Part shown: positions 1 through 64,000 of the stretch, one piece after another | How positions within the stretch are numbered: position 1 is the stretch's first letter | Layout: every line of letters begins with the position of its first letter | Origin: a virus | Direction: 5' to 3' (one strand) | DNA: 64,000 nt | Virus record (IMG/VR): IMGVR_UViG_3300034110_001237 | Coordinates: 62,001 to 126,000 of that record | Position numbers and translations under genes: made by a program | The notes under the pieces: generated by a model | What the model was told of the DNA's origin: nothing | The model's input: only the letters and a program-made list of their open reading frames with translations | The model's database searches: none

Positions 1-12
1 TGTCAGAATATT

Positions 13-267
13 ATGACTGATCTTCAAACTAGATTTAATGCTAAGTACAAGGCAGACATTAAATTTCATACTTATGCCAGTCGGGCTGGGCCAGTCACTG
101 ATTATGATAACCTTATTGGATCGGTAAAGTTAGGTGAAGATCTTTTAAGAGTTCATTTTTCTTGTGATGAAGTCAAAAAACCAGACACAACAGAAAATTT
201 AACCTTTATTCATGCTTTATTTCATTATGAAAACTTAGCATCAAGATTGCTTATTGATGATATTTAA
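13..267 (+). CDS. Small protein of unknown function
   Basis: 84 aa, soluble, acidic C-terminal half, ending LASRLLIDDI. I do not recognise it. The start is uncertain because only 12 bases precede the ATG in the window and no clear ribosome binding site is seen there, so the gene could begin further upstream. It is followed after 44 bases by the next + strand gene. Confidence 0.6.
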   Translation: MTDLQTRFNAKYKADIKFHTYASRAGPVTDYDNLIGSVKLGEDLLRVHFSCDEVKKPDTTENLTFIHALFHYENLASRLLIDDI

Positions 268-311
268 AAAGCCTTTAGAACGATTTCAACCATTTAGTAA
301 GGAGAAAGATC

Positions 312-887
312 TTGAATACATTTGAAAGATTTAAACAGGATTGTAAGAAATTACTTACCGATGAGAAGTTTTATACAGAACCAAAAGATGATGGTAAACG
401 CATTATCGTCAAAGCACATCTAAAACGAGCACGTAATGGATTGGCAGTCGGAACTATCATCTATATTGATCGAAATGACTGGCTTAATCCTAATGATGAC
501 CGAGTTTGGGGCTATACGAAGCTTGAACACTTTGGACAAGGAAATCATGCGTATAGTGGAATGGAAAAAGCTGATCTTGAATATTCACCCACCAATGAGC
601 CGTCTTATTCTGTTGTTATTGAACATGTTAAGAAAAGCATGGCTGGATTTACTCCAGATCCCGATTATCCTGAAGATAATATTGCCAATGTTAAGGAATC
701 AGTCGTTTCTTCTATTGTCATTGAAAGCTGTCTATCGGAGAATGAAGCCGTTTCAAGAGCATCAGTGGTTGCAACAGCCTTTAAAATTCCAAGAATTGAG
801 TCTCCTAAGCATGTAGGTAATCTATATATTTGGAATACTCTTGATGATATTGGAACAGGTATTAAAATCTATGTTAGGCCGGATTAA
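312..887 (+). CDS. Hypothetical protein, TTG start
   Basis: 191 aa, soluble, no signal peptide or membrane segment; family not recognised. A strong site AAGGAG lies 7-8 bases before the TTG start and no ATG fits the reading frame at that distance, so TTG is the likely initiator. The + gene downstream is separated by 72 bases. Confidence 0.75.
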   Translation: MNTFERFKQDCKKLLTDEKFYTEPKDDGKRIIVKAHLKRARNGLAVGTIIYIDRNDWLNPNDDRVWGYTKLEHFGQGNHAYSGMEKADLEYSPTNEPSYSVVIEHVKKSMAGFTPDPDYPEDNIANVKESVVSSIVIESCLSENEAVSRASVVATAFKIPRIESPKHVGNLYIWNTLDDIGTGIKIYVRPD

Positions 888-959
888 AGTTTAAATTAAT
901 AGTATCATTGACTTTTTTTATAAAATTGAGTAACCTACCTTATTTTAAGGAGTGTAGCT

Positions 960-1259
960 ATGACTGGTGATGAATTACGGACCCTTTTTCAAGAATATGG
1001 TGAAACAGATGAGTCTCACAAATTTGATAGAGTTGCGGTAAAATTTAGTAAACGTGATGATTTACATGCTTTTATTTTACTTGATAAAATAATGCCTGAT
1101 GGTCATACAATGGTTTCTGCTGCTGCACATGATGAAATCTTTTTGGGCTTTGATATGGAAGAGCTGGCCGCTGTCATTACGCAAGAACAGGTCTTGGAGC
1201 TTGTACGCTGTGGTGTTTCTTATGACAGTCATCATGACTGTTTGTATATGTTCGTTTAA
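960..1259 (+). CDS. Hypothetical protein
   Basis: 99 aa acidic soluble protein of unknown family. AAGGAG lies 8 bases before the ATG. It precedes a promoter (TATAAT at 1290-1295) that serves the next gene. Confidence 0.8.
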   Translation: MTGDELRTLFQEYGETDESHKFDRVAVKFSKRDDLHAFILLDKIMPDGHTMVSAAAHDEIFLGFDMEELAAVITQEQVLELVRCGVSYDSHHDCLYMFV

Positions 1260-1327
1260 CGATGATTTGCTTTTTGACGGCTCATTTGATATAATGGGCC
1301 TTCTTAATTCAACAAGGTAAATTTATC

Positions 1328-1753
1328 ATGACGTTTAAATTGATCACTTCTAATGAGACTTCGCACCTTCATGGTCATTCTTATGAGACAACTGTTATGG
1401 TTGAGTGCTTGGATAAACTCTTTCCAGAGGAAAAAGGTAACTACCAATATCTGTCAAAAGCAAAAGTAGACAAGCTTAAAGAGCTTGTGGCTGCACAGTA
1501 TATTGTGCTTTATTTTGTTGACTCTTACACTTATCCAGTTGAAAATTACCATGACAAAGATGGTGATTACATTAATTCAGATTCGGAAACTAACTCATAC
1601 AAGTCTCCAACCGAAGAAATGATTGTAGCTTTGAATGAAATGGGGTATAATGACACCACTGAAATGATGAAGAATGCTGTTCGTGTTAATCACGACATTA
1701 ACCTTTATTATGGTGAGCGTATCTCGCTTGAATCCTACTGCATTAAAATTTAA
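1328..1753 (+). CDS. Hypothetical protein, paralog of the next gene
   Basis: 141 aa. It shares a pattern with the following gene: an aromatic strand before a YxDxDG turn (here residues about 59-78), and a C-terminal segment with an LYYGxxxxxxSYCIKI-like end, matched by HYYGDSVTYAYIKI in the neighbour. This suggests tandem duplication followed by divergence. TATAAT at 1290-1295 lies upstream. Function unknown. Confidence 0.8.
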   Translation: MTFKLITSNETSHLHGHSYETTVMVECLDKLFPEEKGNYQYLSKAKVDKLKELVAAQYIVLYFVDSYTYPVENYHDKDGDYINSDSETNSYKSPTEEMIVALNEMGYNDTTEMMKNAVRVNHDINLYYGERISLESYCIKI

Positions 1754-1763
1754 GGATATTATC

Positions 1764-2276
1764 ATGGCTATTCATTTCGCAGCAGACATCAATGCAGAAC
1801 AAGGCACTGACCTTGGGTGGAAATTTGAAAATGGTGTTTTGTATGAGTCCGTCAGCTACATGCTAAAAGAGATCTTTCCTGAATTTCTTTCCATGCTTAA
1901 AGTGGACGATGAACATCGTTATATTCCAGAAGTTCATATTCAAAAGAAAATCGAATTCCATGACAAGATTGATGCCGAATTCTTCTTGTTCTACTATCCT
2001 GAAAAAGAAACATCTGGTCAAGATCCTTATGTGGACGAAAATGGTGCCCAATGCCATGCTTCCAGTAAAGATGTTGATCTTGAAGTTCCAATGTATGAAC
2101 TTCGTGAAGCGGTTCGAGCAGAATTTCCACAAGTCGTAGATGTAGAAAAGTTTGTCGATAATGTTTTGAAACTGCACAGTGATGATACTTACTATATGAA
2201 CCATTATTATGGCGATAGTGTCACTTATGCTTACATTAAAATCAAAAAAGATGCTGACCTTAGTCGCTATCTCTAA
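1764..2276 (+). CDS. Hypothetical protein, paralog of the previous gene
   Basis: 170 aa. The start chosen is the ATG 10 bases after the previous stop, preceded by AAGGAT. A longer in-frame reading exists but would run back through the upstream gene. It shares the HYYGD...YIKI end with the gene at 1328. Soluble; function unknown; probably co-transcribed with its neighbour. Confidence 0.8.
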   Translation: MAIHFAADINAEQGTDLGWKFENGVLYESVSYMLKEIFPEFLSMLKVDDEHRYIPEVHIQKKIEFHDKIDAEFFLFYYPEKETSGQDPYVDENGAQCHASSKDVDLEVPMYELREAVRAEFPQVVDVEKFVDNVLKLHSDDTYYMNHYYGDSVTYAYIKIKKDADLSRYL

Positions 2277-2291
2277 TTAAAAGGAAACTTT

Positions 2292-2597
2292 ATGAGCCGC
2301 ATGAATGTTCGATTTGACCGCGTATTTAACAAGAAAGGTAACTTTGATCTTAAAGAGTTTGATCTTCGTTATTTTGACCCTTATCGTCGTGACGATGATA
2401 ATAAAAACCATGTTGAGTTATATGAACTCTTGTTTGATAGCAATGGTAATGTGCTAGATGAAGTTCGTCATGAACTTGAAGCTTATATCAAGCTGAAGGA
2501 ATTTCCTGCCTTGTCAGATGCTGTAAAACTGTTTTATGCTGGTATCCACGGTAGTCGTACTGATGGTTCTTATCCCGCAGTTTACATGTTCAAATAA
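2292..2597 (+). CDS. Hypothetical protein, paralog of the gene at 50084
   Basis: 101 aa. It has the order F-x-x-GNF, a YDP/YFDP turn, LLFDSxGN near residue 48-56, a DAVxLxF helix and a C-terminal MFK. All of these recur in the same order in the gene at 50084, 48 kb away, so the two are dispersed paralogs. AAAGGAAA precedes the ATG. Function unknown. Confidence 0.8.
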   Translation: MSRMNVRFDRVFNKKGNFDLKEFDLRYFDPYRRDDDNKNHVELYELLFDSNGNVLDEVRHELEAYIKLKEFPALSDAVKLFYAGIHGSRTDGSYPAVYMFK

Positions 2598-2693
2598 TTC
2601 AAAAATAAATTTGAAATTGTTTAAATAATAGTTGTTTTAAGTTAAAAACGTTGATATAATAACCCCACACTAACTAAAAAAGGAAATACAATC

Positions 2694-2819
2694 ATGGCAA
2701 CAGTAAATTCAGCAAAAAAAGCACAAGAAATCGAACAAGCCTACGCACAGGTTGCTGAAACCAAGCGTCGTCAGGAAGAAAAAATGTGGTCGCAACACGA
2801 AAAAGCAAACAAGCGTTAA
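2694..2819 (+). CDS. Very small charged helical protein
   Basis: 41 aa, rich in Lys, Gln, Glu and Arg, predicted as one continuous helix (NSAKKAQEIEQAYAQVAETK and on). AAAGGAA lies before the ATG, and a promoter with GATATAAT at about 2653-2660 lies upstream, so it has its own transcription signal. Function unknown. Confidence 0.75.
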   Translation: MATVNSAKKAQEIEQAYAQVAETKRRQEEKMWSQHEKANKR

Positions 2820-2846
2820 TACCCCTCATTCAAAAAAGGATTTACA

Positions 2847-3182
2847 ATGTCACAAGCAACTGCAGTCATTGAGTTTGACAACTTGAATAACCCACCAGAA
2901 GGGTTTCATGCTTCGGCAATGGGATGGTATTTTCATGGTGAACTTGAAGACATGGTAGGATTTGATATTCCATCCGCTTCCGTTGACCTACGTGAAGTTC
3001 CAGATGGTATCTATGCCGGTTCTTACAAAGGGCTGGACTGCACCTTTTTTAACTGGTCTGTTATTGAAGAGTATGGTTCTATCAAAAAACGTCGTCATCG
3101 TGGATTCATTGTCCTTAATACGGATAAGGAAGCTTACGAATTTGCCGAGTTGGCTTACCGAACTAAACGTCAAAATCTTTAA
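2847..3182 (+). CDS. Hypothetical protein
   Basis: 111 aa soluble protein. AAAAAGGAT precedes the ATG and a strong terminator follows at 3200-3228. It lies 27 bases after the 41-aa gene and probably shares its promoter. Family not recognised. Confidence 0.8.
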   Translation: MSQATAVIEFDNLNNPPEGFHASAMGWYFHGELEDMVGFDIPSASVDLREVPDGIYAGSYKGLDCTFFNWSVIEEYGSIKKRRHRGFIVLNTDKEAYEFAELAYRTKRQNL

Positions 3183-3199
3183 AAATGTAATCTGTAAAA

Positions 3200-3228
3200 A
3201 AGATCAAGTTTTCTTGATCTTTTTTTTT
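3200..3228 (+). terminator. Intrinsic terminator
   Basis: Stem AGATCAAG/CTTGATCT with a TTTT loop, followed by eight T. It ends the gene at 2847. Confidence 0.9.
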
Positions 3229-3282
3229 GCCTTTATTTTCTGTTCATGGTATACTTAATCATTACTTAATTTGGAGTCTTCT

Positions 3283-3714
3283 ATGTATGATATCGTTGCG
3301 TCAAGCATCATTAATGACCTAATTCTTAATCGTGATCCTACCAGTCATCTTATTTTGGATGAACTTAAAAAGGCTCAAAGTCTTGTTGGTCAAACTGAAC
3401 TGCTGATTCAAATTGATTCAGATGACGATTTTGCGGTTGATGGGAAATCAGTTTTTTCCAAATCTTTTGTAATTGGCAATCGTGATTTGGTAGAAGTCTA
3501 TAAAGACGCTATTAAAAGTATCACTTTCGGTCATCACAATCAAAAAAACTACAAGCTTGAACGTTTCTTGGAAGATATTATGACAGAAGATTTTTTAGAG
3601 GAAGTTGCTAGCGGCCATGCATCCACAGGTGGTAATCAAACCATTGATGTATACGTTATTCCATCCCCTACTGTGTTGACTATCGGGTCAATTAAGATTG
3701 ATTTGACAAAATAA
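3283..3714 (+). CDS. Hypothetical protein
   Basis: 143 aa, acidic, soluble. The ATG at 3283 is preceded by TTGGAG with good spacing and by a promoter-like GGTATACT at about 3248-3255. A TTG four codons upstream overlaps the ribosome site and was not used. Function unknown. Confidence 0.8.
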   Translation: MYDIVASSIINDLILNRDPTSHLILDELKKAQSLVGQTELLIQIDSDDDFAVDGKSVFSKSFVIGNRDLVEVYKDAIKSITFGHHNQKNYKLERFLEDIMTEDFLEEVASGHASTGGNQTIDVYVIPSPTVLTIGSIKIDLTK

Positions 3715-3771
3715 TACTTTCAATTATTGCTCAATTATGTTAAAATAGGCCCACTTGAGGGCTTATTTTTT

Positions 3772-4419
3772 ATGAGAAAACCAATTACTGTCAACACCAT
3801 TGCAGAACTGAAATCAGTTGCATTTGATTATAATGCTCCTGTTTTCGTTGGCCCTGACATTCTGATTAGTGATTTTATTTCGACGGATGATGAATGTGAT
3901 AAACTCATTGAAAAATTAAAACCTTATCACAAAAGTGTGATTGCTTTCTGTTTTTCTCATGATGGTTTTCGTGTTCATTTTTTGATGATTGATAATTTCG
4001 TCGTCTTAAAAAAATATGCCATTGAAAATGTGACGATTATGAATTTGAAAAAATTTGTTGTCCACTCTATTCGTTTTGACACTGGCACTCATGATTGGAG
4101 CGAAAAGGAATTCTATTCCTATAAGCGTGGTAATAAACCTGTCAGTGTTAGTCGTAACTATGCTTCGTTTATTGCAAAATATGCTCATGTTTATGATAAA
4201 ACCTACGTCAGTGAAATTAGAGTAACTGATAACTCTCAATACTTGATTGATATGACATTTAATCGTAACGGTCGTAAGATTACATTAATGGAGTTGGGAG
4301 CGGAGTATCCAGAGATTGTGTCTGCATTGCGTGGAAAGGTTCGCTCAGTTGAAAACTTGACCAATAAAAGTAAGCTGATTAAATCGTTTTTACCTATTAT
4401 TGATATGATACTTATTTAA
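3772..4419 (+). CDS. Hypothetical protein with the C-terminal M-x-x-I signature
   Basis: 215 aa. It ends LPIIDMILI, the short hydrophobic helix with Met at -4 found in about 14 proteins of the window. The segment before it (a YPEI turn after an RKITLMEL-like strand) resembles the next gene, so the two are probably paralogs. A hairpin GCCC/GGGC followed by TTATTTTTT lies in the leader at about 3749-3771 and could act as an attenuator. The ATG after it was taken because an earlier start would overlap the -10 box (TAAAAT). Confidence 0.78.
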   Translation: MRKPITVNTIAELKSVAFDYNAPVFVGPDILISDFISTDDECDKLIEKLKPYHKSVIAFCFSHDGFRVHFLMIDNFVVLKKYAIENVTIMNLKKFVVHSIRFDTGTHDWSEKEFYSYKRGNKPVSVSRNYASFIAKYAHVYDKTYVSEIRVTDNSQYLIDMTFNRNGRKITLMELGAEYPEIVSALRGKVRSVENLTNKSKLIKSFLPIIDMILI

Positions 4420-4428
4420 GGATTGATT

Positions 4429-5058
4429 ATGCTCCATATAGAAACTATTGACCAGTTAAAAGCATGCTTGCTCTCGGATACATCTACTGGGTTATTTATT
4501 ACTCCAGTCCAAACATTTGTAAAATCAGGTGAGCTTATTAAATATGAAAATCGAGCTGAATATTTATATCCGCTTGATGAAGTGACTTTCATTAAATTCC
4601 AAATTAGTCAAAATGTTATTGTTTTCAAAGGCTATTGCATTAAATTTGAAAAACATTACATTTATCATCGCTTAAATAACCTGCCAGCCACTTTGTTTTA
4701 TTTAAGAAATGGAGAACTCAATACAACAAGTTGGTTTGTGGATGGAGCATTGGTTCGAGATCACCCAATGCAACCTGTCATGGTTGAGCATTGTGATGGT
4801 GATTATTGGAAGTTTCAGTATGCAAAAACAGATGACAGTTTCTTTGAGATATCTTATATCCTTTTTGACAAGAAAAAGACCGGGACATTACAAATAGTGG
4901 ACATGTTAGTTCGATATCGTGGAGAAAACCTTAATCTCAAAAGTATCAAAAAACGTTATCCATTTATTGAAGATCTCACGTTTGAAGACTGTTATGACCT
5001 AAGTGTCAACATTTTTACAGATGATCAAATCACTTTAATGAGAATGATTGATATTTGA
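4429..5058 (+). CDS. Hypothetical protein with the C-terminal M-x-x-I signature
   Basis: 209 aa, 9 bases after the previous gene and probably co-transcribed with it; AAGGAT lies before the ATG. It ends LTLMRMIDI. Resemblance to the upstream neighbour in the last 60 residues (a YRGENLNLKSIKKRYPFI segment) suggests an old tandem duplication. Function unknown. Confidence 0.8.
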   Translation: MLHIETIDQLKACLLSDTSTGLFITPVQTFVKSGELIKYENRAEYLYPLDEVTFIKFQISQNVIVFKGYCIKFEKHYIYHRLNNLPATLFYLRNGELNTTSWFVDGALVRDHPMQPVMVEHCDGDYWKFQYAKTDDSFFEISYILFDKKKTGTLQIVDMLVRYRGENLNLKSIKKRYPFIEDLTFEDCYDLSVNIFTDDQITLMRMIDI

Positions 5059-5060
5059 AA

Positions 5061-5162
5061 TCGGCAATATAATGCGGATTATTTATTAATTTTGGCACCT
5101 AATCGGCAATGTAATGCAGATTAAGGTGCTTTTTAGTATCGAAAACTGCATTATATTGCAGT
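5061..5162. repeat. Three copies of a 12-nt element between convergent genes
   Basis: Two direct copies of a 21-nt unit (5061-5081 and 5103-5123, two differences) contain GCAATATAATGC and GCAATGTAATGC. A third, inverted copy GCATTATATTGC lies at 5147-5158 within the palindrome 5145-5162. The middle copy sits in the loop of the terminator hairpin. The unit has no obvious coding role. Confidence 0.75.
5094..5134. terminator. Terminator hairpin between convergent genes
   Basis: GGCACCT at 5094-5100 pairs with AAGGTGC at 5123-5129, then runs into TTTT. It separates the + gene ending at 5058 from the - gene ending at 5164. Confidence 0.7.
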
Positions 5163-5163
5163 C

Positions 5164-5997
5164 TTAACACTCAATCATCTCAATCAACTTTAAATAATCC
5201 ATAAAGGCTACTTTGTTTGGCCCAGTTAAATTGTCATAGAAAATTTTGTTTACAATTTTAAACCAATTTGTATTTTCAAAATCAATACTGGCATAATCCA
5301 AGAAACTTGTGTCCACATCTTCTTTGATCGAGTTCACATGATTAACAAAGCTTACCAGCAATAGTTCGCTTTGCGGTGTTCCAAAATCGTCAACATAATA
5401 ATTACTACTACGACCTTCTAAAACTTTTTTTGTCTCAAAACTCTTTTTACATAGTTTATGTTCTTTATCAAAAAAGTAACACATAGAGTTTGAATAATAG
5501 GTTTTAGCTTTAATTTTATCAATCAGGTCTGGTGTTTTAAAACAGTTCTTTTTGACTAATACATAAATCGAACCACCAAATTCCATGTCTAGATAGAAGT
5601 TTAATGTCATAGATGGGTCATTAAAATGATCGATGTTTAAATGTTTGATAAGTCCTGTTTCAGAAGTTCCACCTTCATAATTAGAACTGTAATGTGTTTG
5701 TCTGCCATTTTCGTCATAATGAACATAAATTGGCATCTCAAATCGACAATCAAATAGTTCATACAAGTTGAAGGTAAATGTGATGGTAATACAATCTTTT
5801 GTTTTTTCATTAGCGTAAAATGAGGTTTCATTTTCTTCCAAGTGAAGATGCTCTTGAATCAATTCCATTGTTATATCTGGATTATTATTGATTGCATTTA
5901 ATTTCTCACACATTAACGCATGCATAATTTGGAAGTGCCTAGGTTTCAGCATTTCCTTCGTAGATAATTCTTTATAATGTGGAAAAAATAACTTCAT
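5164..5997 (-). CDS. Tandem paralog 3 of 3, soluble, M-x-x-I signature family
   Basis: 277 aa. It is the last of three tandem - strand paralogs. Shared features are an N-terminal FPxYxEL motif (residues 5-11), an INNN turn near residue 37, a central HFND segment and a C-terminal LTG-x-x-K/R-x-AFxDYxK helix. This copy ends LKLIEMIEC instead of the usual Ile. AAAGGA precedes the ATG. No catalytic motif seen. Confidence 0.85.
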   Translation of the reverse strand: MKLFFPHYKELSTKEMLKPRHFQIMHALMCEKLNAINNNPDITMELIQEHLHLEENETSFYANEKTKDCITITFTFNLYELFDCRFEMPIYVHYDENGRQTHYSSNYEGGTSETGLIKHLNIDHFNDPSMTLNFYLDMEFGGSIYVLVKKNCFKTPDLIDKIKAKTYYSNSMCYFFDKEHKLCKKSFETKKVLEGRSSNYYVDDFGTPQSELLLVSFVNHVNSIKEDVDTSFLDYASIDFENTNWFKIVNKIFYDNLTGPNKVAFMDYLKLIEMIEC

Positions 5998-6016
5998 TTT
6001 AGTGTCCTTTTATTTC

Positions 6017-6811
6017 TTAAATTGTCATCATATCGATCACTTTCATATAATCTAAGAAAGCATTGCGTTTATCACCTGTTAAGGCATTTAAAAACATGTT
6101 ATGGACTTTTTTAAACCATTCTGGTTTATTGAAGTCTATTCTCGCATAATTAACAAACGTTGTGTCAACAGTTTCTTTTTGATTGATTATATGATTTAAA
6201 AACATTAAAAACAAATGTTCTGTTTCCAATTTTTCAAAACCTTCAAATGAATAGCTTGTTTCAGATTCTGTATCCGCATCAATAGTTTTAAATTTTCTAT
6301 ATTTTATTTTATGATGTTTATCAAAAAAATATCTTAATGTTACTGTTTTTGAATGAGACATCGGTGTTTTTATGTAATCATGTTTTACAATTTCATAACC
6401 TTCTTCTAATTCTCTTTTATTTAAATGAAACTCAAGATAAGAATGTCCATCATTAAAATGATCAAGATTTAACATCTGCATTATTTCTGAACGTTTTATT
6501 GAGCCAACATAACGTGACTCCCATGTTGTATACTTGCCGCTTTCATCGAATGAAATAGTTATTGGTATTCTAAATTTAAAATCAAAAAAAACAACATCGA
6601 AATTAATGATTACAAAATCTTTTATTGGATAAAAATGAATTTTATGGCCTACTATTTCTAAGTTCTCGACAATCAAACTTTCGTTAAATTCTAAGTTATT
6701 ATTAATTTCATTTAATTTTTCACATATTAATGTATGCACAATTTTAGAATACCTAGGGTTCAGCGACTCTTCACTGGTTAATTCTTTGTAGTCTGGAAAA
6801 ATTAAATTCAT
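6017..6811 (-). CDS. Tandem paralog 2 of 3, soluble, M-x-x-I signature family
   Basis: 264 aa. It starts with the FPDYKEL motif, has EINNN near residue 38, HFNDGHSYLEF in the middle and ends DYMKVIDMMTI. It lies 19 bases from the downstream copy and 16 bases from the upstream copy, so the three form one operon. Function unknown. Confidence 0.85.
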   Translation of the reverse strand: MNLIFPDYKELTSEESLNPRYSKIVHTLICEKLNEINNNLEFNESLIVENLEIVGHKIHFYPIKDFVIINFDVVFFDFKFRIPITISFDESGKYTTWESRYVGSIKRSEIMQMLNLDHFNDGHSYLEFHLNKRELEEGYEIVKHDYIKTPMSHSKTVTLRYFFDKHHKIKYRKFKTIDADTESETSYSFEGFEKLETEHLFLMFLNHIINQKETVDTTFVNYARIDFNKPEWFKKVHNMFLNALTGDKRNAFLDYMKVIDMMTI

Positions 6812-6827
6812 TTTATTTAGTATCCTT

Positions 6828-7628
6828 TTAAATAGTTAACATATCAATCATTTTCATGTAATCTAAGAAAGCAACACGTTTATCACCTGTTAATAATCTA
6901 AAAAATGTTGAATGTGCTTTTTTTGCCCAATCAGCGTCATCAAAATTGAATGTATTATAATTAATCAAATCAATATCAGTATGTTCTTGTTCATTTGTGA
7001 TATGTCGTAAAAATTTAAGGAATAAAATCTCTGATGCTACTTTCTCGAAGCCATCAATCGAATAACTTGATGTTCCAGCACCGTTAACGCTATAGTTCAC
7101 TGTTTCAAAACTTTTGCAGTGAACAGTGTGATTTCTATTGAAGTAATATTTCAATTTTAATCTTTTCTTCGGATAGTCTGGTAACTTAACATCGTTTAAT
7201 TTGATAATTGTATACACTTCATTGAGGTCATCATCTTTTAATGAAAATTCAAGATGTGAATGGGTATCATTGAAATGATTTATATTCAATATATTCATTA
7301 TCTCTGGATATCTTGAATCCCCTTCATAATAGGAGAGCCATTGAGTATATTGACCTATATTGTTAAAATAGGCATTCACTGCCAAACAAAAGGTAAAATC
7401 GAAAAATTTAACATATAAATTGAAGGTTACATATTCTTTTGATTTATAGAAATTTGTTACTGTGTTAATAATTTTAACATTGTCCTTGATGGTTTCTTTG
7501 TTTAATTCATGATTATTATTCATGATAGTAAACTTATCACATAACATTGATTGTAAAATGTCTTTTTGTATGTCCGTTAAATTAGGAGATTTCTCTAATT
7601 CATAGTAGTTTGGAAATTTTAATGACAT
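6828..7628 (-). CDS. Tandem paralog 1 of 3, soluble, M-x-x-I signature family
   Basis: 266 aa. First gene of the three-gene - strand operon. It has FPNYYEL, MNNN and HFNDTHSHLEF motifs and ends DYMKMIDMLTI. Two adjacent ATG codons (7629-7631 and 7626-7628 in complement) are possible; the second has better spacing to GAGG. Confidence 0.82.
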   Translation of the reverse strand: MSLKFPNYYELEKSPNLTDIQKDILQSMLCDKFTIMNNNHELNKETIKDNVKIINTVTNFYKSKEYVTFNLYVKFFDFTFCLAVNAYFNNIGQYTQWLSYYEGDSRYPEIMNILNINHFNDTHSHLEFSLKDDDLNEVYTIIKLNDVKLPDYPKKRLKLKYYFNRNHTVHCKSFETVNYSVNGAGTSSYSIDGFEKVASEILFLKFLRHITNEQEHTDIDLINYNTFNFDDADWAKKAHSTFFRLLTGDKRVAFLDYMKMIDMLTI

Positions 7629-7631
7629 CAT

Positions 7632-7770
7632 CAGTCCTCAGTTTTCGCATCTTTAAATTATACATCATTTTCCTATTATAGTCTAGCTTTTCGTTTGGAA
7701 AAAGCTAAAAAAAACAGTTGCTTTCATCTGTTTATTTATGTTAAAATGATCGTCTCAAAGAGGTAATTTT
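7632..7770. promoter_or_regulatory. Divergent promoter region
   Basis: About 140 AT-rich bases separate the - strand paralog operon from the next + gene. They hold a short hairpin (AGCTTTT/AAAAGCT at about 7684-7705), and on the + strand TTAAAAT at about 7741-7747 serves as a likely -10 before AAAGAGG. Confidence 0.5.
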
Positions 7771-8205
7771 ATGGAACTGGATATAAAAGTTATAAAAGAA
7801 TTAGGATCACATGTTGGGACAAAAGTTTGGATTTGTGATTATCGTCAACCTGATTTGGATAAGAAAGCTATCCGTCATGTCCCTCCAACAGAAGTATTCA
7901 TTGTTTCAAATGAAGAAAATAAAACCAACAAGAAAATTTATTATTCTGACACCCATTTTAGACCAGTTGGTAAAAATGGCGAAGCCAGCAGTAAAATGAT
8001 TGCTATTTTTGACAACACTGGCTACCGTGCTTATCCGGGTGTTCCGCTTCATGTTTTTGATAACAAAGAAGAGTGTGTTGACTTTTACAATGACCAAGCT
8101 GATAAAATTATTTCAGCAATTGATGACAAGATCAGTTGGGTTGTGGTAGGATTGAACAATTACAAAAACGAAATTCTCGACAATAAACTTAAATCAAGGA
8201 AATAA
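7771..8205 (+). CDS. Hypothetical protein
   Basis: 144 aa, Lys-rich, soluble. It contains a CDYRQPD segment near residue 23. AGAGG precedes the ATG. The next gene follows after 3 bases, indicating an operon. Family not recognised. Confidence 0.8.
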   Translation: MELDIKVIKELGSHVGTKVWICDYRQPDLDKKAIRHVPPTEVFIVSNEENKTNKKIYYSDTHFRPVGKNGEASSKMIAIFDNTGYRAYPGVPLHVFDNKEECVDFYNDQADKIISAIDDKISWVVVGLNNYKNEILDNKLKSRK

Positions 8206-8208
8206 TCA

Positions 8209-8646
8209 ATGACTACTCCAGTAGAAATAGGTGTTAAAGATCGGTATGGTGTTGAAATCGTTCAGGGTGATTATGTAAAGTTTGATTTTTCTGACTTGAT
8301 GGACACTCCATTCAGTAACAGTCACTTTGGACAACTGATTCGCAAGCATAGCCTTGAAAAGTGTGTCATTCACTTTATGGCTGCAAAGACCTTTCAACCT
8401 GACTACGGTTGGCACAATACCTTATGCTATGTCATCTACTTTTTGAAAAATGATGATGTATTTCTTCGTCGTGAAGATCGTGAAGCAGATGAACCCCCTT
8501 ATGTTCGGACGGGTGATGAACCGCCTTACTTTACTTACGATTTTGATGCTCGTTTCTTGGTCTACATTAAACAGAAAGACCGTTTCAGTATTTCTGGTCA
8601 TTCAGATAATACACTTTTGACACTGGATGAGATCAAATCCGCTTAA
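8209..8646 (+). CDS. Hypothetical protein, possibly YopX-like N-terminus
   Basis: 145 aa. The N-terminal KDRYGVEIVQGDYVKF (residues 10-25) resembles the D-x-x-G-x-E-I-x-x-G-D-x-V signature of phage YopX-type proteins, but the rest does not obviously match, so this is tentative. AAGGAA precedes the ATG, which overlaps the end of the upstream transcription unit. Confidence 0.75.
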   Translation: MTTPVEIGVKDRYGVEIVQGDYVKFDFSDLMDTPFSNSHFGQLIRKHSLEKCVIHFMAAKTFQPDYGWHNTLCYVIYFLKNDDVFLRREDREADEPPYVRTGDEPPYFTYDFDARFLVYIKQKDRFSISGHSDNTLLTLDEIKSA

Positions 8647-8694
8647 CTATTTATAACGATGGCTTAGGTCATCTTTTCATTTGGAGTTTTAACC

Positions 8695-9024
8695 ATGCTT
8701 AATTTTCTTTTTAAAAAAGTGATTGTTGTTGAATATGATGACCGTATTAGTATCTATGATACCTTTAAAAAAGTAAAACGTAATGATGCTCTATTGGAAT
8801 ATGTCAACAGCAATTTGACACTTAAAAGTGGTTCTAAGTCGATGCCAGCAGAATTGCACACAGGTGCTGAATTTTATTATCCAGTGACATTGTACGCCGC
8901 CCACCGTTTTAATTTCTTGCACCTTAGTGATGCAGCTTCGTGTGCTTATCATCAATTTAAATCTGTTTTGATACGTTCTTCATGTGACTGGGATGGATTT
9001 TCAGCATACTCTTTTAAAAAATAA
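8695..9024 (+). CDS. Hypothetical protein
   Basis: 109 aa. The N-terminus (LNFLFKKVIVVEYDDRISIY) is hydrophobic but looks like a beta strand rather than a membrane anchor. TTGGAG precedes the ATG. Function unknown. Confidence 0.78.
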   Translation: MLNFLFKKVIVVEYDDRISIYDTFKKVKRNDALLEYVNSNLTLKSGSKSMPAELHTGAEFYYPVTLYAAHRFNFLHLSDAASCAYHQFKSVLIRSSCDWDGFSAYSFKK

Positions 9025-9045
9025 ACATATTTCTTTGGAGATTTT

Positions 9046-9483
9046 ATGAATAAAGATAACTTTCATACTGATAACTGTAAAGCAGATAAAAGGAAATCTA
9101 TTGTTATACTTTCAATTATTTCTTCAATCTACATACTTATTTTATTTGTTGTTTTTGGATGTATGTATATTTATCAATCTCTTTATTTTAAAAGTCAACA
9201 ATCTTCATTAGAAGTTTCAAAATTCACAATTTTTCATGATCAATTTGATAAGTCTACGCAAACATGGCTGATAGGTGTAATTTCAGACGATTCCGATATT
9301 GCTGGGTCTTTCTCCTGTGCAAAAAAACCACTCAACCACAATCCAGAGCTGTATTACGTTATTGATTACTTAACCACATTTTCCGGCAAAAACAAAAAAT
9401 CATATGATTTTGAAAATCTTATGAATTGCTATAAGATTGTTAAACTTCCAGAACTTGGTTCTGGCCGTCAGGTGAAGCTTTAG
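9046..9483 (+). CDS. Single-pass membrane protein
   Basis: 145 aa. A charged N-terminus of about 22 residues is followed by one strong membrane segment (about residues 24-46), then an outside domain with two Cys (in SFSCAKKP and LMNCYKI) that could form a disulfide in the periplasm. TTGGAG precedes the ATG; 21 bases after the previous gene. Confidence 0.8.
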   Translation: MNKDNFHTDNCKADKRKSIVILSIISSIYILILFVVFGCMYIYQSLYFKSQQSSLEVSKFTIFHDQFDKSTQTWLIGVISDDSDIAGSFSCAKKPLNHNPELYYVIDYLTTFSGKNKKSYDFENLMNCYKIVKLPELGSGRQVKL

Positions 9484-9543
9484 TGGTTGATTTTTTCTCA
9501 ATTCATGATATAATGTCATTCTAAATTATTAGAGGTCTTTATC

Positions 9544-10023
9544 ATGGGTGTTACCTTTCAGGCTCAAATCAATCACAACGACTACCCAGAAGTTAAAGTC
9601 TTCATGGCTGATCGTTATCCTGATCTTGATGAAGAATACTTCAAGCTTGAAGGCTACTGCCCATTTGATGAAGAAACTCAACGCCATTACCAAATGGAGC
9701 GTGTCATTGACTTTAAACAAAGTCGTGATTTTAGTTATGCTAATTTCTATTTGATTTTGGATTTGGTTGATCGCAATATCCGTATTGCTACCCAAGCCGA
9801 TGGTGGATACTATGCTATTGATCATGCTGATATTCAGATTTTCCGCAAAAAAGTCTTTATGGCTTTGAATAAAGTCAATGAGATCAATGCTGTTGAACCC
9901 ACGCAAAACGGTAACTTCTATGATGGTGGTGCATCAACTGATTACATTCGTGATGCCATGACCGACATGCTTGAAATTATTGATCAGGCATACAAGAAAA
10001 ACTTAAACGTATTTTGGGCCTAA
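9544..10023 (+). CDS. Hypothetical protein
   Basis: 159 aa acidic protein. Its own promoter (GATATAAT about 9507-9514) and AGAGG lie upstream. The stop overlaps the start of the next gene (TAATG), implying translational coupling. Family not recognised. Confidence 0.8.
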   Translation: MGVTFQAQINHNDYPEVKVFMADRYPDLDEEYFKLEGYCPFDEETQRHYQMERVIDFKQSRDFSYANFYLILDLVDRNIRIATQADGGYYAIDHADIQIFRKKVFMALNKVNEINAVEPTQNGNFYDGGASTDYIRDAMTDMLEIIDQAYKKNLNVFWA

Positions 10024-10373
10024 TGATGATAAAATCAAACCAGATATTTAAAGCCGGATTATGCACCATCTTTGGTGCTGTAGCTTTTTCATTATTTTTT
10101 TGGAATGGTTATATGAACGATACTGGTCGCTACATGATTTGGAAAGCCTTCGAAGGCGACTCCCAGCTTCTTATGTTTGCTGTCTTTATGATGCCTTTAC
10201 TGATGGGATTGCCGACTGGTTTTGGTCTTATCTTTTATTCTTTTCGTAGAGAACGCATTGAACTAGAAGATGAAATTAACGAACGGATTGCTATCAGGGA
10301 TCAAAAATTAGAAAATCCTGCATTAACAGCTACTGAACGTTTAGATATTATTCTAGACACTCACAAACACTAA
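10023..10373 (+). CDS. Two-helix membrane protein
   Basis: 116 aa. Two membrane segments at about residues 11-30 and 48-72, then a charged cytosolic helix rich in Glu and Arg. The start overlaps the previous stop; a second ATG lies 3 bases downstream. Function unknown. Confidence 0.78.
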   Translation: MMIKSNQIFKAGLCTIFGAVAFSLFFWNGYMNDTGRYMIWKAFEGDSQLLMFAVFMMPLLMGLPTGFGLIFYSFRRERIELEDEINERIAIRDQKLENPALTATERLDIILDTHKH

Positions 10374-10388
10374 CTACGGAGGTTTCAT

Positions 10389-10769
10389 ATGACAATTGCT
10401 CAGAAAGACAATGAAAGTTTTGTTAACGCTATACGTTCAATGACTGAAAAGTTTATTGTTCTCTATGAAAGTAAATCTGTATCCCAAGATTTTTCTTGGT
10501 TTAAGTTTCGTGATGATACACTTTTAACCGCAATCCAACATTCTTTTGGTGAGCTTACTAAAGAAGAACGTGAGCAATATGATCATGTGTTTAATAATGT
10601 CATGAATCTGCATGGTTATGTTCAAAAAAAGGTCAGTATGTTTGATGATGAAGTCGAAGTGTGGCACACAACCCCCAGTTTGAATATTCAGCTTCATGAA
10701 TACCTTGGCATTGCTTGGGGTGATTATCACCATTTTATGTTTGGGCGTAATGTTTATTCAAAACAATAA
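10389..10769 (+). CDS. Hypothetical protein
   Basis: 126 aa soluble protein with a strong site ACGGAGG before the ATG. It ends HHFMFGRNVYSKQ. Co-directional and close to the membrane protein upstream; no recognisable motif. Confidence 0.8.
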   Translation: MTIAQKDNESFVNAIRSMTEKFIVLYESKSVSQDFSWFKFRDDTLLTAIQHSFGELTKEEREQYDHVFNNVMNLHGYVQKKVSMFDDEVEVWHTTPSLNIQLHEYLGIAWGDYHHFMFGRNVYSKQ

Positions 10770-10795
10770 AATTAGTTAATATAATGAGGTGCTGC

Positions 10796-11419
10796 TTGTT
10801 AAGTCCAACAGAAAGAAATACATTCATTACAACAGCCATTCAATTCGCTTCGAAACATAAGATACCAACGAATAATTATCTTGATAAGTTTCGACTTTCA
10901 TTTCATGATCATAAAAATGAAGAATTCGTGCCTAATCATTATTTTGATTATTCAAGATATGCTTCAATTATCTTGAAAGATTTCGATCTACAACACTCTA
11001 ATTTAAAACTAACAAGCCTATTAAAACCTTATATTAAACACTTGAATATTAACATTGATTTTGATCGACTGCGATTGCATCAATATTATAAAATTGGCTT
11101 AAAACCAGATTACTCATCAATTGAAGATGTGTTATATTTGAGCATTCAACTTGTTAGTATTAATCCTACCAAAGAAGTTCAAGATAGAATAACGATTCGA
11201 TATTATTTTACACCTATCAAAACTTATTTTAAACAATCTATTTTTCCTCGCAGTTTTAATGCTGATGGTTTTGTATTGCATGTTTATTACAAAGATATTG
11301 AATCGTCAGTCATTGCTTTGTTGGAAAGCAATAGAAGAGTCATTGAAAACATCCTTGGATACAGCATTGATCACGTCAATCAAGACACTGTTGACCTTCT
11401 AGATATGTCAATGATTTGA
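10796..11419 (+). CDS. Paralog of the gene at 11514, M-x-x-I signature family
   Basis: 207 aa. It ends TVDLLDMSMI and shares a VYYKDxES strand (about 50 residues before the end) with the next gene. The start is a choice: an ATG at 10784 overlaps the TATAAT box (10779-10784), whereas the TTG at 10796 has GAGG six bases upstream, as at two other TTG-start genes here. Function unknown. Confidence 0.72.
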   Translation: MLSPTERNTFITTAIQFASKHKIPTNNYLDKFRLSFHDHKNEEFVPNHYFDYSRYASIILKDFDLQHSNLKLTSLLKPYIKHLNINIDFDRLRLHQYYKIGLKPDYSSIEDVLYLSIQLVSINPTKEVQDRITIRYYFTPIKTYFKQSIFPRSFNADGFVLHVYYKDIESSVIALLESNRRVIENILGYSIDHVNQDTVDLLDMSMI

Positions 11420-11513
11420 TTTTATCATCTTTTCGTTGACTCTAACGTCTAAATATGCCATAATATAGCATCATTAACTGACAGTAGACACATATATTTA
11501 TTGGTATTTTTTC

Positions 11514-12143
11514 ATGAAAGCAAATGATAATGACATTGATTATTTCAAATCACTTTTAGCTGTGTTTTCTGCTGAACATAAACTCCACGTTGATAAATAT
11601 TGTTCAAGAAGACTCTTGAGTTTTTACACTCATGATTTCAAGCCGCTTATGTTGCATAAAATGGATATTGATATCGTCGCCCCACTGGTGTTAAAGCCCT
11701 TCAAAGCTTTTAATGTCGAACGACTGGTTAAAAAAGCAAAAATTATCTTTGATGAATTTGTTGATGAACGTCTTGAAGGCTTTATGCTGCCTGATTTTTA
11801 TGATACCTTTGAAACGCATACTATTCAATCTGTTGTATTGAAGAAGGATTATACCAGTCTTCTGGATGTGGCTTATTATCAGGTTGAATTGATTAGTGAT
11901 ACAAAACCTACTCGTATTTTTATCAACCTTCATACTGAGCCTGTTACGCCTTCTTATCGAAGAGACAGTAACAAGCGAGGTTCTATTAAATATATCATTG
12001 CTGATGTTTACTACAAAGATATGGAGTCTATTAAGGAACCTATGTTAGCCTATTATTTAACAGAAGTCAGTGCATTCCTTCAAATTCCAGTTACTGACAT
12101 GGATGAAAACGTCTTGACCTTGATTAAAATGGCTAAAATCTAA
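11514..12143 (+). CDS. Paralog of the gene at 10796, M-x-x-I signature family
   Basis: 209 aa. It shares the LVLKPF, DYxSLxD and VYYKDMES segments with the preceding gene and ends LTLIKMAKI. A promoter-like CATAATAT lies at about 11458-11465. Soluble; function unknown. Confidence 0.8.
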   Translation: MKANDNDIDYFKSLLAVFSAEHKLHVDKYCSRRLLSFYTHDFKPLMLHKMDIDIVAPLVLKPFKAFNVERLVKKAKIIFDEFVDERLEGFMLPDFYDTFETHTIQSVVLKKDYTSLLDVAYYQVELISDTKPTRIFINLHTEPVTPSYRRDSNKRGSIKYIIADVYYKDMESIKEPMLAYYLTEVSAFLQIPVTDMDENVLTLIKMAKI

Positions 12144-12222
12144 AAACATATCCTTTTTTCTTGACGAATTTATATTTTTTTAGTATAATCACGAGATTGA
12201 GAATAAAAGAGGATTTCATAAA

Positions 12223-13308
12223 ATGTCTACGTTTAAAGCAACCGTTCTTTCAGTCATTGTTGAGCCACACCCTAACGCTGATGCGATTGAACTGGCTCGC
12301 GTTGGTGATTTCTTTTCGATTATCCAAAAAGGATATTTGAAAACTGGCGATTTGGCTGTCTATATCCCAGAAGGTGCCCTTGTCCCTGAATTCATTCAGG
12401 AAGAAGTGGGGTGCCTCGGTAAATTGGCAGGTTCCAAGAAAAATCGTTTGAAACCGTCTATGCTTCGTGGCGTGCTTAGCCAAGGTCTTTGCTTTAAGGC
12501 CCGTGAAGGTTGGGAAATTGGTGATGATAAAGCCGAAGAATTGGGTATCGTGAAATATGAGGCTCCTATTCCAGCTTCTATGAATGGTGAAATTTCTAAC
12601 GTAGGCATTGAAAACACTTTCCACTTTGACATTGAAAACGTCAAACGCTACCCTGATGTGTTGGTTGAGGGTGAAGAAGTGTCGATGACTGAAAAACTGC
12701 ACGGTACTTTTACTATTGCAGGTAGTGTGTATGGTAAAGCTCCAATTCCACACACTGTTAATGGTCGTTCTTTTGTGAGTAGCAAAGGATTCTTTAACAA
12801 AGGTTTGGTGCTTCGTGATAACGAACAAAATGCTCATAACATTTACATTCGTGTAGCGAAGAAGTTTAATCTTTATGACATTACGGCTATCCTTTCAGAC
12901 CGTTACAAAACTAACGCTTACATTTCGGGTGAAACGTTTGGTGCTGTTCAAGATTTGACTTACGGTCTTGAAGCGGGTGTGTTCGATTTCCGTGTGTTCA
13001 ATGTGTTCCTTGGTAATCGTAGCGAAGCAAGTGGTGTGTTCCCAGTGAACGATGATGTATTAGAAGAAATTCTTGCTGAGTTCGACTTGAAGCGTGTTCC
13101 AGTGCTTTACAAAGGGCCATACAGTAAAGAAGTGATGTTGAAATATACGGATGGATTTGAAACCTATTCAGGCAAAGAAACACACATCCGTGAAGGTTTG
13201 GTTATTGAACCACTTGTTCAGCGTCGTGACCCAACCATTGGGCGTGTTGTCTTGAAAAGTGTTTCAACTGCTTACTTGTCGCGTAAAGGTGGCACTGAGC
13301 TTAACTAA
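12223..13308 (+). CDS. RNA ligase, DRB0094 (Rnl5) family
   Basis: 361 aa, the usual length for this family. The N-terminal 110 residues form the extra OB-like domain, followed by the nucleotidyltransferase core: motif I EKLHGT with adenylated Lys158, motif Ia around GRSFVSSKG (181-189), motif III YISGETFG (233-240), IIIa FDFRVFNVF (254-262), IV EGLVIEP (324-330) and V VVLKSVS (342-348). It would seal RNA nicks with ATP. It has its own promoter (TATAAT at about 12183) and AAGAGG. All key residues look intact. A second, unrelated RNA ligase lies at 25.9 kb. Confidence 0.93.
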   Translation: MSTFKATVLSVIVEPHPNADAIELARVGDFFSIIQKGYLKTGDLAVYIPEGALVPEFIQEEVGCLGKLAGSKKNRLKPSMLRGVLSQGLCFKAREGWEIGDDKAEELGIVKYEAPIPASMNGEISNVGIENTFHFDIENVKRYPDVLVEGEEVSMTEKLHGTFTIAGSVYGKAPIPHTVNGRSFVSSKGFFNKGLVLRDNEQNAHNIYIRVAKKFNLYDITAILSDRYKTNAYISGETFGAVQDLTYGLEAGVFDFRVFNVFLGNRSEASGVFPVNDDVLEEILAEFDLKRVPVLYKGPYSKEVMLKYTDGFETYSGKETHIREGLVIEPLVQRRDPTIGRVVLKSVSTAYLSRKGGTELN

Positions 13309-13322
13309 TCGCAATACTTATA

Positions 13323-13346
13323 GGAGCCAAAAGGTTCCTTTTTTTT
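13323..13346 (+). terminator. Intrinsic terminator
   Basis: GGAGCC-AAAA-GGTTCC followed by eight T, after the RNA ligase gene. Confidence 0.9.
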
Positions 13347-13355
13347 GAGGTCTTA

Positions 13356-13697
13356 ATGATGATTACAATGACGTGCGAACAAATTAAAGCAGCCGTTGGA
13401 TTGGTAGCTTTAAAACACAATCTGGATATTCATTGGAGTTCCGAAGATTCATTTACATGGATTACCATGTGGCGAGATGGCTTTAAATTCAAAGCGTCCG
13501 AAGCTGAGCAGATTTCTCAAGAGATTGCAGACGCTAGTGGTTGTGATTTCTACTTGAACAAAATCATTGCTGATGGTTTTGAAGGTGCCCTAGATGCTTA
13601 TTTCCGTAAAGTGCTGCCGGATGAAGTGCCAAAACATTATATCGACTATGGTAATACACACATTGATGATTATGGTGAACGATTTATTGCTAAATAA
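13356..13697 (+). CDS. Hypothetical protein
   Basis: 113 aa soluble protein with a Trp-rich N-terminal segment (HWSSEDSFTWITMWRDG, about residues 26-42). GAGG precedes the ATG. It sits between two nearly identical terminators (13323 and 13708). Function unknown. Confidence 0.8.
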   Translation: MMITMTCEQIKAAVGLVALKHNLDIHWSSEDSFTWITMWRDGFKFKASEAEQISQEIADASGCDFYLNKIIADGFEGALDAYFRKVLPDEVPKHYIDYGNTHIDDYGERFIAK

Positions 13698-13707
13698 TCC
13701 ATTTAAA

Positions 13708-13729
13708 GGAGCCGAAAGGTTCCTTTTTT
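13708..13729 (+). terminator. Intrinsic terminator
   Basis: GGAGCC-GAAA-GGTTCC plus six T, nearly the same stem as the terminator at 13323. Confidence 0.9.
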
Positions 13730-13780
13730 GTTGCTATCATGGTATAATCAGTCATCAAATTATCTAGAGCCTTCTTAATC

Positions 13781-14380
13781 ATGAACGAAAAAATTAGCCG
13801 TTTACTCAACGCTTTTTATCACATCAGCTTTGATGGAACCGATTACTTCTCTGTTTCACCTACCGTACCACACGATGGTATTTCAGAGTTGGCGATTTGT
13901 ATTGCTCATGATTGTGATATTCATGTCATGCCTTGCATTAATCCAGACGTTACTTCTTTGCGTGATGCAGATGGAACCATGAATGATATTTATCAAGACA
14001 TGTTCTTTTCCTTTGAACAATACCCGACTCTGACAGGCTTCTTGAAGATTGCCGCTCGTGGGATTGGTATGGATAACATGCTTGGACGTATTACCAGTGG
14101 AGTGGATCTTAAAAATCCTGTTGAATTAATTAATGCCATTGTGGCAGAGCAAGACTACCCAGAAATTATTGAAGGCTTTGTCTACTCTCGCCTACAAGAT
14201 GATAATGATGGTGAAGATACCTCAACGCTGGATATCAGCTTTGACAGTGTAGGGGCGTATGTGAAGGTTCGTTCACTGGATAGCCTTCGTTATCGGACAA
14301 GCTATGGCGGTGGTAAAAGTGACCGTCTTCGTAATTCTTTGCTGTTGATTTGTTATATCATTCATCATAACCTTGTCTAA
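13781..14380 (+). CDS. Hypothetical protein
   Basis: 199 aa soluble protein with its own extended -10 promoter (TGGTATAAT, 13740-13748). It ends in a hydrophobic helix (LLLICYIIHHNLV). No known motif. Confidence 0.8.
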   Translation: MNEKISRLLNAFYHISFDGTDYFSVSPTVPHDGISELAICIAHDCDIHVMPCINPDVTSLRDADGTMNDIYQDMFFSFEQYPTLTGFLKIAARGIGMDNMLGRITSGVDLKNPVELINAIVAEQDYPEIIEGFVYSRLQDDNDGEDTSTLDISFDSVGAYVKVRSLDSLRYRTSYGGGKSDRLRNSLLLICYIIHHNLV

Positions 14381-14430
14381 TCCATCGTAAACTGCTATAA
14401 TAAGCCATACTTTTTCATCGGAGATACATT

Positions 14431-14859
14431 ATGACTACTTTGCACAAAGGCTTTAACAAAATCATGGAAAGCGAATCCATCTTGAGTGGTAACGTTCACT
14501 CGACGGTTCAGCGTTCGATGTATGTTCGTGGTATTCATAATGTTGAATGTAATGGTTATGATTTTAAAACAGGTGAACTTCATCAACGTGACATGAATAT
14601 TTTTACTGATTGGATGCAGCGTAATGTATCGGCTGATTACCTTGTTCGTGATGATTTCTACAAACGAGTGTCTGACCTCGCTTTTAAAGGTGATGTCTGC
14701 TTGTATATCTTCCACAGTTCGCCTAAATCGGCTGCGATTGCTATTGCAGTTTCGGATAAAACAGGACTGCAGTATTTCTACGAATTGAAAGGCGATGTTA
14801 AAAATCGCAGTATCGTCAATTACATCAAAAGTGAATTGAACACCAAGGGATGGTTTTAA
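14431..14859 (+). CDS. Hypothetical protein
   Basis: 142 aa soluble protein. Extended -10 TGCTATAAT lies at about 14392-14400 and CGGAG precedes the ATG. Function unknown. Confidence 0.8.
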   Translation: MTTLHKGFNKIMESESILSGNVHSTVQRSMYVRGIHNVECNGYDFKTGELHQRDMNIFTDWMQRNVSADYLVRDDFYKRVSDLAFKGDVCLYIFHSSPKSAAIAIAVSDKTGLQYFYELKGDVKNRSIVNYIKSELNTKGWF

Positions 14860-14873
14860 CTGCCATTTATCTA

Positions 14874-14948
14874 ACTCCTAGTTGAAACTTTGACTTTCAC
14901 TCAGATTATAGTATACTGATTTGAAGTTAGAAGAAAACAACTAGGAGT
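14874..14948 (+). promoter_or_regulatory. Inverted repeat that can hide the ribosome site of the next gene
   Basis: ACTCCTAGTTG (14874-14884) is perfectly complementary to CAACTAGGAGT (14938-14948), whose AGGAG is the ribosome site of the exported-protein gene. A promoter (TTGACT at 14890, TATACT at about 14912) lies between the arms. Only read-through RNA from upstream would therefore carry both arms and be translationally masked. Confidence 0.55.
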
Positions 14949-14952
14949 ATTT

Positions 14953-15453
14953 ATGTTTAAAAAAACCCTATTCGCGTGTCTTTTGATCAGTAGTTCCTTA
15001 GCTGTTCATGCCGAAGATTTTTCACCTTTTGGAATCAAAATCGGAGAGACGAGTTCTTTCTATCCAAAAAATCTCCAACCCACAGTTCTTGAACCAGTAA
15101 AAGTTCAGCCGCCTGCACCTGTTGATGACTTTTTCAATGAATACAACGTTTATTTTAATGACGATCAATTGGTTCGTAAAGTCGAAGCATCTGGTGATTT
15201 AACATCTGGTAAATACAGTTGTGTGGATATTGCTAATTCACTTAACGACACATTCATCAAAACCTATAAAAACGCTCAACCGGGTGTTCAAAATGGTGCA
15301 ATGTATGCTTATACCGTTGAAAGTGGAACAGACACCTATTCTGCTTATATCTCATGTGATGACACGTCTATTCATTATGTGATGTTCAATCCCGGTCTTG
15401 AAAAAATACGCGATAACATTGAAAACCCACCAAAAACAGATGTAAAATTGTAA
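14953..15453 (+). CDS. Exported (periplasmic) protein of unknown function
   Basis: 166 aa. Clear signal peptide (FKKTLFACLLISSSLAVHA, cleavage after residue 20, AHA-type). The mature part begins with a Pro-rich stretch and has two Cys (in KYSCVDI and YISCDDT), likely a disulfide. It resembles in layout the exported protein at 55973. Promoter and ribosome site as described for the repeat at 14874. Confidence 0.85.
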   Translation: MFKKTLFACLLISSSLAVHAEDFSPFGIKIGETSSFYPKNLQPTVLEPVKVQPPAPVDDFFNEYNVYFNDDQLVRKVEASGDLTSGKYSCVDIANSLNDTFIKTYKNAQPGVQNGAMYAYTVESGTDTYSAYISCDDTSIHYVMFNPGLEKIRDNIENPPKTDVKL

Positions 15454-15474
15454 CCTTTTTTGTTTTGAATAATT

Positions 15475-15499
15475 AGCCAGCACTTGTGTTGGCTTTTTT
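15475..15499 (+). terminator. Intrinsic terminator
   Basis: AGCCAGCAC/GTGTTGGCT stem followed by six T. Confidence 0.85.
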
Positions 15500-15541
15500 G
15501 TTTTTTCTGTTATATTAAATGTTTTAAGGAGAACAAAAAAA

Positions 15542-15931
15542 ATGGCAAACATCCCAAAATTAAGTATTCGTCTAACTGACAGTTTTAATTCAGCACTCGA
15601 TGAAATCAAAACCGCTATTAATGATTTTAAAGCAATGGATGAGTTACATGATCCCTACATGGTCGAAATGGTTATTAGAGACGCTTGTGCTAATAGCGAT
15701 GAAAATATTCCAGATGATTATGATTTTGAATTGGATCAAGAATCCTTGTATATCAATATCTCGCACCTTCCTAAGTTAAAACAATGCACCCCCGCTGAAC
15801 TTAGTTTGTTGGAATATTCGTTTAAAGATTCTGAATTGAAGTTGTGGTTTTATATCACTCATGATGATAAATATTTTGTCTTTATACAAGCTCCATTATC
15901 TCATATCCTTGAGAATGCTAGGAAATACTGA
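15542..15931 (+). CDS. Hypothetical protein
   Basis: 129 aa soluble protein; AAGGAG lies upstream. The stop overlaps the next start (TGATG). It shares a general layout with its neighbour: an N-terminal helix of about 35 residues, then a Tyr-rich sheet, so the two may be distant paralogs. Confidence 0.8.
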   Translation: MANIPKLSIRLTDSFNSALDEIKTAINDFKAMDELHDPYMVEMVIRDACANSDENIPDDYDFELDQESLYINISHLPKLKQCTPAELSLLEYSFKDSELKLWFYITHDDKYFVFIQAPLSHILENARKY

Positions 15932-16362
15932 TGACTGATATTGTTCCTTTACTACCACAACTTGTCCATACACCTGATATTGTTAAAGCCATTGATACCA
16001 TCACTGGCTTGATTTCTCAGGTTAAATCAGCCGATGATCTTTTTTCAAAAAAAGACATCATCGACAGAGCACCAGAACTTGATTATCGTATGCATTATGA
16101 GAAAAAACTGCCTAATGATATGTTATTTATTCCTATTCCTTTTGAAATACTCAACATCTCAAACGCTGAAATTGAAGTCGTTAAACGCTACTTTGAGATT
16201 AGATCTGGTATCGTTTTTTCAATCAAGCATATTAAAGTGAAGCATGTTTATAATCATTGTATTGGATTCTCAATGGATGTTTTGTATCCGTCATCAGAAA
16301 AAGCAGAGAAAATTGAACCGATTAAAGCAGTAGCTAAGATTCCAGTAAAAAAAGGTAAATAA
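15931..16362 (+). CDS. Hypothetical protein
   Basis: 143 aa, coupled to the previous gene by overlapping stop and start. The C-terminus is Lys-rich (IPVKKGK). Function unknown. Confidence 0.8.
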   Translation: MTDIVPLLPQLVHTPDIVKAIDTITGLISQVKSADDLFSKKDIIDRAPELDYRMHYEKKLPNDMLFIPIPFEILNISNAEIEVVKRYFEIRSGIVFSIKHIKVKHVYNHCIGFSMDVLYPSSEKAEKIEPIKAVAKIPVKKGK

Positions 16363-16385
16363 AAACCCCGCTCTTTCGAGCAGGG
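16361..16385 (-). terminator. Intrinsic terminator on the - strand
   Basis: On the - strand, CCCTGCTC-GAAA-GAGCGGG is followed by GTTTTTATTT. The + strand side lacks a T run, so this ends a leftward transcript. Confidence 0.75.
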
Positions 16386-16612
16386 CTTTCGGAATGAGGT
16401 AAGATTGGCGATGAATTGCCGATAAAGATATCTTATGATCCCCGCAATAAGACGGCCCTTGGTGGCTATAATATTGCTGGTTACTTTTTACAACTCCCTT
16501 CCAGAATAACCACGACCAGTTAGGATGTTAGATTTTATATTAATACTGTCGATGAGGAAAAAACCTTCGAGACGCAAAAAACCTTTCGCACAGTGAATTT
16601 TTTTTAACAACT
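16361..16612 (-). ncRNA. Probable structured non-coding RNA
   Basis: No gene fits the 340 bases between 16362 and 16704. On the - strand there is a plausible promoter (TTATTG at 16639-16644 and TATACT at 16617-16622, spacer 16), then about 250 bases rich in helices, ending in a strong terminator. The helices include GGCAA/TTGCC-type hairpin 16406-16422 inside an outer TAAGAT/ATCTTA pair (16401-16406 with 16429-16434) and GCAATA/TATTGC enclosing GCC/GGC. The 5' part has two copies of a CGAA(A)GGTTTTTT string. I do not recognise the family. Confidence 0.5.
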
Positions 16613-16703
16613 ATTAAGTATACGGCCTGAAAAAAATTCAATAAAAAAATCCGATATACTCAACCAAGATCTAAATCATATCACAAATAATACCCTTGTC
16701 AAT

Positions 16704-17339
16704 TCAACTATAACCAAGAATAACGTTGGTAGGTGCATAACTGGTTTTGTTCAAAGACGGTAGATATTTTACAATGTCTTCTGGCACGACTACATCAATC
16801 AAATAGCAGGATTCATTCTCGCTCATTATGAAACTTTGAAGCAAGTTGATAAACTCATTGCTGTCAAACAAGGCGTTAGGTACAAAAATATTTCTATCTT
16901 CCAGTTTCAAGAATGCTTCTTTATTGATTTCATCACCAACAATCAAGGTCAAATAGGTTTCATGTTGACGTGGCTCATGAAGACATACACCAATACTTTT
17001 GCAAGCTGCCCAGTAAGCATCCTGAATGACACTGACTTCTTCAACATGGTAAGGGAGCTTGAAGACAATGGTCTTTGCATTCACTCCTTTATCTACAGTG
17101 ATACTGTATACATCATCATACTCTTCGCTGATGAGTTCTTTGATTTCGCAGTAATGGATTGCGTTGTTAATCACATCATCTTGCGATGAGCCATGCAGCA
17201 CACGGTAATCTGATTCATGCCAAAAACGAATCCAAAACGCATCATCAGTGGATTGTTTGATCTTATTTTCATCAAAATCAATCTCGGGTTCGTTTGCAAG
17301 CACCCAAGCCAGTCGTTGTTCAGCGGTATAGTTTTTCAT
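16704..17339 (-). CDS. Hypothetical protein
   Basis: 211 aa soluble acidic protein on the - strand; a lone leftward gene between + genes. No known motif. It stops shortly before the probable RNA described at 16361-16612 but on the same strand upstream of that RNA's promoter. Confidence 0.8.
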   Translation of the reverse strand: MKNYTAEQRLAWVLANEPEIDFDENKIKQSTDDAFWIRFWHESDYRVLHGSSQDDVINNAIHYCEIKELISEEYDDVYSITVDKGVNAKTIVFKLPYHVEEVSVIQDAYWAACKSIGVCLHEPRQHETYLTLIVGDEINKEAFLKLEDRNIFVPNALFDSNEFINLLQSFIMSENESCYLIDVVVPEDIVKYLPSLNKTSYAPTNVILGYS

Positions 17340-17486
17340 GTGGATAAACCTTGTTGGAAGTAGACGGCAATTATACCAACATTTGAGTGAGTAATCAATC
17401 TTGATTTGTTGTTTTAAATAGGTGTATTTACTTTTATTTTGTTTGTGGCTATGGTATAATTAGACATCCTTTTAGAGAGCTTAACT

Positions 17487-18080
17487 ATGTTCGACATTAA
17501 GTATACTGAATTCCATGACATGCGTAAGATGGCTAATCTCATCAAGCGTCATAAGTTGTTTGAAAAAGAGCACCGTTCAAGCCGCTTTGAAAACAATGCC
17601 AATGATATTTTGGCAGGTGATGAAATTCGTCCTATGGGTGATGTTAATTTCATCAAAATCAGCCATTTCTCCACAGTGGTTTGTCGTGTTGATAAAAAGC
17701 CTGTTGGTTTACTTATTTTAGAACACTATATTGTTGCTGATACTATTGATTCATCTTTCATGTTGAGTCATAAAAAACGTCGTTATACCATGATTGGCTT
17801 GGTTGGCACCTATGTGAAACCAGCGTTTCGTAAAAGGGGTATTGGTCATGCCATGATGAATCTTTTAAATGAACACCTTCAAGATTTTCATGTCAGTGAT
17901 GACACTCATGTCCCTATGTTGGCAGCAACAGGAAAATCATTTGATTTGGTTCACTCTAAAATGCCTTCGTTTTGTCCCGTTGTCGCACCTTACAATGCAA
18001 ATAAATGGAAAGATACGGCTAAGAGTTGGTATACTTATAGTCGTCGCACAAACGAAGTAGATATGGTAGAATTTGTTTAA
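17487..18080 (+). CDS. GNAT-family N-acetyltransferase
   Basis: 197 aa. The acetyl-CoA binding motif A is VKPAFRKRGIGHAMM (residues 110-124, R115-K-R-G-I-G120), preceded by the typical GLVGTYV strand. The substrate cannot be told. Extended -10 TGGTATAAT (17452-17460) and AGAGAG precede it. It is one of three GNAT genes in the window. Confidence 0.85.
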   Translation: MFDIKYTEFHDMRKMANLIKRHKLFEKEHRSSRFENNANDILAGDEIRPMGDVNFIKISHFSTVVCRVDKKPVGLLILEHYIVADTIDSSFMLSHKKRRYTMIGLVGTYVKPAFRKRGIGHAMMNLLNEHLQDFHVSDDTHVPMLAATGKSFDLVHSKMPSFCPVVAPYNANKWKDTAKSWYTYSRRTNEVDMVEFV

Positions 18081-18121
18081 TTATGCTATAATACATCCAC
18101 ACATATTTGAGGATTAAGACA

Positions 18122-18406
18122 ATGTTCAGTAAAATTCTTTTTGGTCTTGGTGCTGCTTGGGCTTGGTTCTGGTATAACACCGTAACTCGTTTTCTGGTTG
18201 TCTTGATTCCCACTTACATGATTGCTGTAATCCCCTTTTTCGTTCATGTTGTTAAGGTGCCTCCTTCTGATATGGCGAACTCATTGTCTGCCGTCTATTT
18301 GCTTGTTTTCGGTTGGGCTGTTTACGATAATGATTTTTCTAAACGGCAAAAATACGGCATTCCAGAGAGGGTTTTCTTTAATAAGAAAGCGAAATCTGTA
18401 AAATAA
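18122..18406 (+). CDS. Small membrane protein
   Basis: 94 aa with two hydrophobic segments (about residues 20-42 and 53-70) and a basic C-terminus. Extended -10 TGCTATAAT (18084-18092) is upstream; GAGGAT lies 8 bases before the ATG. Function unknown. Confidence 0.8.
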   Translation: MFSKILFGLGAAWAWFWYNTVTRFLVVLIPTYMIAVIPFFVHVVKVPPSDMANSLSAVYLLVFGWAVYDNDFSKRQKYGIPERVFFNKKAKSVK

Positions 18407-18437
18407 GTTTTATTCATTTAAATTTTGGAGTTTTAAT

Positions 18438-18698
18438 ATGATTTCAGAACCACTTAACTATTATGATGAACAAGTCATTGCGTTGGATTTGACACGGCTC
18501 TATAAGCGAGAACAAGAATTGCTGGCAGAAATGATCCAGAAACAATCTGCTGCAACTTCGATGGTCGAACAAAAACAAATTATACAAGCCTATCGAGAAC
18601 AAGACGATGTGATTAAGTTTTCGGATCGAAAAGAAGAAATCATGCGGCGTCAACATGTGGCTAACGCTCGAAAAGAGGCCGCTAAAAACAAAAGTTAA
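18438..18698 (+). CDS. Small coiled-coil-like protein
   Basis: 86 aa, almost entirely charged helix (residues 15-86, rich in Gln, Glu, Lys). TTGGAG lies before the ATG. Unknown function. Confidence 0.8.
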   Translation: MISEPLNYYDEQVIALDLTRLYKREQELLAEMIQKQSAATSMVEQKQIIQAYREQDDVIKFSDRKEEIMRRQHVANARKEAAKNKS

Positions 18699-18762
18699 TG
18701 ATTGCCTTTTTACATCATTTTTGTTATAATTGTCACATCTTAACCAAAACGAGAATTCCATC

Positions 18763-19137
18763 ATGAAAATTGCACACGTTGTTATTAAAGAAGCTGTCAC
18801 GCATTTTCTGGCTAATCAGCCCATCAATAATCTGATTAGTAAATTGTTTCGTGGTGGCCGACAAGTTCAAGATGATTTCGAAATTTTTAAACAAATTGGC
18901 TTCATGAAATTTGAAAATGGTGTGGGTACCATTCGTATGCATTGGAGCGATGTCATGCCACGTATTCTTGACCAGATTGAAAAACGTGAAGAGTTGGACA
19001 CTACCTTTATCATTGAAGTTAAAGGACTTGAAGCGGAAATCGTGGTAAGTTATGATACGCCTTCGATGTGGTTTAACATTACCTCGACAACATTTGATAA
19101 TCTTTTTGCACTGGCCGTGGAACGGTCAAAGGAGTAA
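18763..19137 (+). CDS. Hypothetical protein
   Basis: 124 aa. The ATG at 18763 was chosen because the -10 box TGTTATAAT (about 18720-18728) lies just upstream of an earlier alternative start that has no ribosome site. Soluble; function unknown. The next gene starts 2 bases after the stop. Confidence 0.75.
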   Translation: MKIAHVVIKEAVTHFLANQPINNLISKLFRGGRQVQDDFEIFKQIGFMKFENGVGTIRMHWSDVMPRILDQIEKREELDTTFIIEVKGLEAEIVVSYDTPSMWFNITSTTFDNLFALAVERSKE

Positions 19138-19139
19138 CT

Positions 19140-19568
19140 ATGGAATTTAGAGAATTTTTAGAAAAAGCCTCAGAAGAAGTATCATTGTTGTCGAACAGCC
19201 AAGTTTTGTATGGCTATGTTTCTTCAGACAATCTATCTTCTATGAGTGATGATGACCTTGAATCGCTGATTTTTGAGCGTTCATGGGTTTCGGGTGGTTC
19301 AACTGGTAAAAGCTGCTGGGGTGGTGAAGCTTATAGCCGATCAGCAGATGCCCCAGAAGACATTACACCTGATGTAGCCAAAGTTTTAATGGCTGTTGGT
19401 AAAGAAAACATCAGTTTTGTTGTTTACATGGCAAAGATTCAACCTTTGGTTCAATCAACTGATTTGTCGGATAATAGTGACTATTATGGTAACTACACCA
19501 CTTATTCGCGTGTTTACATGAATTTGAAAGAGTTGTATGATGTGTTGTATGGCGAGCGTGATGATTAA
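19140..19568 (+). CDS. Paralog pair member A
   Basis: 142 aa acidic protein. It shares with the next gene an EFxEFxxKA start, the block ERSWVSGGSTGKSC (residues 43-56) and a C-terminal YYGNYxxYSRVYxxLKELYD segment. GGAG precedes the ATG. No catalytic motif known to me. Confidence 0.82.
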   Translation: MEFREFLEKASEEVSLLSNSQVLYGYVSSDNLSSMSDDDLESLIFERSWVSGGSTGKSCWGGEAYSRSADAPEDITPDVAKVLMAVGKENISFVVYMAKIQPLVQSTDLSDNSDYYGNYTTYSRVYMNLKELYDVLYGERDD

Positions 19569-19627
19569 TAGCTGACAATCTTAATTATATCCTATGAATC
19601 TAGTGAAGATTATATAAGGAGAAAATT

Positions 19628-20047
19628 ATGATTGAGTTTAAAGAGTTTGTAAAAAAAGCTATTGTGTTTGCGAATGTGTCTGTTGATGTATTGCATTCAC
19701 GCGATTATTCGTTAACCGAATCATGCGTTGAAGCGTTAGATGACAAAGTGCTGGAAACTGCAGTGATTGAAAAAGTATGGGTTTCTGGTGGTGTCTCAGG
19801 TAACGATTGCTATGAGTATTTGAATAGGGATGTAGAGAGTGAAGGTGAACAAGACATCGTTCCAGAGGTTTTGGGCTTGTTGAGAAGTTTAGGTCGTGAT
19901 GACGTTGACAGTTCAGCCATTAGTGCTTTGGTAGAGGCTTACAGCTTCGATGAAGAACCAGATTACTATTTCAACTACTACGAGTATTCAAAAGTGTATG
20001 TCAGCTTGAAAGCGTTGTATGATAAGTTTTTAGCGAAAGCTGTCTAA
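19628..20047 (+). CDS. Paralog pair member B
   Basis: 139 aa, paralog of the gene at 19140 (EKVWVSGGVSGNDC and YYFNYYEYSKVYVSLKALYD). AAGGAG before the ATG. Followed by a terminator. Confidence 0.82.
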   Translation: MIEFKEFVKKAIVFANVSVDVLHSRDYSLTESCVEALDDKVLETAVIEKVWVSGGVSGNDCYEYLNRDVESEGEQDIVPEVLGLLRSLGRDDVDSSAISALVEAYSFDEEPDYYFNYYEYSKVYVSLKALYDKFLAKAV

Positions 20048-20072
20048 TTTATCAATTCAATGTGTTAAAGAA

Positions 20073-20097
20073 AAACCTCATTTCGGTGAGGTTTTTT
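20073..20097 (+). terminator. Intrinsic terminator
   Basis: AACCTCA/TGAGGTT stem then TTTTT. Confidence 0.85.
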
Positions 20098-20172
20098 GTT
20101 GTCTACTGATTTCAATTCTGTTATACTGTTATTATTGACTTAATTTGCTTAGAGAGCAAAGGAGAAAAACAC

Positions 20173-20406
20173 ATGAGTCGTGGTGAATCCACTGAAATGA
20201 TTTCAACAACATTCTATATCGGATGGTTTTATATGAGGGCTGTTCGTGACTATTTGAATGATATCATTGAAAACAAAAAATGGCCGGTTCGCTATGAAGA
20301 ATCTATTAGTTTCTTTGAAAATAAGTTTGTGCTCTATGGCCCACAACGGGATATCATGTATATTCATTACAAAGTCGAAAATTATTTGAAAAATCTTCAA
20401 ATTTAA
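20173..20406 (+). CDS. Hypothetical small protein
   Basis: 77 aa soluble protein; strong AAAGGAG before the ATG and an upstream promoter (TGTTATACTGTTAT region at about 20118). Converges with the - gene at 20426. Confidence 0.78.
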   Translation: MSRGESTEMISTTFYIGWFYMRAVRDYLNDIIENKKWPVRYEESISFFENKFVLYGPQRDIMYIHYKVENYLKNLQI

Positions 20407-20413
20407 ATAAAAA

Positions 20414-20436
20414 AAGGAGTGTTAATCACTCCTTTC
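20414..20436. terminator. Bidirectional terminator
   Basis: GGAGTG (20416-20421) pairs with CACTCC (20427-20432); T run on the + side and A run on the other. It overlaps the end of the - strand gene. Confidence 0.75.
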
Positions 20437-21442
20437 TCTCTTCCATGTTATTATTTTCTTGAATCTCTCTTTGGTCAAATTCATTTTTCTTTTCAATAAG
20501 CATCCCTATCAATGATGATTTTGTTGTTTCTAATTCTTTCATAGCTGCATCAATCCCTTTCGTTTTATAGGTGTTAAGTAGATTTATATCTTCATCTCTT
20601 AATTTAGAAAATTTCTTAAAAATATGCAATCTTGTAAAATCAGCCTTATCACCAAGCTTTTCTTTTAAATACGTTTCATCTTTTATTCCAGAATTCTTAG
20701 AGAACTTATCCATTATTTCAAAAATTTCTTCATTTGTTGTTTTGTTAATGGTCGGATAATGTAGTATAGCCAAAAAGTCAGTATACTTTTTTGAAGATCT
20801 TTCTAAATTTGCAACGCCATCTGGTATTCTTTCAACGCTTAATAGATTAACTTTATTTTTATAGAGTTGTGTTCCATTTTTAGTAAATTGAAGATTTACA
20901 TCATTTACTCTATTTATTATTGAAGCTATTAACAAATTGACTTGTAGGCATAATATTAATGTTATTGAAATGCAAGCTAATGAACTAATGATTATTAGCT
21001 TTATGTTCTTTATTTGCTTTATGTTTATCAATATTGCACTAATTATGGGTATCAGTATAAAATATATATTTACACTTAGCATTTCTTCAATACCATTATT
21101 ATTGATTGTCGAACTTAATGTATAGACACCAATACTTAATAATAGACACAGTGATAGTTGAATTTTTAAAGCACCTGTTATATTTCTAACTATTTCTCCT
21201 TTACCACGATAAAGTGCAATAAATAGCAAATTAATACCAATTAAAATTGTATACATGATCCCATAATAGGTGTCTAAGTTAATTTTCCAGTATTCTTTTG
21301 GAGTGCCTTCAGCATAAATTAATGTGCCAGATATATGATTATAGATACCAGAAGGGTCAAGTAATCCAAAATAGGCAATGATAATGAAAATTATATTTAT
21401 ACACAAAAAAAATAAAGCAACTTTATTATTTATTAATTTCAT
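20426..21442 (-). CDS. Polytopic membrane protein with soluble tail
   Basis: 338 aa. About five membrane segments fill residues 1-180, followed by a charged cytosolic region of about 150 residues. The start overlaps the end of the upstream DUF1643 gene by 17 bases, so the two form one leftward operon. Its composition is even more AT-rich than its neighbours. Family not recognised. Confidence 0.82.
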   Translation of the reverse strand: MKLINNKVALFFLCINIIFIIIAYFGLLDPSGIYNHISGTLIYAEGTPKEYWKINLDTYYGIMYTILIGINLLFIALYRGKGEIVRNITGALKIQLSLCLLLSIGVYTLSSTINNNGIEEMLSVNIYFILIPIISAILINIKQIKNIKLIIISSLACISITLILCLQVNLLIASIINRVNDVNLQFTKNGTQLYKNKVNLLSVERIPDGVANLERSSKKYTDFLAILHYPTINKTTNEEIFEIMDKFSKNSGIKDETYLKEKLGDKADFTRLHIFKKFSKLRDEDINLLNTYKTKGIDAAMKELETTKSSLIGMLIEKKNEFDQREIQENNNMEERKE

Positions 21443-21938
21443 TTTGTTGTCCTAGTTTAAATTCTATGAAAGGTTGATCGCCTTTTATATACAATGGGTG
21501 CTTTGGCATACCAGCCTTGGTAGTTCCTAAACAATACATTTCAACGCCTAATTTATTGAGCATATCGTAAACTTCGACTACTCTCTCCATTTTAGCATTT
21601 CCACCCCACGCACAGATAATTCTTTTATGTTTGCTGAACAAATTCATAAGGTAGGCATCATTATCTATCCCTACTGGGTCATCTGTTAACCATAAGCTTT
21701 TTGGAGTAGGTGAACGAAAGGCATATAAGTTAACCACTTTCAATGAATCATGACCATTGTCTTTAGCAAATTGTATACATCTTCTAATAGTAGGATCATC
21801 AATCATTGAATCAGCGGTACTGGGATTTAGCATACAAAATATGGCTGGGTTGTTTGGGGCTTCTACGAAGCTACGACCTAATTCATAGCGAAATTTTAAA
21901 CATTGACTAATGACGGCTGTTTTCATATTTTCTTTCAT
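21426..21938 (-). CDS. DUF1643 domain protein
   Basis: 170 aa. It carries the family's marks in order: CMLNPSTAD (35-43), DPTIRRC (48-54), VVNLYAFR (68-75) and CAWGGNA (109-115). DUF1643 proteins occur in phages and mobile elements and have no settled function. AGGAG precedes the ATG. First gene of a two-gene - strand operon. Confidence 0.88.
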   Translation of the reverse strand: MKENMKTAVISQCLKFRYELGRSFVEAPNNPAIFCMLNPSTADSMIDDPTIRRCIQFAKDNGHDSLKVVNLYAFRSPTPKSLWLTDDPVGIDNDAYLMNLFSKHKRIICAWGGNAKMERVVEVYDMLNKLGVEMYCLGTTKAGMPKHPLYIKGDQPFIEFKLGQQNEINK

Positions 21939-22151
21939 ATTTATTTTCTCCTTATGCTAAGATATATGACAAACTAAATACTGTCAAACAAAAGCATATT
22001 ATAAAGCAAATACACGATGTAATATTATAAAAACACATAGTTTTTTAATATAAAAATATAACTAATTAAAATCAAAGTATTATATATAAAGTATGATTGA
22101 AATTTTAACGAAAAAGATGTAAAGTTTAAGTCCTTAACAAAGGATTAAATC
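21939..22151. promoter_or_regulatory. Very AT-rich divergent intergenic region
   Basis: About 210 bases between divergent genes, almost only A and T, with candidate -10 boxes in both directions. No gene or stable hairpin is seen. Confidence 0.45.
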
Positions 22152-22661
22152 ATGAAATTCTTTCTGTTGGTCAGTGTTGGAATACTCAGTGTTTTGTTAG
22201 CTACTGCCAATGAGCCATTCAACAGAAAATTACCTTATACTTTGTCTATTACTGACAGTCAAAAACAATTGAATGTCTCTGTTCCCACATCGGTTGGCAC
22301 CATTTCATACTTTTCCACCAATGAAAGCAACGAAATATTGTTAACTCAATGCTTGGCTGGTATTGACGTTATGAATCAAGAACATATCAAACGATTAACC
22401 TATAAAAATAAACAGATCGATGCAGATATTACAGTTTTTGTCATGTCAAAGAATGATGATCGATTTAAAGCAATGGTGGTTTATTCAAAATTAGATGACA
22501 AACCAATTCAAAATAAATCAAAGGAGAATGTCTGTAATTCTTTAAATGGTATTTATTCAACAAAAAAATGGATTGTAGATCTTTCTTTCAACAAAATCAC
22601 ATCAATTACATTGAATGAGAACAATCAGCTATATTTGAAGATAGCAAAATATACTAACTAA
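22152..22661 (+). CDS. Exported paralog 1 of 4
   Basis: 169 aa. Signal peptide residues 1-19 or so (KFFLLVSVGILSVLLATA). The mature domain shares with the three following genes an ITxxxKQLNV start, a Cys in the first third (LTQCLAG) and a second Cys (ENVCNSL), and a closing I-x-L-x-x-x-N-x-L-x-L strand. Likely periplasmic with one disulfide. It is the most divergent of the four, lacking the WAG motif. AAAGGAT precedes the ATG. Confidence 0.82.
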   Translation: MKFFLLVSVGILSVLLATANEPFNRKLPYTLSITDSQKQLNVSVPTSVGTISYFSTNESNEILLTQCLAGIDVMNQEHIKRLTYKNKQIDADITVFVMSKNDDRFKAMVVYSKLDDKPIQNKSKENVCNSLNGIYSTKKWIVDLSFNKITSITLNENNQLYLKIAKYTN

Positions 22662-22720
22662 CTATAATTGTAAACAGTATTTAACTTAGTATACTACTTA
22701 TACAATTAGGAGGATTTATT

Positions 22721-23224
22721 ATGTTTAAAACTTTTCTTGCTGCTACTCTTTTAATCTCATCAGGTTTTGTATATGCAGAAACTATTGCACATGAACCATA
22801 TCTTATTCAATTCAAAGACAAACAAAATAAAATCAATGACGTTATAAGACTTGATGTTGATGGATTCCCATCTTCTGGCGGTGGGATAATGAAAGAAAAG
22901 CATAAAACAACCGACTGTATTCTTGAACCCTATGATTTTGAAATGTATTCCGCCAGTGATTCATTTTCTGGGATAACTGTTCAAACTTTATCCCAAACTA
23001 GAGAGATTTTTCACATTGTTTTTACATTAACGTATACCGAAGATTTTTCTACTGAAAACGCTATTAAATTGAATGATACTTGTACAATTGCTAATAACGT
23101 ATCAAGTACGATTGATGTCCAATGGGCAGGTGATATTCAGTTTGGAGAGAAGAAAACTATTAAACTGCCTAACAATAATGAACTGTATATGGAAGTGTTG
23201 AAAGATTATCCAGAAATAGATTAA
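22721..23224 (+). CDS. Exported paralog 2 of 4
   Basis: 167 aa. Signal peptide ends at VYA (residue 19). Two Cys (TTDCIL and NDTCTI), then VQWAGDIQFGEKKTIKL (residues about 135-151), which recurs in the next two genes. Ribosome site AGGAGG. Role unknown. Confidence 0.85.
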   Translation: MFKTFLAATLLISSGFVYAETIAHEPYLIQFKDKQNKINDVIRLDVDGFPSSGGGIMKEKHKTTDCILEPYDFEMYSASDSFSGITVQTLSQTREIFHIVFTLTYTEDFSTENAIKLNDTCTIANNVSSTIDVQWAGDIQFGEKKTIKLPNNNELYMEVLKDYPEID

Positions 23225-23307
23225 TATTTAATGGTTTAAATATATTTTAATATGATTGTATTAATAATTTAATAGCTTATAATAAACATTTAATTAGGAG
23301 TTTTATT

Positions 23308-23838
23308 ATGCTAAAAACCATATTTATAACAAGTTCTTTACTTATATCATCTATGTCTGCATATGCGGATGTTTCGGCTTACAAAATTGACATCAAAGAG
23401 AAACTTGATGACAGTTCATTTTCAATTACAACACCAATGGGCAGCATTGTTCCGTTCCAAAAAGGTGGTAATCCATTAAAAAATGAAAAGTGTTCTATTG
23501 TCTTGAATGATGGCACCACAAAAACAGAATTTGAAACTAACCAAATAAAGTCAGATAAAAATAATACATTAACTGCATCTGTATATCCTGTTTCTATTGA
23601 TGGCGATAAAGTTAAATTTGTATTGGTGTATAGTAAGCAAGATATGATGACTTCACAAGAAGATCAAGACTTCATGCAGATCGGTGAAAACTGTAAATTC
23701 CATAACTCAGTTGTTCATGCAGTATCTACTGATGTCCATTGGGCAGGTGAAGTAACGTTAGGTAAACATACCACTATTCCAGTATCTTCAAATAATTCTA
23801 TTGATGTACTTATTACAGAAATTAAACCAACTAAATAA
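23308..23838 (+). CDS. Exported paralog 3 of 4
   Basis: 176 aa. Signal peptide ends AYA (residue 20). Cys pair in NEKCSI and GENCKF, a SVYPVSIDGDKVKFVLVYSK block, and VHWAGEVTLGKHTTIPV near the end. AGGAG before the ATG. Very similar to the fourth copy. Confidence 0.85.
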   Translation: MLKTIFITSSLLISSMSAYADVSAYKIDIKEKLDDSSFSITTPMGSIVPFQKGGNPLKNEKCSIVLNDGTTKTEFETNQIKSDKNNTLTASVYPVSIDGDKVKFVLVYSKQDMMTSQEDQDFMQIGENCKFHNSVVHAVSTDVHWAGEVTLGKHTTIPVSSNNSIDVLITEIKPTK

Positions 23839-23865
23839 TAACTCAATCCTTTTTGGAGATTTACA

Positions 23866-24399
23866 ATGTTAAAAAAAATGCTGATTGCAAGCTCATTGAC
23901 ACTTATTTCATTATCAGCTCTTGCTGATGTCGTTTCACCACCAATGTATAATATTGAACTTAGAGAAACTGATGGTGTTGTTGATACCGCTGTCGCTTCA
24001 TTTATCACATTTATTGGCAAGGCAATGCCAATTGAAGTCACACAAGAAAACAAAGACAATTCTACCAATTGTTCACTGACTGTTAAAGATGATATAGGTT
24101 TAACTGTATTGAATATTGAACAGAAAAATAAACTAGGTATTACTGCTACTGTTTACCCGATGTCTATTGATGGTGACAATATCAAATTAATGTTAACGTA
24201 TAGCAAACAAGCTGATATTTCGTCTGATAAAGGAACACTCGTTAATGATAACTGTTATTTTTCTAATGCTGTTTCAACCACCACCAATGTTCAATGGTTA
24301 GGGAATGTTGAGATTAATGAAAAAACAAAAATCCCAGTAGCTGGTAAAACAAACTTAATTGTTCTTATCAAAAAAGTTAATACTAATGATAAAGACTAA
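23866..24399 (+). CDS. Exported paralog 4 of 4
   Basis: 177 aa. Signal peptide ends ALA (residue 20). It shares TVYPMSIDGDNIKLMLTYSK, the Cys pair (STNCSL and NDNCYF) and VQWLGNVEINEKTKIPV with copy 3. TTGGAG before the ATG. The next gene starts inside its 3' end. Confidence 0.85.
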   Translation: MLKKMLIASSLTLISLSALADVVSPPMYNIELRETDGVVDTAVASFITFIGKAMPIEVTQENKDNSTNCSLTVKDDIGLTVLNIEQKNKLGITATVYPMSIDGDNIKLMLTYSKQADISSDKGTLVNDNCYFSNAVSTTTNVQWLGNVEINEKTKIPVAGKTNLIVLIKKVNTNDKD

Positions 24400-25039
24400 T
24401 ATCAATCAATCTGTTAAAAATACCTGTCAACAACTAGGCTTTCCACAAGAATTTGTGGACAGCTTAGATATTGAAGCTGTCTTGGCGGCAGAAAAACAAC
24501 AAAAGACTATTTTAGCCATCAATTCAAATTATTCTGGTTCAATTGACATTCACTCTAAATTGACTGATTCTGTTAACAAGCACAGTATTTGTGTAACATT
24601 TGATAATCCAGTTGATTTTTTAGAAAAACGATCATTATTTAATCAAATACACGAAGATTCATTTTGTTTCTTCAATCTTATTTTTGATAACAACTTCAAG
24701 TTTGTGTCTTTTTCATTACCTTATTGTTTCCATGCTGATCATGTGTATAACGAAATTGAGCATGATTTTGTCATATTTTTCAAATTTGATATTGATAATC
24801 AATTGATAGGCGTTGAGACTCGAGAGTTTAGAGAGAGTGAAGAAATTCCTATGATATCGAAATCAAGTCATCTGTTAATGCCTATTGCTGATGAACTTTT
24901 GTTGGTGGAATTCCTACGTTACAAATACAGTCCAGAAATGATAGAACTCATTCCTGAATTTACCATACCAGCGGCTTATGATTTTACATCTGCAGATCTT
25001 GACCGCCGTATTCAATTAGCTAGAATGATCAAGTTTTAA
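24386..25039 (+). CDS. M-x-x-I signature family, related to the pair at 62-63 kb
   Basis: 217 aa. The C-terminal part has the order LPIADELLLVEFL, a PEMIELIPEF segment, YDFTSADLDRRIQLARMIKF-like end (Phe instead of Ile). The genes at 62189 and 62718 have the same order of blocks. It overlaps the previous gene by 14 bases and has no good ribosome site, so translation may be coupled. Its end overlaps the convergent - gene by 4 bases. Confidence 0.78.
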   Translation: MIKTNINQSVKNTCQQLGFPQEFVDSLDIEAVLAAEKQQKTILAINSNYSGSIDIHSKLTDSVNKHSICVTFDNPVDFLEKRSLFNQIHEDSFCFFNLIFDNNFKFVSFSLPYCFHADHVYNEIEHDFVIFFKFDIDNQLIGVETREFRESEEIPMISKSSHLLMPIADELLLVEFLRYKYSPEMIELIPEFTIPAAYDFTSADLDRRIQLARMIKF

Positions 25040-25725
25040 TAGTCAAACACTTTATCTTGCAATCTGTCAAGAATTGTTATGTCACCCTTGTAATGTTTAT
25101 CAATTACTTGTTTGAAGGCTTCTGTATCCCTGAAAAACAGATGATTTGATGGTTTACACACTTTGACATTCATAGCATCTTCATAACTGTTAGAATGGCT
25201 AAATAGCTTATCATATTCTTTACCACGTTTTGACCATTCTCGTTTAGTCATACCTTCTGGTAAATCTGAGTTATCATAATAGTCGTAACTGATTAAAGGG
25301 ACATTGGCTTTTACATTCTCTATGATTTCTTTGTAAGCAGAATTGTTGTAGATACGATAGAAGGTTTTCTTGCCTTGTGTTTTAAAATAGATATTGGTCG
25401 TTTTGTTTAAAGCACAACTAGATTGAACTTTTGAGGCCAGCTCAATGATGGCATAATAGAATTCATGCAATTCAACTTGCCTACCTTTATATTTTTGATT
25501 GATAATACTGAACAGTAATTGATTTTGATAGGTAGCATACTGCTTTTCAAACACCTCTTGAAGTGATGTTTCGTTTTCAAACAGTATAAAGTCATCAATG
25601 ATCGATTTATAAATAGCCTCTCTGGCGATTTTGTTGGCAATTTCTTCAATTAATTTATTATGGCTATCAATTTCTGCCATTTTATTGGTATTTAGTACAA
25701 AAAAATTATCAATCACTGTTGACAT
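25036..25725 (-). CDS. Hypothetical protein
   Basis: 229 aa, soluble, charged. GAGGG precedes the ATG. Convergent with and overlapping the + gene by 4 bases. Not recognised. Confidence 0.8.
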   Translation of the reverse strand: MSTVIDNFFVLNTNKMAEIDSHNKLIEEIANKIAREAIYKSIIDDFILFENETSLQEVFEKQYATYQNQLLFSIINQKYKGRQVELHEFYYAIIELASKVQSSCALNKTTNIYFKTQGKKTFYRIYNNSAYKEIIENVKANVPLISYDYYDNSDLPEGMTKREWSKRGKEYDKLFSHSNSYEDAMNVKVCKPSNHLFFRDTEAFKQVIDKHYKGDITILDRLQDKVFDY

Positions 25726-25895
25726 AAATTAACCCTCAAATAATCGATTATTTTACTTTATGGATGATAAAAAGTCAATGTTTTATGTTATTTTCATTTT
25801 ATTTCTTTGTTTTTAACTTTTTCATGATTAAAACGTTGCTTTATAGGCTCTATTTTGGTACAATATCGGAAATGAAAACAACGGAGATACACCAC

Positions 25896-27050
25896 ATGTC
25901 AATTTTTCCAACTATTCGCCATATTGACGACATCTTGCCAGCTTTGGTTGGTAAAGATTACATCGGTATCAACAAGCAATCTAACGGTTCGACTGTTATT
26001 TGCTATAACATCAGCAATGCTGAAGGTTTTGCTACGTCTTTTGAAAAAGAGTGTCGTGGTATTACTTTCAACCGCGATGGTAAAATTGTCTCCCGTCCTT
26101 TGCATAAGTTCTTTAACTTGGCAGAGCGTGAAGAAGTCTTGCCACAAAACTTGAATTGGGATGATGTTGTTGCTGTCTTCGATAAAATGGATGGTTCTAT
26201 GATTACGGGTGGTGTATTCCACGGTGAAGTCTTCGTAAAATCTAAAAAATCCTTTGAATCGGATGTGGCTGTCTCTGCTTTGGCTTATGTGAAAGCAAAC
26301 CAGAAATATTACGATTTCATCAAGCATTGTGCTAATGTAGATTTGACACCAGTTTTTGAATATACGTCGCCAAATAACCGGATCGTATTGCGTTACGATG
26401 AAGAAAAAATGACTGTGTTGCATGTTCGTCATAACATCACTGGTTTATACCATACTCCAGATGAAGTGGCAGCATTGGCGAAGTCTTTTGACATTCCAGT
26501 GAACGCACCATTGTTTGGTAAAGGCTTTGATTTGAAAGCATTGTTGGAATCTTTGAATACTGTTGAAGGAATCGAAGGTTATGTCATTCAGTTTAAAAAC
26601 GGCGATATGGTGAAAGTCAAAACTCGCTGGTATGTAAACTTGCACCATGCTGTTACTTTCGTGCGTATCCGTGATATTGCTCGTTTGGTATTGTCGGAAA
26701 AAATTGACGACTACATTGCATTTGTTGCTTTGAATGCACCAGAAGCCGATTTGACTCAAATCCATCATATCAACGACACTATTAAAGGTGAAATTGAAGG
26801 AATCAAGAAAGAAGTTGATACAATTTTGGCTCAGCATCAAGGTGCAGATTTCAAAACGTTGGCAACTACTTACTTGGGGCATCCATACTTCTCTTTCATC
26901 ATGACCACTGCTCGTGGTAAAGAAGTGGATTATTTGGACTACTACGAACGTAACCGTTTGAAAGAAGTTTGGTCTTTGGAGCAAGTGGATTTGGGTGACT
27001 TCACTGGCACCGACGAATCAGACGAAGAAGTTCAAGTAGACGAAGAGTGA
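25896..27050 (+). CDS. RNA ligase, T4 Rnl1 (RnlA) family
   Basis: 384 aa, close to the 374 aa of T4 Rnl1. Motif I FDKMDGSM with adenylated Lys97; the conserved ECRGITF (52-58) and KFFNLAE (71-77) of this family precede it. Motif III PVFEYTSPNNRIVL (152-165), IV EGIEGYVI (224-231), V VKVKTRWY (239-246). The last 20 residues are strongly acidic. It would join broken tRNA ends, as T4 Rnl1 does after anticodon cleavage. No polynucleotide kinase-phosphatase partner is seen in the window. The start was placed after GGAG; a longer frame upstream overlaps the promoter (ACAATAT about 25860). Confidence 0.93.
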   Translation: MSIFPTIRHIDDILPALVGKDYIGINKQSNGSTVICYNISNAEGFATSFEKECRGITFNRDGKIVSRPLHKFFNLAEREEVLPQNLNWDDVVAVFDKMDGSMITGGVFHGEVFVKSKKSFESDVAVSALAYVKANQKYYDFIKHCANVDLTPVFEYTSPNNRIVLRYDEEKMTVLHVRHNITGLYHTPDEVAALAKSFDIPVNAPLFGKGFDLKALLESLNTVEGIEGYVIQFKNGDMVKVKTRWYVNLHHAVTFVRIRDIARLVLSEKIDDYIAFVALNAPEADLTQIHHINDTIKGEIEGIKKEVDTILAQHQGADFKTLATTYLGHPYFSFIMTTARGKEVDYLDYYERNRLKEVWSLEQVDLGDFTGTDESDEEVQVDEE

Positions 27051-27069
27051 TACACTGTAACATCATAAA

Positions 27070-27094
27070 AAGGCGGCTATGTCGCCTTTTTTGT
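27070..27094 (+). terminator. Intrinsic terminator
   Basis: AGGCGGC/GTCGCCT stem with TTTTTT, after the Rnl1 gene. Confidence 0.9.
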
Positions 27095-27180
27095 TTAACC
27101 AGTTTTAACATTTAAGAATATTTTCATTGACTTAATATATATAAAATAGTATAATTAATCAAATCCTACGGAGTTATGTG

Positions 27181-27732
27181 ATGAATATTATTCCCCCAGA
27201 ACACAAAGAAAAAACCGTTAATTCTATTCTTTTTTCATGTACTTTAAACATAGCTCTCATCATTGGTGGAGTTTACTTAGCTTACCTATCGTTAGTATTT
27301 ACTTATCAACACTGGTCGATGATTTCTGGTTCTGTTGAATCGTTTTTCTTGATGTTTAAACCTGCTAAAGATTTTTTGGTTAGTCATCTTGGAAAACTCT
27401 TTATCGTCTGGTCGGTGATGACAGCTTGGTTTTTTTGCTTAACTTCTAAACTGGACAAAGAATATCTTGATTTCAACTCCGTAGCAATGAATATTACTGA
27501 TATTTTCATGTTCTTGGTTCCTTTTTTGGGCTTTATTGTTTTTGGAACGGTGCCCTTTAAACTCGACAGTTCATTGATTTTAATTAGTGTTATATCAAGT
27601 GTTATTTCTTTTGTTTGTTGTCTATTTTGGATTTGTATTGTCGGAATGCATCTTGATAATACTTTTTCAAAAAAAGAATATGGTACAGTAATGGAAGCTA
27701 GACCAGAACAGTTGAAATTAGACTTACTTTAA
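27181..27732 (+). CDS. Four-helix membrane protein, paralog A
   Basis: 183 aa. Membrane segments at about residues 16-42, 73-95, 105-128 and 135-160. Shared with the next gene: a KTVNSILFSCTLN-like start, SHLGKLFIVWSV before helix 2, and a PEQLKLDLL tail. CGGAG before the ATG. Confidence 0.82.
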   Translation: MNIIPPEHKEKTVNSILFSCTLNIALIIGGVYLAYLSLVFTYQHWSMISGSVESFFLMFKPAKDFLVSHLGKLFIVWSVMTAWFFCLTSKLDKEYLDFNSVAMNITDIFMFLVPFLGFIVFGTVPFKLDSSLILISVISSVISFVCCLFWICIVGMHLDNTFSKKEYGTVMEARPEQLKLDLL

Positions 27733-27756
27733 ACATACATTCATCAAAAGTAAGAA

Positions 27757-27783
27757 AAGACGCATTGATAGCGTCTTTTTTTG
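27757..27783 (+). terminator. Intrinsic terminator
   Basis: AAGACGC/GCGTCTT then T run; the same stem recurs at 28402 after the paralog. Confidence 0.88.
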
Positions 27784-27849
27784 TTTTTGTTAATTGACTT
27801 ATTGATAATAAATAATATTATATACTCAATTTATTGGAGTTATTATATT

Positions 27850-28383
27850 ATGGAAAAAGTTAAAAAAAGTTTAGGTTCCATTATGCTTTCTTGTACATGC
27901 AATGTAGTGCTTGCTTGTATAGGATTTTATTTGCTATATCTGTTATTCGGCTATCTCAATGATAACTGGGAAACGATTAGCACCAGTATCATGTCTTTTA
28001 TGACTACATTTATACCTCTTAAAAATTTCTTATTTGCACATCTTGGAAAAATATTTATTGCGTGGTCTATATTAGCTCTTTGGGTTTTATGTGTAGGTAT
28101 GAAAATGGAAGAAAATGAAATCGAAGAATCAAGTATACTTAATTTTATACTTTTCTTAATGCTTCCTGTTGGATCAATTATTTTCTTTATGATTCCTTTT
28201 CAACTCGGTTGGAAATGGTTCCCAGTCAATGTTTTGTCTATTTCAGCCAGCTTCGTTCTGCTTGTTTTCTTTATTGCTGTAATTTGTATTTTCTTTGATT
28301 TAGATACTGTTGATAACAAAGAAAATTCAGAAGGTACAGACATTGATGCTCCTGAGCAATTAGAGTTGTTTGATAAAAAATAA
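27850..28383 (+). CDS. Four-helix membrane protein, paralog B
   Basis: 177 aa, paralog of the gene at 27181 (KSLGSIMLSCTCN, AHLGKIFIAWSI, PEQLELFDKK). The start taken is the ATG at 27850 after TTGGAG; the longer upstream frame would include the promoter. Role unknown. Confidence 0.82.
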   Translation: MEKVKKSLGSIMLSCTCNVVLACIGFYLLYLLFGYLNDNWETISTSIMSFMTTFIPLKNFLFAHLGKIFIAWSILALWVLCVGMKMEENEIEESSILNFILFLMLPVGSIIFFMIPFQLGWKWFPVNVLSISASFVLLVFFIAVICIFFDLDTVDNKENSEGTDIDAPEQLELFDKK

Positions 28384-28401
28384 AATAATAGGCCGACAAA
28401 G

Positions 28402-28428
28402 AGACGCTTTCATAGCGTCTTTTTTTTG
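28402..28428 (+). terminator. Intrinsic terminator
   Basis: AGACGC/GCGTCT with eight T. Its stem matches the terminator at 27757, so gene and terminator were duplicated together. Confidence 0.88.
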
Positions 28429-28486
28429 CTTTATTGTTTTCATTATGGTATTATAACCAAATCAAAAAAAAATGAGGTTATCATCA

Positions 28487-29104
28487 GTGATTAATGTAAT
28501 TACCAACAAAAAAATGATTGAAAATATTAAATCTGGCTTAAATTCTGAGTTGGTTGATCATCCTGCTATTCGTATTGATCATTGGGTATATAATGCCGAT
28601 ATCTTCCGAGAACTGTCATATGACGAGAATGGATTTAAACGCCCTGCTGATATTATTAACTACCTTTACTGTTCTTCTTACAACGATTTCTTGAAGGCTT
28701 ATAAAGTCACCAAAAGCAGCTTTGTTTTTGAAACTTTCAGACGTTATAAACATTATGCACTTGAATACACTTCACCGACTGAAACCTATTATTTCACAGT
28801 TAGCTATAACTCTGAACGTGGTATGGATATTAATTTCTATCCTCATATGATTTCATCTGGCTTTGATTCATCCGCCCGTGATGATTTTAATAGTGAAATG
28901 TATTTGGCTTATTCAAAGATTATGTATGACTTCTTGACGGAATTCTATGCGGATATTTTAAACCATCTTTTTGATACTTACGATTTGAAATCCATTATTG
29001 ACTATTTCAGCAAATCATACCGCCATTCAGTAGGTGCTGTTGAAATTTTAACAGATTATGAACAGTCTAGGGACATTACCTTGATTATGCCAAAACTACA
29101 ATGA
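28487..29104 (+). CDS. Hypothetical protein
   Basis: 205 aa soluble protein, aromatic-rich. The GTG at 28487 has GAGG at fair spacing; an in-frame ATG at 28472 has no ribosome site and overlaps GAGG itself, so GTG is preferred but not certain. It ends ITLIMPKLQ, similar in place but not in detail to the M-x-x-I tail. Confidence 0.7.
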   Translation: MINVITNKKMIENIKSGLNSELVDHPAIRIDHWVYNADIFRELSYDENGFKRPADIINYLYCSSYNDFLKAYKVTKSSFVFETFRRYKHYALEYTSPTETYYFTVSYNSERGMDINFYPHMISSGFDSSARDDFNSEMYLAYSKIMYDFLTEFYADILNHLFDTYDLKSIIDYFSKSYRHSVGAVEILTDYEQSRDITLIMPKLQ

Positions 29105-29131
29105 TTGTGTAGACAAAGCGTTGGATTAATT

Positions 29132-29692
29132 ATGATTAAAAATATAGACTTGTCTTTGGATTTAAAGGAATTTTTAATATATGTTGAGTCATTGAATATT
29201 GGTATGGAGCCTATTCATTACTATTATTTAATTGACGTTGATTACAAAAAAAGACTATGTTCAGTCACTGAAAATGGTGAAACAAAATTTTTGATAGGTA
29301 TTGATAAAATACAGTATCTACGAGAAATTTTAAAACCACTAATGAATGATAAAAACGTCAATCAACTTATTTATATACTTTCAATAGCTCAATTTTACAG
29401 CTATTTATTTTATGATGATTATTTCAATGGTTTAGTTGATTTCTCTTATGTGGATAAATATGCATCTGATTATTTACAGTTTTCAGTCGGTGTTTTAAAT
29501 TTTAATATTTTTGACAATAATATACAAGTTTATAATTGTGGTGACGATTATATATTTGAGTCATTTACTATTGAAGATACATATAATTTTTTCTTAAATT
29601 ATATTCAACAAAAAATAATTGACAATTTACACGCTGATAGGGAACAGATAAGTAACAAAAATATTTTGCTTCTTGAAATGCTGAAAATTTAA
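29132..29692 (+). CDS. M-x-x-I signature family protein
   Basis: 186 aa, rich in Tyr and Asp, ends ILLLEMLKI. It follows the previous gene after 27 bases; TTGGAT precedes the ATG. Soluble; function unknown. Confidence 0.8.
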   Translation: MIKNIDLSLDLKEFLIYVESLNIGMEPIHYYYLIDVDYKKRLCSVTENGETKFLIGIDKIQYLREILKPLMNDKNVNQLIYILSIAQFYSYLFYDDYFNGLVDFSYVDKYASDYLQFSVGVLNFNIFDNNIQVYNCGDDYIFESFTIEDTYNFFLNYIQQKIIDNLHADREQISNKNILLLEMLKI

Positions 29693-29776
29693 ATCCCTAG
29701 CGTTCCTTCCATTTCTTCATTGCCTTGTTTTTACTCTTATGCTATAATAAGGCATCATTTTTTAGAGCATTCACTT

Positions 29777-30154
29777 ATGCAACCAAAGCCAGAATGGACA
29801 ACCTCACAAATCAATGCGAACATAGCCCTTCGCAACCGTCTTTATGTTTCCGGTTTTCTATTATCCGGTGTCCTGAAAGATATTCGTGCTGGTCATGCTA
29901 ATGGTGTTGTGAACCTTCATTACGAAGATGACATTCCAGTGGGTGTTATTGTTCATGTGACCGATGGCACACTAACTGATGATTTGTCTTGTTATTACGA
30001 CTTGATGGTTTTTGTCCGTAAGGCACATCGGAAGAAGGGTATTGGTAAAAAATTAGTGAATGAATTGAACGTGTCTACTCGTTTAAAAGTGGGCCGTGGA
30101 TCTCGATATAGTCAAAATTTTTGGAGTTCATTGGGGTTTAACACTTATGGCTAA
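29777..30154 (+). CDS. GNAT-family N-acetyltransferase (small)
   Basis: 125 aa. Motif A FVRKAHRKKGIGKKLV (residues 79-94, R85-K-K-G-I-G90). The ATG at 29777 was chosen because an extended -10 (TGCTATAAT about 29739-29747) excludes the longer reading. Short for a GNAT, so perhaps only the core. It overlaps the next gene by 8 bases. Confidence 0.8.
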   Translation: MQPKPEWTTSQINANIALRNRLYVSGFLLSGVLKDIRAGHANGVVNLHYEDDIPVGVIVHVTDGTLTDDLSCYYDLMVFVRKAHRKKGIGKKLVNELNVSTRLKVGRGSRYSQNFWSSLGFNTYG

Positions 30155-30689
30155 TCATCATACGAAAAAGAAAATTGTAACGCTGGTTGTTGACAGCTTT
30201 CATACTGTTTTTAAAAACAATCACCTAAATGGACTGGGTTTTCATGAAGATTTTGAGCCGATGAAAGAGGTTTGTGCATTTTTCAATGGCACCCCTGTTG
30301 GAGCATACGGTTGCTTTAAATTTGAGTTGGATGGACACACCGTTTTTGTTTATAACACATATGGTGATGAAGACAACGAAAGACATGACGCCGAAGACAT
30401 GGTGAACATTGCCAGTATGGGTTTTTGTTTTTACTTTGATAAATACTTTTATTGTTTTGATATGGACTCTGGTGGTTACATTATACTTTTCAACAAAACA
30501 GTAAAGCCTGCTAAAATCGATCCTGATTTTTTTAGTGGTAAGCGACCTTTCTATCATTATAATGATCAAGGATTCTTGTCGATGCAAGGTTTTTATGAAA
30601 GCCTTAAATTTCCAGAACATCTAGAAGCTCATAAATGGACAAGTGGTCCAAGAACTCGATTTGAGCTTGAAGAATATACCTTATTATGA
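30147..30689 (+). CDS. Hypothetical protein
   Basis: 180 aa aromatic-rich soluble protein; the start lies inside the end of the acetyltransferase gene, with TTGGGG upstream, so the two are translationally coupled. No motif recognised. Confidence 0.78.
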   Translation: MANHHTKKKIVTLVVDSFHTVFKNNHLNGLGFHEDFEPMKEVCAFFNGTPVGAYGCFKFELDGHTVFVYNTYGDEDNERHDAEDMVNIASMGFCFYFDKYFYCFDMDSGGYIILFNKTVKPAKIDPDFFSGKRPFYHYNDQGFLSMQGFYESLKFPEHLEAHKWTSGPRTRFELEEYTLL

Positions 30690-30742
30690 TACTATTGTTT
30701 AAAATGTGAAACACCCACTCATGCATACAAATAGGTGAATTT

Positions 30743-31048
30743 ATGACTACTCATTATCTTTCCATCTACAATCGTGAAACCACTACGTTGAACTATTCCG
30801 GGTTCAAAGACCCTACTGCAAGCTTGCTTAAAGTACAAGGCGAACTTTCCCCTGCGGTCATTGCAGCAGCTAAATTTATTGTAACTGATGGTGTTCTTGT
30901 TAAAATTAACGAAGGTGGCCGTTACCCTAAATGTGGTGTTGGTGAAACACTGACTGATGAACAGATTCATCACCTGCAATCCAACTATGAAAAAACCACC
31001 ACTCAATATTTGAACACATCCGATAAGATTGAGGCTATCTTGGCATGA
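30743..31048 (+). CDS. Hypothetical protein
   Basis: 101 aa, AGGTGA before the ATG. Its stop overlaps the next start by 4 bases (ATGA). Soluble; not recognised. Confidence 0.8.
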   Translation: MTTHYLSIYNRETTTLNYSGFKDPTASLLKVQGELSPAVIAAAKFIVTDGVLVKINEGGRYPKCGVGETLTDEQIHHLQSNYEKTTTQYLNTSDKIEAILA

Positions 31049-31476
31049 ATACAAAACTCATGAAAGAAGAAGTTCAACTCTATAAGCCGAAGTATCGAAA
31101 TAGAACTCATGCTCGCATGGACTTTTCTGATTGGCAAAAAGAACTCAATCGTAAAATCCGTCAACAAATGCCACCAGAACTTTGCTTTCGTGTGGCTGTT
31201 CGTGAACACTTCTTGGATCGCCTAATTGACCGAGAAGCTGATCCTCGACACATCAAGAAGTTGATTGAAGATACGATTCAGAAGAAAATGTGCGAAATTC
31301 TCTTTTTTGGTGCATTAAATAAAGATTTTCCACGCATGGTTTTTACGGATACCATTCACCATGTTATGTCAACTTGGTCAAATCATGACCGTTGCATTGT
31401 ATTACGTTCTTATTTCTTGAACAGTGATCGTCTGGTGGGTCAGAATCCTGAGTTTACATTAAATCCCCATCAATAA
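31045..31476 (+). CDS. Small basic protein, possibly DUF4258/RelE-like
   Basis: 143 aa. The middle HFLDRLIDREADPRHIKKLI (about residues 54-73) has the H-x3-R-x3-R-x2-D-x3-I spacing typical of small toxin-fold DUF4258 proteins, and the end is a strand CIVLRSYFLN. The assignment is weak. Coupled to the preceding gene, which could be a partner. Confidence 0.75.
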   Translation: MNTKLMKEEVQLYKPKYRNRTHARMDFSDWQKELNRKIRQQMPPELCFRVAVREHFLDRLIDREADPRHIKKLIEDTIQKKMCEILFFGALNKDFPRMVFTDTIHHVMSTWSNHDRCIVLRSYFLNSDRLVGQNPEFTLNPHQ

Positions 31477-31542
31477 ATATTTTCGTTGCATAATTGTTTT
31501 TTTGCTGTTATAATCTCGAAATCATATTATTGGAGATCAACC

Positions 31543-31935
31543 ATGTTTAAAGAAATGTCTCAACAAACTCAAGAACTTATTGTGGAATCACTGAACAGTG
31601 TTGTTACTAAACTTACTTGTTTTAATGGTGAAATTGCTATTCTCATGCAAGACGCGGCTGAACCCTATCAGAGTATCAATGATGCGGTGACTGACAAACT
31701 TGAAAACGTTGCTGAACTGTTTACCGAAGACGGTCATGTGATTGATGAAGTAGATGCTTATGCAAAAATGGTTGTTCTTAAAGCCCTTAATGATCGTATT
31801 AAGGAACTTGAAACTTCGCTGACCTATTTTATTCAATTTGGCGAGGCATTGCCTATTGAAGATGTGGTTTTTGCTTATGAATCCAAAATCAAAGCCCTGT
31901 ATGGTGCTCAAATGGAATTCTTGACCGCTGTTTAA
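31543..31935 (+). CDS. Hypothetical helical protein
   Basis: 130 aa, mostly helical and acidic. Extended -10 TGTTATAAT at 31506-31514, TTGGAG before the ATG. Function unknown. Confidence 0.8.
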   Translation: MFKEMSQQTQELIVESLNSVVTKLTCFNGEIAILMQDAAEPYQSINDAVTDKLENVAELFTEDGHVIDEVDAYAKMVVLKALNDRIKELETSLTYFIQFGEALPIEDVVFAYESKIKALYGAQMEFLTAV

Positions 31936-31956
31936 GCTGTATTAGTGATTTAATAA

Positions 31957-31980
31957 AGCCATCCTTGTGATGGTTTTTTT
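31957..31980 (+). terminator. Intrinsic terminator
   Basis: GCCATC/GATGGT stem and seven T. Confidence 0.85.
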
Positions 31981-32041
31981 ATTGAAATTTTTTGTTGTTT
32001 GTATTATAATATACATCTCAATTCTAACATGAGTAAATAAA

Positions 32042-32482
32042 ATGTCTAATTTTAATGTAGGTGATGTTGTCGTTGACTTAACCAATATGGACAAATGGCG
32101 AGATCCGAAAGAATTTAAGTCGGAATTCTTTCTCTATGAATTCAATAAAAAAGTTTTGATGACGGACGAAACAAGCTTCATTATCAAATCAAATCATGAA
32201 CGTTATAATAATCCTGTTTTCTTGCCTGATCATGAGCTATTTTCTCAATCTACCGGATTGAATGAAGATAAGTCCCGAGTTCTTTTCAACTTGACTCCAC
32301 ACATGGCTGGTCTTGGTGCAGTCCTTCGAAAACAAAAGACACCAGAAGAATACGCTCGCTTAAAATCACCTCTTGCAATGGATGATGATGAAGACTTTAA
32401 TCATTTTGTTAGGTCTTTAAAAGATGCCTTCTTGACTTATTTTGATAACATCCATGAAGAAATCAAGCCACAAATTGCTTGA
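32042..32482 (+). CDS. Hypothetical protein
   Basis: 146 aa soluble protein; TATAAT at about 32005-32010 upstream, no strong ribosome site (GAGTAAATAA). Function unknown. Confidence 0.75.
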   Translation: MSNFNVGDVVVDLTNMDKWRDPKEFKSEFFLYEFNKKVLMTDETSFIIKSNHERYNNPVFLPDHELFSQSTGLNEDKSRVLFNLTPHMAGLGAVLRKQKTPEEYARLKSPLAMDDDEDFNHFVRSLKDAFLTYFDNIHEEIKPQIA

Positions 32483-32542
32483 TGTTTTTGGTGTTTTTTG
32501 ATAAAATAGTTTCATAAATTAATCACATATTAGGTGGCAGTC

Positions 32543-32803
32543 ATGTCTGAACGTGTAATCACTATTAAAAAAGTAGGTACTGTCAATAATGTTATGTATC
32601 GAGATGTTCTTGTTGGATCATTTGAAGATGGAGATACAGAAACTCTTGCCATGATTATTGATCGAGCTATTGACGTTTCTATCGAACGAAGGGCACCCAG
32701 TTTAAAAGACGCTTTTGAGCGAACTATTGATCTGGCGTATGATATGGGGCGAAAAGGTCAAAATATCAATACGGCTAAACAACTTATTTTGTTGGCTTGC
32801 TAA
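32543..32803 (+). CDS. Small protein, paralog of the next gene
   Basis: 86 aa. YRDVLVGSFEDGDTETLAMIIDRAID matches in pattern YKGKFIGLAEDGDSAKMQRLVNEAME of the following gene, at the same residue positions (about 19-44). TAGGTGG before the ATG. Confidence 0.78.
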   Translation: MSERVITIKKVGTVNNVMYRDVLVGSFEDGDTETLAMIIDRAIDVSIERRAPSLKDAFERTIDLAYDMGRKGQNINTAKQLILLAC

Positions 32804-32840
32804 ACAAAACTTCAGCTTTCTACTATTTTCGAGGCTTGTG

Positions 32841-33104
32841 ATGAACGATATCACCATTACACATTTGCCTATGCAACAAGTCAGCAGTGTCGCCTACAAA
32901 GGAAAATTCATTGGTCTGGCCGAGGATGGTGATTCCGCCAAAATGCAGCGGTTGGTTAATGAAGCGATGGAGCTTCATGATAAAGCTGAAAAAGAAAACT
33001 GGATTAAAGCAATGGTCAAAGTCTCTCGACTTGTATATAATCTTGACAATGATGAGGTTTCGGAATCTCGTATGATCGAAATTATTAAGGAGCAGTTCAA
33101 ATGA
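32841..33104 (+). CDS. Small protein, paralog of the previous gene
   Basis: 87 aa; same length and fold pattern as its upstream neighbour. GAGG precedes the ATG. The stop overlaps the next start by 4 bases, so it is coupled to the acetyltransferase gene. Confidence 0.78.
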   Translation: MNDITITHLPMQQVSSVAYKGKFIGLAEDGDSAKMQRLVNEAMELHDKAEKENWIKAMVKVSRLVYNLDNDEVSESRMIEIIKEQFK

Positions 33105-33574
33105 AATATCTTTCTTTGTCCAAAGACATTGGAGCGGTAGCGGTTGCTCTTGGTGTTTCAAGTTATAAAATCAAAGATACCATTTTTGATGTATTCCAAT
33201 CTATGGAGATTAAATACTCAAATTTTTCTGATTGGTATGACAAGATTTTTGTCGAAGTATTGATGGATAATGTGCGTCGGGATATTGTTTTGGCTGTTGA
33301 TGGCACTACCATTGCGGCTATCTTGATTTTGAAAGATATGGATGGTGAGAAGAAAGTATGCAATATTGTGGTACTTCCAGCTTACCGTAAACAAGGTATT
33401 GCCAACGAATTGTTTGAAATTGCATTTGAATATCTTGGCACTCGTAAACCTATGCTTTCAATGTCACAAGACTTGGTACCTAGCTTTTCTGGCATTATTC
33501 GTAAATTTAAATTTAAGCTTACTAATATTGATCAAGCTTACAATACAGATAAAGCAGAATTTTATTATAATTGA
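33101..33574 (+). CDS. GNAT-family N-acetyltransferase
   Basis: 157 aa. Motif A VVLPAYRKQGIANELFEIAF (residues 90-109, R96-K-Q-G-I-A101) after the CNIV strand. Substrate unknown. Third GNAT of the window, coupled to the small gene upstream. Confidence 0.83.
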   Translation: MKYLSLSKDIGAVAVALGVSSYKIKDTIFDVFQSMEIKYSNFSDWYDKIFVEVLMDNVRRDIVLAVDGTTIAAILILKDMDGEKKVCNIVVLPAYRKQGIANELFEIAFEYLGTRKPMLSMSQDLVPSFSGIIRKFKFKLTNIDQAYNTDKAEFYYN

Positions 33575-33622
33575 AAAAAAGTATTGACTTATAGACTTAA
33601 TTCTCTTATAATTGTCAGCATT

Positions 33623-33706
33623 GCGGAAGTGATGAAATGGTAGACGTTCTGGTCTTAGAAGCCAGTGCCGAGAGGCGTGTGGGTTCGAGTCCCACCTTCC
33701 GCACCA
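33623..33706 (+). tRNA. tRNA-Leu (anticodon TAG)
   Basis: Complete tRNA: acceptor GCGGAAG/CTTCCGC, anticodon arm CTGGT-CTTAGAA-GCCAG with anticodon TAG at 33656-33658, long variable arm GCCGAGAGGC, T-arm GTGGG-TTCGAGT-CCCAC and encoded CCA. It reads CUN codons. It has its own TATAAT-type promoter about 33606 and is followed by a terminator. Confidence 0.97.
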
Positions 33707-33715
33707 TTTTAATAC

Positions 33716-33742
33716 AGGCTCACATTTGTGGGTCTTTTTTTT
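33716..33742 (+). terminator. Intrinsic terminator
   Basis: AGGCTCACA/TGTGGGTCT stem and eight T after tRNA-Leu. Confidence 0.85.
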
Positions 33743-33779
33743 AACTTTTTGTCAGTGTGATCGATGATGGGAGTGTTAT

Positions 33780-33989
33780 GTGAAAGAAAATCTTGATGTC
33801 TCCAAATCAAAAAGAAATTTATTCATTGTTGTGGGTCTTGTTTCTTTTTTGGCTCTCTTTCTTGGCATGGAGTTATCCCGATTTTTTCATAACTATTTTG
33901 ATCGTCAGTCTTCTATTCACAACACAACCTCTGATAAAACCCAAGGCATGGTTAAATCATTCTTTGCTCAACAAGGAAGCAGACAATGA
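33780..33989 (+). CDS. Single-pass membrane protein, GTG start
   Basis: 69 aa. One membrane segment at about residues 13-33. The GTG has GGGAG upstream; the overlapping ATG is followed at once by a stop and cannot be used. The stop overlaps the topoisomerase-like gene by 4 bases, so the two are coupled. Confidence 0.75.
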   Translation: MKENLDVSKSKRNLFIVVGLVSFLALFLGMELSRFFHNYFDRQSSIHNTTSDKTQGMVKSFFAQQGSRQ

Positions 33990-34474
33990 CTCTTCCTGTC
34001 TATACTGACTTTATCGTTAAATACACACAAGAACAACCCCTTGAACGTAGTTGGATGCCTCGTTTACACAATAACAGTCATTATTATTGTGATAAAGAAT
34101 CTCGATTTGTCGATGTCTCTGAAATGTTGGAAAGTTTGTATTCAGAAAAATTAATTAGCTATCCACGAACAGATGCAAATGTTATCTCTGTTGATTTGTT
34201 TGATGAACGCTTTGATATTCTGGATGCCATTACTGAATCCAATTACCATAACAAGGACATTGTTAATCTCTTGATACAAATGGACATCAATTACATGAAA
34301 CCTAACTGTTGGGTAGAGCAATTGAAATTCTCTCATAATGCGATCCACCCAGAAGCCACTGTTAAAGATATGCGTTGTTATTTTTTACCAAGGACTCGGC
34401 CTTACGATGTGGTTAGGGAAGTTATCTATACCGATATTTGTAAATCCTACATTAAACTGTTCATTCCAGATTGA
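33986..34474 (+). CDS. Stand-alone type IA topoisomerase-like catalytic fragment
   Basis: 162 aa. LESLYSEKLISYPRTDA (residues 48-64) matches the type IA active-site segment, with Tyr59 as the nucleophile and Arg61 next to it. FSHNAIHPEATV (116-127) matches the H-x-A-I-x-P-T motif that follows in these enzymes, and DVVREVIYTDICKSYIKLF resembles the helix after it. The TOPRIM domain, zinc fingers and most of the gate are absent: intact enzymes have 600 or more residues. It could be a decoy, a toroid-less partner that needs a host subunit, or an evolutionary remnant under selection. No frameshift is seen; the frame is open and has normal signals. Confidence 0.75.
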   Translation: MTLPVYTDFIVKYTQEQPLERSWMPRLHNNSHYYCDKESRFVDVSEMLESLYSEKLISYPRTDANVISVDLFDERFDILDAITESNYHNKDIVNLLIQMDINYMKPNCWVEQLKFSHNAIHPEATVKDMRCYFLPRTRPYDVVREVIYTDICKSYIKLFIPD

Positions 34475-34523
34475 GGCTTTTCTTTGTTTGTGGTATAATT
34501 GTCGAAATCTTAGAGGAATTACC

Positions 34524-35102
34524 ATGACCAGTCTTGATCTTATTTTGAAAAATATGATTCTGTCTGCACCGCATATTTACCCAACGACTTGGCAATGTTA
34601 TACATCTATTTTCCTTGATATGAACTCAGGTTTCACTTTTTCTAATTCAGAAGTTGGCTGTCCTTTTGAAGTCAATGAACTTCCTGTTATCAATGAACAA
34701 CATCTTGATGCCTACAAAGCTTTAGCTGTCAATCCAAAAGGACAGCTTGACTACGAAATGAAAGTATTTATGACCAATTTTATCAAAGAAAATATTGATA
34801 TGATTGTTAAGACGAAATGCGTCTATGTAGAATACCTTAAGCCTTCTCGTGACGATTTAGCTCTGTTGAATGATCGGTCGCCTCTTTGGTTGATTGATGA
34901 CACCTATCCTGCTGATGTAATTAACGCTGCTCTTTGTGTGTTGAAAGAAATGAAACATGTATTATGGAATTTTCATGGCATTCATCATTCACCTTCTCGA
35001 CCGATTGATAGTGCAGCTTGGAAAGAAATATGTTATCATACAGCTTATGTTAAAGTGTCTGACCGACTTGAATATCTTCAACCACAAAGGACTCTACCTT
35101 AA
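34524..35102 (+). CDS. Hypothetical protein
   Basis: 192 aa soluble protein. The ATG at 34524 follows an extended -10 (TGGTATAAT 34491-34499) and AGAGG. The stop shares a base with the next start (TAATG). Not recognised. Confidence 0.8.
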   Translation: MTSLDLILKNMILSAPHIYPTTWQCYTSIFLDMNSGFTFSNSEVGCPFEVNELPVINEQHLDAYKALAVNPKGQLDYEMKVFMTNFIKENIDMIVKTKCVYVEYLKPSRDDLALLNDRSPLWLIDDTYPADVINAALCVLKEMKHVLWNFHGIHHSPSRPIDSAAWKEICYHTAYVKVSDRLEYLQPQRTLP

Positions 35103-35686
35103 TGAAAGCGATTACAGTGATTGAAGCAATTATTGCCCAATATAACCTTTCTTTCTCTACTCGTTGGCGAGTATTGGAGCACCTTTTTCTGGTGAATGGT
35201 AATGGTTGCTATTGGTTGAAAGATGGCTCTCTTGATTCGGACATCTCTAATTACAAAGAAGGCGTCATGGGTGAAAACAAAATGATTCAGTCGTTGAATG
35301 AATCCTTGGAACTGGTCAAAGACTATAACATCCCAGCCTTTACTGATGCTTATCATCTGCAAATTAAGTTTGAACAAGGCTTTGATCAATTTAAAGAGAA
35401 AAACTTCAAAGCAATTGCAGCAAACCAATTCTTTTTCTTTGACAGTCAAATCCCAAGGTTTAAAGATCTGTCACGGGCCACCTTCAATCATCTGTTCTAT
35501 GAAGTGCCTGATAATGTCCAACCTGACTGGAAAGCATTGATTGTTGAAACTGCTTGTATTGTCCAGAAGGGTATTAAAGACACCTACTTTGTTTCAGGTG
35601 CTCTTACGTCTCCAGATTCATGGTCTAATCAAGAAGCTTTTAGTGTTTATATGGCGGCAGAAAACCAGCTAAAATCTTTAAAATGA
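35102..35686 (+). CDS. Hypothetical protein
   Basis: 194 aa soluble protein coupled to the previous gene. No signal or membrane segment; family unknown. Confidence 0.8.
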   Translation: MKAITVIEAIIAQYNLSFSTRWRVLEHLFLVNGNGCYWLKDGSLDSDISNYKEGVMGENKMIQSLNESLELVKDYNIPAFTDAYHLQIKFEQGFDQFKEKNFKAIAANQFFFFDSQIPRFKDLSRATFNHLFYEVPDNVQPDWKALIVETACIVQKGIKDTYFVSGALTSPDSWSNQEAFSVYMAAENQLKSLK

Positions 35687-35754
35687 CTTGACGAACTCTT
35701 GATTTTTCATCCTACTATGTTATAATGGCCTTCTTAATTAGGGAGGTCATTGTC

Positions 35755-36246
35755 ATGTCGAACAATCATGAAATCGAAAATCTTGAAGATAAAATTTTCA
35801 CGACCTTACGCCGTAATGGGAATTATGCCATTCCTAAAAATGCGGTGAATATTTACGCACCTATCCTTTCATTGCTTACCAAGATGAGCGAAAATGGTTT
35901 CGTTGTTCAGACAGAATCTCCTAATAAATTCATTTTTACAGCTACTGATAAATTGTCGCCTACCATTGTGGTTCGTGGTGTGACTGCAGACAAAGTTCGC
36001 ACTGGTTATCACCTTTGCCGTAAGAAGACCGATGATGTTGTGTCCAAAGTGAATGCTCGTAACCTTGAAGTCTATGCTAAAGATGTAGACTTTCTGGGTG
36101 TCGTTTGTTCGGTGGAAACAAAAGAAGTGGCTGCTAATCTATGGGAACGTCTCACCTTTAAGAAAAATGGTGTTAAAACAGTAATTAAGTTCAAATATAA
36201 GACACTGGTTGTAGCACCTGATACCGAATTGATGAAAGTTCGGTAG
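35755..36246 (+). CDS. Hypothetical basic protein
   Basis: 163 aa, basic C-terminal half (FKKNGVKTVIKFKYKTL). Extended -10 TGTTATAAT at 35718-35726 and GGGAGG before the ATG, which can pair with GGCCT just after the -10. The N-terminal 60 residues look like a winged-helix-type fold, but this is only an impression. Confidence 0.78.
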   Translation: MSNNHEIENLEDKIFTTLRRNGNYAIPKNAVNIYAPILSLLTKMSENGFVVQTESPNKFIFTATDKLSPTIVVRGVTADKVRTGYHLCRKKTDDVVSKVNARNLEVYAKDVDFLGVVCSVETKEVAANLWERLTFKKNGVKTVIKFKYKTLVVAPDTELMKVR

Positions 36247-36283
36247 ATATCCTACTCATCAACCAACCGTCTATAACATCACT

Positions 36284-36310
36284 AACAAGCACTTCGGTGC
36301 TTGTTTTTTT
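36284..36310 (+). terminator. Intrinsic terminator
   Basis: ACAAGCAC-TTCG-GTGCTTGT then eight T. Confidence 0.92.
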
Positions 36311-36352
36311 TGAAAGTAGCTTTATACTATTTTTAATTTGTGGAGGTTGCCA

Positions 36353-36673
36353 TTGCTTAAATTTGCTGTATTGTTGAGTTGTTTCACCTTTCTATCTGGT
36401 TGTGGTGGTGATACCATCATTAGTGAGAATCCGCGTGAATTTATTGTCTTAGAATATGATAAGCCTTATGGCTTCAGCGTTACACTTGAAGACGTGATTA
36501 CTCATGAAATATACAAAGATGTTCCTGTTTCGACATCTTGTGACGACTATCCAAAGTTGAAAATTGACTCCATCTGGTCATTCCCTGTCACCACCTATGT
36601 GGACAACTCAGGAAAATCCTATTCGGTGGTTGATGCTAGTGATTTGTGCGATAAACTAGAAAAAATGCTGTAA
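36353..36673 (+). CDS. Small lipoprotein, TTG start
   Basis: 106 aa. Signal peptide with lipobox LSGC (mature Cys at residue about 17), so outer or inner membrane lipoprotein. Two further Cys (STSCDD, DLCDK) may pair. TTG is preceded by GGAGG at 6 bases; no ATG fits. Function unknown. Confidence 0.78.
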   Translation: MLKFAVLLSCFTFLSGCGGDTIISENPREFIVLEYDKPYGFSVTLEDVITHEIYKDVPVSTSCDDYPKLKIDSIWSFPVTTYVDNSGKSYSVVDASDLCDKLEKML

Positions 36674-36728
36674 AACCTTCTCAATTTCTGTTATACTTAG
36701 GCATTCTTCATGATAAAGGATGTCTATT

Positions 36729-37406
36729 ATGACTTCGCTTGATACAGCATCATTGTTTTCTGTCGCAAGGCTTAAAACTCGGTTAAATCGAGAAAACCTT
36801 TCAGAATTCATTCCATCTTCGTTCGTTTTTCAATCAGTCTCCATCATTGTCATGGTTCTTGCTTTTATCTATGGTATGAGCATTGATAGTCGTAAAATCA
36901 TAGTATTCAGTGCATTCAATGGGATTGCTTCCATTCTATTGTTCGGTTTGGTGTTATGGATGACTAAAATTAAAACGTTGCCTGATCGCTATTACAGTTG
37001 GTCTACTGCCATCAATTATGTGGGAGCAGTGTTTTCCATTCCTTATCTGATTTTTATTGACTATGAAGCTGTATTGGCATTTTCGACGATCTTCTTTTTC
37101 ATCAACATTTTCAACCTTTGTGTTCTTCTTCATATTTTGAATTTTCGGTCTAATCATCACCACAGTTGGAATGCTCTTCGTCAAGTTACCGAATCGAAGA
37201 AAGGCTTCAAATTCAAGCTGACAATGGGGCTACGCCTTCATATGATTATGCCTATTGGTTTGATCAGTATTCATTTTGAAAGTATCACTATCAATCATGT
37301 CGAACATGATTTGTACTATCTAACTAAACATTTCAAAGAATATGGACTAGACTTGTCTTCGGTTACTGATGATGATTTAAAACTTTGGGAAATGATTAAC
37401 TATTGA
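36729..37406 (+). CDS. Four-helix membrane protein with M-x-x-I tail, copy 1 of 3
   Basis: 225 aa. Membrane segments about 31-50, 56-80, 92-108 and 113-136, then a cytosolic module of about 85 residues ending LKLWEMINY. The same layout is found in the next two genes. AAAGGAT before the ATG. Confidence 0.82.
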   Translation: MTSLDTASLFSVARLKTRLNRENLSEFIPSSFVFQSVSIIVMVLAFIYGMSIDSRKIIVFSAFNGIASILLFGLVLWMTKIKTLPDRYYSWSTAINYVGAVFSIPYLIFIDYEAVLAFSTIFFFINIFNLCVLLHILNFRSNHHHSWNALRQVTESKKGFKFKLTMGLRLHMIMPIGLISIHFESITINHVEHDLYYLTKHFKEYGLDLSSVTDDDLKLWEMINY

Positions 37407-37423
37407 TTAAAATCAGGTGGTTT

Positions 37424-38092
37424 ATGACTAATATTTTATTTTTTACACAACGTATGCTGGTCGCTTACACCTTTGGTTTTATGGGCATTCTGTGCTCTAT
37501 TCTTATCGCGGCTTTACAGATAACAAAGATATCTGCTAGCGGTGATGTGCTATGGCTTTTATTGGCGTGTGGTTTTGCAGTGGCTGTATTTGTGGTTTAT
37601 CTGGATAGCCGTCCAGTTCTTGACAATATTAATTACTATTCAAAATATGCCATGTTTAATTATGTGTTTAGTTTATATGTTGTGGCTCATTCAGTTATCA
37701 TGATTGGATCAAGTCAATTGTTTATACTGTTACCTGCCATGTTGCTAAGTGTTTTCAATATTTTCTTGTTTTCTAAAATCCATCATGGTCTTTCTGAACA
37801 CTTGATTATTCCAAGACTTCAACAATTATATAAGTTATTGCCAGAAATGCATAATGTTAATATTGATTTTGACTATACTTTTTTACGAAAAACAGATCTT
37901 TTGATTTTTGAAAGAAGATTCTTTAAAATCATGACAACAATGGGTGAATTGCTTTTTGACGGCCATTATCTTTACTTGAACGGCTATAAGTATGAAGTCG
38001 ATGCTTTTGTGGATGGATTTAAAGCTTGCTCTATCGACATTAACAGTTCAACACCAGAAGATGCTATGGTTATGCAAATGTATTGTGTATAA
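37424..38092 (+). CDS. Four-helix membrane protein with M-x-x-I-like tail, copy 2 of 3
   Basis: 222 aa. Same topology as its neighbours. The cytosolic module includes FDGHYLYLNGYKYEVDAF and ends AMVMQMYCV (Val last). AGGTGG before the ATG. Confidence 0.82.
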   Translation: MTNILFFTQRMLVAYTFGFMGILCSILIAALQITKISASGDVLWLLLACGFAVAVFVVYLDSRPVLDNINYYSKYAMFNYVFSLYVVAHSVIMIGSSQLFILLPAMLLSVFNIFLFSKIHHGLSEHLIIPRLQQLYKLLPEMHNVNIDFDYTFLRKTDLLIFERRFFKIMTTMGELLFDGHYLYLNGYKYEVDAFVDGFKACSIDINSSTPEDAMVMQMYCV

Positions 38093-38182
38093 TTGTAGCT
38101 TAATAAGTCATTTTTAGCTGTCTTATTTCTTTTCAATAGTGTATAATCAACATATATTTGAATCAACGCCATGAGGTGTTTT

Positions 38183-38875
38183 ATGAAAGCATTACAGTAT
38201 TTGAAACAAATCACACCCTTGTTTATTATGCGGCAATACAACTTGTCCGCATTTTTGGTTTTGTTATGTTCATGTTTTGGCATGTATCTCACCATGTCAC
38301 ATATGGAACTTGGTGGTAATAAGTTCTTTATCATTGTTGGAGGTGTAACCTTAGTGACACTGGGGTTCGCTTTTGTCCTTCATGCGATGAATTACTTTGC
38401 TATGCCGCCTGACCGCTTCTATTCAGATTGGTCTTGGATGAATTATATTTTGGCTGGTGTTGTGTTGTTGTCAACTCTCACCATTCCAGAAGAAAGCCTT
38501 GTTAACTATTTGATTATTTTTTCTATTGCTATTCTCAACTTGTGTCTGTTTATGTCAAGCATGCAATTTAGAAGCACATATTCAACTGAAATCACTAAAC
38601 TGCGAAAATTGTTTCCTGATGAAAAACAGTTCATGTTTGATTTTGACTTTGATTTTTCACGAGATTTTAAGGGCGTTGTCAATAAGAAAAAAGTAAACTT
38701 TGGTATTTGTCTCTTAACAAATTCAGGTAAAATTGTTTTGGCGGGTGATAATTTTTATTTTGATGACAAACCTTATTCCGCTGATAAACTGGCAAAGGAT
38801 CTTAAAGAATGTGAATTGAGTTTTAACAAGGCCAGTAAAGATGATTTGAAAGTTGTTGAAATGGCAACCTATTAA
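38183..38875 (+). CDS. Four-helix membrane protein with M-x-x-I tail, copy 3 of 3
   Basis: 230 aa. Same topology. The cytosolic module LAGDNFYFDDKPYSADKLAKDLKEC parallels copy 2 and ends LKVVEMATY. Own TATAAT about 38145-38150; AGGTG before the ATG. Confidence 0.82.
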   Translation: MKALQYLKQITPLFIMRQYNLSAFLVLLCSCFGMYLTMSHMELGGNKFFIIVGGVTLVTLGFAFVLHAMNYFAMPPDRFYSDWSWMNYILAGVVLLSTLTIPEESLVNYLIIFSIAILNLCLFMSSMQFRSTYSTEITKLRKLFPDEKQFMFDFDFDFSRDFKGVVNKKKVNFGICLLTNSGKIVLAGDNFYFDDKPYSADKLAKDLKECELSFNKASKDDLKVVEMATY

Positions 38876-38932
38876 TTCGCTAGTTTTATTGCTCTATTTA
38901 CTGTATAATTTAGAAAATTTGGAGAGAGTTAG

Positions 38933-39442
38933 ATGTCAGATAAACCTGCTAAAATTGTTCCTTATGTTCCTCATTATGCTCGTGGTGGCAATGAAGTGTT
39001 GATGGAGCAAGAACGCACCTTTTATGACCGTAGTGGTAATCATGCTTTGGTCACCAGTGTGGTTTATCGAGACAAGAAAGGTGGCATTCATCAAGAAGAT
39101 ATTCGTGTTAAATGGATTAATATTAAACCAGCCGTTAAGATCGAAAAACCCAAGGTAACGGTTGAACGTGTATTCATTAGCTTAATGGTATGCAGTAATG
39201 GCTTGTTCTTTTACACAACACTGCAGATGTCTGATGGTCGCCGTGAAACGCCATCACATAGTAAAGAGCTTTATCGTGCTCTTTACGACATTGCCACATG
39301 GGCCAATACCTTTGACATTGAACCAGATGTTTACTTGTCAAATGAGTATGTTTCCGAAACTGATGTGCAGGCGGCTTACAAAGAAATTAAACGCATGGTT
39401 GAGCGATTGAAAATGTCTCGCAACCAAAAAAGCTACTTTTAA
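38933..39442 (+). CDS. Hypothetical basic protein
   Basis: 169 aa soluble protein with basic middle and C-terminal parts; CTGTATAAT upstream at about 38901-38909, GGAGAG before the ATG. Not recognised. Confidence 0.8.
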   Translation: MSDKPAKIVPYVPHYARGGNEVLMEQERTFYDRSGNHALVTSVVYRDKKGGIHQEDIRVKWINIKPAVKIEKPKVTVERVFISLMVCSNGLFFYTTLQMSDGRRETPSHSKELYRALYDIATWANTFDIEPDVYLSNEYVSETDVQAAYKEIKRMVERLKMSRNQKSYF

Positions 39443-39456
39443 TTGAGGTTTTAATT

Positions 39457-39735
39457 ATGTCAAAAATCAACGGTTTTATGGAATGGTTTAAAATGTCGTA
39501 TCCTACTCGCAATGTAGAATCTCTTCGTCGTCGGGCATCTAGCTTAACTATTCGGTTGAGTGATTACGCTCAAAATAATTATGGCACTCACTCTGCTGAC
39601 CGCATGGAGAGTGTTGTAAAAACCAGTTGGAATGTCCTAACAGGGATGAACCTTATTCCTGAGAAGGATAAGGTTTTTCATTTGAAAGGTCTTATCAAAA
39701 TTTTGAAAATGAATACTAAGATGAATGGCTGCTGA
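39457..39735 (+). CDS. Small basic helical protein, paralog of the next gene
   Basis: 92 aa. It shares a WFKxS start, a VESLRRRASSL-type helix and a C-terminal LKGLIKILKMNTKM helix with the following gene. TGAGG precedes the ATG. Function unknown. Confidence 0.8.
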   Translation: MSKINGFMEWFKMSYPTRNVESLRRRASSLTIRLSDYAQNNYGTHSADRMESVVKTSWNVLTGMNLIPEKDKVFHLKGLIKILKMNTKMNGC

Positions 39736-39737
39736 TT

Positions 39738-40001
39738 ATGTTTAAATCCTTGTTGAAGTATTTTAAAGCATCCAATAACGTCGAAGACCTTCTTTCAGAA
39801 GCGACACGTCTTATTGGAGCCATTGAGTCGCGTTTGTATTCTCAGGAAACCCGCGAAGGTTACCTCAATTCCATGAAAACATTGAAAACATCAAGGGAAA
39901 TGCTGCAAATTCTTAACGAATCGAGTGAAGAACAGCAAGTTATTTTCTTGAAAAAAATGATCAAACGGTTGAAACCGATTAGTAAAATGAAACGGTTTTG
40001 A
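39738..40001 (+). CDS. Small basic helical protein, paralog of the previous gene
   Basis: 87 aa, starts 2 bases after the previous stop. YFKASNNVEDLLSEATRL and FLKKMIKRLKPISKM mirror the upstream copy. Function unknown. Confidence 0.8.
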   Translation: MFKSLLKYFKASNNVEDLLSEATRLIGAIESRLYSQETREGYLNSMKTLKTSREMLQILNESSEEQQVIFLKKMIKRLKPISKMKRF

Positions 40002-40089
40002 CGGATTTTAAAAGTTGTTGCATTTTTTCATTTTTTCTGTTATAATCCGTCATCACGTTACACCGTTGTACTGCCTGAAGGAACCTTCT

Positions 40090-40620
40090 ATGAAATCACC
40101 AGAACTAACAAAATTAAAGATTCTCATTGATGTATTGAAAGATAAACATAATGATTACTACGAAAAGTACAGTGGTCATGATTTTCTAGCACATGCCGAT
40201 GAAGATGATAATTCTGATACTATTTCTTATTTGATGGAGCATGTCCGAAAACTTAAAGTGACTGACAAGAAATATCCAGCTTATTTACAATATTGTTATG
40301 CGATCTTTAAAGAATTACAAGCTTCTGTTAGATCAGATCTTGAAATTGCTAAACTTACTTATTCTGATCTCATTTATCAAAGCCTCACTGACAATTCATC
40401 AGACCGTTTATTTCTTGTTGAGTCTTCGATCCATCAACCTGAAAAACTGGATGAATTGTATTCAGTTATTAAGAATGATACAAATGAAAAGTTGTCCGAT
40501 GTTGTTCTTGGTGTTATTGACAATTATAAGATCTTTGAAGAAGATCGAAAACGTAGATTGTCCAATATCAATTCATACTTTAACTATTTTTCTAAGTGTT
40601 TTGATGATTTGAAAAAATGA
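40090..40620 (+). CDS. Hypothetical helical protein
   Basis: 176 aa, charged helices throughout. Extended -10 TGTTATAAT at 40039-40047, AAGGAA before the ATG; an earlier start would overlap the promoter. It is followed directly by a structured RNA. Confidence 0.8.
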   Translation: MKSPELTKLKILIDVLKDKHNDYYEKYSGHDFLAHADEDDNSDTISYLMEHVRKLKVTDKKYPAYLQYCYAIFKELQASVRSDLEIAKLTYSDLIYQSLTDNSSDRLFLVESSIHQPEKLDELYSVIKNDTNEKLSDVVLGVIDNYKIFEEDRKRRLSNINSYFNYFSKCFDDLKK

Positions 40621-40621
40621 G

Positions 40622-40778
40622 CTTGATCGCCCGTATCCCTGTATGGTTAAGACGATTAGGTAATAGTCCGGTGGCTACCTCGCCAGTAATGGCTTAATAG
40701 ACGACTGATTGGTGTCGGCAAATCCGGTAAGATGGTGTAAGACTGTCAAAGAAAGAAGACCTTTGGGTCTTTTTTTTT
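40622..40778 (+). ncRNA. Structured RNA, possible relative of the 65-nt module
   Basis: No gene fits 40621-40820. The segment has CCGTA/TATGG (hairpin, about 40631-40645), then GGTTAAGACGATTAGGT at 40644-40660, which resembles GATTAAAACGCTTAGGT of the module at 51.4 kb, then GCC/GGC (40682-40693) and CGAC/GTCG (40702-40717) hairpins and a strong terminator at 40755-40778. No promoter is visible, so it may be cut from the upstream mRNA. Confidence 0.5.
40755..40778 (+). terminator. Intrinsic terminator
   Basis: AAGACC-TTT-GGGTCTT with nine T. Confidence 0.88.
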
Positions 40779-40820
40779 ATTTTTTTTGCGTTACAATTAA
40801 GCAATAACCCCTATATAGAT

Positions 40821-41666
40821 ATGAATAATTACTTAAAAACATCACTGGCTTTTTCTGTTTTCTTAGCTTCGTTGATCACTCATGCTGACTACCAAGTCAA
40901 TTACTTTCTTGATAAGAAAGACATCAACTTTACCAATACTCCAGTTGTTGGAGAGTGGTTATCAACCACACCATCTTACAGCGAGTGGACATACGTTGGT
41001 GACTATTTTGACTGTCAGTCAGCCTTGCCAACTATTGAAACGCAAGACGAAGGTGTTCAGTTTACACAAACTCTATCAGATTGCTCCAGAAACAGAACAC
41101 GATCTGTTCAACAACGAGAGCAAAACGATCAAACACATGCCTACCGAAATGTTGGTACTCCTGTTGATGAAAATGAAGATGAAAAAAACTTAACATACAC
41201 TCAACAATTAATAGGAACCAGTCCAGCTTTCACACTTAATTTTGGAGCTGGTCGATATACTGCAACTGGTAGTACATTGGTTGGTTCTTATGCTCGAACA
41301 AATTCTGGAATATCTATTGGTTCAACTATCTTGAATGAAAATGGTGCCAGAGTGCTTTTATATTTTACCTCTCCTGCTCAATATCCTGCACTTCAAAGCT
41401 GTATACTCAGGTATGGCATCACTTCAACAACAGGTTGGACACCGGGCGGTATCACACCCCCAACAGCCTATGACGATGTTCAAAAATATAACTATATTGA
41501 TCTCTATAATGGAAGCACATTATACAAACGTTATAGCCTTTCAGGTTCCAATATAAACTCAGCCGAGACTGGTTATTACCGTGATATTTCAGCCACTTGC
41601 TCTGATATGTCGGCATTCTACGACAATACTTCATTTTTCAGTAAAGCTGTATTCCGTAAACACTGA
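40821..41666 (+). CDS. Exported protein of the ADY family
   Basis: 281 aa. Signal peptide of about 22 residues, cleaved before DYQVNYFLDKKDINF. The same ADY-type mature start is seen in the proteins at 47305, 57131 and 60047. The rest is rich in Ser, Thr, Tyr and has several Cys (SDCSRN, ATCSD), suggesting an extracellular or periplasmic beta-rich protein. Function unknown. Confidence 0.83.
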   Translation: MNNYLKTSLAFSVFLASLITHADYQVNYFLDKKDINFTNTPVVGEWLSTTPSYSEWTYVGDYFDCQSALPTIETQDEGVQFTQTLSDCSRNRTRSVQQREQNDQTHAYRNVGTPVDENEDEKNLTYTQQLIGTSPAFTLNFGAGRYTATGSTLVGSYARTNSGISIGSTILNENGARVLLYFTSPAQYPALQSCILRYGITSTTGWTPGGITPPTAYDDVQKYNYIDLYNGSTLYKRYSLSGSNINSAETGYYRDISATCSDMSAFYDNTSFFSKAVFRKH

Positions 41667-41682
41667 TTAAATTTTGAACAAA

Positions 41683-41708
41683 AAAAAGACCTTCGAAAAG
41701 GTCTTTTT
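41683..41708. terminator. Bidirectional terminator
   Basis: AAAAGACCTT/AAGGTCTTTT stem between two convergent genes. Confidence 0.85.
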
Positions 41709-41722
41709 AATTAACAATGATT

Positions 41723-42310
41723 TTATTGATTTTGAAACTTGTCCCATTCTTCTTTGATAGTTTCCGAATCAACAAAGACGGCAAGGTTTTCATAGACCAC
41801 ATCGTTAATCTTGATATTGCGATCTCGACCCACTGACATACCTAGAATAGCTGACTTGTCTGCAGAGTAGACTGGCCCACCTGACATACCACCAATCGTT
41901 CGAGAATCACTAATCGCATAACGGCCATCTTTAAATTCAACTTCGTCTTGAATGAACTTACCACGCAGTTCAACTGTCAGACCGTTGTCTTTTGGCCCCA
42001 CATGAATGACTTCTTCATCGGCTTTTGGATTTCGCCATTCAATCGCTGGATTGAACTTATCGTTGGGCTTGTTCTTGAAGAATACCAGATCAACAGTATC
42101 ACTGACATACTCAGGATCTGCTGGGTATTTGTTATGCTTGGCGGTTACAGCATATTCACTATTCCATTGAATATAGCTTGCACTAATCACTTTACCGTCT
42201 TGTAGATCAGTGATTTTTTTGTAATTGCTGTTAGGGGCAGAACTGCAGGCAGTTACCAGTGCAACACACGCCATCACCAGAATCATTTTCAGCATTTTCA
42301 GCATTTTCAT
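41723..42310 (-). CDS. Trypsin-like serine protease lipoprotein
   Basis: 195 aa. Lipobox LVTAC (lipidated Cys22). The trypsin-fold triad is complete: H59 in VTAKH, D74 in VDLVFF, S143 in GGMSGGPV. It should act on the periplasmic side of a membrane. Two related lipoproteins at 54052 and 54837 have lost the His. The start taken has GGAG at 9 bases; a TTG two codons earlier is less likely. Confidence 0.85.
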   Translation of the reverse strand: MKMLKMLKMILVMACVALVTACSSAPNSNYKKITDLQDGKVISASYIQWNSEYAVTAKHNKYPADPEYVSDTVDLVFFKNKPNDKFNPAIEWRNPKADEEVIHVGPKDNGLTVELRGKFIQDEVEFKDGRYAISDSRTIGGMSGGPVYSADKSAILGMSVGRDRNIKINDVVYENLAVFVDSETIKEEWDKFQNQ

Positions 42311-42457
42311 GAACAATCGTCTCCGTTTAAATTTCCATTATTATATTATAAATTGAACAAAAACACAATGTTAATGTGATTACATTCCTTAATATTGATG
42401 TTTTCATAAATGATTATTATTATCAACAAGTTATGTCTTCATAACATTAAAAATAAA
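42311..42457. other. AT-rich spacer between divergent units
   Basis: About 150 bases with no gene. It must hold the promoter of the leftward protease gene; nothing else is seen. Confidence 0.4.
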
Positions 42458-42486
42458 TTGACTTCTTAGTTTCTATTTGTTATTAT
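42458..42486 (+). promoter_or_regulatory. Promoter of the tRNA-like RNA
   Basis: TTGACT, a spacer of 17 bases and TATTAT lie immediately before the tRNA-like element, so transcription would start within a few bases of its acceptor stem. Confidence 0.75.
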
Positions 42487-42491
42487 TGAGC

Positions 42492-42587
42492 CACTAGATA
42501 GAGATGACGATGGAATCGCCTCACAGAAAGGTTAGATCATCTTTAGGTTCAGCGGCGATTGGTTGGGTTCGAGTCCCAGATCTAGTG
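42492..42587 (+). ncRNA. tRNA-like RNA T3 with non-canonical interior
   Basis: CACTAGAT (42492-42499) pairs fully with ATCTAGTG (42580-42587), and TTGGG-TTCGAGT-CCCAG next to it is a standard T-arm. The interior is not a cloverleaf: AGATGA pairs with TCATCT around a loop of about 29 bases, and AATCGCC (about 42513-42519) in that loop can pair with GGCGATT (42553-42559) outside it as a pseudoknot. No anticodon arm with a 7-base loop is found, and CCA is not encoded. It has its own promoter and terminator. Confidence 0.7.
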
Positions 42588-42588
42588 T

Positions 42589-42621
42589 GAGGACTTACAA
42601 TTATGTGAGTCCTTTTTTTTT
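42589..42621 (+). terminator. Terminator of the tRNA-like RNA
   Basis: AGGACTTACA/TGTGAGTCCT stem followed by nine T. Confidence 0.9.
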
Positions 42622-42632
42622 GGAGATTTTCT

Positions 42633-43259
42633 ATGGAATCATTAAATAAACAGTATTGCAAAGCGTCTTTGGTCGTTTTGCTAATTGTTTTGATTTCTTT
42701 TTGTATTAATTCTATGGTGCTCAATCCTTTCGAAGAAGCTCCCTATATCTTTCGCATTCTATATGCTGTCACTGCAGCTCTGGTAGTGTTGGTTCTTTTC
42801 AAGTCAAGAACATTACTGGTGCAGCTTGATTTTTTTAGTCTTACAAAATATCTCTTCTCATTTGTATTCGCCATTACCTTTTTCTCAGGAATCATGACAA
42901 TCTTCAACCCACAAATAACGCAACTTATTGTGGCTAAAAAATATGACGACTATTCCGTGCAGATTAAAACCGAAGATCGTTATCAACCCATTTATTACTA
43001 TTTTGCAGTCGCTCAACAAAAAAATAATGTCAAATATTTAGTCAATTTTGAAAAAAATGGGGTAATTGATAATTTTATTTATCTGGATGATAAAGGGCTT
43101 GATGCTTTAACCAATATCATGAAAGTCTCCAAAGATAAAAATCTTATTGAACTGTATGATACGCTCAATAAAGATGGTAAGATTAGTAAGAAAGAGGCTA
43201 AACAGATATTGCTTTACCTTACGACCTTTGGAGTGACCTATGAAAAACAACCTTTTTAA
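42633..43259 (+). CDS. Membrane protein with soluble tail
   Basis: 208 aa. Three membrane segments at about 11-30, 38-55 and 68-90, then a soluble domain of about 110 residues ending in a helix rich in Lys and Asp (DKNLIELYDTLNKDGKISKKEA), which looks like an EF-hand-type loop but is not certain. Overlaps the next gene by 20 bases. Confidence 0.8.
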   Translation: MESLNKQYCKASLVVLLIVLISFCINSMVLNPFEEAPYIFRILYAVTAALVVLVLFKSRTLLVQLDFFSLTKYLFSFVFAITFFSGIMTIFNPQITQLIVAKKYDDYSVQIKTEDRYQPIYYYFAVAQQKNNVKYLVNFEKNGVIDNFIYLDDKGLDALTNIMKVSKDKNLIELYDTLNKDGKISKKEAKQILLYLTTFGVTYEKQPF

Positions 43260-43524
43260 GCGGTTTTACAAAAGATTTGAGCATTACTTTACAACTGATG
43301 AAGAACGCGACCCTTGCCCATCTTGTGGTGGTTGTATGCGTCATCGTTTACATGAAGACAGTGGTATGTCGGCAGAAGCTAAGTTTGGTTGTCTCAAATG
43401 TGGTTACACTGAGTTTCGTGGTGGCACTGGCAGTGAAATATGGTTGGAAAAAATTTATTTTGCAAGACAAAAAAATTTATATTTGAGAAAAAAGTATTCA
43501 ATTATTGTAAAATATGATGTATAG
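43240..43524 (+). CDS. Small zinc-ribbon-like protein
   Basis: 94 aa. CPSCGG and CLKCGY (residues about 26-31 and 51-56) form a four-Cys zinc ribbon, followed by a basic tail. Overlaps the upstream membrane protein gene. Possible nucleic-acid binding; partner unknown. Confidence 0.8.
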   Translation: MKNNLFKRFYKRFEHYFTTDEERDPCPSCGGCMRHRLHEDSGMSAEAKFGCLKCGYTEFRGGTGSEIWLEKIYFARQKNLYLRKKYSIIVKYDV

Positions 43525-43560
43525 TAACAATCACACATACTTGTCAATGGAGATTTAATC

Positions 43561-43905
43561 ATGGGTAATAAAAATAAACCACAACGTTTTGAAGGCTTCT
43601 GGTGGTCAGAACGTGAACCGCACTTCCCAAAGCCTGTTAGTTCCGATGTAGCGTTTGAAGGCAAAGCCGCTGTGGTTGAAGCACTCGAAAAACTGGAAAA
43701 AAATATTTATACTCATAAAGATCGTGCTGGCACTTGTGTTTACTTTAAGGGTTGGTCTAACTGCCGGTGTTGTGGTGCAGAAAATGGTTCAGCAGAGTTT
43801 TCTTATAAGAACTGGAAATGGCCTGATGGGTTGTCTCATTATGTTAAAGTGCATAATGTGAAACCTTCTGATGACTTCTTGAAAGATGTGTTGCATATTG
43901 GTTAA
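43561..43905 (+). CDS. Conserved small protein with C-x-C-C and HYV motifs
   Basis: 114 aa. CRCCGAENGSAEF (about residues 68-80) followed by WKWPDGLSHYVKVHNVKP (85-102). This pairing of a Cys pair, an NGS-E turn and a WP-x-GL-x-HY-V-x-x-H segment is one I associate with small proteins found in phages and mobile elements; role unknown. TGGAG lies before the ATG. Confidence 0.8.
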   Translation: MGNKNKPQRFEGFWWSEREPHFPKPVSSDVAFEGKAAVVEALEKLEKNIYTHKDRAGTCVYFKGWSNCRCCGAENGSAEFSYKNWKWPDGLSHYVKVHNVKPSDDFLKDVLHIG

Positions 43906-43976
43906 GTTTTGTTCCTGACAATCTTGATTGTTTGTTCTCAAAATGGTATAATATCTTATCATTTTGAGGATAGACC

Positions 43977-44774
43977 ATGACCAAAAAATCGTATGAACTC
44001 ATTGTCAATACTAACCGAGACATTAGCGAACTGTACAAAATGTTGGGTGCTTATATTACCAGCCATATTGAAAAGAAAAGCTCTTGTGAAGGTGATTATC
44101 CTTTTGACTGTGACGATGTTATTGAAGCATACACTGAAAGTAATTGTGATACTTATCCAGACTATTTGTGGTGGCATAACAATACTGAATTCAAGGGGCG
44201 AAATAATGAAGACCCTTACCTTTTAACTTCTGGTAAAGGTTCGTTCTGTGACAAAAACTTCCCTGACATTATCTTTTCGGTAGGCGATACTGATGAGTAT
44301 GTTCGTTCTCAAATCAAAGCCGAAATCTTTAAAAAATTTAATACCATCGTTGATCCAGTTGATAATTCGACATTGATTGATGAAGTCAAAGTGTTGATTG
44401 AATCTGATGTTTTTACTACCAAGTTTACAGAAGAATATTGCCATGCTGTTGTTGAAGATTATAACACGATGGAGAAAGTGTTTTCTGGTTATGTCATTGA
44501 GAAGGTTGAAGTCCCATCTGAAATCAGTGATACATCCTCAATGGTGATCTTTCTTAAACAAGAACCCACCAAAGAACTTGTTGAGAACATGATTGCTCGT
44601 ATTCATCAATTCGTTGACAACTATGAAGCTATTTTGGCTGAGACGGATATGGAAAATAAATGTTTTTGTGACACCACCATTGAAGAAGTCATCACCGATC
44701 CTGCTAACTTTAAAGTAGTGTTTGTTGAATTGGTGGAACATGTAACAGAATCAACAACTAAAAAAATTGTGTAA
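43977..44774 (+). CDS. Hypothetical protein
   Basis: 265 aa soluble acidic protein with scattered Cys. Extended -10 TGGTATAAT at about 43944-43952, GAGG before the ATG. Family unknown. Confidence 0.8.
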   Translation: MTKKSYELIVNTNRDISELYKMLGAYITSHIEKKSSCEGDYPFDCDDVIEAYTESNCDTYPDYLWWHNNTEFKGRNNEDPYLLTSGKGSFCDKNFPDIIFSVGDTDEYVRSQIKAEIFKKFNTIVDPVDNSTLIDEVKVLIESDVFTTKFTEEYCHAVVEDYNTMEKVFSGYVIEKVEVPSEISDTSSMVIFLKQEPTKELVENMIARIHQFVDNYEAILAETDMENKCFCDTTIEEVITDPANFKVVFVELVEHVTESTTKKIV

Positions 44775-44785
44775 TATTTGTTACA

Positions 44786-44815
44786 AAATTAACCCAGCCT
44801 TGTGTTGGGTTTTCG
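44786..44815 (+). terminator. Intrinsic terminator
   Basis: AACCCAGC/GTTGGGTT stem followed by TTTTC. Confidence 0.8.
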
Positions 44816-44867
44816 ATTGAATGTTCATTTTTTCGATGATATACTGTAATTCATTTTGGAGAATTAC

Positions 44868-44921
44868 ATGTTTCACATGCAGGAAGCCAACAACATTGTT
44901 GAGTTACTTCGATCTATTTAA
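44868..44921 (+). CDS. Micro-ORF, possible leader peptide
   Basis: 17 aa (MFHMQEANNIVELLRSI). GATATACTGTAAT and TTGGAG precede it with good spacing, so it looks translated. Its stop lies inside a 9-bp stem (TCTATTTAA, 44912-44920, with TTAAATAGA), and the methyltransferase gene follows. This is the arrangement of a translation-controlled leader. Confidence 0.5.
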   Translation: MFHMQEANNIVELLRSI

Positions 44922-44985
44922 GGTGACGAGCAACAAGTCTTTTAAATAGACAAGTACATTTTTTTAACAATTAATAATAGGCGAT
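44912..44985 (+). promoter_or_regulatory. Leader hairpin before the methyltransferase gene
   Basis: TCTATTTAA at about 44912-44920 pairs with TTAAATAGA at about 44941-44949 around a 20-base loop, and a T run follows at 44961-44967. It may be an attenuator governed by translation of the micro-ORF. Confidence 0.45.
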
Positions 44986-44989
44986 TACC

Positions 44990-46009
44990 ATGACTTTCGA
45001 ACGCGACCTTGATCAATTTTACACCAACAGTGACATCGCTCTTAAATGCTATGACTTACTGCAAGGTGTACTGGCACAAAACAATATCAAACCTACCATA
45101 TGGTTAGAACCATCAGCCGGTTCAGGGGCGTTCTTTTCTATTGTGTCTGGTAGTAAGCTAGGTATTGATATTGATCCTAAAATTGATAAAGTGGTCAAAG
45201 CAGACTTTTTGGAATACCCTTTGAAAGATGAAGGTTATATCACTATTGGTAATCCCCCTTTTGGCAAGAATTCCAGTTTAGCCATCAAGTTTTTTAACAA
45301 ATGTGCAGAAGTCTCCAAAGTGGTCGCCTTTATTGTGCCGAAGACCTTTAAGAAAGACAGTGTGCAAAAGAAGCTGAATAACCATATGCACCTTGCTTTT
45401 GAATGGGATGTTCCCAGCGACTCGTTCAACATAAAAAAAGAAATTGTGGACGTGCCTTGTGTCTTTCAAGTTTGGATTAAACAAGACATCGTTCGTCAAA
45501 ACACTAACAAAAGCTCTCTGGTAGAAGATTTTATCTTCACTAATAGAACCACGGCGAACATCGCTTTTCAACGAGTGGGTGTAAGGGCTGGAACGATTAA
45601 AGGGTGTGCAGCATTCCCTGAAATTGCTGATGCGTCACATTTGTTTATTAATACCTTACAACCTGATGTCGTGAAGATTTTGAAAGTTATTGACTGGTCA
45701 GCGATTAAATTTAATACTGCAGGAAATCCAAGCATTTCAAAACGCGAATTGATTAGCGAATACACTCGATACAAAGCGAACCTTGTTGGTATTATTGATG
45801 ACTATCTGTTGTTTAATTTTGATGACGTTATCTCGATTGTGTTCTTGGTGAATGGTAATGTGTTCAACATAAAAGTTGAAGAAGGTAATCTTGTGTTCCA
45901 TGATGCTATTTTTAAAATTCAAGTGGGTAATGTTGACTTTAATTTGGTGAAAGCTGCCTATCTTGATTTCAAAAAAACATTGAATGAAAACCTCACTAAA
46001 AAAAGTTAA
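44990..46009 (+). CDS. DNA N6-adenine-type methyltransferase
   Basis: 339 aa. DQFYT near the N-terminus (8-12), motif I LEPSAGSGAFF (39-49) and motif IV GNPPFG (87-92) define an N6-adenine methyltransferase. No specificity domain is recognised and no restriction gene is nearby, so it is probably a solitary enzyme protecting or marking DNA. tRNA-Cys follows. Confidence 0.87.
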   Translation: MTFERDLDQFYTNSDIALKCYDLLQGVLAQNNIKPTIWLEPSAGSGAFFSIVSGSKLGIDIDPKIDKVVKADFLEYPLKDEGYITIGNPPFGKNSSLAIKFFNKCAEVSKVVAFIVPKTFKKDSVQKKLNNHMHLAFEWDVPSDSFNIKKEIVDVPCVFQVWIKQDIVRQNTNKSSLVEDFIFTNRTTANIAFQRVGVRAGTIKGCAAFPEIADASHLFINTLQPDVVKILKVIDWSAIKFNTAGNPSISKRELISEYTRYKANLVGIIDDYLLFNFDDVISIVFLVNGNVFNIKVEEGNLVFHDAIFKIQVGNVDFNLVKAAYLDFKKTLNENLTKKS

Positions 46010-46102
46010 AATATTTGAAAAAAAAGGTTGCCTTACCGATAAAGTTTTGATAGAATATCTACATTGAATGAGCAAAGCAATACGCTCTCAATGCCTTAAA
46101 AT

Positions 46103-46176
46103 GGCTGCTTGGCAGAATGGTCATGTACCGGATTGCAAATCCGAGTATGGGGGTTCGATTCCCTCAGCAGCCTCCA
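46103..46176 (+). tRNA. tRNA-Cys (anticodon GCA)
   Basis: Complete cloverleaf: acceptor GGCTGCT/AGCAGCC, anticodon arm with GCA at 46135-46137, T-arm GGGGG-TTCGATT-CCCTC with U54-type loop, discriminator T and encoded CCA. Confidence 0.95.
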
Positions 46177-46189
46177 ACTTTAAAACATA

Positions 46190-46216
46190 AAAAGACATCT
46201 TAGGATGTCTTTTTTA
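46190..46216. terminator. Bidirectional terminator
   Basis: AAAAGACATC/GATGTCTTTT stem; nearly the same sequence recurs at 50431 beside the paralogous - gene. Confidence 0.88.
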
Positions 46217-46228
46217 TTGTCTTCATTC

Positions 46229-46762
46229 TTAATTATTTGTGGTTTGTTCTATTTCTGGTGTGTCGATTGCCATTGTTGTTTTTTCGTCACTGCTTTTAAG
46301 GTTAATTGTTTTTACTGCATATTCTGGCTTGTTCATTTCTTCGTATAGATAGTAAGCGACATTACCTGTTATTCCCATATATTTTTTCATGTCATATTCG
46401 ATTACATGTTTTGCATTAACAATGGCTTGATGATTTATATCTGGAAACAAATCTTCTAGTTTTCCTTTGTAAACCATTTTGTCGAACATAATAGCTTTCA
46501 TGTTTCTTAAATCATGAATAACCATAATCAATATGACCAATGGAATGCTAACTGCAGCATAACCAGCCATTAAGTAATAGTACCAATCTGGCATTATTGA
46601 TAATGGAGCCAATAACAAAATCATCATTCCCACGAGTGGCACCATCAAAAAGAGAGTTAATTTAAATAATTTAGGATCTCTTTTTTTATCATACTCTACC
46701 TTATTTTTTTTGAAGTATTCAAAATTTTTTATAAATTCTTTTTTTGCTAATTTTTCTTTCAT
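46229..46762 (-). CDS. Two-helix membrane protein, paralog of the gene at 50458
   Basis: 177 aa. Two membrane segments about residues 35-56 and 62-85. Shared with the gene at 50458: an N-terminal FEYFKKN block, a KMVYKGKLEDLFPDI segment after the helices, and GITGNVAYxxY. The start taken gives GGTG six bases upstream; a GTG four codons earlier is possible. Confidence 0.8.
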   Translation of the reverse strand: MKEKLAKKEFIKNFEYFKKNKVEYDKKRDPKLFKLTLFLMVPLVGMMILLLAPLSIMPDWYYYLMAGYAAVSIPLVILIMVIHDLRNMKAIMFDKMVYKGKLEDLFPDINHQAIVNAKHVIEYDMKKYMGITGNVAYYLYEEMNKPEYAVKTINLKSSDEKTTMAIDTPEIEQTTNN

Positions 46763-46914
46763 ATTATTCACCATTCCTTTAAATTATCCTATTATTTTAT
46801 TGATGAATGTCAAATATCAAAGAACTATCCATTTGAATATATTTATGTTAAATAAACTTGACATTATATATTTTTTTGAATATAATACAGACTCAACTTA
46901 TTGGAGAATCGAAA

Positions 46915-47250
46915 ATGAAAAAAATGTCTATTTTGGCCGCTATTAGTATGTCGCTTGCATTTGTTATTGGTTCGCAAGCTATTGCGTCAGAAACTGTTGT
47001 TCAAAGTCAACCTGTAACCTCTGTTACGCCTCTTATTGTTGAAGCCACTCCATTTATGGATGTAAAACAGGTGATTTCTGATAGTCCATTGGTTGCACAT
47101 ACAGCCGAATATATTGCACATGTTCGTTGTCAAGATGAAGCCCGTGTAATGGTATTTAAAGATAGCCAAGGCGTATTGAAGTCGGTTCAATATACTGCCA
47201 GTAATATGAATGGTTGCACTGATGGTGATGGTGGAGTCAATTATCTTTAA
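46915..47250 (+). CDS. Exported small protein
   Basis: 111 aa. Signal peptide (KKMSILAAISMSLAFVIGSQAIA, cleaved about residue 24). Two Cys in the mature part (VRCQDE, NGCTD). TTGGAG before the ATG, TATAAT about 46880. Periplasmic, unknown role. Confidence 0.83.
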   Translation: MKKMSILAAISMSLAFVIGSQAIASETVVQSQPVTSVTPLIVEATPFMDVKQVISDSPLVAHTAEYIAHVRCQDEARVMVFKDSQGVLKSVQYTASNMNGCTDGDGGVNYL

Positions 47251-47263
47251 CTAGAATACAAGA

Positions 47264-47292
47264 AAAAAGGTTAGCATGTTCTAACCTTTTTT
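47264..47292. terminator. Bidirectional terminator
   Basis: AAAAAGGTTAG/CTAACCTTTTT stem between convergent genes. Confidence 0.9.
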
Positions 47293-47304
47293 ATTTTAGA
47301 TTTT

Positions 47305-49128
47305 TTACTGTCTACATATTCTATACATTTCTTCCGAAGATCCTACTTCATCTATTATAGCAGAACCTACATAAGTGCTTCTTGTATAGGTATATCCACC
47401 GGCAGCTACAGAAGCTGCGTTCGATCTTAATGTAGCTACAGTTACTCCACCATATCTCCAAGTTTGATATCGGCTTGAACCATTATATATTACTCCATTT
47501 GATGAGCTATATGCTGGACAAATAATACTGCTTGTTGTGGTTACTGATACAGATTTTACTGGACTATATCTTGTAACTCCATTTAAAGATTTCTTAGCAC
47601 TTGCATAATATGTAGTGGTTGTTACAGCAGATGATGCGGTTGATGGTAAGTTTGATTCTGCTGTTCCTGCACTATTCATTCCCTGTAACGTAGCTCCAGT
47701 GCTATATCCAGATCCAGAAAACGTAATTGCAGTGGATTGCACAACCGATGTGCTTACAGCTCCATTTACAGTAAACGTTGTAAATGTTGGGTTGCTTTCA
47801 ACAACAACAGTTTTAGTTGATTCAGTTTCGACATTGGCTTCATTTATAGCTATTACGGTGTAAACATATGTGCCTGCTGCTGTTGGTGTTATTGCTGTTG
47901 ATGTCAAAACACCTAAATCAACATTATTCGTAGAAATACCTGAATTAGCATTATTTGATTTTATCTTATAGCTTGTAGCACCGCTTGATGAGAATGATAA
48001 TGTGAATGGTGCATTTGCAAACACTGTAGATGGGGCTGTAATTGAAGGTGAAGTTGCGGGCTGTATCACATTGACTGTAATTTTTTCTTGTATGGATTTT
48101 CCAGCTCCATTTTTGTTTATATATACATAATCTTTCGAACCTGTTAATGGTGCTACTAATGTTTTACTTTGACCAGTTACATTTACATTATCTAGTAACT
48201 GTTCTTCAAAACCACTTCCAACCCAATTAAAATTAAGGTTGCTGTTTGGCCCTACTTTAATAGTAGTTGGTACACCATTTACAGTAAATGAACTAATTAT
48301 TGGCTCTGGGTACACTGTTATACTTTTCTTTTTATTAATTTTAGTCCCGCTAAAATTTGTCGATTCCAATGTATAGTCAAAATTTCCGACTGTTGTTGTT
48401 AAAATTGATTTTGTGCCTGATGGCAAGTTTACTTGTGAACCATCAAAAGTTAACAATTCAGATCCTTCAACATTCCAATTGAAAATAGCGGTATCACCAA
48501 CAGTTAATTTTTCTTTATCCACATTGAAAGAATTTATTATGGAGTCAGGAACAACTTCAATTGATAATGATTTTGATAAATCTGATATTCCAGTGTAACC
48601 TTTTGCTGTTAATGTATATGTTGTAGTTGATTGTGGATGAACAGTTGTATTGCTATTCAATGACACATTACCAATTCCATTATTAATGCTTACAGCATTT
48701 GAATTGAGCACATTCCAGTTTAATTTAGCTGATTGACCCATACCGATTCTTTGAATATCGCTTGTAAAAGTAATTTCTTGTTCAGGTTGAATGACATTCA
48801 ATGTGAGTTTTTCTTGTCTATTATTTTTACCATTACTTATTGTAATTAAATATTCTGTTGTTTCGAGAGGGGCTACATCTGCAAGTCCTTTTTTTGAGTT
48901 ATAAGAACCAATATTTTCTATGTTAATGTTATTAGCATATTTATAATCCCAAACAATACTGGTTTCTTCACCTCTTTTTATTATTGGCTTTTTTAGCTTT
49001 ATTTCTCCGTTAACTTCGCTATCTTTTATAATTATTTTGTTACCATCCAATGGAACATAAACATTATAGTCTGCAAAACTGTTTCCGCTTAATAAAGCAA
49101 TAATTATTAGATATTTATTTTTATTCAT
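47305..49128 (-). CDS. Large exported Ig-repeat protein of the ADY family
   Basis: 607 aa, the largest protein in the window. Signal peptide of 19 residues cleaved before DYNVYVPLDG. Then about six repeats of 80-90 residues, each opening with a strand like INSFxVxxxxLxVGxxxxFNWNV (about 47, 118, 198, 277, 360 and 445), the pattern of bacterial Ig-like domains. The last 75 residues form a Cys-bounded domain (IICPAY, YRICRQ). Probable surface or periplasmic binding protein. No strong ribosome site is seen. Confidence 0.85.
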   Translation of the reverse strand: MNKNKYLIIIALLSGNSFADYNVYVPLDGNKIIIKDSEVNGEIKLKKPIIKRGEETSIVWDYKYANNINIENIGSYNSKKGLADVAPLETTEYLITISNGKNNRQEKLTLNVIQPEQEITFTSDIQRIGMGQSAKLNWNVLNSNAVSINNGIGNVSLNSNTTVHPQSTTTYTLTAKGYTGISDLSKSLSIEVVPDSIINSFNVDKEKLTVGDTAIFNWNVEGSELLTFDGSQVNLPSGTKSILTTTVGNFDYTLESTNFSGTKINKKKSITVYPEPIISSFTVNGVPTTIKVGPNSNLNFNWVGSGFEEQLLDNVNVTGQSKTLVAPLTGSKDYVYINKNGAGKSIQEKITVNVIQPATSPSITAPSTVFANAPFTLSFSSSGATSYKIKSNNANSGISTNNVDLGVLTSTAITPTAAGTYVYTVIAINEANVETESTKTVVVESNPTFTTFTVNGAVSTSVVQSTAITFSGSGYSTGATLQGMNSAGTAESNLPSTASSAVTTTTYYASAKKSLNGVTRYSPVKSVSVTTTSSIICPAYSSSNGVIYNGSSRYQTWRYGGVTVATLRSNAASVAAGGYTYTRSTYVGSAIIDEVGSSEEMYRICRQ

Positions 49129-49314
49129 TTTATTAATCTATTATAGTTATTTATAAATATTATTGTATAACATATTTAACACATAACAATATCTTTATTC
49201 TATTTTTCTTAATTTTTAACTTGCTCATTGTAAATTTAGAAACTATCCATTTGCATATAGGTTTGTATATCGTATACTCTTTATAAATTATTTTTATAAT
49301 ATATGGAGATTATT

Positions 49315-49857
49315 ATGATCAATACAACAACCATTGAGATGGTTAACCATCCTTTTTCTATTACCGCACTTAATTTGTTGCAAAAAGACTTAGAAATTTG
49401 TGCAAAAAAAATGAAAAAAGTTGGACATGTTTCACTTTTGTTCTTTGCTATTTTGACTTATTTTGGACTTTCTTATATATGGACCTCTGACTTTGTTATT
49501 CACTTTTATTTAGGTGATAGAGTGATGCCAACAGAGACTGTTGGCAAAATGTTAGTGGATTATCGTCTTTACAAAACGAAAATGGGTTTTTCATTCATTT
49601 ATCTGTTGTTTACTGTCGGAATATCACTTTTGGCTTTAATGGGGGTAGATCGTCTTTTAGTAAAACATGTTGACATGACGATTGATGGAGAAGCCATATT
49701 CTTAAACCGAAAAGATTTAGAACCTGTCAAGAAAATTGAGCAGAAAATGATTGCTAAGAATAATGATGTTAGCATCATGTATCAAAACATCTTGAATCAA
49801 GGTCGTGAGGTTCGAAAATTTGAATATACCTTTATGAAAAAGCTTGCAAAAAAATAA
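49315..49857 (+). CDS. Two-helix membrane protein
   Basis: 180 aa. Membrane segments about 41-62 and 93-113, then a cytosolic basic tail. TGGAG before the ATG at 49315, TATAAT about 49295. It resembles in size and layout the genes at 46229 and 50458 but not in sequence. Confidence 0.8.
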   Translation: MINTTTIEMVNHPFSITALNLLQKDLEICAKKMKKVGHVSLLFFAILTYFGLSYIWTSDFVIHFYLGDRVMPTETVGKMLVDYRLYKTKMGFSFIYLLFTVGISLLALMGVDRLLVKHVDMTIDGEAIFLNRKDLEPVKKIEQKMIAKNNDVSIMYQNILNQGREVRKFEYTFMKKLAKK

Positions 49858-49922
49858 TTGCGAGCACATCTATTTTGTGTTAAAATCATATAATTAAAAG
49901 CAGTTTCAGTTAGGAGAATGTT

Positions 49923-50072
49923 ATGCCTAAGATTTCAATTGAACAGATCCGAACAGCCAACCAAAAGCTTATGGCGGGTAAAGGTGGTTCTGTTAAAAGC
50001 TATGCTTCCAAACTTTCTCAATATGACATCAATGAGATGTTGAAGAAAGCTTTTCATTCCTTGCCACAATAA
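49923..50072 (+). CDS. Very small protein
   Basis: 49 aa, basic and helical (MPKISIEQIRTANQKLMAGK start). Strong AGGAG lies before the ATG and the next gene follows after 11 bases with its own GGAGG, so it is very likely real. Function unknown. Confidence 0.75.
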   Translation: MPKISIEQIRTANQKLMAGKGGSVKSYASKLSQYDINEMLKKAFHSLPQ

Positions 50073-50083
50073 TTGGAGGTCAC

Positions 50084-50410
50084 ATGACCAAGAAAAAAGT
50101 ATTTGAACCTATCTTTAATGCTGATGGTAATTTCGTGGTGCTTGGTTATGATCCATTTTATTGTCAGTGGGATAATCCGGCACATCGTGCTATTCATGAT
50201 TTATTGTTTGATTCGGATGGTAATCTAAATGAGAAATTTGATGGTAATTTGACTGATGATATTCAAGATCTTGAAGAGTTCATTCAGGAATTGTTTAAGA
50301 AAAATCCGTCAGTATCTCCATTGTGTGATGCGGTTCATTTGTATTTCGCGGAACTGGCGTCCAGTGCAACCAATCAGCAGTATTCAGTTGCCAGTATGTT
50401 CAAGCGGTAG
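50084..50410 (+). CDS. Hypothetical protein, paralog of the gene at 2292
   Basis: 108 aa with GNF, YDP, LLFDSDGN, DAVHLYF and a C-terminal MFKR in the same order as the gene at 2292. TTGGAGG before the ATG. Function unknown. Confidence 0.82.
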   Translation: MTKKKVFEPIFNADGNFVVLGYDPFYCQWDNPAHRAIHDLLFDSDGNLNEKFDGNLTDDIQDLEEFIQELFKKNPSVSPLCDAVHLYFAELASSATNQQYSVASMFKR

Positions 50411-50430
50411 TATTTTAGCAAACTAAATAA

Positions 50431-50457
50431 AAAAGACATCTAGGATGTCTTTTTTTG
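50431..50457. terminator. Bidirectional terminator
   Basis: AAAAGACATC/GATGTCTTTT stem, near copy of the one at 46190. Confidence 0.88.
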
Positions 50458-50982
50458 TTAATCAATTTCTAATCGTTTTAAACCATGTACTCTGGCAATT
50501 TCATCAATGGCTTGTTGTTCAATAGAAGGTGTTGTTGCGTTATGGATAATCTCCTTATCCGTAAATCCATGATGAATTTTGTACGCAGTTTCTCCTGTAA
50601 TTCCACCTTTATAGAGAATGTCTGCTCTTATTTGTTCTTTGTAATAATTTATGACAGGATGTTCGATGTTGGAAAATAGATCGGATATTAAACCTTTGTA
50701 AATCATGTTATTAAATTTTGTTATTTTTCGGTTTAAAAAAGATTCAAGAAATGATATGGCAAATGTGAACAAACCACCAAAAACAAAAAATGTCCATAAA
50801 TAGTTCATATAAAGATTATATTCTTCATCATCTAATATTGTTGCTACTTTTGTCCCAAATCCTATTGTCATCACTAAAAATAGCATCAGTATAACGAGTC
50901 CATATGATTTAATTTTATATTTGTAATCGTTAGGATTTTTTTTGTAAAATTCAAATCTTTCTAAAAATTCTTTGTTTTTCAT
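50458..50982 (-). CDS. Two-helix membrane protein, paralog of the gene at 46229
   Basis: 174 aa. FEFYKKN block, two membrane segments (about 24-45 and 58-82), NNMIYKGLISDLFSNI and GITGETAYKIH, all matching the paralog. The ATG with AAGGAG was taken; an upstream extension has no site. Confidence 0.82.
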   Translation of the reverse strand: MKNKEFLERFEFYKKNPNDYKYKIKSYGLVILMLFLVMTIGFGTKVATILDDEEYNLYMNYLWTFFVFGGLFTFAISFLESFLNRKITKFNNMIYKGLISDLFSNIEHPVINYYKEQIRADILYKGGITGETAYKIHHGFTDKEIIHNATTPSIEQQAIDEIARVHGLKRLEID

Positions 50983-51061
50983 GATACACTCCTTTATTAT
51001 TTTACAGTTTATTAGTAAAAAAAAATTAATCAAATTTATTCAAAAAACTCCTTGAAAGGTA

Positions 51062-51090
51062 TTGATTGCTTCGTTTCTTTTTGCTAGAAT
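51062..51090 (+). promoter_or_regulatory. Promoter of tRNA-like RNA T1
   Basis: TTGATT (51062-51067), 17-base spacer, TAGAAT (51085-51090). Transcription would begin near 51097. Confidence 0.7.
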
Positions 51091-51137
51091 GGCTACATTG
51101 ATGAGATGACAACTCAAAAGTCACTCAGAATTGTAAC

Positions 51138-51240
51138 GCGGATGTGTGAGCGTAATAGGAGAGTTGGCCGTCCGTCCTTGAATAAAGGTTGCTCTACTGT
51201 TGTATTGGTAACGTAGGTTCAAATCCTACCATCTGCACCA
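51138..51240 (+). ncRNA. tRNA-like RNA T1 with expanded interior
   Basis: GCGGATG (51138-51144) pairs with CATCTGC (51230-51236) with one G-U at position 3-70, followed by A and encoded CCA. The T-arm is GTAGG-TTCAAAT-CCTAC. Between them are 68 bases instead of the usual 41. GAGC (about 51148-51151) can pair with GCTC (about 51190-51193) like a D-stem around a loop of nearly 40 bases that holds CCTT/AAGG. TACTG/TGGTA would make an anticodon-like arm, but with a 6-base loop. About 40 transcribed bases precede it. Not a normal tRNA; it could be a degenerate tRNA or a tRNA-like RNA. Confidence 0.65.
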
Positions 51241-51261
51241 AATTTCTTGATTGTTGTGATG

Positions 51262-51275
51262 GCTTGTGGTATAAT
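51262..51275 (+). promoter_or_regulatory. Promoter of RNA R1
   Basis: Extended -10 TGGTATAAT at 51267-51275, with TTGATT-like sequence 17 bases upstream. Confidence 0.75.
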
Positions 51276-51376
51276 CATCACATCAAACGAATTAGGAGCC
51301 TTCGTCAAAGAAGGTTGGATAGCAGCGGTGTCGCGGGCAAGCTATCAAGAAAGGTGAGAAATACTCCCTTTCATAG

Positions 51377-51441
51377 TAACAAAGTCCATCAGGGTGCTGT
51401 TTGCCTTGATTAAAACGCTTAGGTGAAGCGGTTCTTTGTTA
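51377..51441 (+). repeat. 65-nt RNA module, copy 1
   Basis: Closing stem TAACAAAG/CTTTGTTA; hairpin A ATCAGGG-9-base loop-CCTTGAT; linker TAAAA; hairpin B CGCTT-AGGTG-AAGCG. Loops A and B start 18 and 44 bases into the module, exactly as in the other copies. Confidence 0.8.
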
Positions 51442-51457
51442 CGAACTTATTTGTCAA

Positions 51458-51522
51458 TTAGCGAAGGAATTATAGTCCTAGTGGCTATGATTAAAACGGT
51501 TAGGTGGACTGGCCTTCGTTAA
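51458..51522 (+). repeat. 65-nt RNA module, copy 2
   Basis: Closing stem TTAGCGAAGG/CCTTCGTTAA; hairpin A AATTATAG-TCCTAGTGG-CTATGATT; hairpin B CGGTT-AGGTG-GACTG. Same length and offsets as copies 1 and 3. Confidence 0.8.
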
Positions 51523-51544
51523 GACCAATTTTAAAGGTTGTTAT

Positions 51545-51568
51545 TTACAGGTAATTGATGTATAATAA
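51545..51568 (+). promoter_or_regulatory. Promoter of RNA R2
   Basis: TTTACA, about 16 bases, then TATAAT at 51561-51566. Confidence 0.72.
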
Positions 51569-51674
51569 CTTCCAGTTAAACGAATACGGAGCAGCAGTTA
51601 AATGTTGCTGAATGGTAGCGGTGGTCGGGCGAGCCATTGTGTGAAGGGGAGGTGATTTCTTAGTCCCTCTCTTA

Positions 51675-51739
51675 GCAACAAGGGAATTAAGATGTTGTTT
51701 GTCTTGATTAACACGGTTGGGTGAACCGGCCCTTGTTGC
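51675..51739 (+). repeat. 65-nt RNA module, copy 3
   Basis: Closing stem GCAACAAGGG/CCCTTGTTGC; hairpin A AATTAAGA-TGTTGTTTG-TCTTGATT; hairpin B CGGTT-GGGTG-AACCG. Same length and offsets as the two copies in R1. Confidence 0.8.
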
Positions 51740-51751
51740 AAACCTTATTCC

Positions 51752-51778
51752 AAAGAGTTGTCGATGACAGCTTTTTTT
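51752..51778 (+). terminator. Terminator of R2
   Basis: GTTGTC-GAT-GACAGC followed by seven T. Confidence 0.85.
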
Positions 51779-51784
51779 GTTTTA

Positions 51785-51960
51785 TGCCCTATAGTCTAAT
51801 GGATAATCATTGACAGACTGACAAATTAGTCAGAATCATTCAGGTTAAACTGAATGTGAAGTTGAAAATGGTAACTTTTCGGTTCATGCAAAACCGAAAA
51901 GGAGGACGCCACGTATGTATGTTGGTGGAGATGCAGGTTCGATTCCTGCTTAGGGTACCA
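51785..51960 (+). ncRNA. tRNA-like RNA T2 with a long insertion
   Basis: The start reads like a tRNA: GCCCTA, then TAGTCTAATGGATAA as in many D-arms. The end is a standard T-arm GCAGG-TTCGATT-CCTGC, acceptor strand TAGGGT, A and encoded CCA. TGCCCTA pairs with TAGGGTA. Between are over 100 extra bases with hairpins CTGAC/GTCAG (6-base loop), ATTCAG/CTGAAT and a 10-bp CTTTTCGGTT/AACCGAAAAG. The insertion lies where the anticodon and variable regions belong. It may be an interrupted tRNA, a tRNA-like RNA or a decayed gene. Confidence 0.62.
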
Positions 51961-51983
51961 ATTTAATGAATGTGGAGATTATC

Positions 51984-52196
51984 ATGATTAAGAATAACGA
52001 ATTTGCAAGTGATTATGCTAAACAACTTGTATCTAACATGACTCTTGAACAACGCCAAATGGCATTTAAACACCTTGAAAGTTTTTTTGATGAAGTTACA
52101 ATTGCAACCATGAAATATGATGCACAATACATTGGTGAAGAGCGAGCAGCGATGGACCGTGCCCTTGCTGAGTTGGATGCTAAACCTTCTGTTTAA
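51984..52196 (+). CDS. Small hypothetical protein
   Basis: 70 aa acidic helical protein starting 24 bases after the CCA of T2; TGGAG before the ATG. It is probably on the same transcript as the tRNA-like RNA. Function unknown. Confidence 0.78.
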   Translation: MIKNNEFASDYAKQLVSNMTLEQRQMAFKHLESFFDEVTIATMKYDAQYIGEERAAMDRALAELDAKPSV

Positions 52197-52199
52197 TGG

Positions 52200-52390
52200 G
52201 ATACCTTTTTATTGGTGAATACTCAATTTATTGAGGTCGTAGGCTAATCCCTTCTTCACCAGCCAGATTTGCTGTAGGCTCTTGTAGCCTGTCCGACCGG
52301 GTTGTGACCGGGCAGTACCAGACGGTACCCATTTAGGTGGAGTCAATAAGGCGTAGGTAACTGGTTCCTATTGCAGCAATGATATTATTA
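52200..52390 (+). ncRNA. Possible structured RNA R4
   Basis: No gene fits 52197-52470. Helices: TGGTGAA (52213-52219) with TTCACCA (52255-52261), an acceptor-like pair ending in CCA that encloses CTCAA/TTGAG (52222-52235); AGGCT-CTTGT-AGCCT (52276-52290); CCGG/CCGG (52297-52311); GTACC-AGAC-GGTAC (52315-52328). It is followed by TTTAGGTGG, like loop B of the 65-nt module. No clear promoter or terminator. Confidence 0.45.
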
Positions 52391-52470
52391 ACACTATTGA
52401 GAGAATATTATGCCGACATATGAAAAAATCTGGACACGATTATAAAATGTTAACCCTAGGAGGGTAAATT

Positions 52471-52632
52471 ATGTCCAGAAGTGTAAAAGGCAGTAAAGGT
52501 TGTGGTTATGAATATTGGTCTAAACGTCCTATGTGCTATTCTTCTCCCGGTCGTTGGGCAAAGCAGAAATGCCATAGAATTGAAAGACAACATGATAAAG
52601 AGTTAATCAGAACTGAACTCAAAGATCTTTGA
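52471..52632 (+). CDS. Very small basic protein, conserved SxKGSKGxGYxYW type
   Basis: 53 aa. SRSVKGSKGCGYEYWSKRP (residues 2-20), then PGRWAKQKCHRIERQ. I recall this G-S-K-G-x-G-Y-x-Y-W-x-x-R-P pattern from tiny proteins of large phages, with no known role. AGGAGG lies before the ATG. Its stop is followed directly by structured RNA R5. Confidence 0.82.
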   Translation: MSRSVKGSKGCGYEYWSKRPMCYSSPGRWAKQKCHRIERQHDKELIRTELKDL

Positions 52633-52828
52633 GTGGTTCTTACAGAGCAAGACCTGCATTAAGTGAAGACTGGCAGCTTGATACGGGAATTATACCGGCC
52701 CAGCGGAATAGTGGAGCGAGAGGTGTAAACCTTGACCTTAGAAGCGATGATTTCCGGTGACTTGGTGGTGGAATTAGAACCACATAGTACATAGTACGGG
52801 AAAAGACTTCTTATGAAGTCTTTTTTTT
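52633..52828 (+). ncRNA. Structured RNA R5
   Basis: GTGGTTCT (52633-52640) pairs perfectly with AGAACCAC (52776-52783), closing a domain of 150 bases. Inside: CAAG..CTGC (52648-52657) with GCAGCTTG (52673-52680); ACCGG (52694-52698) with CCGGT (52754-52758); and AGGT-GTAA-ACCT (52721-52732) with a GNRA tetraloop. A terminator follows at 52802-52828. It begins at the stop of the 53-aa gene. Confidence 0.65.
52802..52828 (+). terminator. Terminator of R5
   Basis: AAAGACTTC-TTAT-GAAGTCTTT with eight T. Confidence 0.92.
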
Positions 52829-52844
52829 ATTCTTTTTTAAGCTG

Positions 52845-53477
52845 TTACATTTTTAAGCGTCTTTTTGTTTCTAGTTTTGGTTTTGGCGTTTCTCTATTTG
52901 CTGCCAAATTAATCCATTGAGTGTCTTCTCTACCTTGTTTATCTATACTATGAGATAATTTTACATTTCCAAAAAGTTTTGATTCGTCAATTATTTTTGT
53001 TAATTCTGGTATGGTATAATAACTGAAAAATCTTCCTTTTGGATCGCTTGATTCACCTTCACCTGCCTTAAAGCTTGCATATATTTTTGCCCCTTCTCGC
53101 ATGCTTTCAGCAATATTTTTTAAAGCATCTTTTAATTCATTTTTGTTCAAATGAAGTAATGAAGCCATACACCAGACACCATCAAATTCATTTTTCCAAT
53201 TTATTTCTGAAAATGTTTTATTTTCAACAACAACACCAGAATTGTGTTTAGCAATTTCAACCAATTCTTTTGAGGCATCTATACCTTGCACATTAAATCC
53301 TAAATTTTTGAACGCCAGTAAATCACGACCTGAACCGCAACCCGCATCCAATATTTTTGCACCTACTGGTAAGTTCTTTGTAAATTCCTTGTGAAGATCG
53401 GAAATGTCCAAGTTTATAGTGCTTTGAGCGTACTCATCAGCATTCTTATTGTAATAATCTATCGTCTCTTTATTCAT
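52845..53477 (-). CDS. Class I SAM-dependent methyltransferase
   Basis: 210 aa. Motif I KILDAGCGSGRDLL (41-54), acidic residue after strand 2 at D67 (VQGIDASKE), and CMASLLHLNKNEL as motif IV-type segment. Resembles small-molecule methyltransferases of the TehB/UbiE type; substrate unknown. A Pro/Lys-rich tail (RETPKPKLETKRRLKM) is unusual. Isolated on the - strand beside the RNA island. Confidence 0.87.
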   Translation of the reverse strand: MNKETIDYYNKNADEYAQSTINLDISDLHKEFTKNLPVGAKILDAGCGSGRDLLAFKNLGFNVQGIDASKELVEIAKHNSGVVVENKTFSEINWKNEFDGVWCMASLLHLNKNELKDALKNIAESMREGAKIYASFKAGEGESSDPKGRFFSYYTIPELTKIIDESKLFGNVKLSHSIDKQGREDTQWINLAANRETPKPKLETKRRLKM

Positions 53478-53583
53478 AATATTCTTTTCTGTTGATTATT
53501 TACATTGTACCACATTTTTTTGTTGTTTAAAGCTTGAAGAAGTGCTATAATCTTTCCATACAAACACACAAAGGTGCTTTACC

Positions 53584-53850
53584 ATGATCAGTGAACGAGT
53601 TTCGGTTAATAACTATGTTGTTCGTTTCTACACCAAAGTAGAAGACGCCCGTGATGCGGCTAAATACGAACATATGCAAGTCTGCCAGTATGGTAAAGAT
53701 AATCGGTTTATCATCACACCAAACAAAGATGCTGAGCACCCTGAGTTGATTGATACCACTGGCGTTATTTTCAGTAAGCGTTCGCAGGAAAATGACAGCA
53801 CTGTTAAGGTTTGGGTGACTGAGTTTGTGGCTGAACTCACCGTTGTCTAA
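53584..53850 (+). CDS. Hypothetical small protein
   Basis: 88 aa soluble protein. Extended -10 TGCTATAAT at 53543-53551. The 3' region carries structured sequence. Function unknown. Confidence 0.8.
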   Translation: MISERVSVNNYVVRFYTKVEDARDAAKYEHMQVCQYGKDNRFIITPNKDAEHPELIDTTGVIFSKRSQENDSTVKVWVTEFVAELTVV

Positions 53851-53852
53851 GT

Positions 53853-53930
53853 AAGAACTGCTGGGGAGCAGCGTAAGACCATTAGGAGCAGTTGTAACAA
53901 CCTCGCACATGAGAATGTCCGAGGTTTTTT
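53853..53930 (+). ncRNA. Structured 3' region or small RNA
   Basis: CTGCT-GGGG-AGCAG hairpin, then GTAAGACCATTAGG (loosely like the linker and hairpin B of the 65-nt module), an outer AACTGCT/AGCAGTT pairing and a strong terminator (AACCTCG 53899-53905 with CGAGGTT 53920-53926). It could simply be the mRNA tail. Confidence 0.35.
53899..53930 (+). terminator. Intrinsic terminator
   Basis: AACCTCG/CGAGGTT outer and ACAT-GAGA-ATGT inner stem with T run. Confidence 0.9.
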
Positions 53931-53963
53931 GTTATCTATCAAAAAAAATAGATGACACATTTA

Positions 53964-53990
53964 AAGAGCCGACGAATGGCTCTTTTTTTG
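53964..53990 (+). terminator. Second terminator
   Basis: AGAGCC/GGCTCT stem with seven T, 35 bases after the previous one. Confidence 0.85.
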
Positions 53991-54051
53991 TTTAACTCTT
54001 TCATTTTTTACAATTTAAGCTATAATGGAGGTGCAAACTAAGGAGCTTACT

Positions 54052-54735
54052 ATGTTTAAACTAATGTGTATTGTATTTTCTGGCTTATTGATGACTGGGT
54101 GTGCTATTAACAACATTGGTAACACAGTGAATCGAAAAATGGATAATTATTCAATTATTGACACCATTACGGAACCACAAAACAAGCTGGATTACATTCG
54201 TTTTGAATCACGTAAAACGGAAGCTGCAGACACCTATTTCTCAGTATCGAGTGGTGTTCAGTGGAATGATGATTATGTAGTGGCTTTAAAAACCACTGAA
54301 AGTGCAAATGATAAGTTTGCTTGTCTTAATGAATGTGGTGTTGTGTTTATTAAGAAACATAAACAAGAACCAGTACCGGAATGGCGTCATCGTATCAGTA
54401 ATGAACCTGTCATTTTGCTGGGGGCTTCTGATAATATTGATGAAACCTTTGTTTATAAATCAATGGATATAGATGTTTCTGCTATCAGTGCAGACATAAC
54501 ACCATATCCAGTATATGCGGTACCAACCACCATTGTAGAAAATAATGCAGAAGGTGGCCCAGTCTATGGCACTGATGGTAAAGTGATTGGTATCATTTCT
54601 GGTTTTGTGAATACTGTTGATGATACAGGTGAACGTTTGACTTATCTGGATGGTTTTGATTCTGGTTATTTTGCTTTGTATATTCCTTACAGTGAATTGA
54701 TTAGAGCTTGGGATTTAGTCAAGCCAACTAAGTAA
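54052..54735 (+). CDS. Trypsin-fold lipoprotein lacking the catalytic triad
   Basis: 227 aa. Lipobox MTGC (Cys17). It aligns with the protease at 41723 through SGVQWNDDYVVALK, CGVVFIKK, PEWR and EGGPVYGTDGKVIG, but the His position is Thr81, the Asp is Gly96 and the Ser is Glu167. A pseudo-protease, perhaps a binding protein. AAGGAG before the ATG; a start further upstream would overlap the promoter. Confidence 0.83.
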   Translation: MFKLMCIVFSGLLMTGCAINNIGNTVNRKMDNYSIIDTITEPQNKLDYIRFESRKTEAADTYFSVSSGVQWNDDYVVALKTTESANDKFACLNECGVVFIKKHKQEPVPEWRHRISNEPVILLGASDNIDETFVYKSMDIDVSAISADITPYPVYAVPTTIVENNAEGGPVYGTDGKVIGIISGFVNTVDDTGERLTYLDGFDSGYFALYIPYSELIRAWDLVKPTK

Positions 54736-54754
54736 ATATATTCTTATTAATATT

Positions 54755-54777
54755 AAGGACTTTTTAGTCCTTTTTTG
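54755..54777 (+). terminator. Intrinsic terminator
   Basis: AAGGACT/AGTCCTT stem with T run. Confidence 0.85.
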
Positions 54778-54836
54778 TTGCTTAAAACTCAATAATTTGG
54801 TATAATAGCACTTCACTATTCCATCGAGTAAAATCA

Positions 54837-55562
54837 ATGTTTAGACACGTCATTCTTGTTGCCATTACAAGCCTTATTATAGGTTGTTCGTTTAATGCTT
54901 CCAATTATGAAGCAGAGCAAGCTAAACAGCCTGTTAATGGTCTTAAAAACTACAATGTGGTTCAAGACGCCAGTGTCAACATGGGTGGACGCGATTTGAC
55001 TTTCGTTACCTTTGAAAAAATGGTTGAAGTTCATATTGTTCAAAATGGTAAAACCATCACCGATACACAATCTCAGTATGGCAGCGGTGTTCAATGGAAT
55101 GAAGATTATGTGGTGACAACTAAAACTGTCAATTTTGTAGATAGGTCTGATCAGCCATGTATCAAAGATTGTGAAATTCAATTTATCAAACGAAAAGCAA
55201 CCGCTCCAGTTCCTGATTGGCGTTCTCATGTTGCCAATGAACGAATCACCTTTGTGGGAATTGAAAGCGAAGCTCGTTTTCGTGCTGAATTTGGTATGGA
55301 TTTGAACGTTAAGACCTATACCGAAACCAACACAAGCACATTGTTCAATATAGCAGACAATCAAATTGTTAATAGCATGTCAGGTGGGCCAGCTTATGGT
55401 CTGGATGGTAAAGTGGTTGGCATCTTGACGGGTTCTACTGAGACAGCTAACCTCCGTAATTCAAATAATCGTAATTTGAGTAGCCGTGGCGAACGTTTGT
55501 CAGTCTATCTGTCCTATGAAGATGTGCAGAAAGAATGGGTTAAGTTTCAACAATCGCATTAA
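54837..55562 (+). CDS. Trypsin-fold lipoprotein with partial triad
   Basis: 241 aa. Lipobox IIGC (Cys17). SGVQWNEDYVVTTK, CEIQFIKR, PDWR and NSMSGGPAYGLDGKVVG align with the two relatives. The nucleophile Ser182 is kept but His is Thr97 and Asp is Glu113, so proteolysis by the usual mechanism is unlikely. Extended -10 TGGTATAAT at 54798-54806. Confidence 0.83.
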   Translation: MFRHVILVAITSLIIGCSFNASNYEAEQAKQPVNGLKNYNVVQDASVNMGGRDLTFVTFEKMVEVHIVQNGKTITDTQSQYGSGVQWNEDYVVTTKTVNFVDRSDQPCIKDCEIQFIKRKATAPVPDWRSHVANERITFVGIESEARFRAEFGMDLNVKTYTETNTSTLFNIADNQIVNSMSGGPAYGLDGKVVGILTGSTETANLRNSNNRNLSSRGERLSVYLSYEDVQKEWVKFQQSH

Positions 55563-55586
55563 TTATTTTAATATTAGGAGAATACA

Positions 55587-55796
55587 ATGGAAGCAAAACT
55601 TAAAGAATTTCAAGTAATGACTGAACGTTTTCGTATATTGGAAACTGAAATCCTGACTGCCATTCAAACCGTAGGTAAAGCAAAAGGCTTTAACTGGCCG
55701 ATTCATGCTATTTCGAATTTGTTTGTGGGTGATAACTATGTTTCATTTAAAGTCAACGGCCTTCCAAAACGTCTTGAAATGCACGAAGTCGTTTAA
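55587..55796 (+). CDS. Small hypothetical protein
   Basis: 69 aa; TTAGGAG before the ATG. An N-terminal helix then a KVNGLPKRLEMHEV sheet. Function unknown. Confidence 0.78.
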   Translation: MEAKLKEFQVMTERFRILETEILTAIQTVGKAKGFNWPIHAISNLFVGDNYVSFKVNGLPKRLEMHEVV

Positions 55797-55882
55797 TATT
55801 AATCATTTTAATTAAATGTTTTGACCATGAAAAATATTATCACACATCATTTAAAGCAATATCAACATAGATAAAAAAAACA

Positions 55883-55909
55883 AACCCCATTGTTCTCAGT
55901 GGGTTTTTT
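55883..55909 (+). terminator. Intrinsic terminator
   Basis: AACCCCA/TGGGTT stem with T run. Confidence 0.75.
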
Positions 55910-55972
55910 GTTGTTTTAATAAATAAAATAGTGTATAATCCATCTATTAAATTTAATGAAGGTCAAAAAATT

Positions 55973-56509
55973 ATGAAAAACAGTTTTCGCATTCTTCTGT
56001 CAATTTTGGCAATCACTTCAACAATGGTTTCAGCGGATGAAACTTTTGAAAAAGTTCGTCAGCTTGATAAATTCAGCTATCATGGCGTTGGCTTCAAGTC
56101 GAGTAAAGCAGATTTGGAAGGTCAACGATTCACCTGTAATCAAATGCGTTGCTCTCGTAATGAAAAAGACACTCAGATTGATGTCGTGTTTACTGGTGAT
56201 CAAATTCAAAAAATTGACGCACGAACACGATACAATAGCCGTATTGATTGTCTTGACAATCAGAAAGAAATTAAAAACTTTTTGGCAGACACCTATGATT
56301 TTGAATATGTCAATCAAGACTACAAAGTGCTTGGCATGAATGTTAAGAGTGAGGATTTGGGTGGTAACATTAAAACGAAGGATGGTTCTATTTGGGTGAA
56401 TGTCTCTTGCATGAATGATCCTAAGATCAATATGAGCTATGTCAGCACTCGTTTTGACCTAAAAGATATTTCCTACCAGAACTTTAAGGACGCCTTCAAA
56501 TATGAATAA
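55973..56509 (+). CDS. Exported protein with four or more Cys
   Basis: 178 aa. Signal peptide cleaved after VSA (about residue 21). Cys pairs RFTCNQMRC, RIDCLD and VSCMND suggest a disulfide-bonded periplasmic protein. GTATAAT lies at about 55933-55939. It overlaps the PRTase-like gene by 8 bases. Confidence 0.83.
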   Translation: MKNSFRILLSILAITSTMVSADETFEKVRQLDKFSYHGVGFKSSKADLEGQRFTCNQMRCSRNEKDTQIDVVFTGDQIQKIDARTRYNSRIDCLDNQKEIKNFLADTYDFEYVNQDYKVLGMNVKSEDLGGNIKTKDGSIWVNVSCMNDPKINMSYVSTRFDLKDISYQNFKDAFKYE

Positions 56510-57041
56510 AATTGTTAGCAATGGTTCAGTGCATCATCTAATTGATTTGAAATCAAGGGAAGCTATGCACCTTTATTACGGTTTAAAAAACAGGTTTGAA
56601 TACACTGTCGAGAATCGTGAAGAAGTCATTAAAACCATTGCTGATGATATTCGTTCTTTTATCTTGCAGTATGACTTTGTGGTGTATCCAGAAAGCAGTG
56701 CATCGTTTATCAGTGATGTATTATCTCAGATTAATATTCCACAATACCAAGTGGTCAAAAATTCAATTGATAATGTGAGGAAATTCTCTAACACGCTCAA
56801 TTTGCAAAAGAAAGAACGTGAAAGCCATGAGGAACGTTTTGCTCTTATGGGGCCAAAGTTTAAAATCAACCAGATGAAATCAACACAACGTGTAAAATAC
56901 GAAAATGTTATTTTTGACAAGATTGAATTACCATCCGGTCGAGGTCTTGTAGTTGATGATAGTCATTTCTCAGGGACTACATACAGAGCATTAGTCAGCG
57001 TGACAGGTGTTGATGAATTCTTGGCTATATTTTCAAAATGA
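56502..57041 (+). CDS. Phosphoribosyltransferase-like protein
   Basis: 179 aa. The PRPP-binding loop GLVVDDSHFSGTTYRAL (148-164) is intact, and VVYPESSASF (60-69) corresponds to the upstream strand and pyrophosphate loop. It is a type I PRTase fold; the acceptor base is unknown. Its start lies inside an exported-protein gene, an odd partner. Confidence 0.83.
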   Translation: MNKIVSNGSVHHLIDLKSREAMHLYYGLKNRFEYTVENREEVIKTIADDIRSFILQYDFVVYPESSASFISDVLSQINIPQYQVVKNSIDNVRKFSNTLNLQKKERESHEERFALMGPKFKINQMKSTQRVKYENVIFDKIELPSGRGLVVDDSHFSGTTYRALVSVTGVDEFLAIFSK

Positions 57042-57130
57042 TAAAACACTATAATATCAATTTAACCTCCATTTGACAGTATTTTTAAGTAGTGATAGCA
57101 TGATATTAATATAATATTAGAAGTATAATC

Positions 57131-57724
57131 ATGACTAAGTTTCTGTGTTTTTCTGCTTTAATGGCTTTCATAGTATTTCCATCAGTTCATGCTGAATATA
57201 GAATGGTAGTCGGTCTTGAAGGGACTTCTGGTGGTAGTCTTCCAAAAAATTCGATTGTTTTTACAAACACAGGCACTGTTCCCACTCAACCAGAAGGTGA
57301 TGATTATTCTATTTTTGGTAGCTATGCGGCGGTTGCACGAGCAATTGTCGCTGAGAAAAATCCTGTCACTGTTATGACGTATGAAAACGTTCGAGATGTT
57401 TTTAATGCTGGTTACAATTTAAACGATTATCGCACGCTGCAGATGGATGGTTATGGATATGGTTTGTTAGCGACTTATGTATGGTCTACTGATTTTACAT
57501 TGAGTAATCTTATTTCTTTACACAATGAAGGATATAATTTGTTAACGGTGGCTCAAGCTGGGAACTATATGTTCGCTGTATACAATATTCCTACCAATAT
57601 TGGTATTCATAAGATTACAGAAAGCTATAAGGCCAGTTGTTTTCCTTCTTTAGTTTCTGTTTTCCCTCAAATAGATATTTCCCAATGGGACGCTTATGCT
57701 GGACAACAAAACTGTTTAAAATAA
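57131..57724 (+). CDS. Exported protein of the ADY family
   Basis: 197 aa. Signal peptide cleaved after VHA, mature start EYRMVVGLEG then SIVFTNTG. The rest is rich in Tyr and Asn with a Cys pair at the end (SCFPS, QQNCLK). Function unknown. Confidence 0.83.
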   Translation: MTKFLCFSALMAFIVFPSVHAEYRMVVGLEGTSGGSLPKNSIVFTNTGTVPTQPEGDDYSIFGSYAAVARAIVAEKNPVTVMTYENVRDVFNAGYNLNDYRTLQMDGYGYGLLATYVWSTDFTLSNLISLHNEGYNLLTVAQAGNYMFAVYNIPTNIGIHKITESYKASCFPSLVSVFPQIDISQWDAYAGQQNCLK

Positions 57725-57770
57725 TCTAGGTATGTGGTATAATAGCTTACACTTACAGAGGATGATGATT

Positions 57771-57920
57771 ATGTTGAAATGTCTTTTTGGTTTGAACTGC
57801 AATATGGTTTATTTTAAAGATGTTGTGATTAGTCATGGGATCTTGGATGGTAGCACTGTCATGTCTGTTTACAAATGCACGGTCTGCAATCGAGAAAAAA
57901 ACGAAGAATATTCACGTTAA
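57771..57920 (+). CDS. Very small zinc-ribbon-like protein
   Basis: 49 aa. C4 and C9 (KCLFGLNC) with CTVC near the end form a four-Cys zinc site. Extended -10 TGGTATAAT at 57735-57743; GAGGATG before the ATG. Function unknown. Confidence 0.78.
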   Translation: MLKCLFGLNCNMVYFKDVVISHGILDGSTVMSVYKCTVCNREKNEEYSR

Positions 57921-57921
57921 A

Positions 57922-57948
57922 AAAAGGTAGCCTAGGCTACCTTCTTTA
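57922..57948. terminator. Bidirectional terminator
   Basis: AAGGTAGCC/GGCTACCTT stem between convergent genes. Confidence 0.88.
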
Positions 57949-57956
57949 TTTTATTG

Positions 57957-58259
57957 TTACTCTTTTTTCATGTCTTCGACATTATCTCTGAGATAACTCT
58001 CTTTTCTGCTGGCTTTTAATTCATCCCATTTTTTGTTTTGCTCTGGGGTGAGTACGCCTTGTATGTCTTTATCTTCTGCGAGACGGTGTTTTTCATGAAT
58101 GTCTCTTAATTGTGTTTTTTGTGTATCGTTAAGTTTTAAATCTTGATAATACTTACCAAAGAATCCTTCAAACCAGTTGTCATTTGTACTTGGGCCAGCG
58201 AAAGCAACTGATGATGTAAGTAATGCAGCTCCCATAATTGCGATTAATGATTTGTTCAT
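57957..58259 (-). CDS. Spy/CpxP-like periplasmic protein
   Basis: 100 aa. Signal peptide cleaved after AFA (residue 21). LNDTQKTQLRDIHEKH and VLTPEQNKKWDELK are the two LTxxQ-type repeats of the Spy/CpxP family of periplasmic chaperones and stress sensors. The mature part is short for the family. AGGAGG before the ATG. Confidence 0.8.
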   Translation of the reverse strand: MNKSLIAIMGAALLTSSVAFAGPSTNDNWFEGFFGKYYQDLKLNDTQKTQLRDIHEKHRLAEDKDIQGVLTPEQNKKWDELKASRKESYLRDNVEDMKKE

Positions 58260-58428
58260 AAAACATCCTCCTAATTATTGGTCTTACTAATATTAGCATA
58301 GAAAAACCAAAAGTCAATAGCAACCATTCGCATTTACTTGTCTCTATTTCCTTTTAAACATGTAAAAACGTTTAACTTTTCCATATTCTTTGGTATAATA
58401 CAAACACTTAAAATAGTGGAGAAAAAAT

Positions 58429-58755
58429 ATGGTCAGTTTCTTGAAATACGCATTCACCATTAAACCAGAGTTCGTTCCAGATCTGAAAGAAGCCTTGGTT
58501 GAATTTGAGTGGATGTCTAATTTTGTTTCGGTTGATGATACGGGTGTTGTTTCTTTATTTGACGTTCAAGATGGCCTTACAGAAGATGCTATTACGCAAG
58601 TTATGGGTTCGTTGTCACCAGAAGGTGTTGCCAGCATTCAATGTGATATCATTTCTTGCGAGTTCAATCAAGTAGTTCGTTGCCGTGTTAAAAATGGTCG
58701 AGTTGTCAAAAATTATGCTTGCGATTTTGTTTGGAGTGCTACTGAGCAAGTTTGA
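58429..58755 (+). CDS. Hypothetical protein
   Basis: 108 aa soluble acidic protein. Extended -10 TGGTATAAT at 58391-58399, TGGAG before the ATG. Function unknown. Confidence 0.8.
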   Translation: MVSFLKYAFTIKPEFVPDLKEALVEFEWMSNFVSVDDTGVVSLFDVQDGLTEDAITQVMGSLSPEGVASIQCDIISCEFNQVVRCRVKNGRVVKNYACDFVWSATEQV

Positions 58756-58782
58756 TATTAATTTCTTAAATCCTCGAATACA

Positions 58783-58805
58783 AAACACTCTTCGGAGTGT
58801 TTTTC
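58783..58805 (+). terminator. Intrinsic terminator
   Basis: AACACTC-TTCG-GAGTGTT with T run. Confidence 0.88.
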
Positions 58806-58860
58806 TATTGCAAAAACAAATTGATATGATATTTTATTGATTTAAAATGAGGATTTTTTA

Positions 58861-59229
58861 ATGGCGTTAATATTATACAGCAATGGTGAAGCTTCATTCA
58901 TCAAGAAAGACATTAATCCAGATTATTTTGATGACAGTGGTCGATTAAATATTGAGTATGTACAGTTCACATTGGATTCAGAAGACATCCATACCATCTT
59001 CATAGATGATCCAGAAACTGTTTTGACCATTGGTGAAGGTGAGTTTCAAGGCCATTACACCATGTTCCTTTACAACAGTGAGGCTGAATTTAAAAAATTA
59101 CCTGTCAATGAATTTATGACTGATGTTGCATTGCAAGTGGGAATGATACCTCCTGACACTAATATCAGAGGCACTGTCATTTGTTTGGAAATTGATGAGC
59201 TAGGTATGCCAGACATGTCTGAGACATGA
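58861..59229 (+). CDS. Acidic protein, paralog of the next gene
   Basis: 122 aa. MALILYSNGEA start, PDYFDDSGRLN (20-30), FIDDPETVLT, LPVNEFMTDV and a C-terminal GTVICLEIDELG all recur in the next gene. GAGG precedes the ATG. Unknown function. Confidence 0.82.
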   Translation: MALILYSNGEASFIKKDINPDYFDDSGRLNIEYVQFTLDSEDIHTIFIDDPETVLTIGEGEFQGHYTMFLYNSEAEFKKLPVNEFMTDVALQVGMIPPDTNIRGTVICLEIDELGMPDMSET

Positions 59230-59300
59230 TAAATTGTCTATTGTTTATTGAATTAACTTTACATCATGTTAATCTTTAATTAACAACATGGAGTTATTCA

Positions 59301-59645
59301 ATGGCATTAGTCATTTTTGAGGATGGCACAGCGAACAGTGCAAATGCAGTAGATCAACCAGAATTTTATGATGAACTAGGTAGGCCCAACACCATGTTCA
59401 TGCAAAGTGTTTTAGAAACAACCAACATAGGAGCTATCTATTTTGAAGATCCAGAAGATGTCATTAGTTATAAAGGTGTTGATTATTCGTTAATTCTTGT
59501 CGATAACGATGCAGAAGACAAAGGGCTTTCTGTCAACAAATTTGCTACTGAAGTCACTCGACGCATGGGATTGATTGAAGATGATGAAGTCCTTAAAGGA
59601 GCTGTTATGTTTGTGGCAGTTACAGAATTAGGGTCAATGGAATAA
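59301..59645 (+). CDS. Acidic protein, paralog of the previous gene
   Basis: 114 aa. MALVIFEDGTA, PEFYDELGRPN, YFEDPEDVIS, LSVNKFATEV and AVMFVAVTELG parallel the upstream gene. ATGGAG before the ATG. Confidence 0.82.
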   Translation: MALVIFEDGTANSANAVDQPEFYDELGRPNTMFMQSVLETTNIGAIYFEDPEDVISYKGVDYSLILVDNDAEDKGLSVNKFATEVTRRMGLIEDDEVLKGAVMFVAVTELGSME

Positions 59646-59666
59646 TTTTTTTAATAGGAGATGTAT

Positions 59667-59921
59667 ATGAGTGTATTTAAGATTGAAGCTGATGGTAAGA
59701 TGCATGTGTTTAATTTGGTAAAATTTAACTTGTATGACAATCGTGGTAATGGCTACGTACTACAAACCGATCAGGCAAAAAATTTATCTGTTTTAACTGT
59801 TGGTCAGAGTATTGACAGGTTAGATATTTTAGAAGGCGTTGGTCAAGTTGCTCGTGGACTTATTGTTAAAGAAATAAATGATACAATACTAACACTTGTT
59901 CATCATTATGTTTTAAAATAA
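59667..59921 (+). CDS. Small hypothetical protein
   Basis: 84 aa, all-beta appearance. The ATG at 59667 has AGGAG six bases upstream; the ATG two codons earlier is too close. Function unknown. Confidence 0.78.
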   Translation: MSVFKIEADGKMHVFNLVKFNLYDNRGNGYVLQTDQAKNLSVLTVGQSIDRLDILEGVGQVARGLIVKEINDTILTLVHHYVLK

Positions 59922-59946
59922 AAAATCATTAATGACAGCTTTTAAT

Positions 59947-59970
59947 AAAAAGACCTTTCTGGTCTTTTTT
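59947..59970 (+). terminator. Intrinsic terminator
   Basis: AAAGACC/GGTCTTT stem with T run. Confidence 0.88.
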
Positions 59971-60046
59971 ACTTTAAATATAACATTATTTGACAATGAT
60001 TTGACTTGCATTATAATATGAGTATATAACAGTTATTGTGGCTATC

Positions 60047-60607
60047 ATGAATAATAAACTTTTTTTATTTGCACTTTTTGGATTAATTCCTGTCACTTCT
60101 ATGGCTGATTATAGAATGCATATTAATTTCTCTGATCCATCCAGTATTTCTTTTGGATCAAACACCAGTGAACCGGGTGAAGGTACACCAGAAGAACCTA
60201 CCGATCCAGTTGATACTTGTCCGACAAATTTTCCTGCACCCACCTTTTTAACTGGGTTTCCCTATGTGCAAAAAAGTGGGCTTGATGTTATTTATAATGT
60301 TCAAATTACAGCAGTGGGTGGTTATTCTTCATATGAAGAATTGTCTACATATAATGAAGCTAATTCTGGTGGTAAACGTTATTTTAAGATGTTAACTACT
60401 CGAGCTGATGATGGCATACTTTCTAATTTAGATGGTGGATTATATGTTGGGACTACTCAATCGTGGATGGTTAAAAATGGCAATTATTTAAAAGTTACGG
60501 TTACTCCAATTGCTTTTGATATGAAAGAAGGCACTGTCTGTGCAACTGGAACGCCTTTTATTTTGGTAAATAAGACACATACACAGCTATATTCAGAAGC
60601 ACATTAA
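60047..60607 (+). CDS. Exported protein of the ADY family
   Basis: 186 aa. Signal peptide cleaved after SMA, mature start DYRMHINFSDPSSISFGSNT, then a Glu/Pro/Thr linker (EPGEGTPEEPTDPV) and a domain with two Cys (DTCPTN, GTVCATG). Own TATAAT about 60013. Confidence 0.83.
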   Translation: MNNKLFLFALFGLIPVTSMADYRMHINFSDPSSISFGSNTSEPGEGTPEEPTDPVDTCPTNFPAPTFLTGFPYVQKSGLDVIYNVQITAVGGYSSYEELSTYNEANSGGKRYFKMLTTRADDGILSNLDGGLYVGTTQSWMVKNGNYLKVTVTPIAFDMKEGTVCATGTPFILVNKTHTQLYSEAH

Positions 60608-60623
60608 TTTAAATTATAATTTT

Positions 60624-60648
60624 AAAGAACCTTTCAAGGTTCTTTTTT
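60624..60648 (+). terminator. Intrinsic terminator
   Basis: AAGAACCTT/AAGGTTCTT stem with T run. Confidence 0.88.
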
Positions 60649-60713
60649 AATACTTGATATTTTTCTAAGTGTTTGGTAAAATAGAGCCATATTTGATAAA
60701 GAGAGTATTGCCA

Positions 60714-61052
60714 ATGACTACGACCATCTTGACTGTTGAACAACAACGTAATCGTTTTGTAAAGCACCACAAAAACGCAGCACCTGTTGAATTTGACTAC
60801 ACCTTTGAAGGTAATGGTTTTAAAGACGTTATGCTTAATGGTATCTTTTTGGGATGGTTGTTGGCTGTTGAAGCACAGACCAAAGACGAAGTGAATCTCT
60901 ATTACAGCCGAACCTATGGTTGGAAACTTGAATCTGCTGATAGTGGTTTCACTGTCCCTTCGCCAGAATTCATGCGGCGGTCGGATGAAGATAAAGTCAT
61001 TGAATGGGCTAAAGAACATGGTTTTTTGGTGATTAAAGTTGATGATGAATAA
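60714..61052 (+). CDS. Hypothetical protein
   Basis: 112 aa. The start follows GAGAG and a -10 (GGTAAAAT about 60675-60682). It contains NGIFLGWLLAVEAQ, a buried-helix type segment. Function unknown. Confidence 0.78.
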   Translation: MTTTILTVEQQRNRFVKHHKNAAPVEFDYTFEGNGFKDVMLNGIFLGWLLAVEAQTKDEVNLYYSRTYGWKLESADSGFTVPSPEFMRRSDEDKVIEWAKEHGFLVIKVDDE

Positions 61053-61068
61053 TCTTTGACTGCATAAA

Positions 61069-61095
61069 AAAGCCCAGCTAATGCTGGGTTTTCTT
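61069..61095. terminator. Bidirectional terminator
   Basis: AAGCCCAGC-TAAT-GCTGGGTTTT between convergent genes. Confidence 0.85.
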
Positions 61096-61604
61096 TATTT
61101 CTTATTCCATTTTTCTTGACAGACAAATCTAATGCGTTCTATTTCATCCAAGAACCATTGATAATCAGTAGCAAGATAGATTTTGTATTTACCATTCTTG
61201 CCATACCAGTTGAAATGGATAAATGGTAATGTGGACGCTACCAACATATTAAGTAAATCTCTGTTTTGACGCAGCTTACATCGCAATCCTTCCAAAATAT
61301 CTTCGACTTCTTCACTGGTCAACTCAGTAGTTCTTGGATTTAACTTATCCAGTTCATCCCCTTTTTGTTTGGCTTCGTAACCATACAGTGATCTCAACTC
61401 ATCATGTTGCTGACCTGACCAAAGCCATGCCCAGTAGCCTTCCATACTTTCGAAGTGGCCGTGTTTGGGATGATTGAATGGATAGTGTGCGAAGTTGCTT
61501 AATGCTTTTCCAATTTTAGTTTTTCCTTTGGACGCCGCATTGATAAATAGAATGCCATCGTTGTCTGGCGAAATGTCTTCTTCTTGCAGAATGGTAATTG
61601 TCAT
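61095..61604 (-). CDS. NADAR-like protein
   Basis: 169 aa. LSNFAHYPF (35-43) followed by FESMEGYWAWLWS (51-63) and a long helix fits the start of the NADAR (YbiA-like) fold, whose members remove ADP-ribose from guanine or cleave related N-glycosidic bonds. The match is partial. GGAG before the ATG. Confidence 0.65.
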   Translation of the reverse strand: MTITILQEEDISPDNDGILFINAASKGKTKIGKALSNFAHYPFNHPKHGHFESMEGYWAWLWSGQQHDELRSLYGYEAKQKGDELDKLNPRTTELTSEEVEDILEGLRCKLRQNRDLLNMLVASTLPFIHFNWYGKNGKYKIYLATDYQWFLDEIERIRFVCQEKWNKK

Positions 61605-61677
61605 TGTTAATAACTCCTAAGATCTCTATTAACAATAACATGTTTTTTAATCTTTTCAATTTATGGTTAAGAAGCTT

Positions 61678-62124
61678 TTAGTCCTTTTTGGATTCCTTGG
61701 TCAGTCTTGCTTCAAAATCTTTGTAGTTTTTGATAGCCACTCGCATTTCAGATTCGAGCTTTTCTTTCTTTTGTTCATCAACAATTCTTTGATCTAAAGT
61801 GACTTTTGGTTTTTCATTGAGATCTTGAATGCAATCGGTAATCCAAGGAATAAAAACACCATGTCGAATCGCTTTCACAGCTTTATAAAGAAACAATAGT
61901 GTCATGATACCCACACCAATGCAGCCGATGGTAAACATCACTGTCGAAATAAGGAAATACAATGGAAAGAAAAAGTCAGATTCCGCCACGTAGCTGATAC
62001 GGATAATGAACTGCAGCATAAACCCAAGCACCATCATTGCCATTGATAGACAGAAAACGGAACTCTTCACAGAGTTATCTACCAACATCCAGCTTGGTAT
62101 TTTTGATTTTAGGTCTATGCTCAT
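61678..62124 (-). CDS. Two-helix membrane protein
   Basis: 148 aa. Membrane segments about 18-40 and 50-78, then a charged cytosolic helix. GAGG before the ATG. Function unknown. Confidence 0.8.
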   Translation of the reverse strand: MSIDLKSKIPSWMLVDNSVKSSVFCLSMAMMVLGFMLQFIIRISYVAESDFFFPLYFLISTVMFTIGCIGVGIMTLLFLYKAVKAIRHGVFIPWITDCIQDLNEKPKVTLDQRIVDEQKKEKLESEMRVAIKNYKDFEARLTKESKKD

Positions 62125-62188
62125 TCTTTAAATCCTCATTAATTACTGCAATTGTATCAAACGTAAGCAGATATTGCAATACATTATA

Positions 62189-62716
62189 TTATATCGTTAA
62201 CATATTAGCGACTGTCAGCCTTTGATTAAATTCGACACTTGTAAAATTGTAGACACCGACTGTATACATTTCTGGCAACAGCTCTTTAAGTTCCGGCCCT
62301 TTGTAGTGTTTGGACATCATGAGTAATTTCAATAACTTCTCATCTAAACCCACATTAAAGTTACAGATGACTTTTTCATTGATATTACGTTGATAACGAT
62401 AAACAATATCATTCAGTTCAAGATGGTTTTCACCCTTGACATCTTCATAGAAAATCCAGAGCATCGAGCCATTGGCTTTGTTGTAAAAGGAGAATCGTAA
62501 TCGTTTGAACTTACCATCATCAAAAATGGCATCGCAGTCTTCTAGCATCCCCGGAAAGGAAATGCCTAATGTTATAGTATCAAAGTTAAGTGTTGTCTTA
62601 TAGATTAAGCCACAAGTTCCTTTGATAGCGGCGTCTTCGCACAGCACTTCGAAATAGCTGGGAAGCCCCCATTTATTTTTATCTTTGAAGTCAGTTAGGA
62701 CAAATTTTTCATACAT
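62189..62716 (-). CDS. M-x-x-I signature family, subfamily with the gene at 24386
   Basis: 175 aa. Blocks GLDEKLLKLLMMSK, LKELLPEMY, YNFTSVEFNQRLTVANMLTI match the genes at 24386 and 62718. It starts 1 base after the upstream gene's stop. Function unknown. Confidence 0.82.
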   Translation of the reverse strand: MYEKFVLTDFKDKNKWGLPSYFEVLCEDAAIKGTCGLIYKTTLNFDTITLGISFPGMLEDCDAIFDDGKFKRLRFSFYNKANGSMLWIFYEDVKGENHLELNDIVYRYQRNINEKVICNFNVGLDEKLLKLLMMSKHYKGPELKELLPEMYTVGVYNFTSVEFNQRLTVANMLTI

Positions 62717-62717
62717 A

Positions 62718-63230
62718 TTAAATTAACACCATATTAGCGAGATCTATTCTTTGTTTGAAATTATCACTATTGAAATCATACACTCCTTTCTGATAAAATT
62801 CTGGGAATGTTTCTTCTACGAATTCTTGCTGACCAGTCTTGCTACTCATCAATATTTTGATCAGATCTTCGTCAAAAATAGCTCCAAATCTATATTTTTG
62901 GTGATCTTCAATATGTCCACCAGATGGGTTGTATCCAAAGGCTGTTCTAACAAAATTCAAATCCTTATCAACTGTAATGCTTAGTATTTTATTATATATT
63001 CTGCTATTAAAAGCAAAATGAATGTTTTTAAAACGACCTTCATCTGTAAAGTATGCTCGACACGATTCTTCCATACCATCAAATTCCATGCCCGTTTTGA
63101 CATTAGAAAGATCGAGACTTTTATTGTTTGCATAGCGATGAATTTCTTTTTCAACAATAGCTTCTAAAAGATCGATGAAACCTGTTTTATCAGCTTTAAA
63201 AAAATTCGAAATTGTTGGATATTCTAACAT
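62718..63230 (-). CDS. M-x-x-I signature family, subfamily with the gene at 24386
   Basis: 170 aa. Blocks IFDEDLIKILMSSK, VEETFPEFY, YDFNSDNFKQRIDLANMVLI. First gene of a - strand pair with its paralog at 62189. Function unknown. Confidence 0.82.
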   Translation of the reverse strand: MLEYPTISNFFKADKTGFIDLLEAIVEKEIHRYANNKSLDLSNVKTGMEFDGMEESCRAYFTDEGRFKNIHFAFNSRIYNKILSITVDKDLNFVRTAFGYNPSGGHIEDHQKYRFGAIFDEDLIKILMSSKTGQQEFVEETFPEFYQKGVYDFNSDNFKQRIDLANMVLI

Positions 63231-63401
63231 TAGATAGCTCCAGTGAAAAATAGAACGTTATTATAACATATTGGTAACAGAAAAATCAAATGTTATAAAA
63301 TTCCGTATTAAAACTTATACTATTGCTATTGTTTAAAAAAAATCTTTGCTCTATGACAATAAATAGTGTATAATTCTAATATCATTTAAGGTACCTAAAT
63401 T

Positions 63402-64000
63402 ATGCACAACTTCCATTCTCATCATGCTCACGACGACCATGCTCATGATCCCGTTAACGTCGCCAATCATGATCATTGTCCAAGCCTTCATATTCATGAC
63501 ATCAATAAACAGAAATCAAGTGGGCGTAAAAAGCTAGGCATGATCATGACGATCACCTTTGCTTTTGCCATTGTTGAAATGGTGGGTGGGTGGTTTTCAG
63601 GTTCGTTAGCCCTCATTTCAGACGCTTTCCATATGCTAACAGACTCATCGTCTCTTATGCTTGCTTTAATCATGGCAATTCTTGCTCAAAGACCGGCAGA
63701 TGATAAGTATTCCTATGGTCATGGTCGTTGGGAGATTATCGGGGCATTACTGAATGGTATTTTCATGATTGCTGTGATTGTCTTCTTGATTTATGAAGGC
63801 ATCGACAGGATCTTGAATCCAAGACCCGTTGAGTCTACGACTATTATCTGGATTGCCACTATTGGTTTGTTGATCAATATTTTTGCGGCATGGTTACTTC
63901 ATTCACACAGCCATTCATTAAACACCCGTGGGGCGTTTCTTCACGTCTTGGGTGATTTACTGGGTAGTGTCGCGGCAATTGCGGCTGGTGTGCTTATCTA
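63402..64000 (+). CDS. Cation diffusion facilitator (zinc exporter), 3' end outside window
   Basis: 199 residues seen. His/Asp-rich N-terminus (residues 1-33), then CDF membrane helices: [19 protein letters not shown] (about 65-83) carries the zinc-site H-x3-D, and a second HVLGDLLGS lies in helix 5. ZitB/CzcD type. A TATAAT (about 63368-63373) precedes it. Typical chromosomal or resistance-element gene; unusual in phages. Confidence 0.9.

Follow-up and report, generated by a model that had tools for sequence, protein, structure and literature searches.

The window analysed here is a stretch of 64,000 nucleotides, positions 62001-126000 of an IMG/VR record of 161,697 bases. It contains a gene that raises the question of what a virus might do with one isolated domain of a topoisomerase. 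An intact ORF of 162 aa is found at 33986..34474 on the plus strand, and an earlier note on this DNA had described it as an orphan, miniature type IA topoisomerase domain. The coordinates and the length given there were exact, and both motifs named, ISYPRTD and HNAIHPEAT, are present. On the basis of the ORF itself, Pfam, NCBIfam, an AF2 model and homologues, the gene was annotated as a stand-alone domain III of topoisomerase III.

The sole significant family match of the protein was PF01131 (Topoisom_bac; 35.1 bits, E 9.7e-9), confined to domain III of type IA topoisomerases and covering profile positions 146-249 of 411. Domains II and IV, which belong to a complete type IA enzyme, are thus absent from the 162-aa protein. 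The same segment was matched by the NCBIfam models for topoisomerase 3 (E 3.6e-8) and topB (E 6.8e-7), and the top PDB sequence match was E. coli topoisomerase III (E 0.017). Models of defence systems gave no match to the gene. For comparison, E. coli TopB and TopA were gathered together with 49 viral loci that encode type IA topoisomerase sequence, and domain III slices were aligned with the orphan proteins, which showed about 22-27% identity to TopB domain III and an acidic net charge of -4 to -7. In the ML tree the orphans fell in the proteobacterial topoisomerase III part, apart from topoisomerase I, on a branch of 3.13 changes per site; given this length and 152 usable columns, the placement is of limited precision. 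Residues 1-43 (33986..34114, plus strand) form an N-terminal segment that is specific to the orphans according to the alignment and the AF2 model. In the alignment it stands in place of the LQxEA stretch linking domain III to domain II.

An AF2 model computed from a 40-row alignment reached a pLDDT of 83.3 and a pTM of 0.81, and the stretch around residues 20-40 was modelled with low confidence. Since viral topoisomerase domains were among the aligned rows, the agreement in fold is not independent evidence; with two orphan sequences only, the pLDDT was 28.9. The structural comparison with E. coli topoisomerases that had been proposed earlier came out in favour of domain III as the predicted fold. 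Foldseek and VIA-align ranked E. coli topoisomerase III first (2O19; Z 17.1, 2.2 A, 129 residues), model residues 14-162 superposing on TopB chain 287-417, and other type IA enzymes gave Z values of at most 13. A BFVD fold search yielded only one weak match, to a giant-virus topoisomerase. The model indicates compatibility with the domain III fold, not independent proof of it. Because topoisomerase domains were part of the AF2 input, the independent evidence for domain III is the sequence statistics. The best NCBIfam models, the tree position and the structural Z of 17.1 against 13 or less favour topoisomerase III over topoisomerase I. At the sequence level, the identity of the product as domain III of topoisomerase III, nearest to the proteobacterial enzymes, is well supported.

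The catalytic residues were located by alignment. The codons of Tyr59-Pro60-Arg61 lie at 34160..34168 and that of His117 at 34334..34336, all on the plus strand. Tyr59 and Arg61 correspond to Tyr328 and Arg330 of E. coli TopB (Tyr319 and Arg321 of TopA), and His117 corresponds to His381 of TopB (His365 of TopA). The active-site tyrosine, the arginine at +2 and the catalytic histidine that characterise type IA enzymes are therefore all present in the orphans, and the three positions are invariant across all orphans and 41 full-length enzymes. Five columns were invariant in those 41 enzymes; four of them (L51, Y59, R61 and H117) are retained by the orphans, the lost one being TopB Gln317, replaced by Glu or Asn. 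Residues that mark topoisomerase III are also kept (Lys55, Trp109, Tyr148, Tyr155, Phe159 and Pro161). Lys153, invariant in the orphans, aligns with TopB Arg408, a residue of the domain II-III latch (PMC12288529). The counterpart of TopB Arg304 differs between alignments, and Asp63 is replaced by Asn in one orphan copy (L013). Overall, the protein resembles TopB domain III (residues about 287-417) in its fold, in Tyr328/Arg330/His381, in Trp373 and in the C-terminal pattern Y-x-x-I...Y-x-x-x-F-x-P. It differs from TopB in lacking TOPRIM, domain II, domain IV and the C-terminal tail, in the loss of Gln317 and in having its own N-terminal segment.

The domain III gene was found in five IMG/VR records, corresponding to four distinct sequences with identities down to 51%. 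Besides the record of the window, scans with the protein and its neighbours identified four carriers: 3300031134_000610 (89%) and, at about 51%, 3300034157_000065, 3300035210_000189 and 3300034196_000117, of which the latter two are identical in this gene. All orphan copies encode 162-167 aa, with start and stop conserved. The dN/dS ratio was 0.10 between the window and L002 and 0.30 between L012 and L013; a ratio for the 69-aa gene (window against L002) was left out, its alignment being off by one codon. The stand-alone form of the gene is stable and under purifying selection. In the loci examined the gene order is identical (69-aa TM protein, domain III, 192 aa, 194 aa, 163 aa), with a GNAT gene upstream.

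Scans for more orphans returned the same phage group only, with none in genome_contigs. By tblastn, a single weak match was obtained in phages, to a full-length topoisomerase; in plasmids, the matches listed were topB/TraE genes except for a few unannotated ones, one of which is a Pediococcus fragment of a topoisomerase broken by stops. Neither a 484-kb uncultured phage that has an RNA ligase in common with the record nor a Vibrio phage that has the 194-aa neighbour in common matched the orphan or PF01131. A family of 156-aa proteins of unknown function, phrog_15293, weakly matches 33986-34474 near the active-site motif (E 0.034) and may likewise be a family of lone domain III proteins. Limited literature searches brought up no description of natural stand-alone domain III proteins as a family, and we know of none. 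The passages on topoisomerases retrieved from a jumbo-phage survey deal with type II and tyrosine-recombinase-type enzymes and name no isolated type IA domain (PMC7824862).

The claim that the gene carries no TOPRIM or other domains was borne out. PF01751 had no match in the gene or in any of the five records, and all 14 control genomes were positive; the domain III gene accounted for the single PF01131 match in each record, and GyrB (PF00204) gave no match in the records. A split TOPRIM gene nearby, which the earlier note had named as the sign of a sequencing frameshift, was sought in the five records and none was found. The records measure 161.7, 179.4, 192.8, 152.4 and 63.9 kb. Since the DnaG-type TOPRIM is missing as well, all five are probably genome fragments, and the absence of TOPRIM applies to the records, not necessarily to the phage. 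The same reading holds for the complementary topoisomerase chain, of which none was found in these five probable fragments.

The layout of the locus was examined on the plus strand. Upstream of the gene lie a conserved GNAT acetyltransferase (33101..33574, family match) and a tRNA-Leu (33623..33706, tRNA call). A sequence scan placed a sigma-70-like promoter, TTGACT-17-TATAAT (11/12), upstream of the tRNA at 33584..33612, in a region where the count of promoter-like sites is no higher than in shuffles. A terminator-like hairpin with a T-run (33716..33735) separates the tRNA from the ORF of a 69-aa protein with a GTG start and one hydrophobic stretch (33780..33989). The coupling of the domain III gene to this small membrane protein, claimed earlier, was confirmed: the two genes are translationally coupled through a start/stop overlap, ATGA or, in L002, TAATG, which is kept in all copies, as is the 69-aa one-helix protein. 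A second sigma-70-like element found by scanning, TTGAGG-17-TATAAT with TG, lies over the domain III stop codon at 34471..34499, and in the form TTGAGN-17-TATAAT it is kept in all four sequences (window, L002, L012 and L013). Because this promoter-like element overlaps the stop and the layout is the same in L002, L012 and L013, the domain III gene appears to be the last in its own transcription unit. Downstream follow two conserved neighbours of unknown function, identified by homologues: a 192-aa protein (34524..35102) and a 194-aa protein (phrog_14279, 35102..35686).

The gene lies beside the tRNA amid small accessory ORFs, away from replication genes. Its neighbours in the record include relatives of virion structural proteins, RNA ligases, an adenine-methyltransferase-like protein and TrpRS, a gene content that fits a piece of a large phage genome. 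Two different RNA ligases are present, a PHA02142-type and a T4 Rnl1-type (12223-13308 and 25764-27050). The product of 44990-46009 is a relative of phage DNA N6-adenine methyltransferases (Cronobacter phage GAP32, 38%), and 47305-49128 (phrog_2155) and L007:15528-16691 encode paralogous relatives of virion structural proteins. The TrpRS gene (L007:16864-17859, record 142864-143859) shares 68% identity with a gene of a record deposited under the name of an Acinetobacter phage. Since sucD and a mismatch-repair gene are found there too, that record looks chromosomal and is probably misfiled, and the match serves as a host hint only. Several families of paralogues were also noted. Three tandem membrane proteins (228, 229 and 234 aa) are encoded at 36720-38875, and four paralogues of unknown function, three of them in tandem on the minus strand, at 5164-7631 and L004:7418-8311. 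Seven tandem paralogues of about 254-289 aa lie at L008:3161-8627 (record 149161-154627), where YYLICRS-like peptides near several starts suggest a repeated intergenic element.

Domain III of type IA enzymes holds the nucleophile, the transition-state arginine and the proton-relay histidine, and domain I holds the TOPRIM glutamate and the metal ligands (PMC7587558). The lone protein has Tyr, Arg and His, with the glutamate and the metal ligands on the other half, and would thus be unable to complete the cycle by itself. The earlier note had reached the same view, which stands in essence. Its reason, a need for TOPRIM metal chemistry, was imprecise, since the divalent metal is required for religation only and it is the TOPRIM glutamate that is required for DNA cleavage (PMC7587558). 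The retention of all three catalytic residues suggests that the lone domain III meets the other half of an active site. It is quite possible, if short of probable, that its target is a type IA topoisomerase on which it acts in trans, the host topoisomerase III being the likeliest.

Several observations support action in trans. The homology is confined to domain III, and the structural match to TopB 287-417. Four of the five invariant columns have been kept despite a branch of 3.13 changes per site, together with the topoisomerase III marks W109, Y148/Y155/F159 and a lysine, Lys153, at the position of the latch residue Arg408. The dN/dS values of 0.10 and 0.30 and the identical gene order in five records point in the same direction, and precedents exist in a phage modulator, T4 gp55.2 (PMC4396842), and in two-chain type IA enzymes (PMC4200833, PMC6878951). 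On the other side, the incomplete phage genome leaves room for a phage-encoded partner. The N-terminal segment, which would face domain II, shows no conservation with full-length enzymes, the Arg304 equivalence depends on the alignment, and Asp63 is Asn in L013. A free domain would also have to overcome the concentration advantage of the intramolecular domain III.

The nearest candidate partner in the infected cell would be the host topoisomerase III or I. The free domain III may compete for, or swap into, the gate and active site of that enzyme, docking where its own domain III closes on domains I, II and IV, especially with the gate open. Such a hybrid site could leave the enzyme blocked, the phage domain being a dominant-negative competitor, or its cleavage trapped or altered, the domain being a poison or modulator. 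Host topoisomerase activity would in this way be tuned during infection. Because the catalytic residues are kept, a hybrid active site is favoured over passive competition. The coupled 69-aa membrane protein might tether or regulate domain III, which is the weakest step. We hold only tentatively the specific picture of a detached phage domain that inserts in the gate of host topoisomerase III (or I), forms a hybrid active site and blocks, poisons or re-tunes the enzyme. The suggestion in the earlier note that the orphan poisons, mimics or complements the host enzyme is plausible.

The conservation data bear on the idea that the gene is a decaying remnant, a frameshift or an assembly chimera of a full topoisomerase gene. 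Only a single domain is left, and single-domain topoisomerase pseudogenes do occur, as seen in the Pediococcus plasmid fragment with its stops. However, length and synteny are constant in five records, start and stop are conserved, no topoisomerase sequence flanks the gene on either side, and the dN/dS values are 0.10 and 0.30. Frameshift, pseudogene and chimera were ruled out on conservation, synteny and these ratios, and the probability left to a remnant is negligible. A toxin-like or anti-host protein that nicks DNA by itself is very unlikely. The catalytic tyrosine and arginine are there and type IA cleavage has no need of metal, but the TOPRIM glutamate, needed for cleavage in full-length enzymes, is missing (PMC7587558).

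More weight attaches to a split phage topoisomerase, in which the domain III gene encodes one subunit and a chain with TOPRIM and domains II and IV is encoded where the genome has not been sequenced. The conserved Tyr/Arg/His and the natural occurrence of two-chain type IA enzymes agree with it, and the lack of any TOPRIM in the records, that of a DnaG-type primase included, suggests that the replication region is missing. Nevertheless, this arrangement is unlikely: five records are without TOPRIM and without a second PF01131 remnant, and the gene lies among small accessory ORFs beside a tRNA, not among replication genes. No natural split confined to the removal of one internal domain is known to us. 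Slightly less improbable is a repurposed domain that has kept the fold without catalysis and binds single-stranded DNA/RNA or a protein, perhaps at the membrane with its 69-aa partner. The very long branch, the loss of Gln317, the change of Asp63 to Asn in one copy, the acidic net charge of -4 to -7 and the conserved coupling to a TM protein would all fit. Against it stands the catalytic trio, exactly kept in all copies, and the acidic charge itself does not speak for autonomous binding of nucleic acids.

Action in trans can be compared with known systems. The topoisomerase III of Nanoarchaeum equitans is a two-chain type IA enzyme (PMC4200833), and split reverse gyrases are found in Nanoarchaeum and Methanopyrus (PMC6878951). 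The second chain of those enzymes is known; the search in the five records gave none, and the orphan corresponds to just one internal domain. T4 gp55.2 is a proposed modulator of host type IA topoisomerase that inhibits topoisomerase I and raises phage fitness (PMC4396842). It has been described as a DNA-binding ORFan product, not as a topoisomerase domain, and the likeness drawn here is one of function. The small E. coli protein TopAI (YjhX; 85 aa) inhibits TopA by binding to its N-terminal part (PMC4666372). It is not derived from a topoisomerase domain and has no reported homology to other toxins. A domain III piece has been produced and crystallised without TOPRIM in the 30-kDa laboratory fragment of E. 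coli topoisomerase I (1CYY, 1CY9), which we take to include domain II as well.

Topoisomerases are usually whole machines, and a lone gate domain that is conserved, under selection and unchanged in its catalytic residues suggests that phages may give the host enzyme a spare active-site domain. Such a handing-over is a possible means of phage control over host DNA topology. The protein is small and expressible, it comes with clear predictions, and it would show whether type IA enzymes can re-assemble in trans. If it is an inhibitor, the domain I/III interface would be a natural target site.

Follow-up and report, generated by a model that had tools for sequence, protein, structure and literature searches.

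A noncoding block in the window that we analyzed (64,000 bases, positions 62001-126000 of a 161,697-base virus record) carries three copies of a conserved and modular RNA fold, a three-way junction. The reading that we prefer, with a probability of roughly one half, is that the RNAs built around it constitute a new family of phage-encoded structured ncRNAs acting in trans, with the three-way junction as an autonomous, re-used domain. A preliminary description of this DNA had taken the copies for an RNA fold under selection that belongs to no known family, an interpretation that our results support; it overlooked the larger RNAs with their own predicted promoters, the conserved 5' domain, and the occurrence of the domains apart from each other.

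Fold of the three-way-junction module

All three copies share one fold, in which helix P4 closes hairpins P5 and P6, the order being P4, P5, a five-base joiner UAAMA (J5/6), P6 with the loop RGGYG, and a single G. The helices vary compensatorily, and the joiner, the loop and the flanking G are almost fixed. Bit scores are given below; R1 is a covariance model of the module built from 14 copies, and the two covariance models of this study have 69 and 60 positions.

51376..51442, + strand: module 1, three-way junction (77.9 bits); P4 51376-51384/51434-51442, P5 51388-51395/51403-51410, P6 51416-51420/51426-51430; unpaired J5/6 UAAAA 51411-51415 and G 51431
51458..51522, + strand: module M (middle copy), solo three-way junction between two RNAs, no 5' domain (79.1 bits)
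51675..51739, + strand: module 2, three-way junction (87.8 bits)

The preliminary description had placed three 65-nt copies correctly (51377-51441, 51458-51522 and 51675-51739), except that the stem of module 1 is one pair wider, with 51376-51442 as the outermost pair. The closing stems, put there at 8-10 bp, all pair exactly, with 9-10 bp in P4: GTAACAAAG/CTTTGTTAC in module 1 (51376-51384 with 51434-51442), TTAGCGAAGG/CCTTCGTTAA in module M (51458-51467/51513-51522) and GCAACAAGGG/CCCTTGTTGC in module 2 (51675-51684/51730-51739). Hairpin B (P6) does change from CGCTT/AAGCG in module 1 to CGGTT/AACCG in module 2 with pairing kept; module M has CGGTT/GACTG, which includes G-U pairs. The stretch GATTAAMACG is near-invariant, as had been noted, but it is not all linker: its first three bases, GAT, are the last ones of hairpin A (P5), which leaves UAAMA as the actual linker. 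Module M is identical in three related loci (L002, L005 and L006), and its 5' domain has been lost or was never present. The MFE z-scores of the two halves of the region are -3.75 and -4.79.

Covariation and coding potential

In a structure-free alignment of 13 distinct copies, pairing holds in 94.3% of the cells and 15 of the 23 pairs have double-sided changes, and 0 of 500 shuffles matched the observed pairing and changes. Covariation was evaluated with an R-scape-like test, whose null comes from scattering the substitutions anew over a FastTree tree in 200 simulations. The summed covariation was 94.5, whereas the null averaged 1.6 and peaked at 31.1 (145.7 versus 42.8 for the null in a structure-fitted alignment that includes L008 and L032), so a significance test of the kind that the preliminary description had proposed gave a summed score beyond the tree-aware null. 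Individually, 3-5 of the 23 pairs are significant on the proposed structure and 0-1 among all column pairs; with all known members coming from just seven contigs of a single rare group of phages, the per-pair significance is modest. The selected fold had been claimed from the window's copies, and compensatory changes are also found in relatives that lay outside that earlier view.

No open frame runs through the block, all six frames being stopped in every relative; a conserved ORF, which had been named as an observation that would remove the RNA claim, was found in none of them. The RNA claim stands.

Two larger RNAs in the window

Two ~170-nt RNAs with the order P1-P2-P3-P3a-module have module 1 and module 2, respectively, at their 3' ends. 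The three colinear modules described before are thus confirmed, but modules 1 and 2 are 3' domains of larger RNAs and not free units.

51247..51275, + strand: predicted promoter of the first RNA, TTGATT, 17 nt, TATAAT, with an extended -10 TG (10/12 consensus matches)
51289..51452, + strand: first RNA, with P1 (51289-51296/51445-51452), P2, P3, P3a and module 1 (model R2, E=1.5e-21)
51297..51346, + strand: 5' domain of the first RNA, P2 (51297-51316) and P3 (51318-51346), loop AGCGGUGUCGCGGGC
51349..51372, + strand: hairpin P3a of the first RNA, GAAAGG/CCTTTC
51538..51566, + strand: predicted promoter of the second RNA, TTGTTA, 17 nt, TATAAT
51582..51750, + strand: second RNA, with P1 (GAATACGG/CCTTATTC), P2, P3, P3a and module 2 (R2, E=5.2e-20)
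51752..51776, + strand: predicted intrinsic terminator directly 3' of the second RNA, kept in relatives

P1 pairs GAAUNNGG with CYUNAUU (6-7 pairs), the P3 loop is nearly fixed (AGCGGUG...), and P3a is usually present (GRGAGG/CCTCTC in the second RNA; lacking in L004 copies a and b). The P2-P3 domain has 15 pairs, with 100% of the cells paired and double-sided changes in 10 of them. A sigma70-like promoter is predicted from consensus match 5' of each of the two RNAs; the promoters, the terminator and the free-standing transcript are sequence predictions. Several predicted ncRNA or tRNA promoters of these phages share an initial transcribed sequence resembling ...CUNCAUUGAA after the -10 box, and starts of this kind are seen at window 51062-51090, L004 336-372, L004 11412-11440 and L032 2817-2860.

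Relatives and modularity

Five further IMG/VR records were retrieved by the exact core pattern. R1, the kind of covariance model that the preliminary description had suggested building, retrieves copies across the relatives: 3-4 in each of six phage records (E 1e-10 to 1e-22) and one in the GTDB contig C124 (locus L032, E=1.9e-8). One relative is a 437 kb phage with four module copies. Two stand in tandem (L004) ahead of tRNA-Cys and a terminator. A third has a different structured RNA behind it, and the fourth (L008) combines the module with 5' hairpins of another kind, between a predicted promoter and terminator of its own. This phage and the window share about 10 proteins, mostly in the same order, and since the neighboring gene order is kept, the locus is stable.

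C124 (46.5 kb) is binned as Flavobacteriaceae bacterium UBA6231 (MAG) and is phage-like: it encodes phage protein families and shares related proteins with the other phages. Here a predicted promoter is followed first by the module and then by tRNA-Asn and an amber-type tRNA(CUA), and P2-P3 (E=1.9e-7) lies ~23 kb away on the opposite strand, followed by P3a and tRNA-Arg. Because the module and P2-P3 are found apart, they are independent, separable and re-used domains. The tRNA(CUA) (L032 3096-3171) and a cysteinyl-tRNA synthetase-like protein (3239-4414) adjoin the module.

The carriers are a rare group of large phages. Among 50,697 annotated phage records none is closely related to them, and blastn found no match there to the window region or the RNA. 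A search with neighboring proteins gave no further phages of the group beyond the records already known, and of 300 genomes from the family to which the L032 bin belongs, that bin alone yielded the module. Because the collection scans required a nearly exact core, metagenome-scale searches could extend the family.

Several candidates were rejected. A fourth R1 match in the window's own record (E=0.18) and a weak window match at 15434, which lacks the core, are false positives. The single weak blastn match, to a divergent relative in Acinetobacter phage MD-2021a, is inside a coding gene, and the module model finds no copy in this record. Viral contigs matching looser core patterns (L007, L034-L044) score at chance level with the model, only one of four GTDB pattern matches survives (L032), and matches to a P3-core pattern (L068-L071) are short and partial.

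Comparison with known RNA classes

At the gathering score, no family of Rfam release 15 lies over the RNA in the window; at E up to 10 only chance-level matches occur near it, outside the module, and at E up to 1 nothing lies over the RNA in the relatives. The Rfam match that the preliminary description regarded as a threat to novelty is therefore absent from the window and the relatives, and its view that no known family has this motif holds for a region that is also noncoding. ARAGORN reports no tRNA or tmRNA over the module region, the Rfam tRNA model gives no match, and a CCA end is absent. None of the copies found has the protein-gene leader and expression platform of a riboswitch aptamer; every one of them belongs to an ncRNA or tRNA locus. 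GOLLD and ROOL models give no Rfam match, and the RNA has ~170 nt versus several hundred; the phage location near tRNA islands is a shared niche and not membership. The covarying fold is a P4-closed three-way junction and not the two stem-loops of the ~70-nt HK022 put, so that on the features tested the RNA belongs to neither GOLLD/ROOL nor put.

Other structured RNAs and genes nearby

Other RNAs surround the block. At window 51138-51240 (also L002 202-326, L003, L005 and L006) is a tRNA-like RNA missed by ARAGORN, with its own predicted promoter (51062-51090), a T-arm, a CCA end and a 7-bp acceptor stem. This RNA and its counterparts have 103-125 nt with extra sequence between, and those of L002, L005 and L006 carry an extra hairpin in the would-be anticodon loop. 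A tRNA-like gene at window 51786-51960, absent at the same place in L003, L002, L005 and L006, has the halves GCCCTATAGTCTAATGGATA ... AGGAC...TAGGGTACCA, split by a ~94-nt hairpin insert at the D-loop. L002 465-538 (also L005 and L006) is a 74-nt tRNA cloverleaf with the six-base anticodon loop GUUGUA, above the Rfam tRNA cut-off (34.2 bits) and not called by ARAGORN.

A conserved structured RNA at window ~52635-52830 and L062 ~2235-2525 (AGAGCAA..., AGUGGAGCGANAGGYGU..., CCUUGACCUU, terminator) is of the type that directly follows a module RNA in the 437-kb phage. Between two short ORFs, window 52200-52400 (also L003, L005 and L006) holds a conserved GC-rich structured RNA (GUAGGCUCUUGUAGCCUGUCCGACCGGGUUGUGACCGGGCAG...) whose changes look compensatory (UACCAGACGGUA / GCACCAGACGGUGC). 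The window also encodes two RNA ligases (12223-13308, Rnl2-like, and 25764-27050, T4 Rnl1-like), beside insert-bearing tRNA-like genes in one phage. One phage island can thus carry several unrelated structured RNAs overlooked by standard annotation.

Possible roles of the RNAs

Lying among the tRNA genes of the virus, the RNAs are probably working parts of infection rather than junk. We propose that sigma70 promoters of the host type would drive the two ~170-nt RNAs, which lie in an island together with tRNA-like and other structured RNAs, and that P1 in each closes P2, P3, usually P3a, and the 3' three-way junction P4/P5/P6. Since the unpaired junction bases are fixed and the helices change freely, UAAMA, RGGYG and the single G look like a recognition site, most likely for a protein. 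That the module recurs with different partner domains (it is duplicated at the window locus and elsewhere follows other 5' structures) points to a binding domain that is autonomous, with P2-P3 perhaps a second one. The second RNA and L008 each show the predicted layout promoter-RNA-terminator, which suggests that the RNA is free-standing and acts in trans. An autonomous unit of ~67 nt, in which few unpaired bases are fixed, brings pull-downs of partners, mutagenesis and structure determination within practical reach.

The main rival, which we consider a serious but clearly less probable reading, is a cis leader of tRNA or ncRNA precursors that protects the 5' end, spaces tRNAs or recruits processing enzymes, with no function as a free RNA. 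The RNAs are often upstream of tRNAs, maybe on one transcript, and a cis role (leader, processing, stability) may fit too: the two L004 copies precede tRNA-Cys and a terminator, the L032 module opens the transcript into tRNA-Asn and tRNA(CUA), and P2-P3-P3a of C124 precedes tRNA-Arg. However, a tRNA is dispensable, since in the second RNA and in L008 the 10-20 nt that separate the module from a terminator hold no tRNA; nor does a module precede the window's tRNA-Cys (46103) or the remaining tRNAs of C124. Slightly less likely again is that the three-way junction is a portable domain with a new activity, for example modifying host RNA polymerase or tRNA maturation as RNA alone, which the phage group attaches to various RNAs of its tRNA islands.

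Weaker than the cis leader are a polymerase-modifying and a ligand-binding role. The first, which we think unlikely, is that of a nascent-RNA element that would modify RNA polymerase (antitermination or anti-pausing) in analogy to HK022 put, an antiterminator of ~70 nt with two stem-loops that occurs twice per genome, behind sigma70 promoters (PMC9378689). The modules are of comparable size and lie 10-100 nt downstream of predicted sigma70 promoters, but put has no three-way junction, modules 1 and M are two modules on one transcript, and a conserved intrinsic terminator stands right behind the module in the window group and L008, which runs counter to the purpose of an antiterminator unless this terminator is the regulated target. 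The second, a metabolite- or ion-sensing aptamer (riboswitch-like) with the fixed junction bases as its ligand pocket, appears less probable still: variable helices around a near-invariant junction and loop resemble aptamer domains, and tandem copies exist, but no copy found is in a protein-gene leader, the module shares no sequence with an expression platform (the terminators form hairpins of their own), and no Rfam aptamer matches. That the RNA is a decoy, titrating a defence nuclease of the host or a defence protein that binds RNA, is very improbable, for although neighboring island RNAs are tRNA-like with abnormal loops and the window encodes two RNA ligases, as expected of phages facing tRNA-cutting defences, the module is unlike tRNA and matches no Rfam tRNA model.

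Relation to known phage RNAs

The stable RNAs C and D of phage T4, whose function is unknown, are encoded in the phage's tRNA cluster; to our knowledge they have no conserved module, and their resemblance to the present RNAs is one of genomic setting. The packaging RNA (pRNA) of phi29 is a structured phage RNA containing a three-way junction; the present RNAs differ in that they have no Rfam match and occur as several differing copies per genome in a tRNA/ncRNA island, with no evident link to packaging genes. HK022 put acts by read-through of downstream terminators via the zinc-binding domain of the RNA polymerase beta' subunit. The module resembles it in size, in being structured and in its position downstream of predicted sigma70 promoters. 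It differs from the two stem-loops of put in its closed three-way junction and in which bases are conserved, and it often has partner domains on its 5' side and a terminator right after it. GOLLD and ROOL are extensively structured phage and prophage RNAs of unknown function near tRNA islands (PMC12286853). The RNAs described here are likewise structured phage RNAs encoded in tRNA islands, but at ~170 nt and in separate genes they fall far below the size of GOLLD and ROOL (many GOLLD >800 nt), which assemble into multimeric cages, and they match neither Rfam model. Structured RNAs of phage tRNA islands such as GOLLD and ROOL have been a long-standing puzzle, and the present family is a much smaller one, whose constituent domains have been split and rejoined in the course of evolution.
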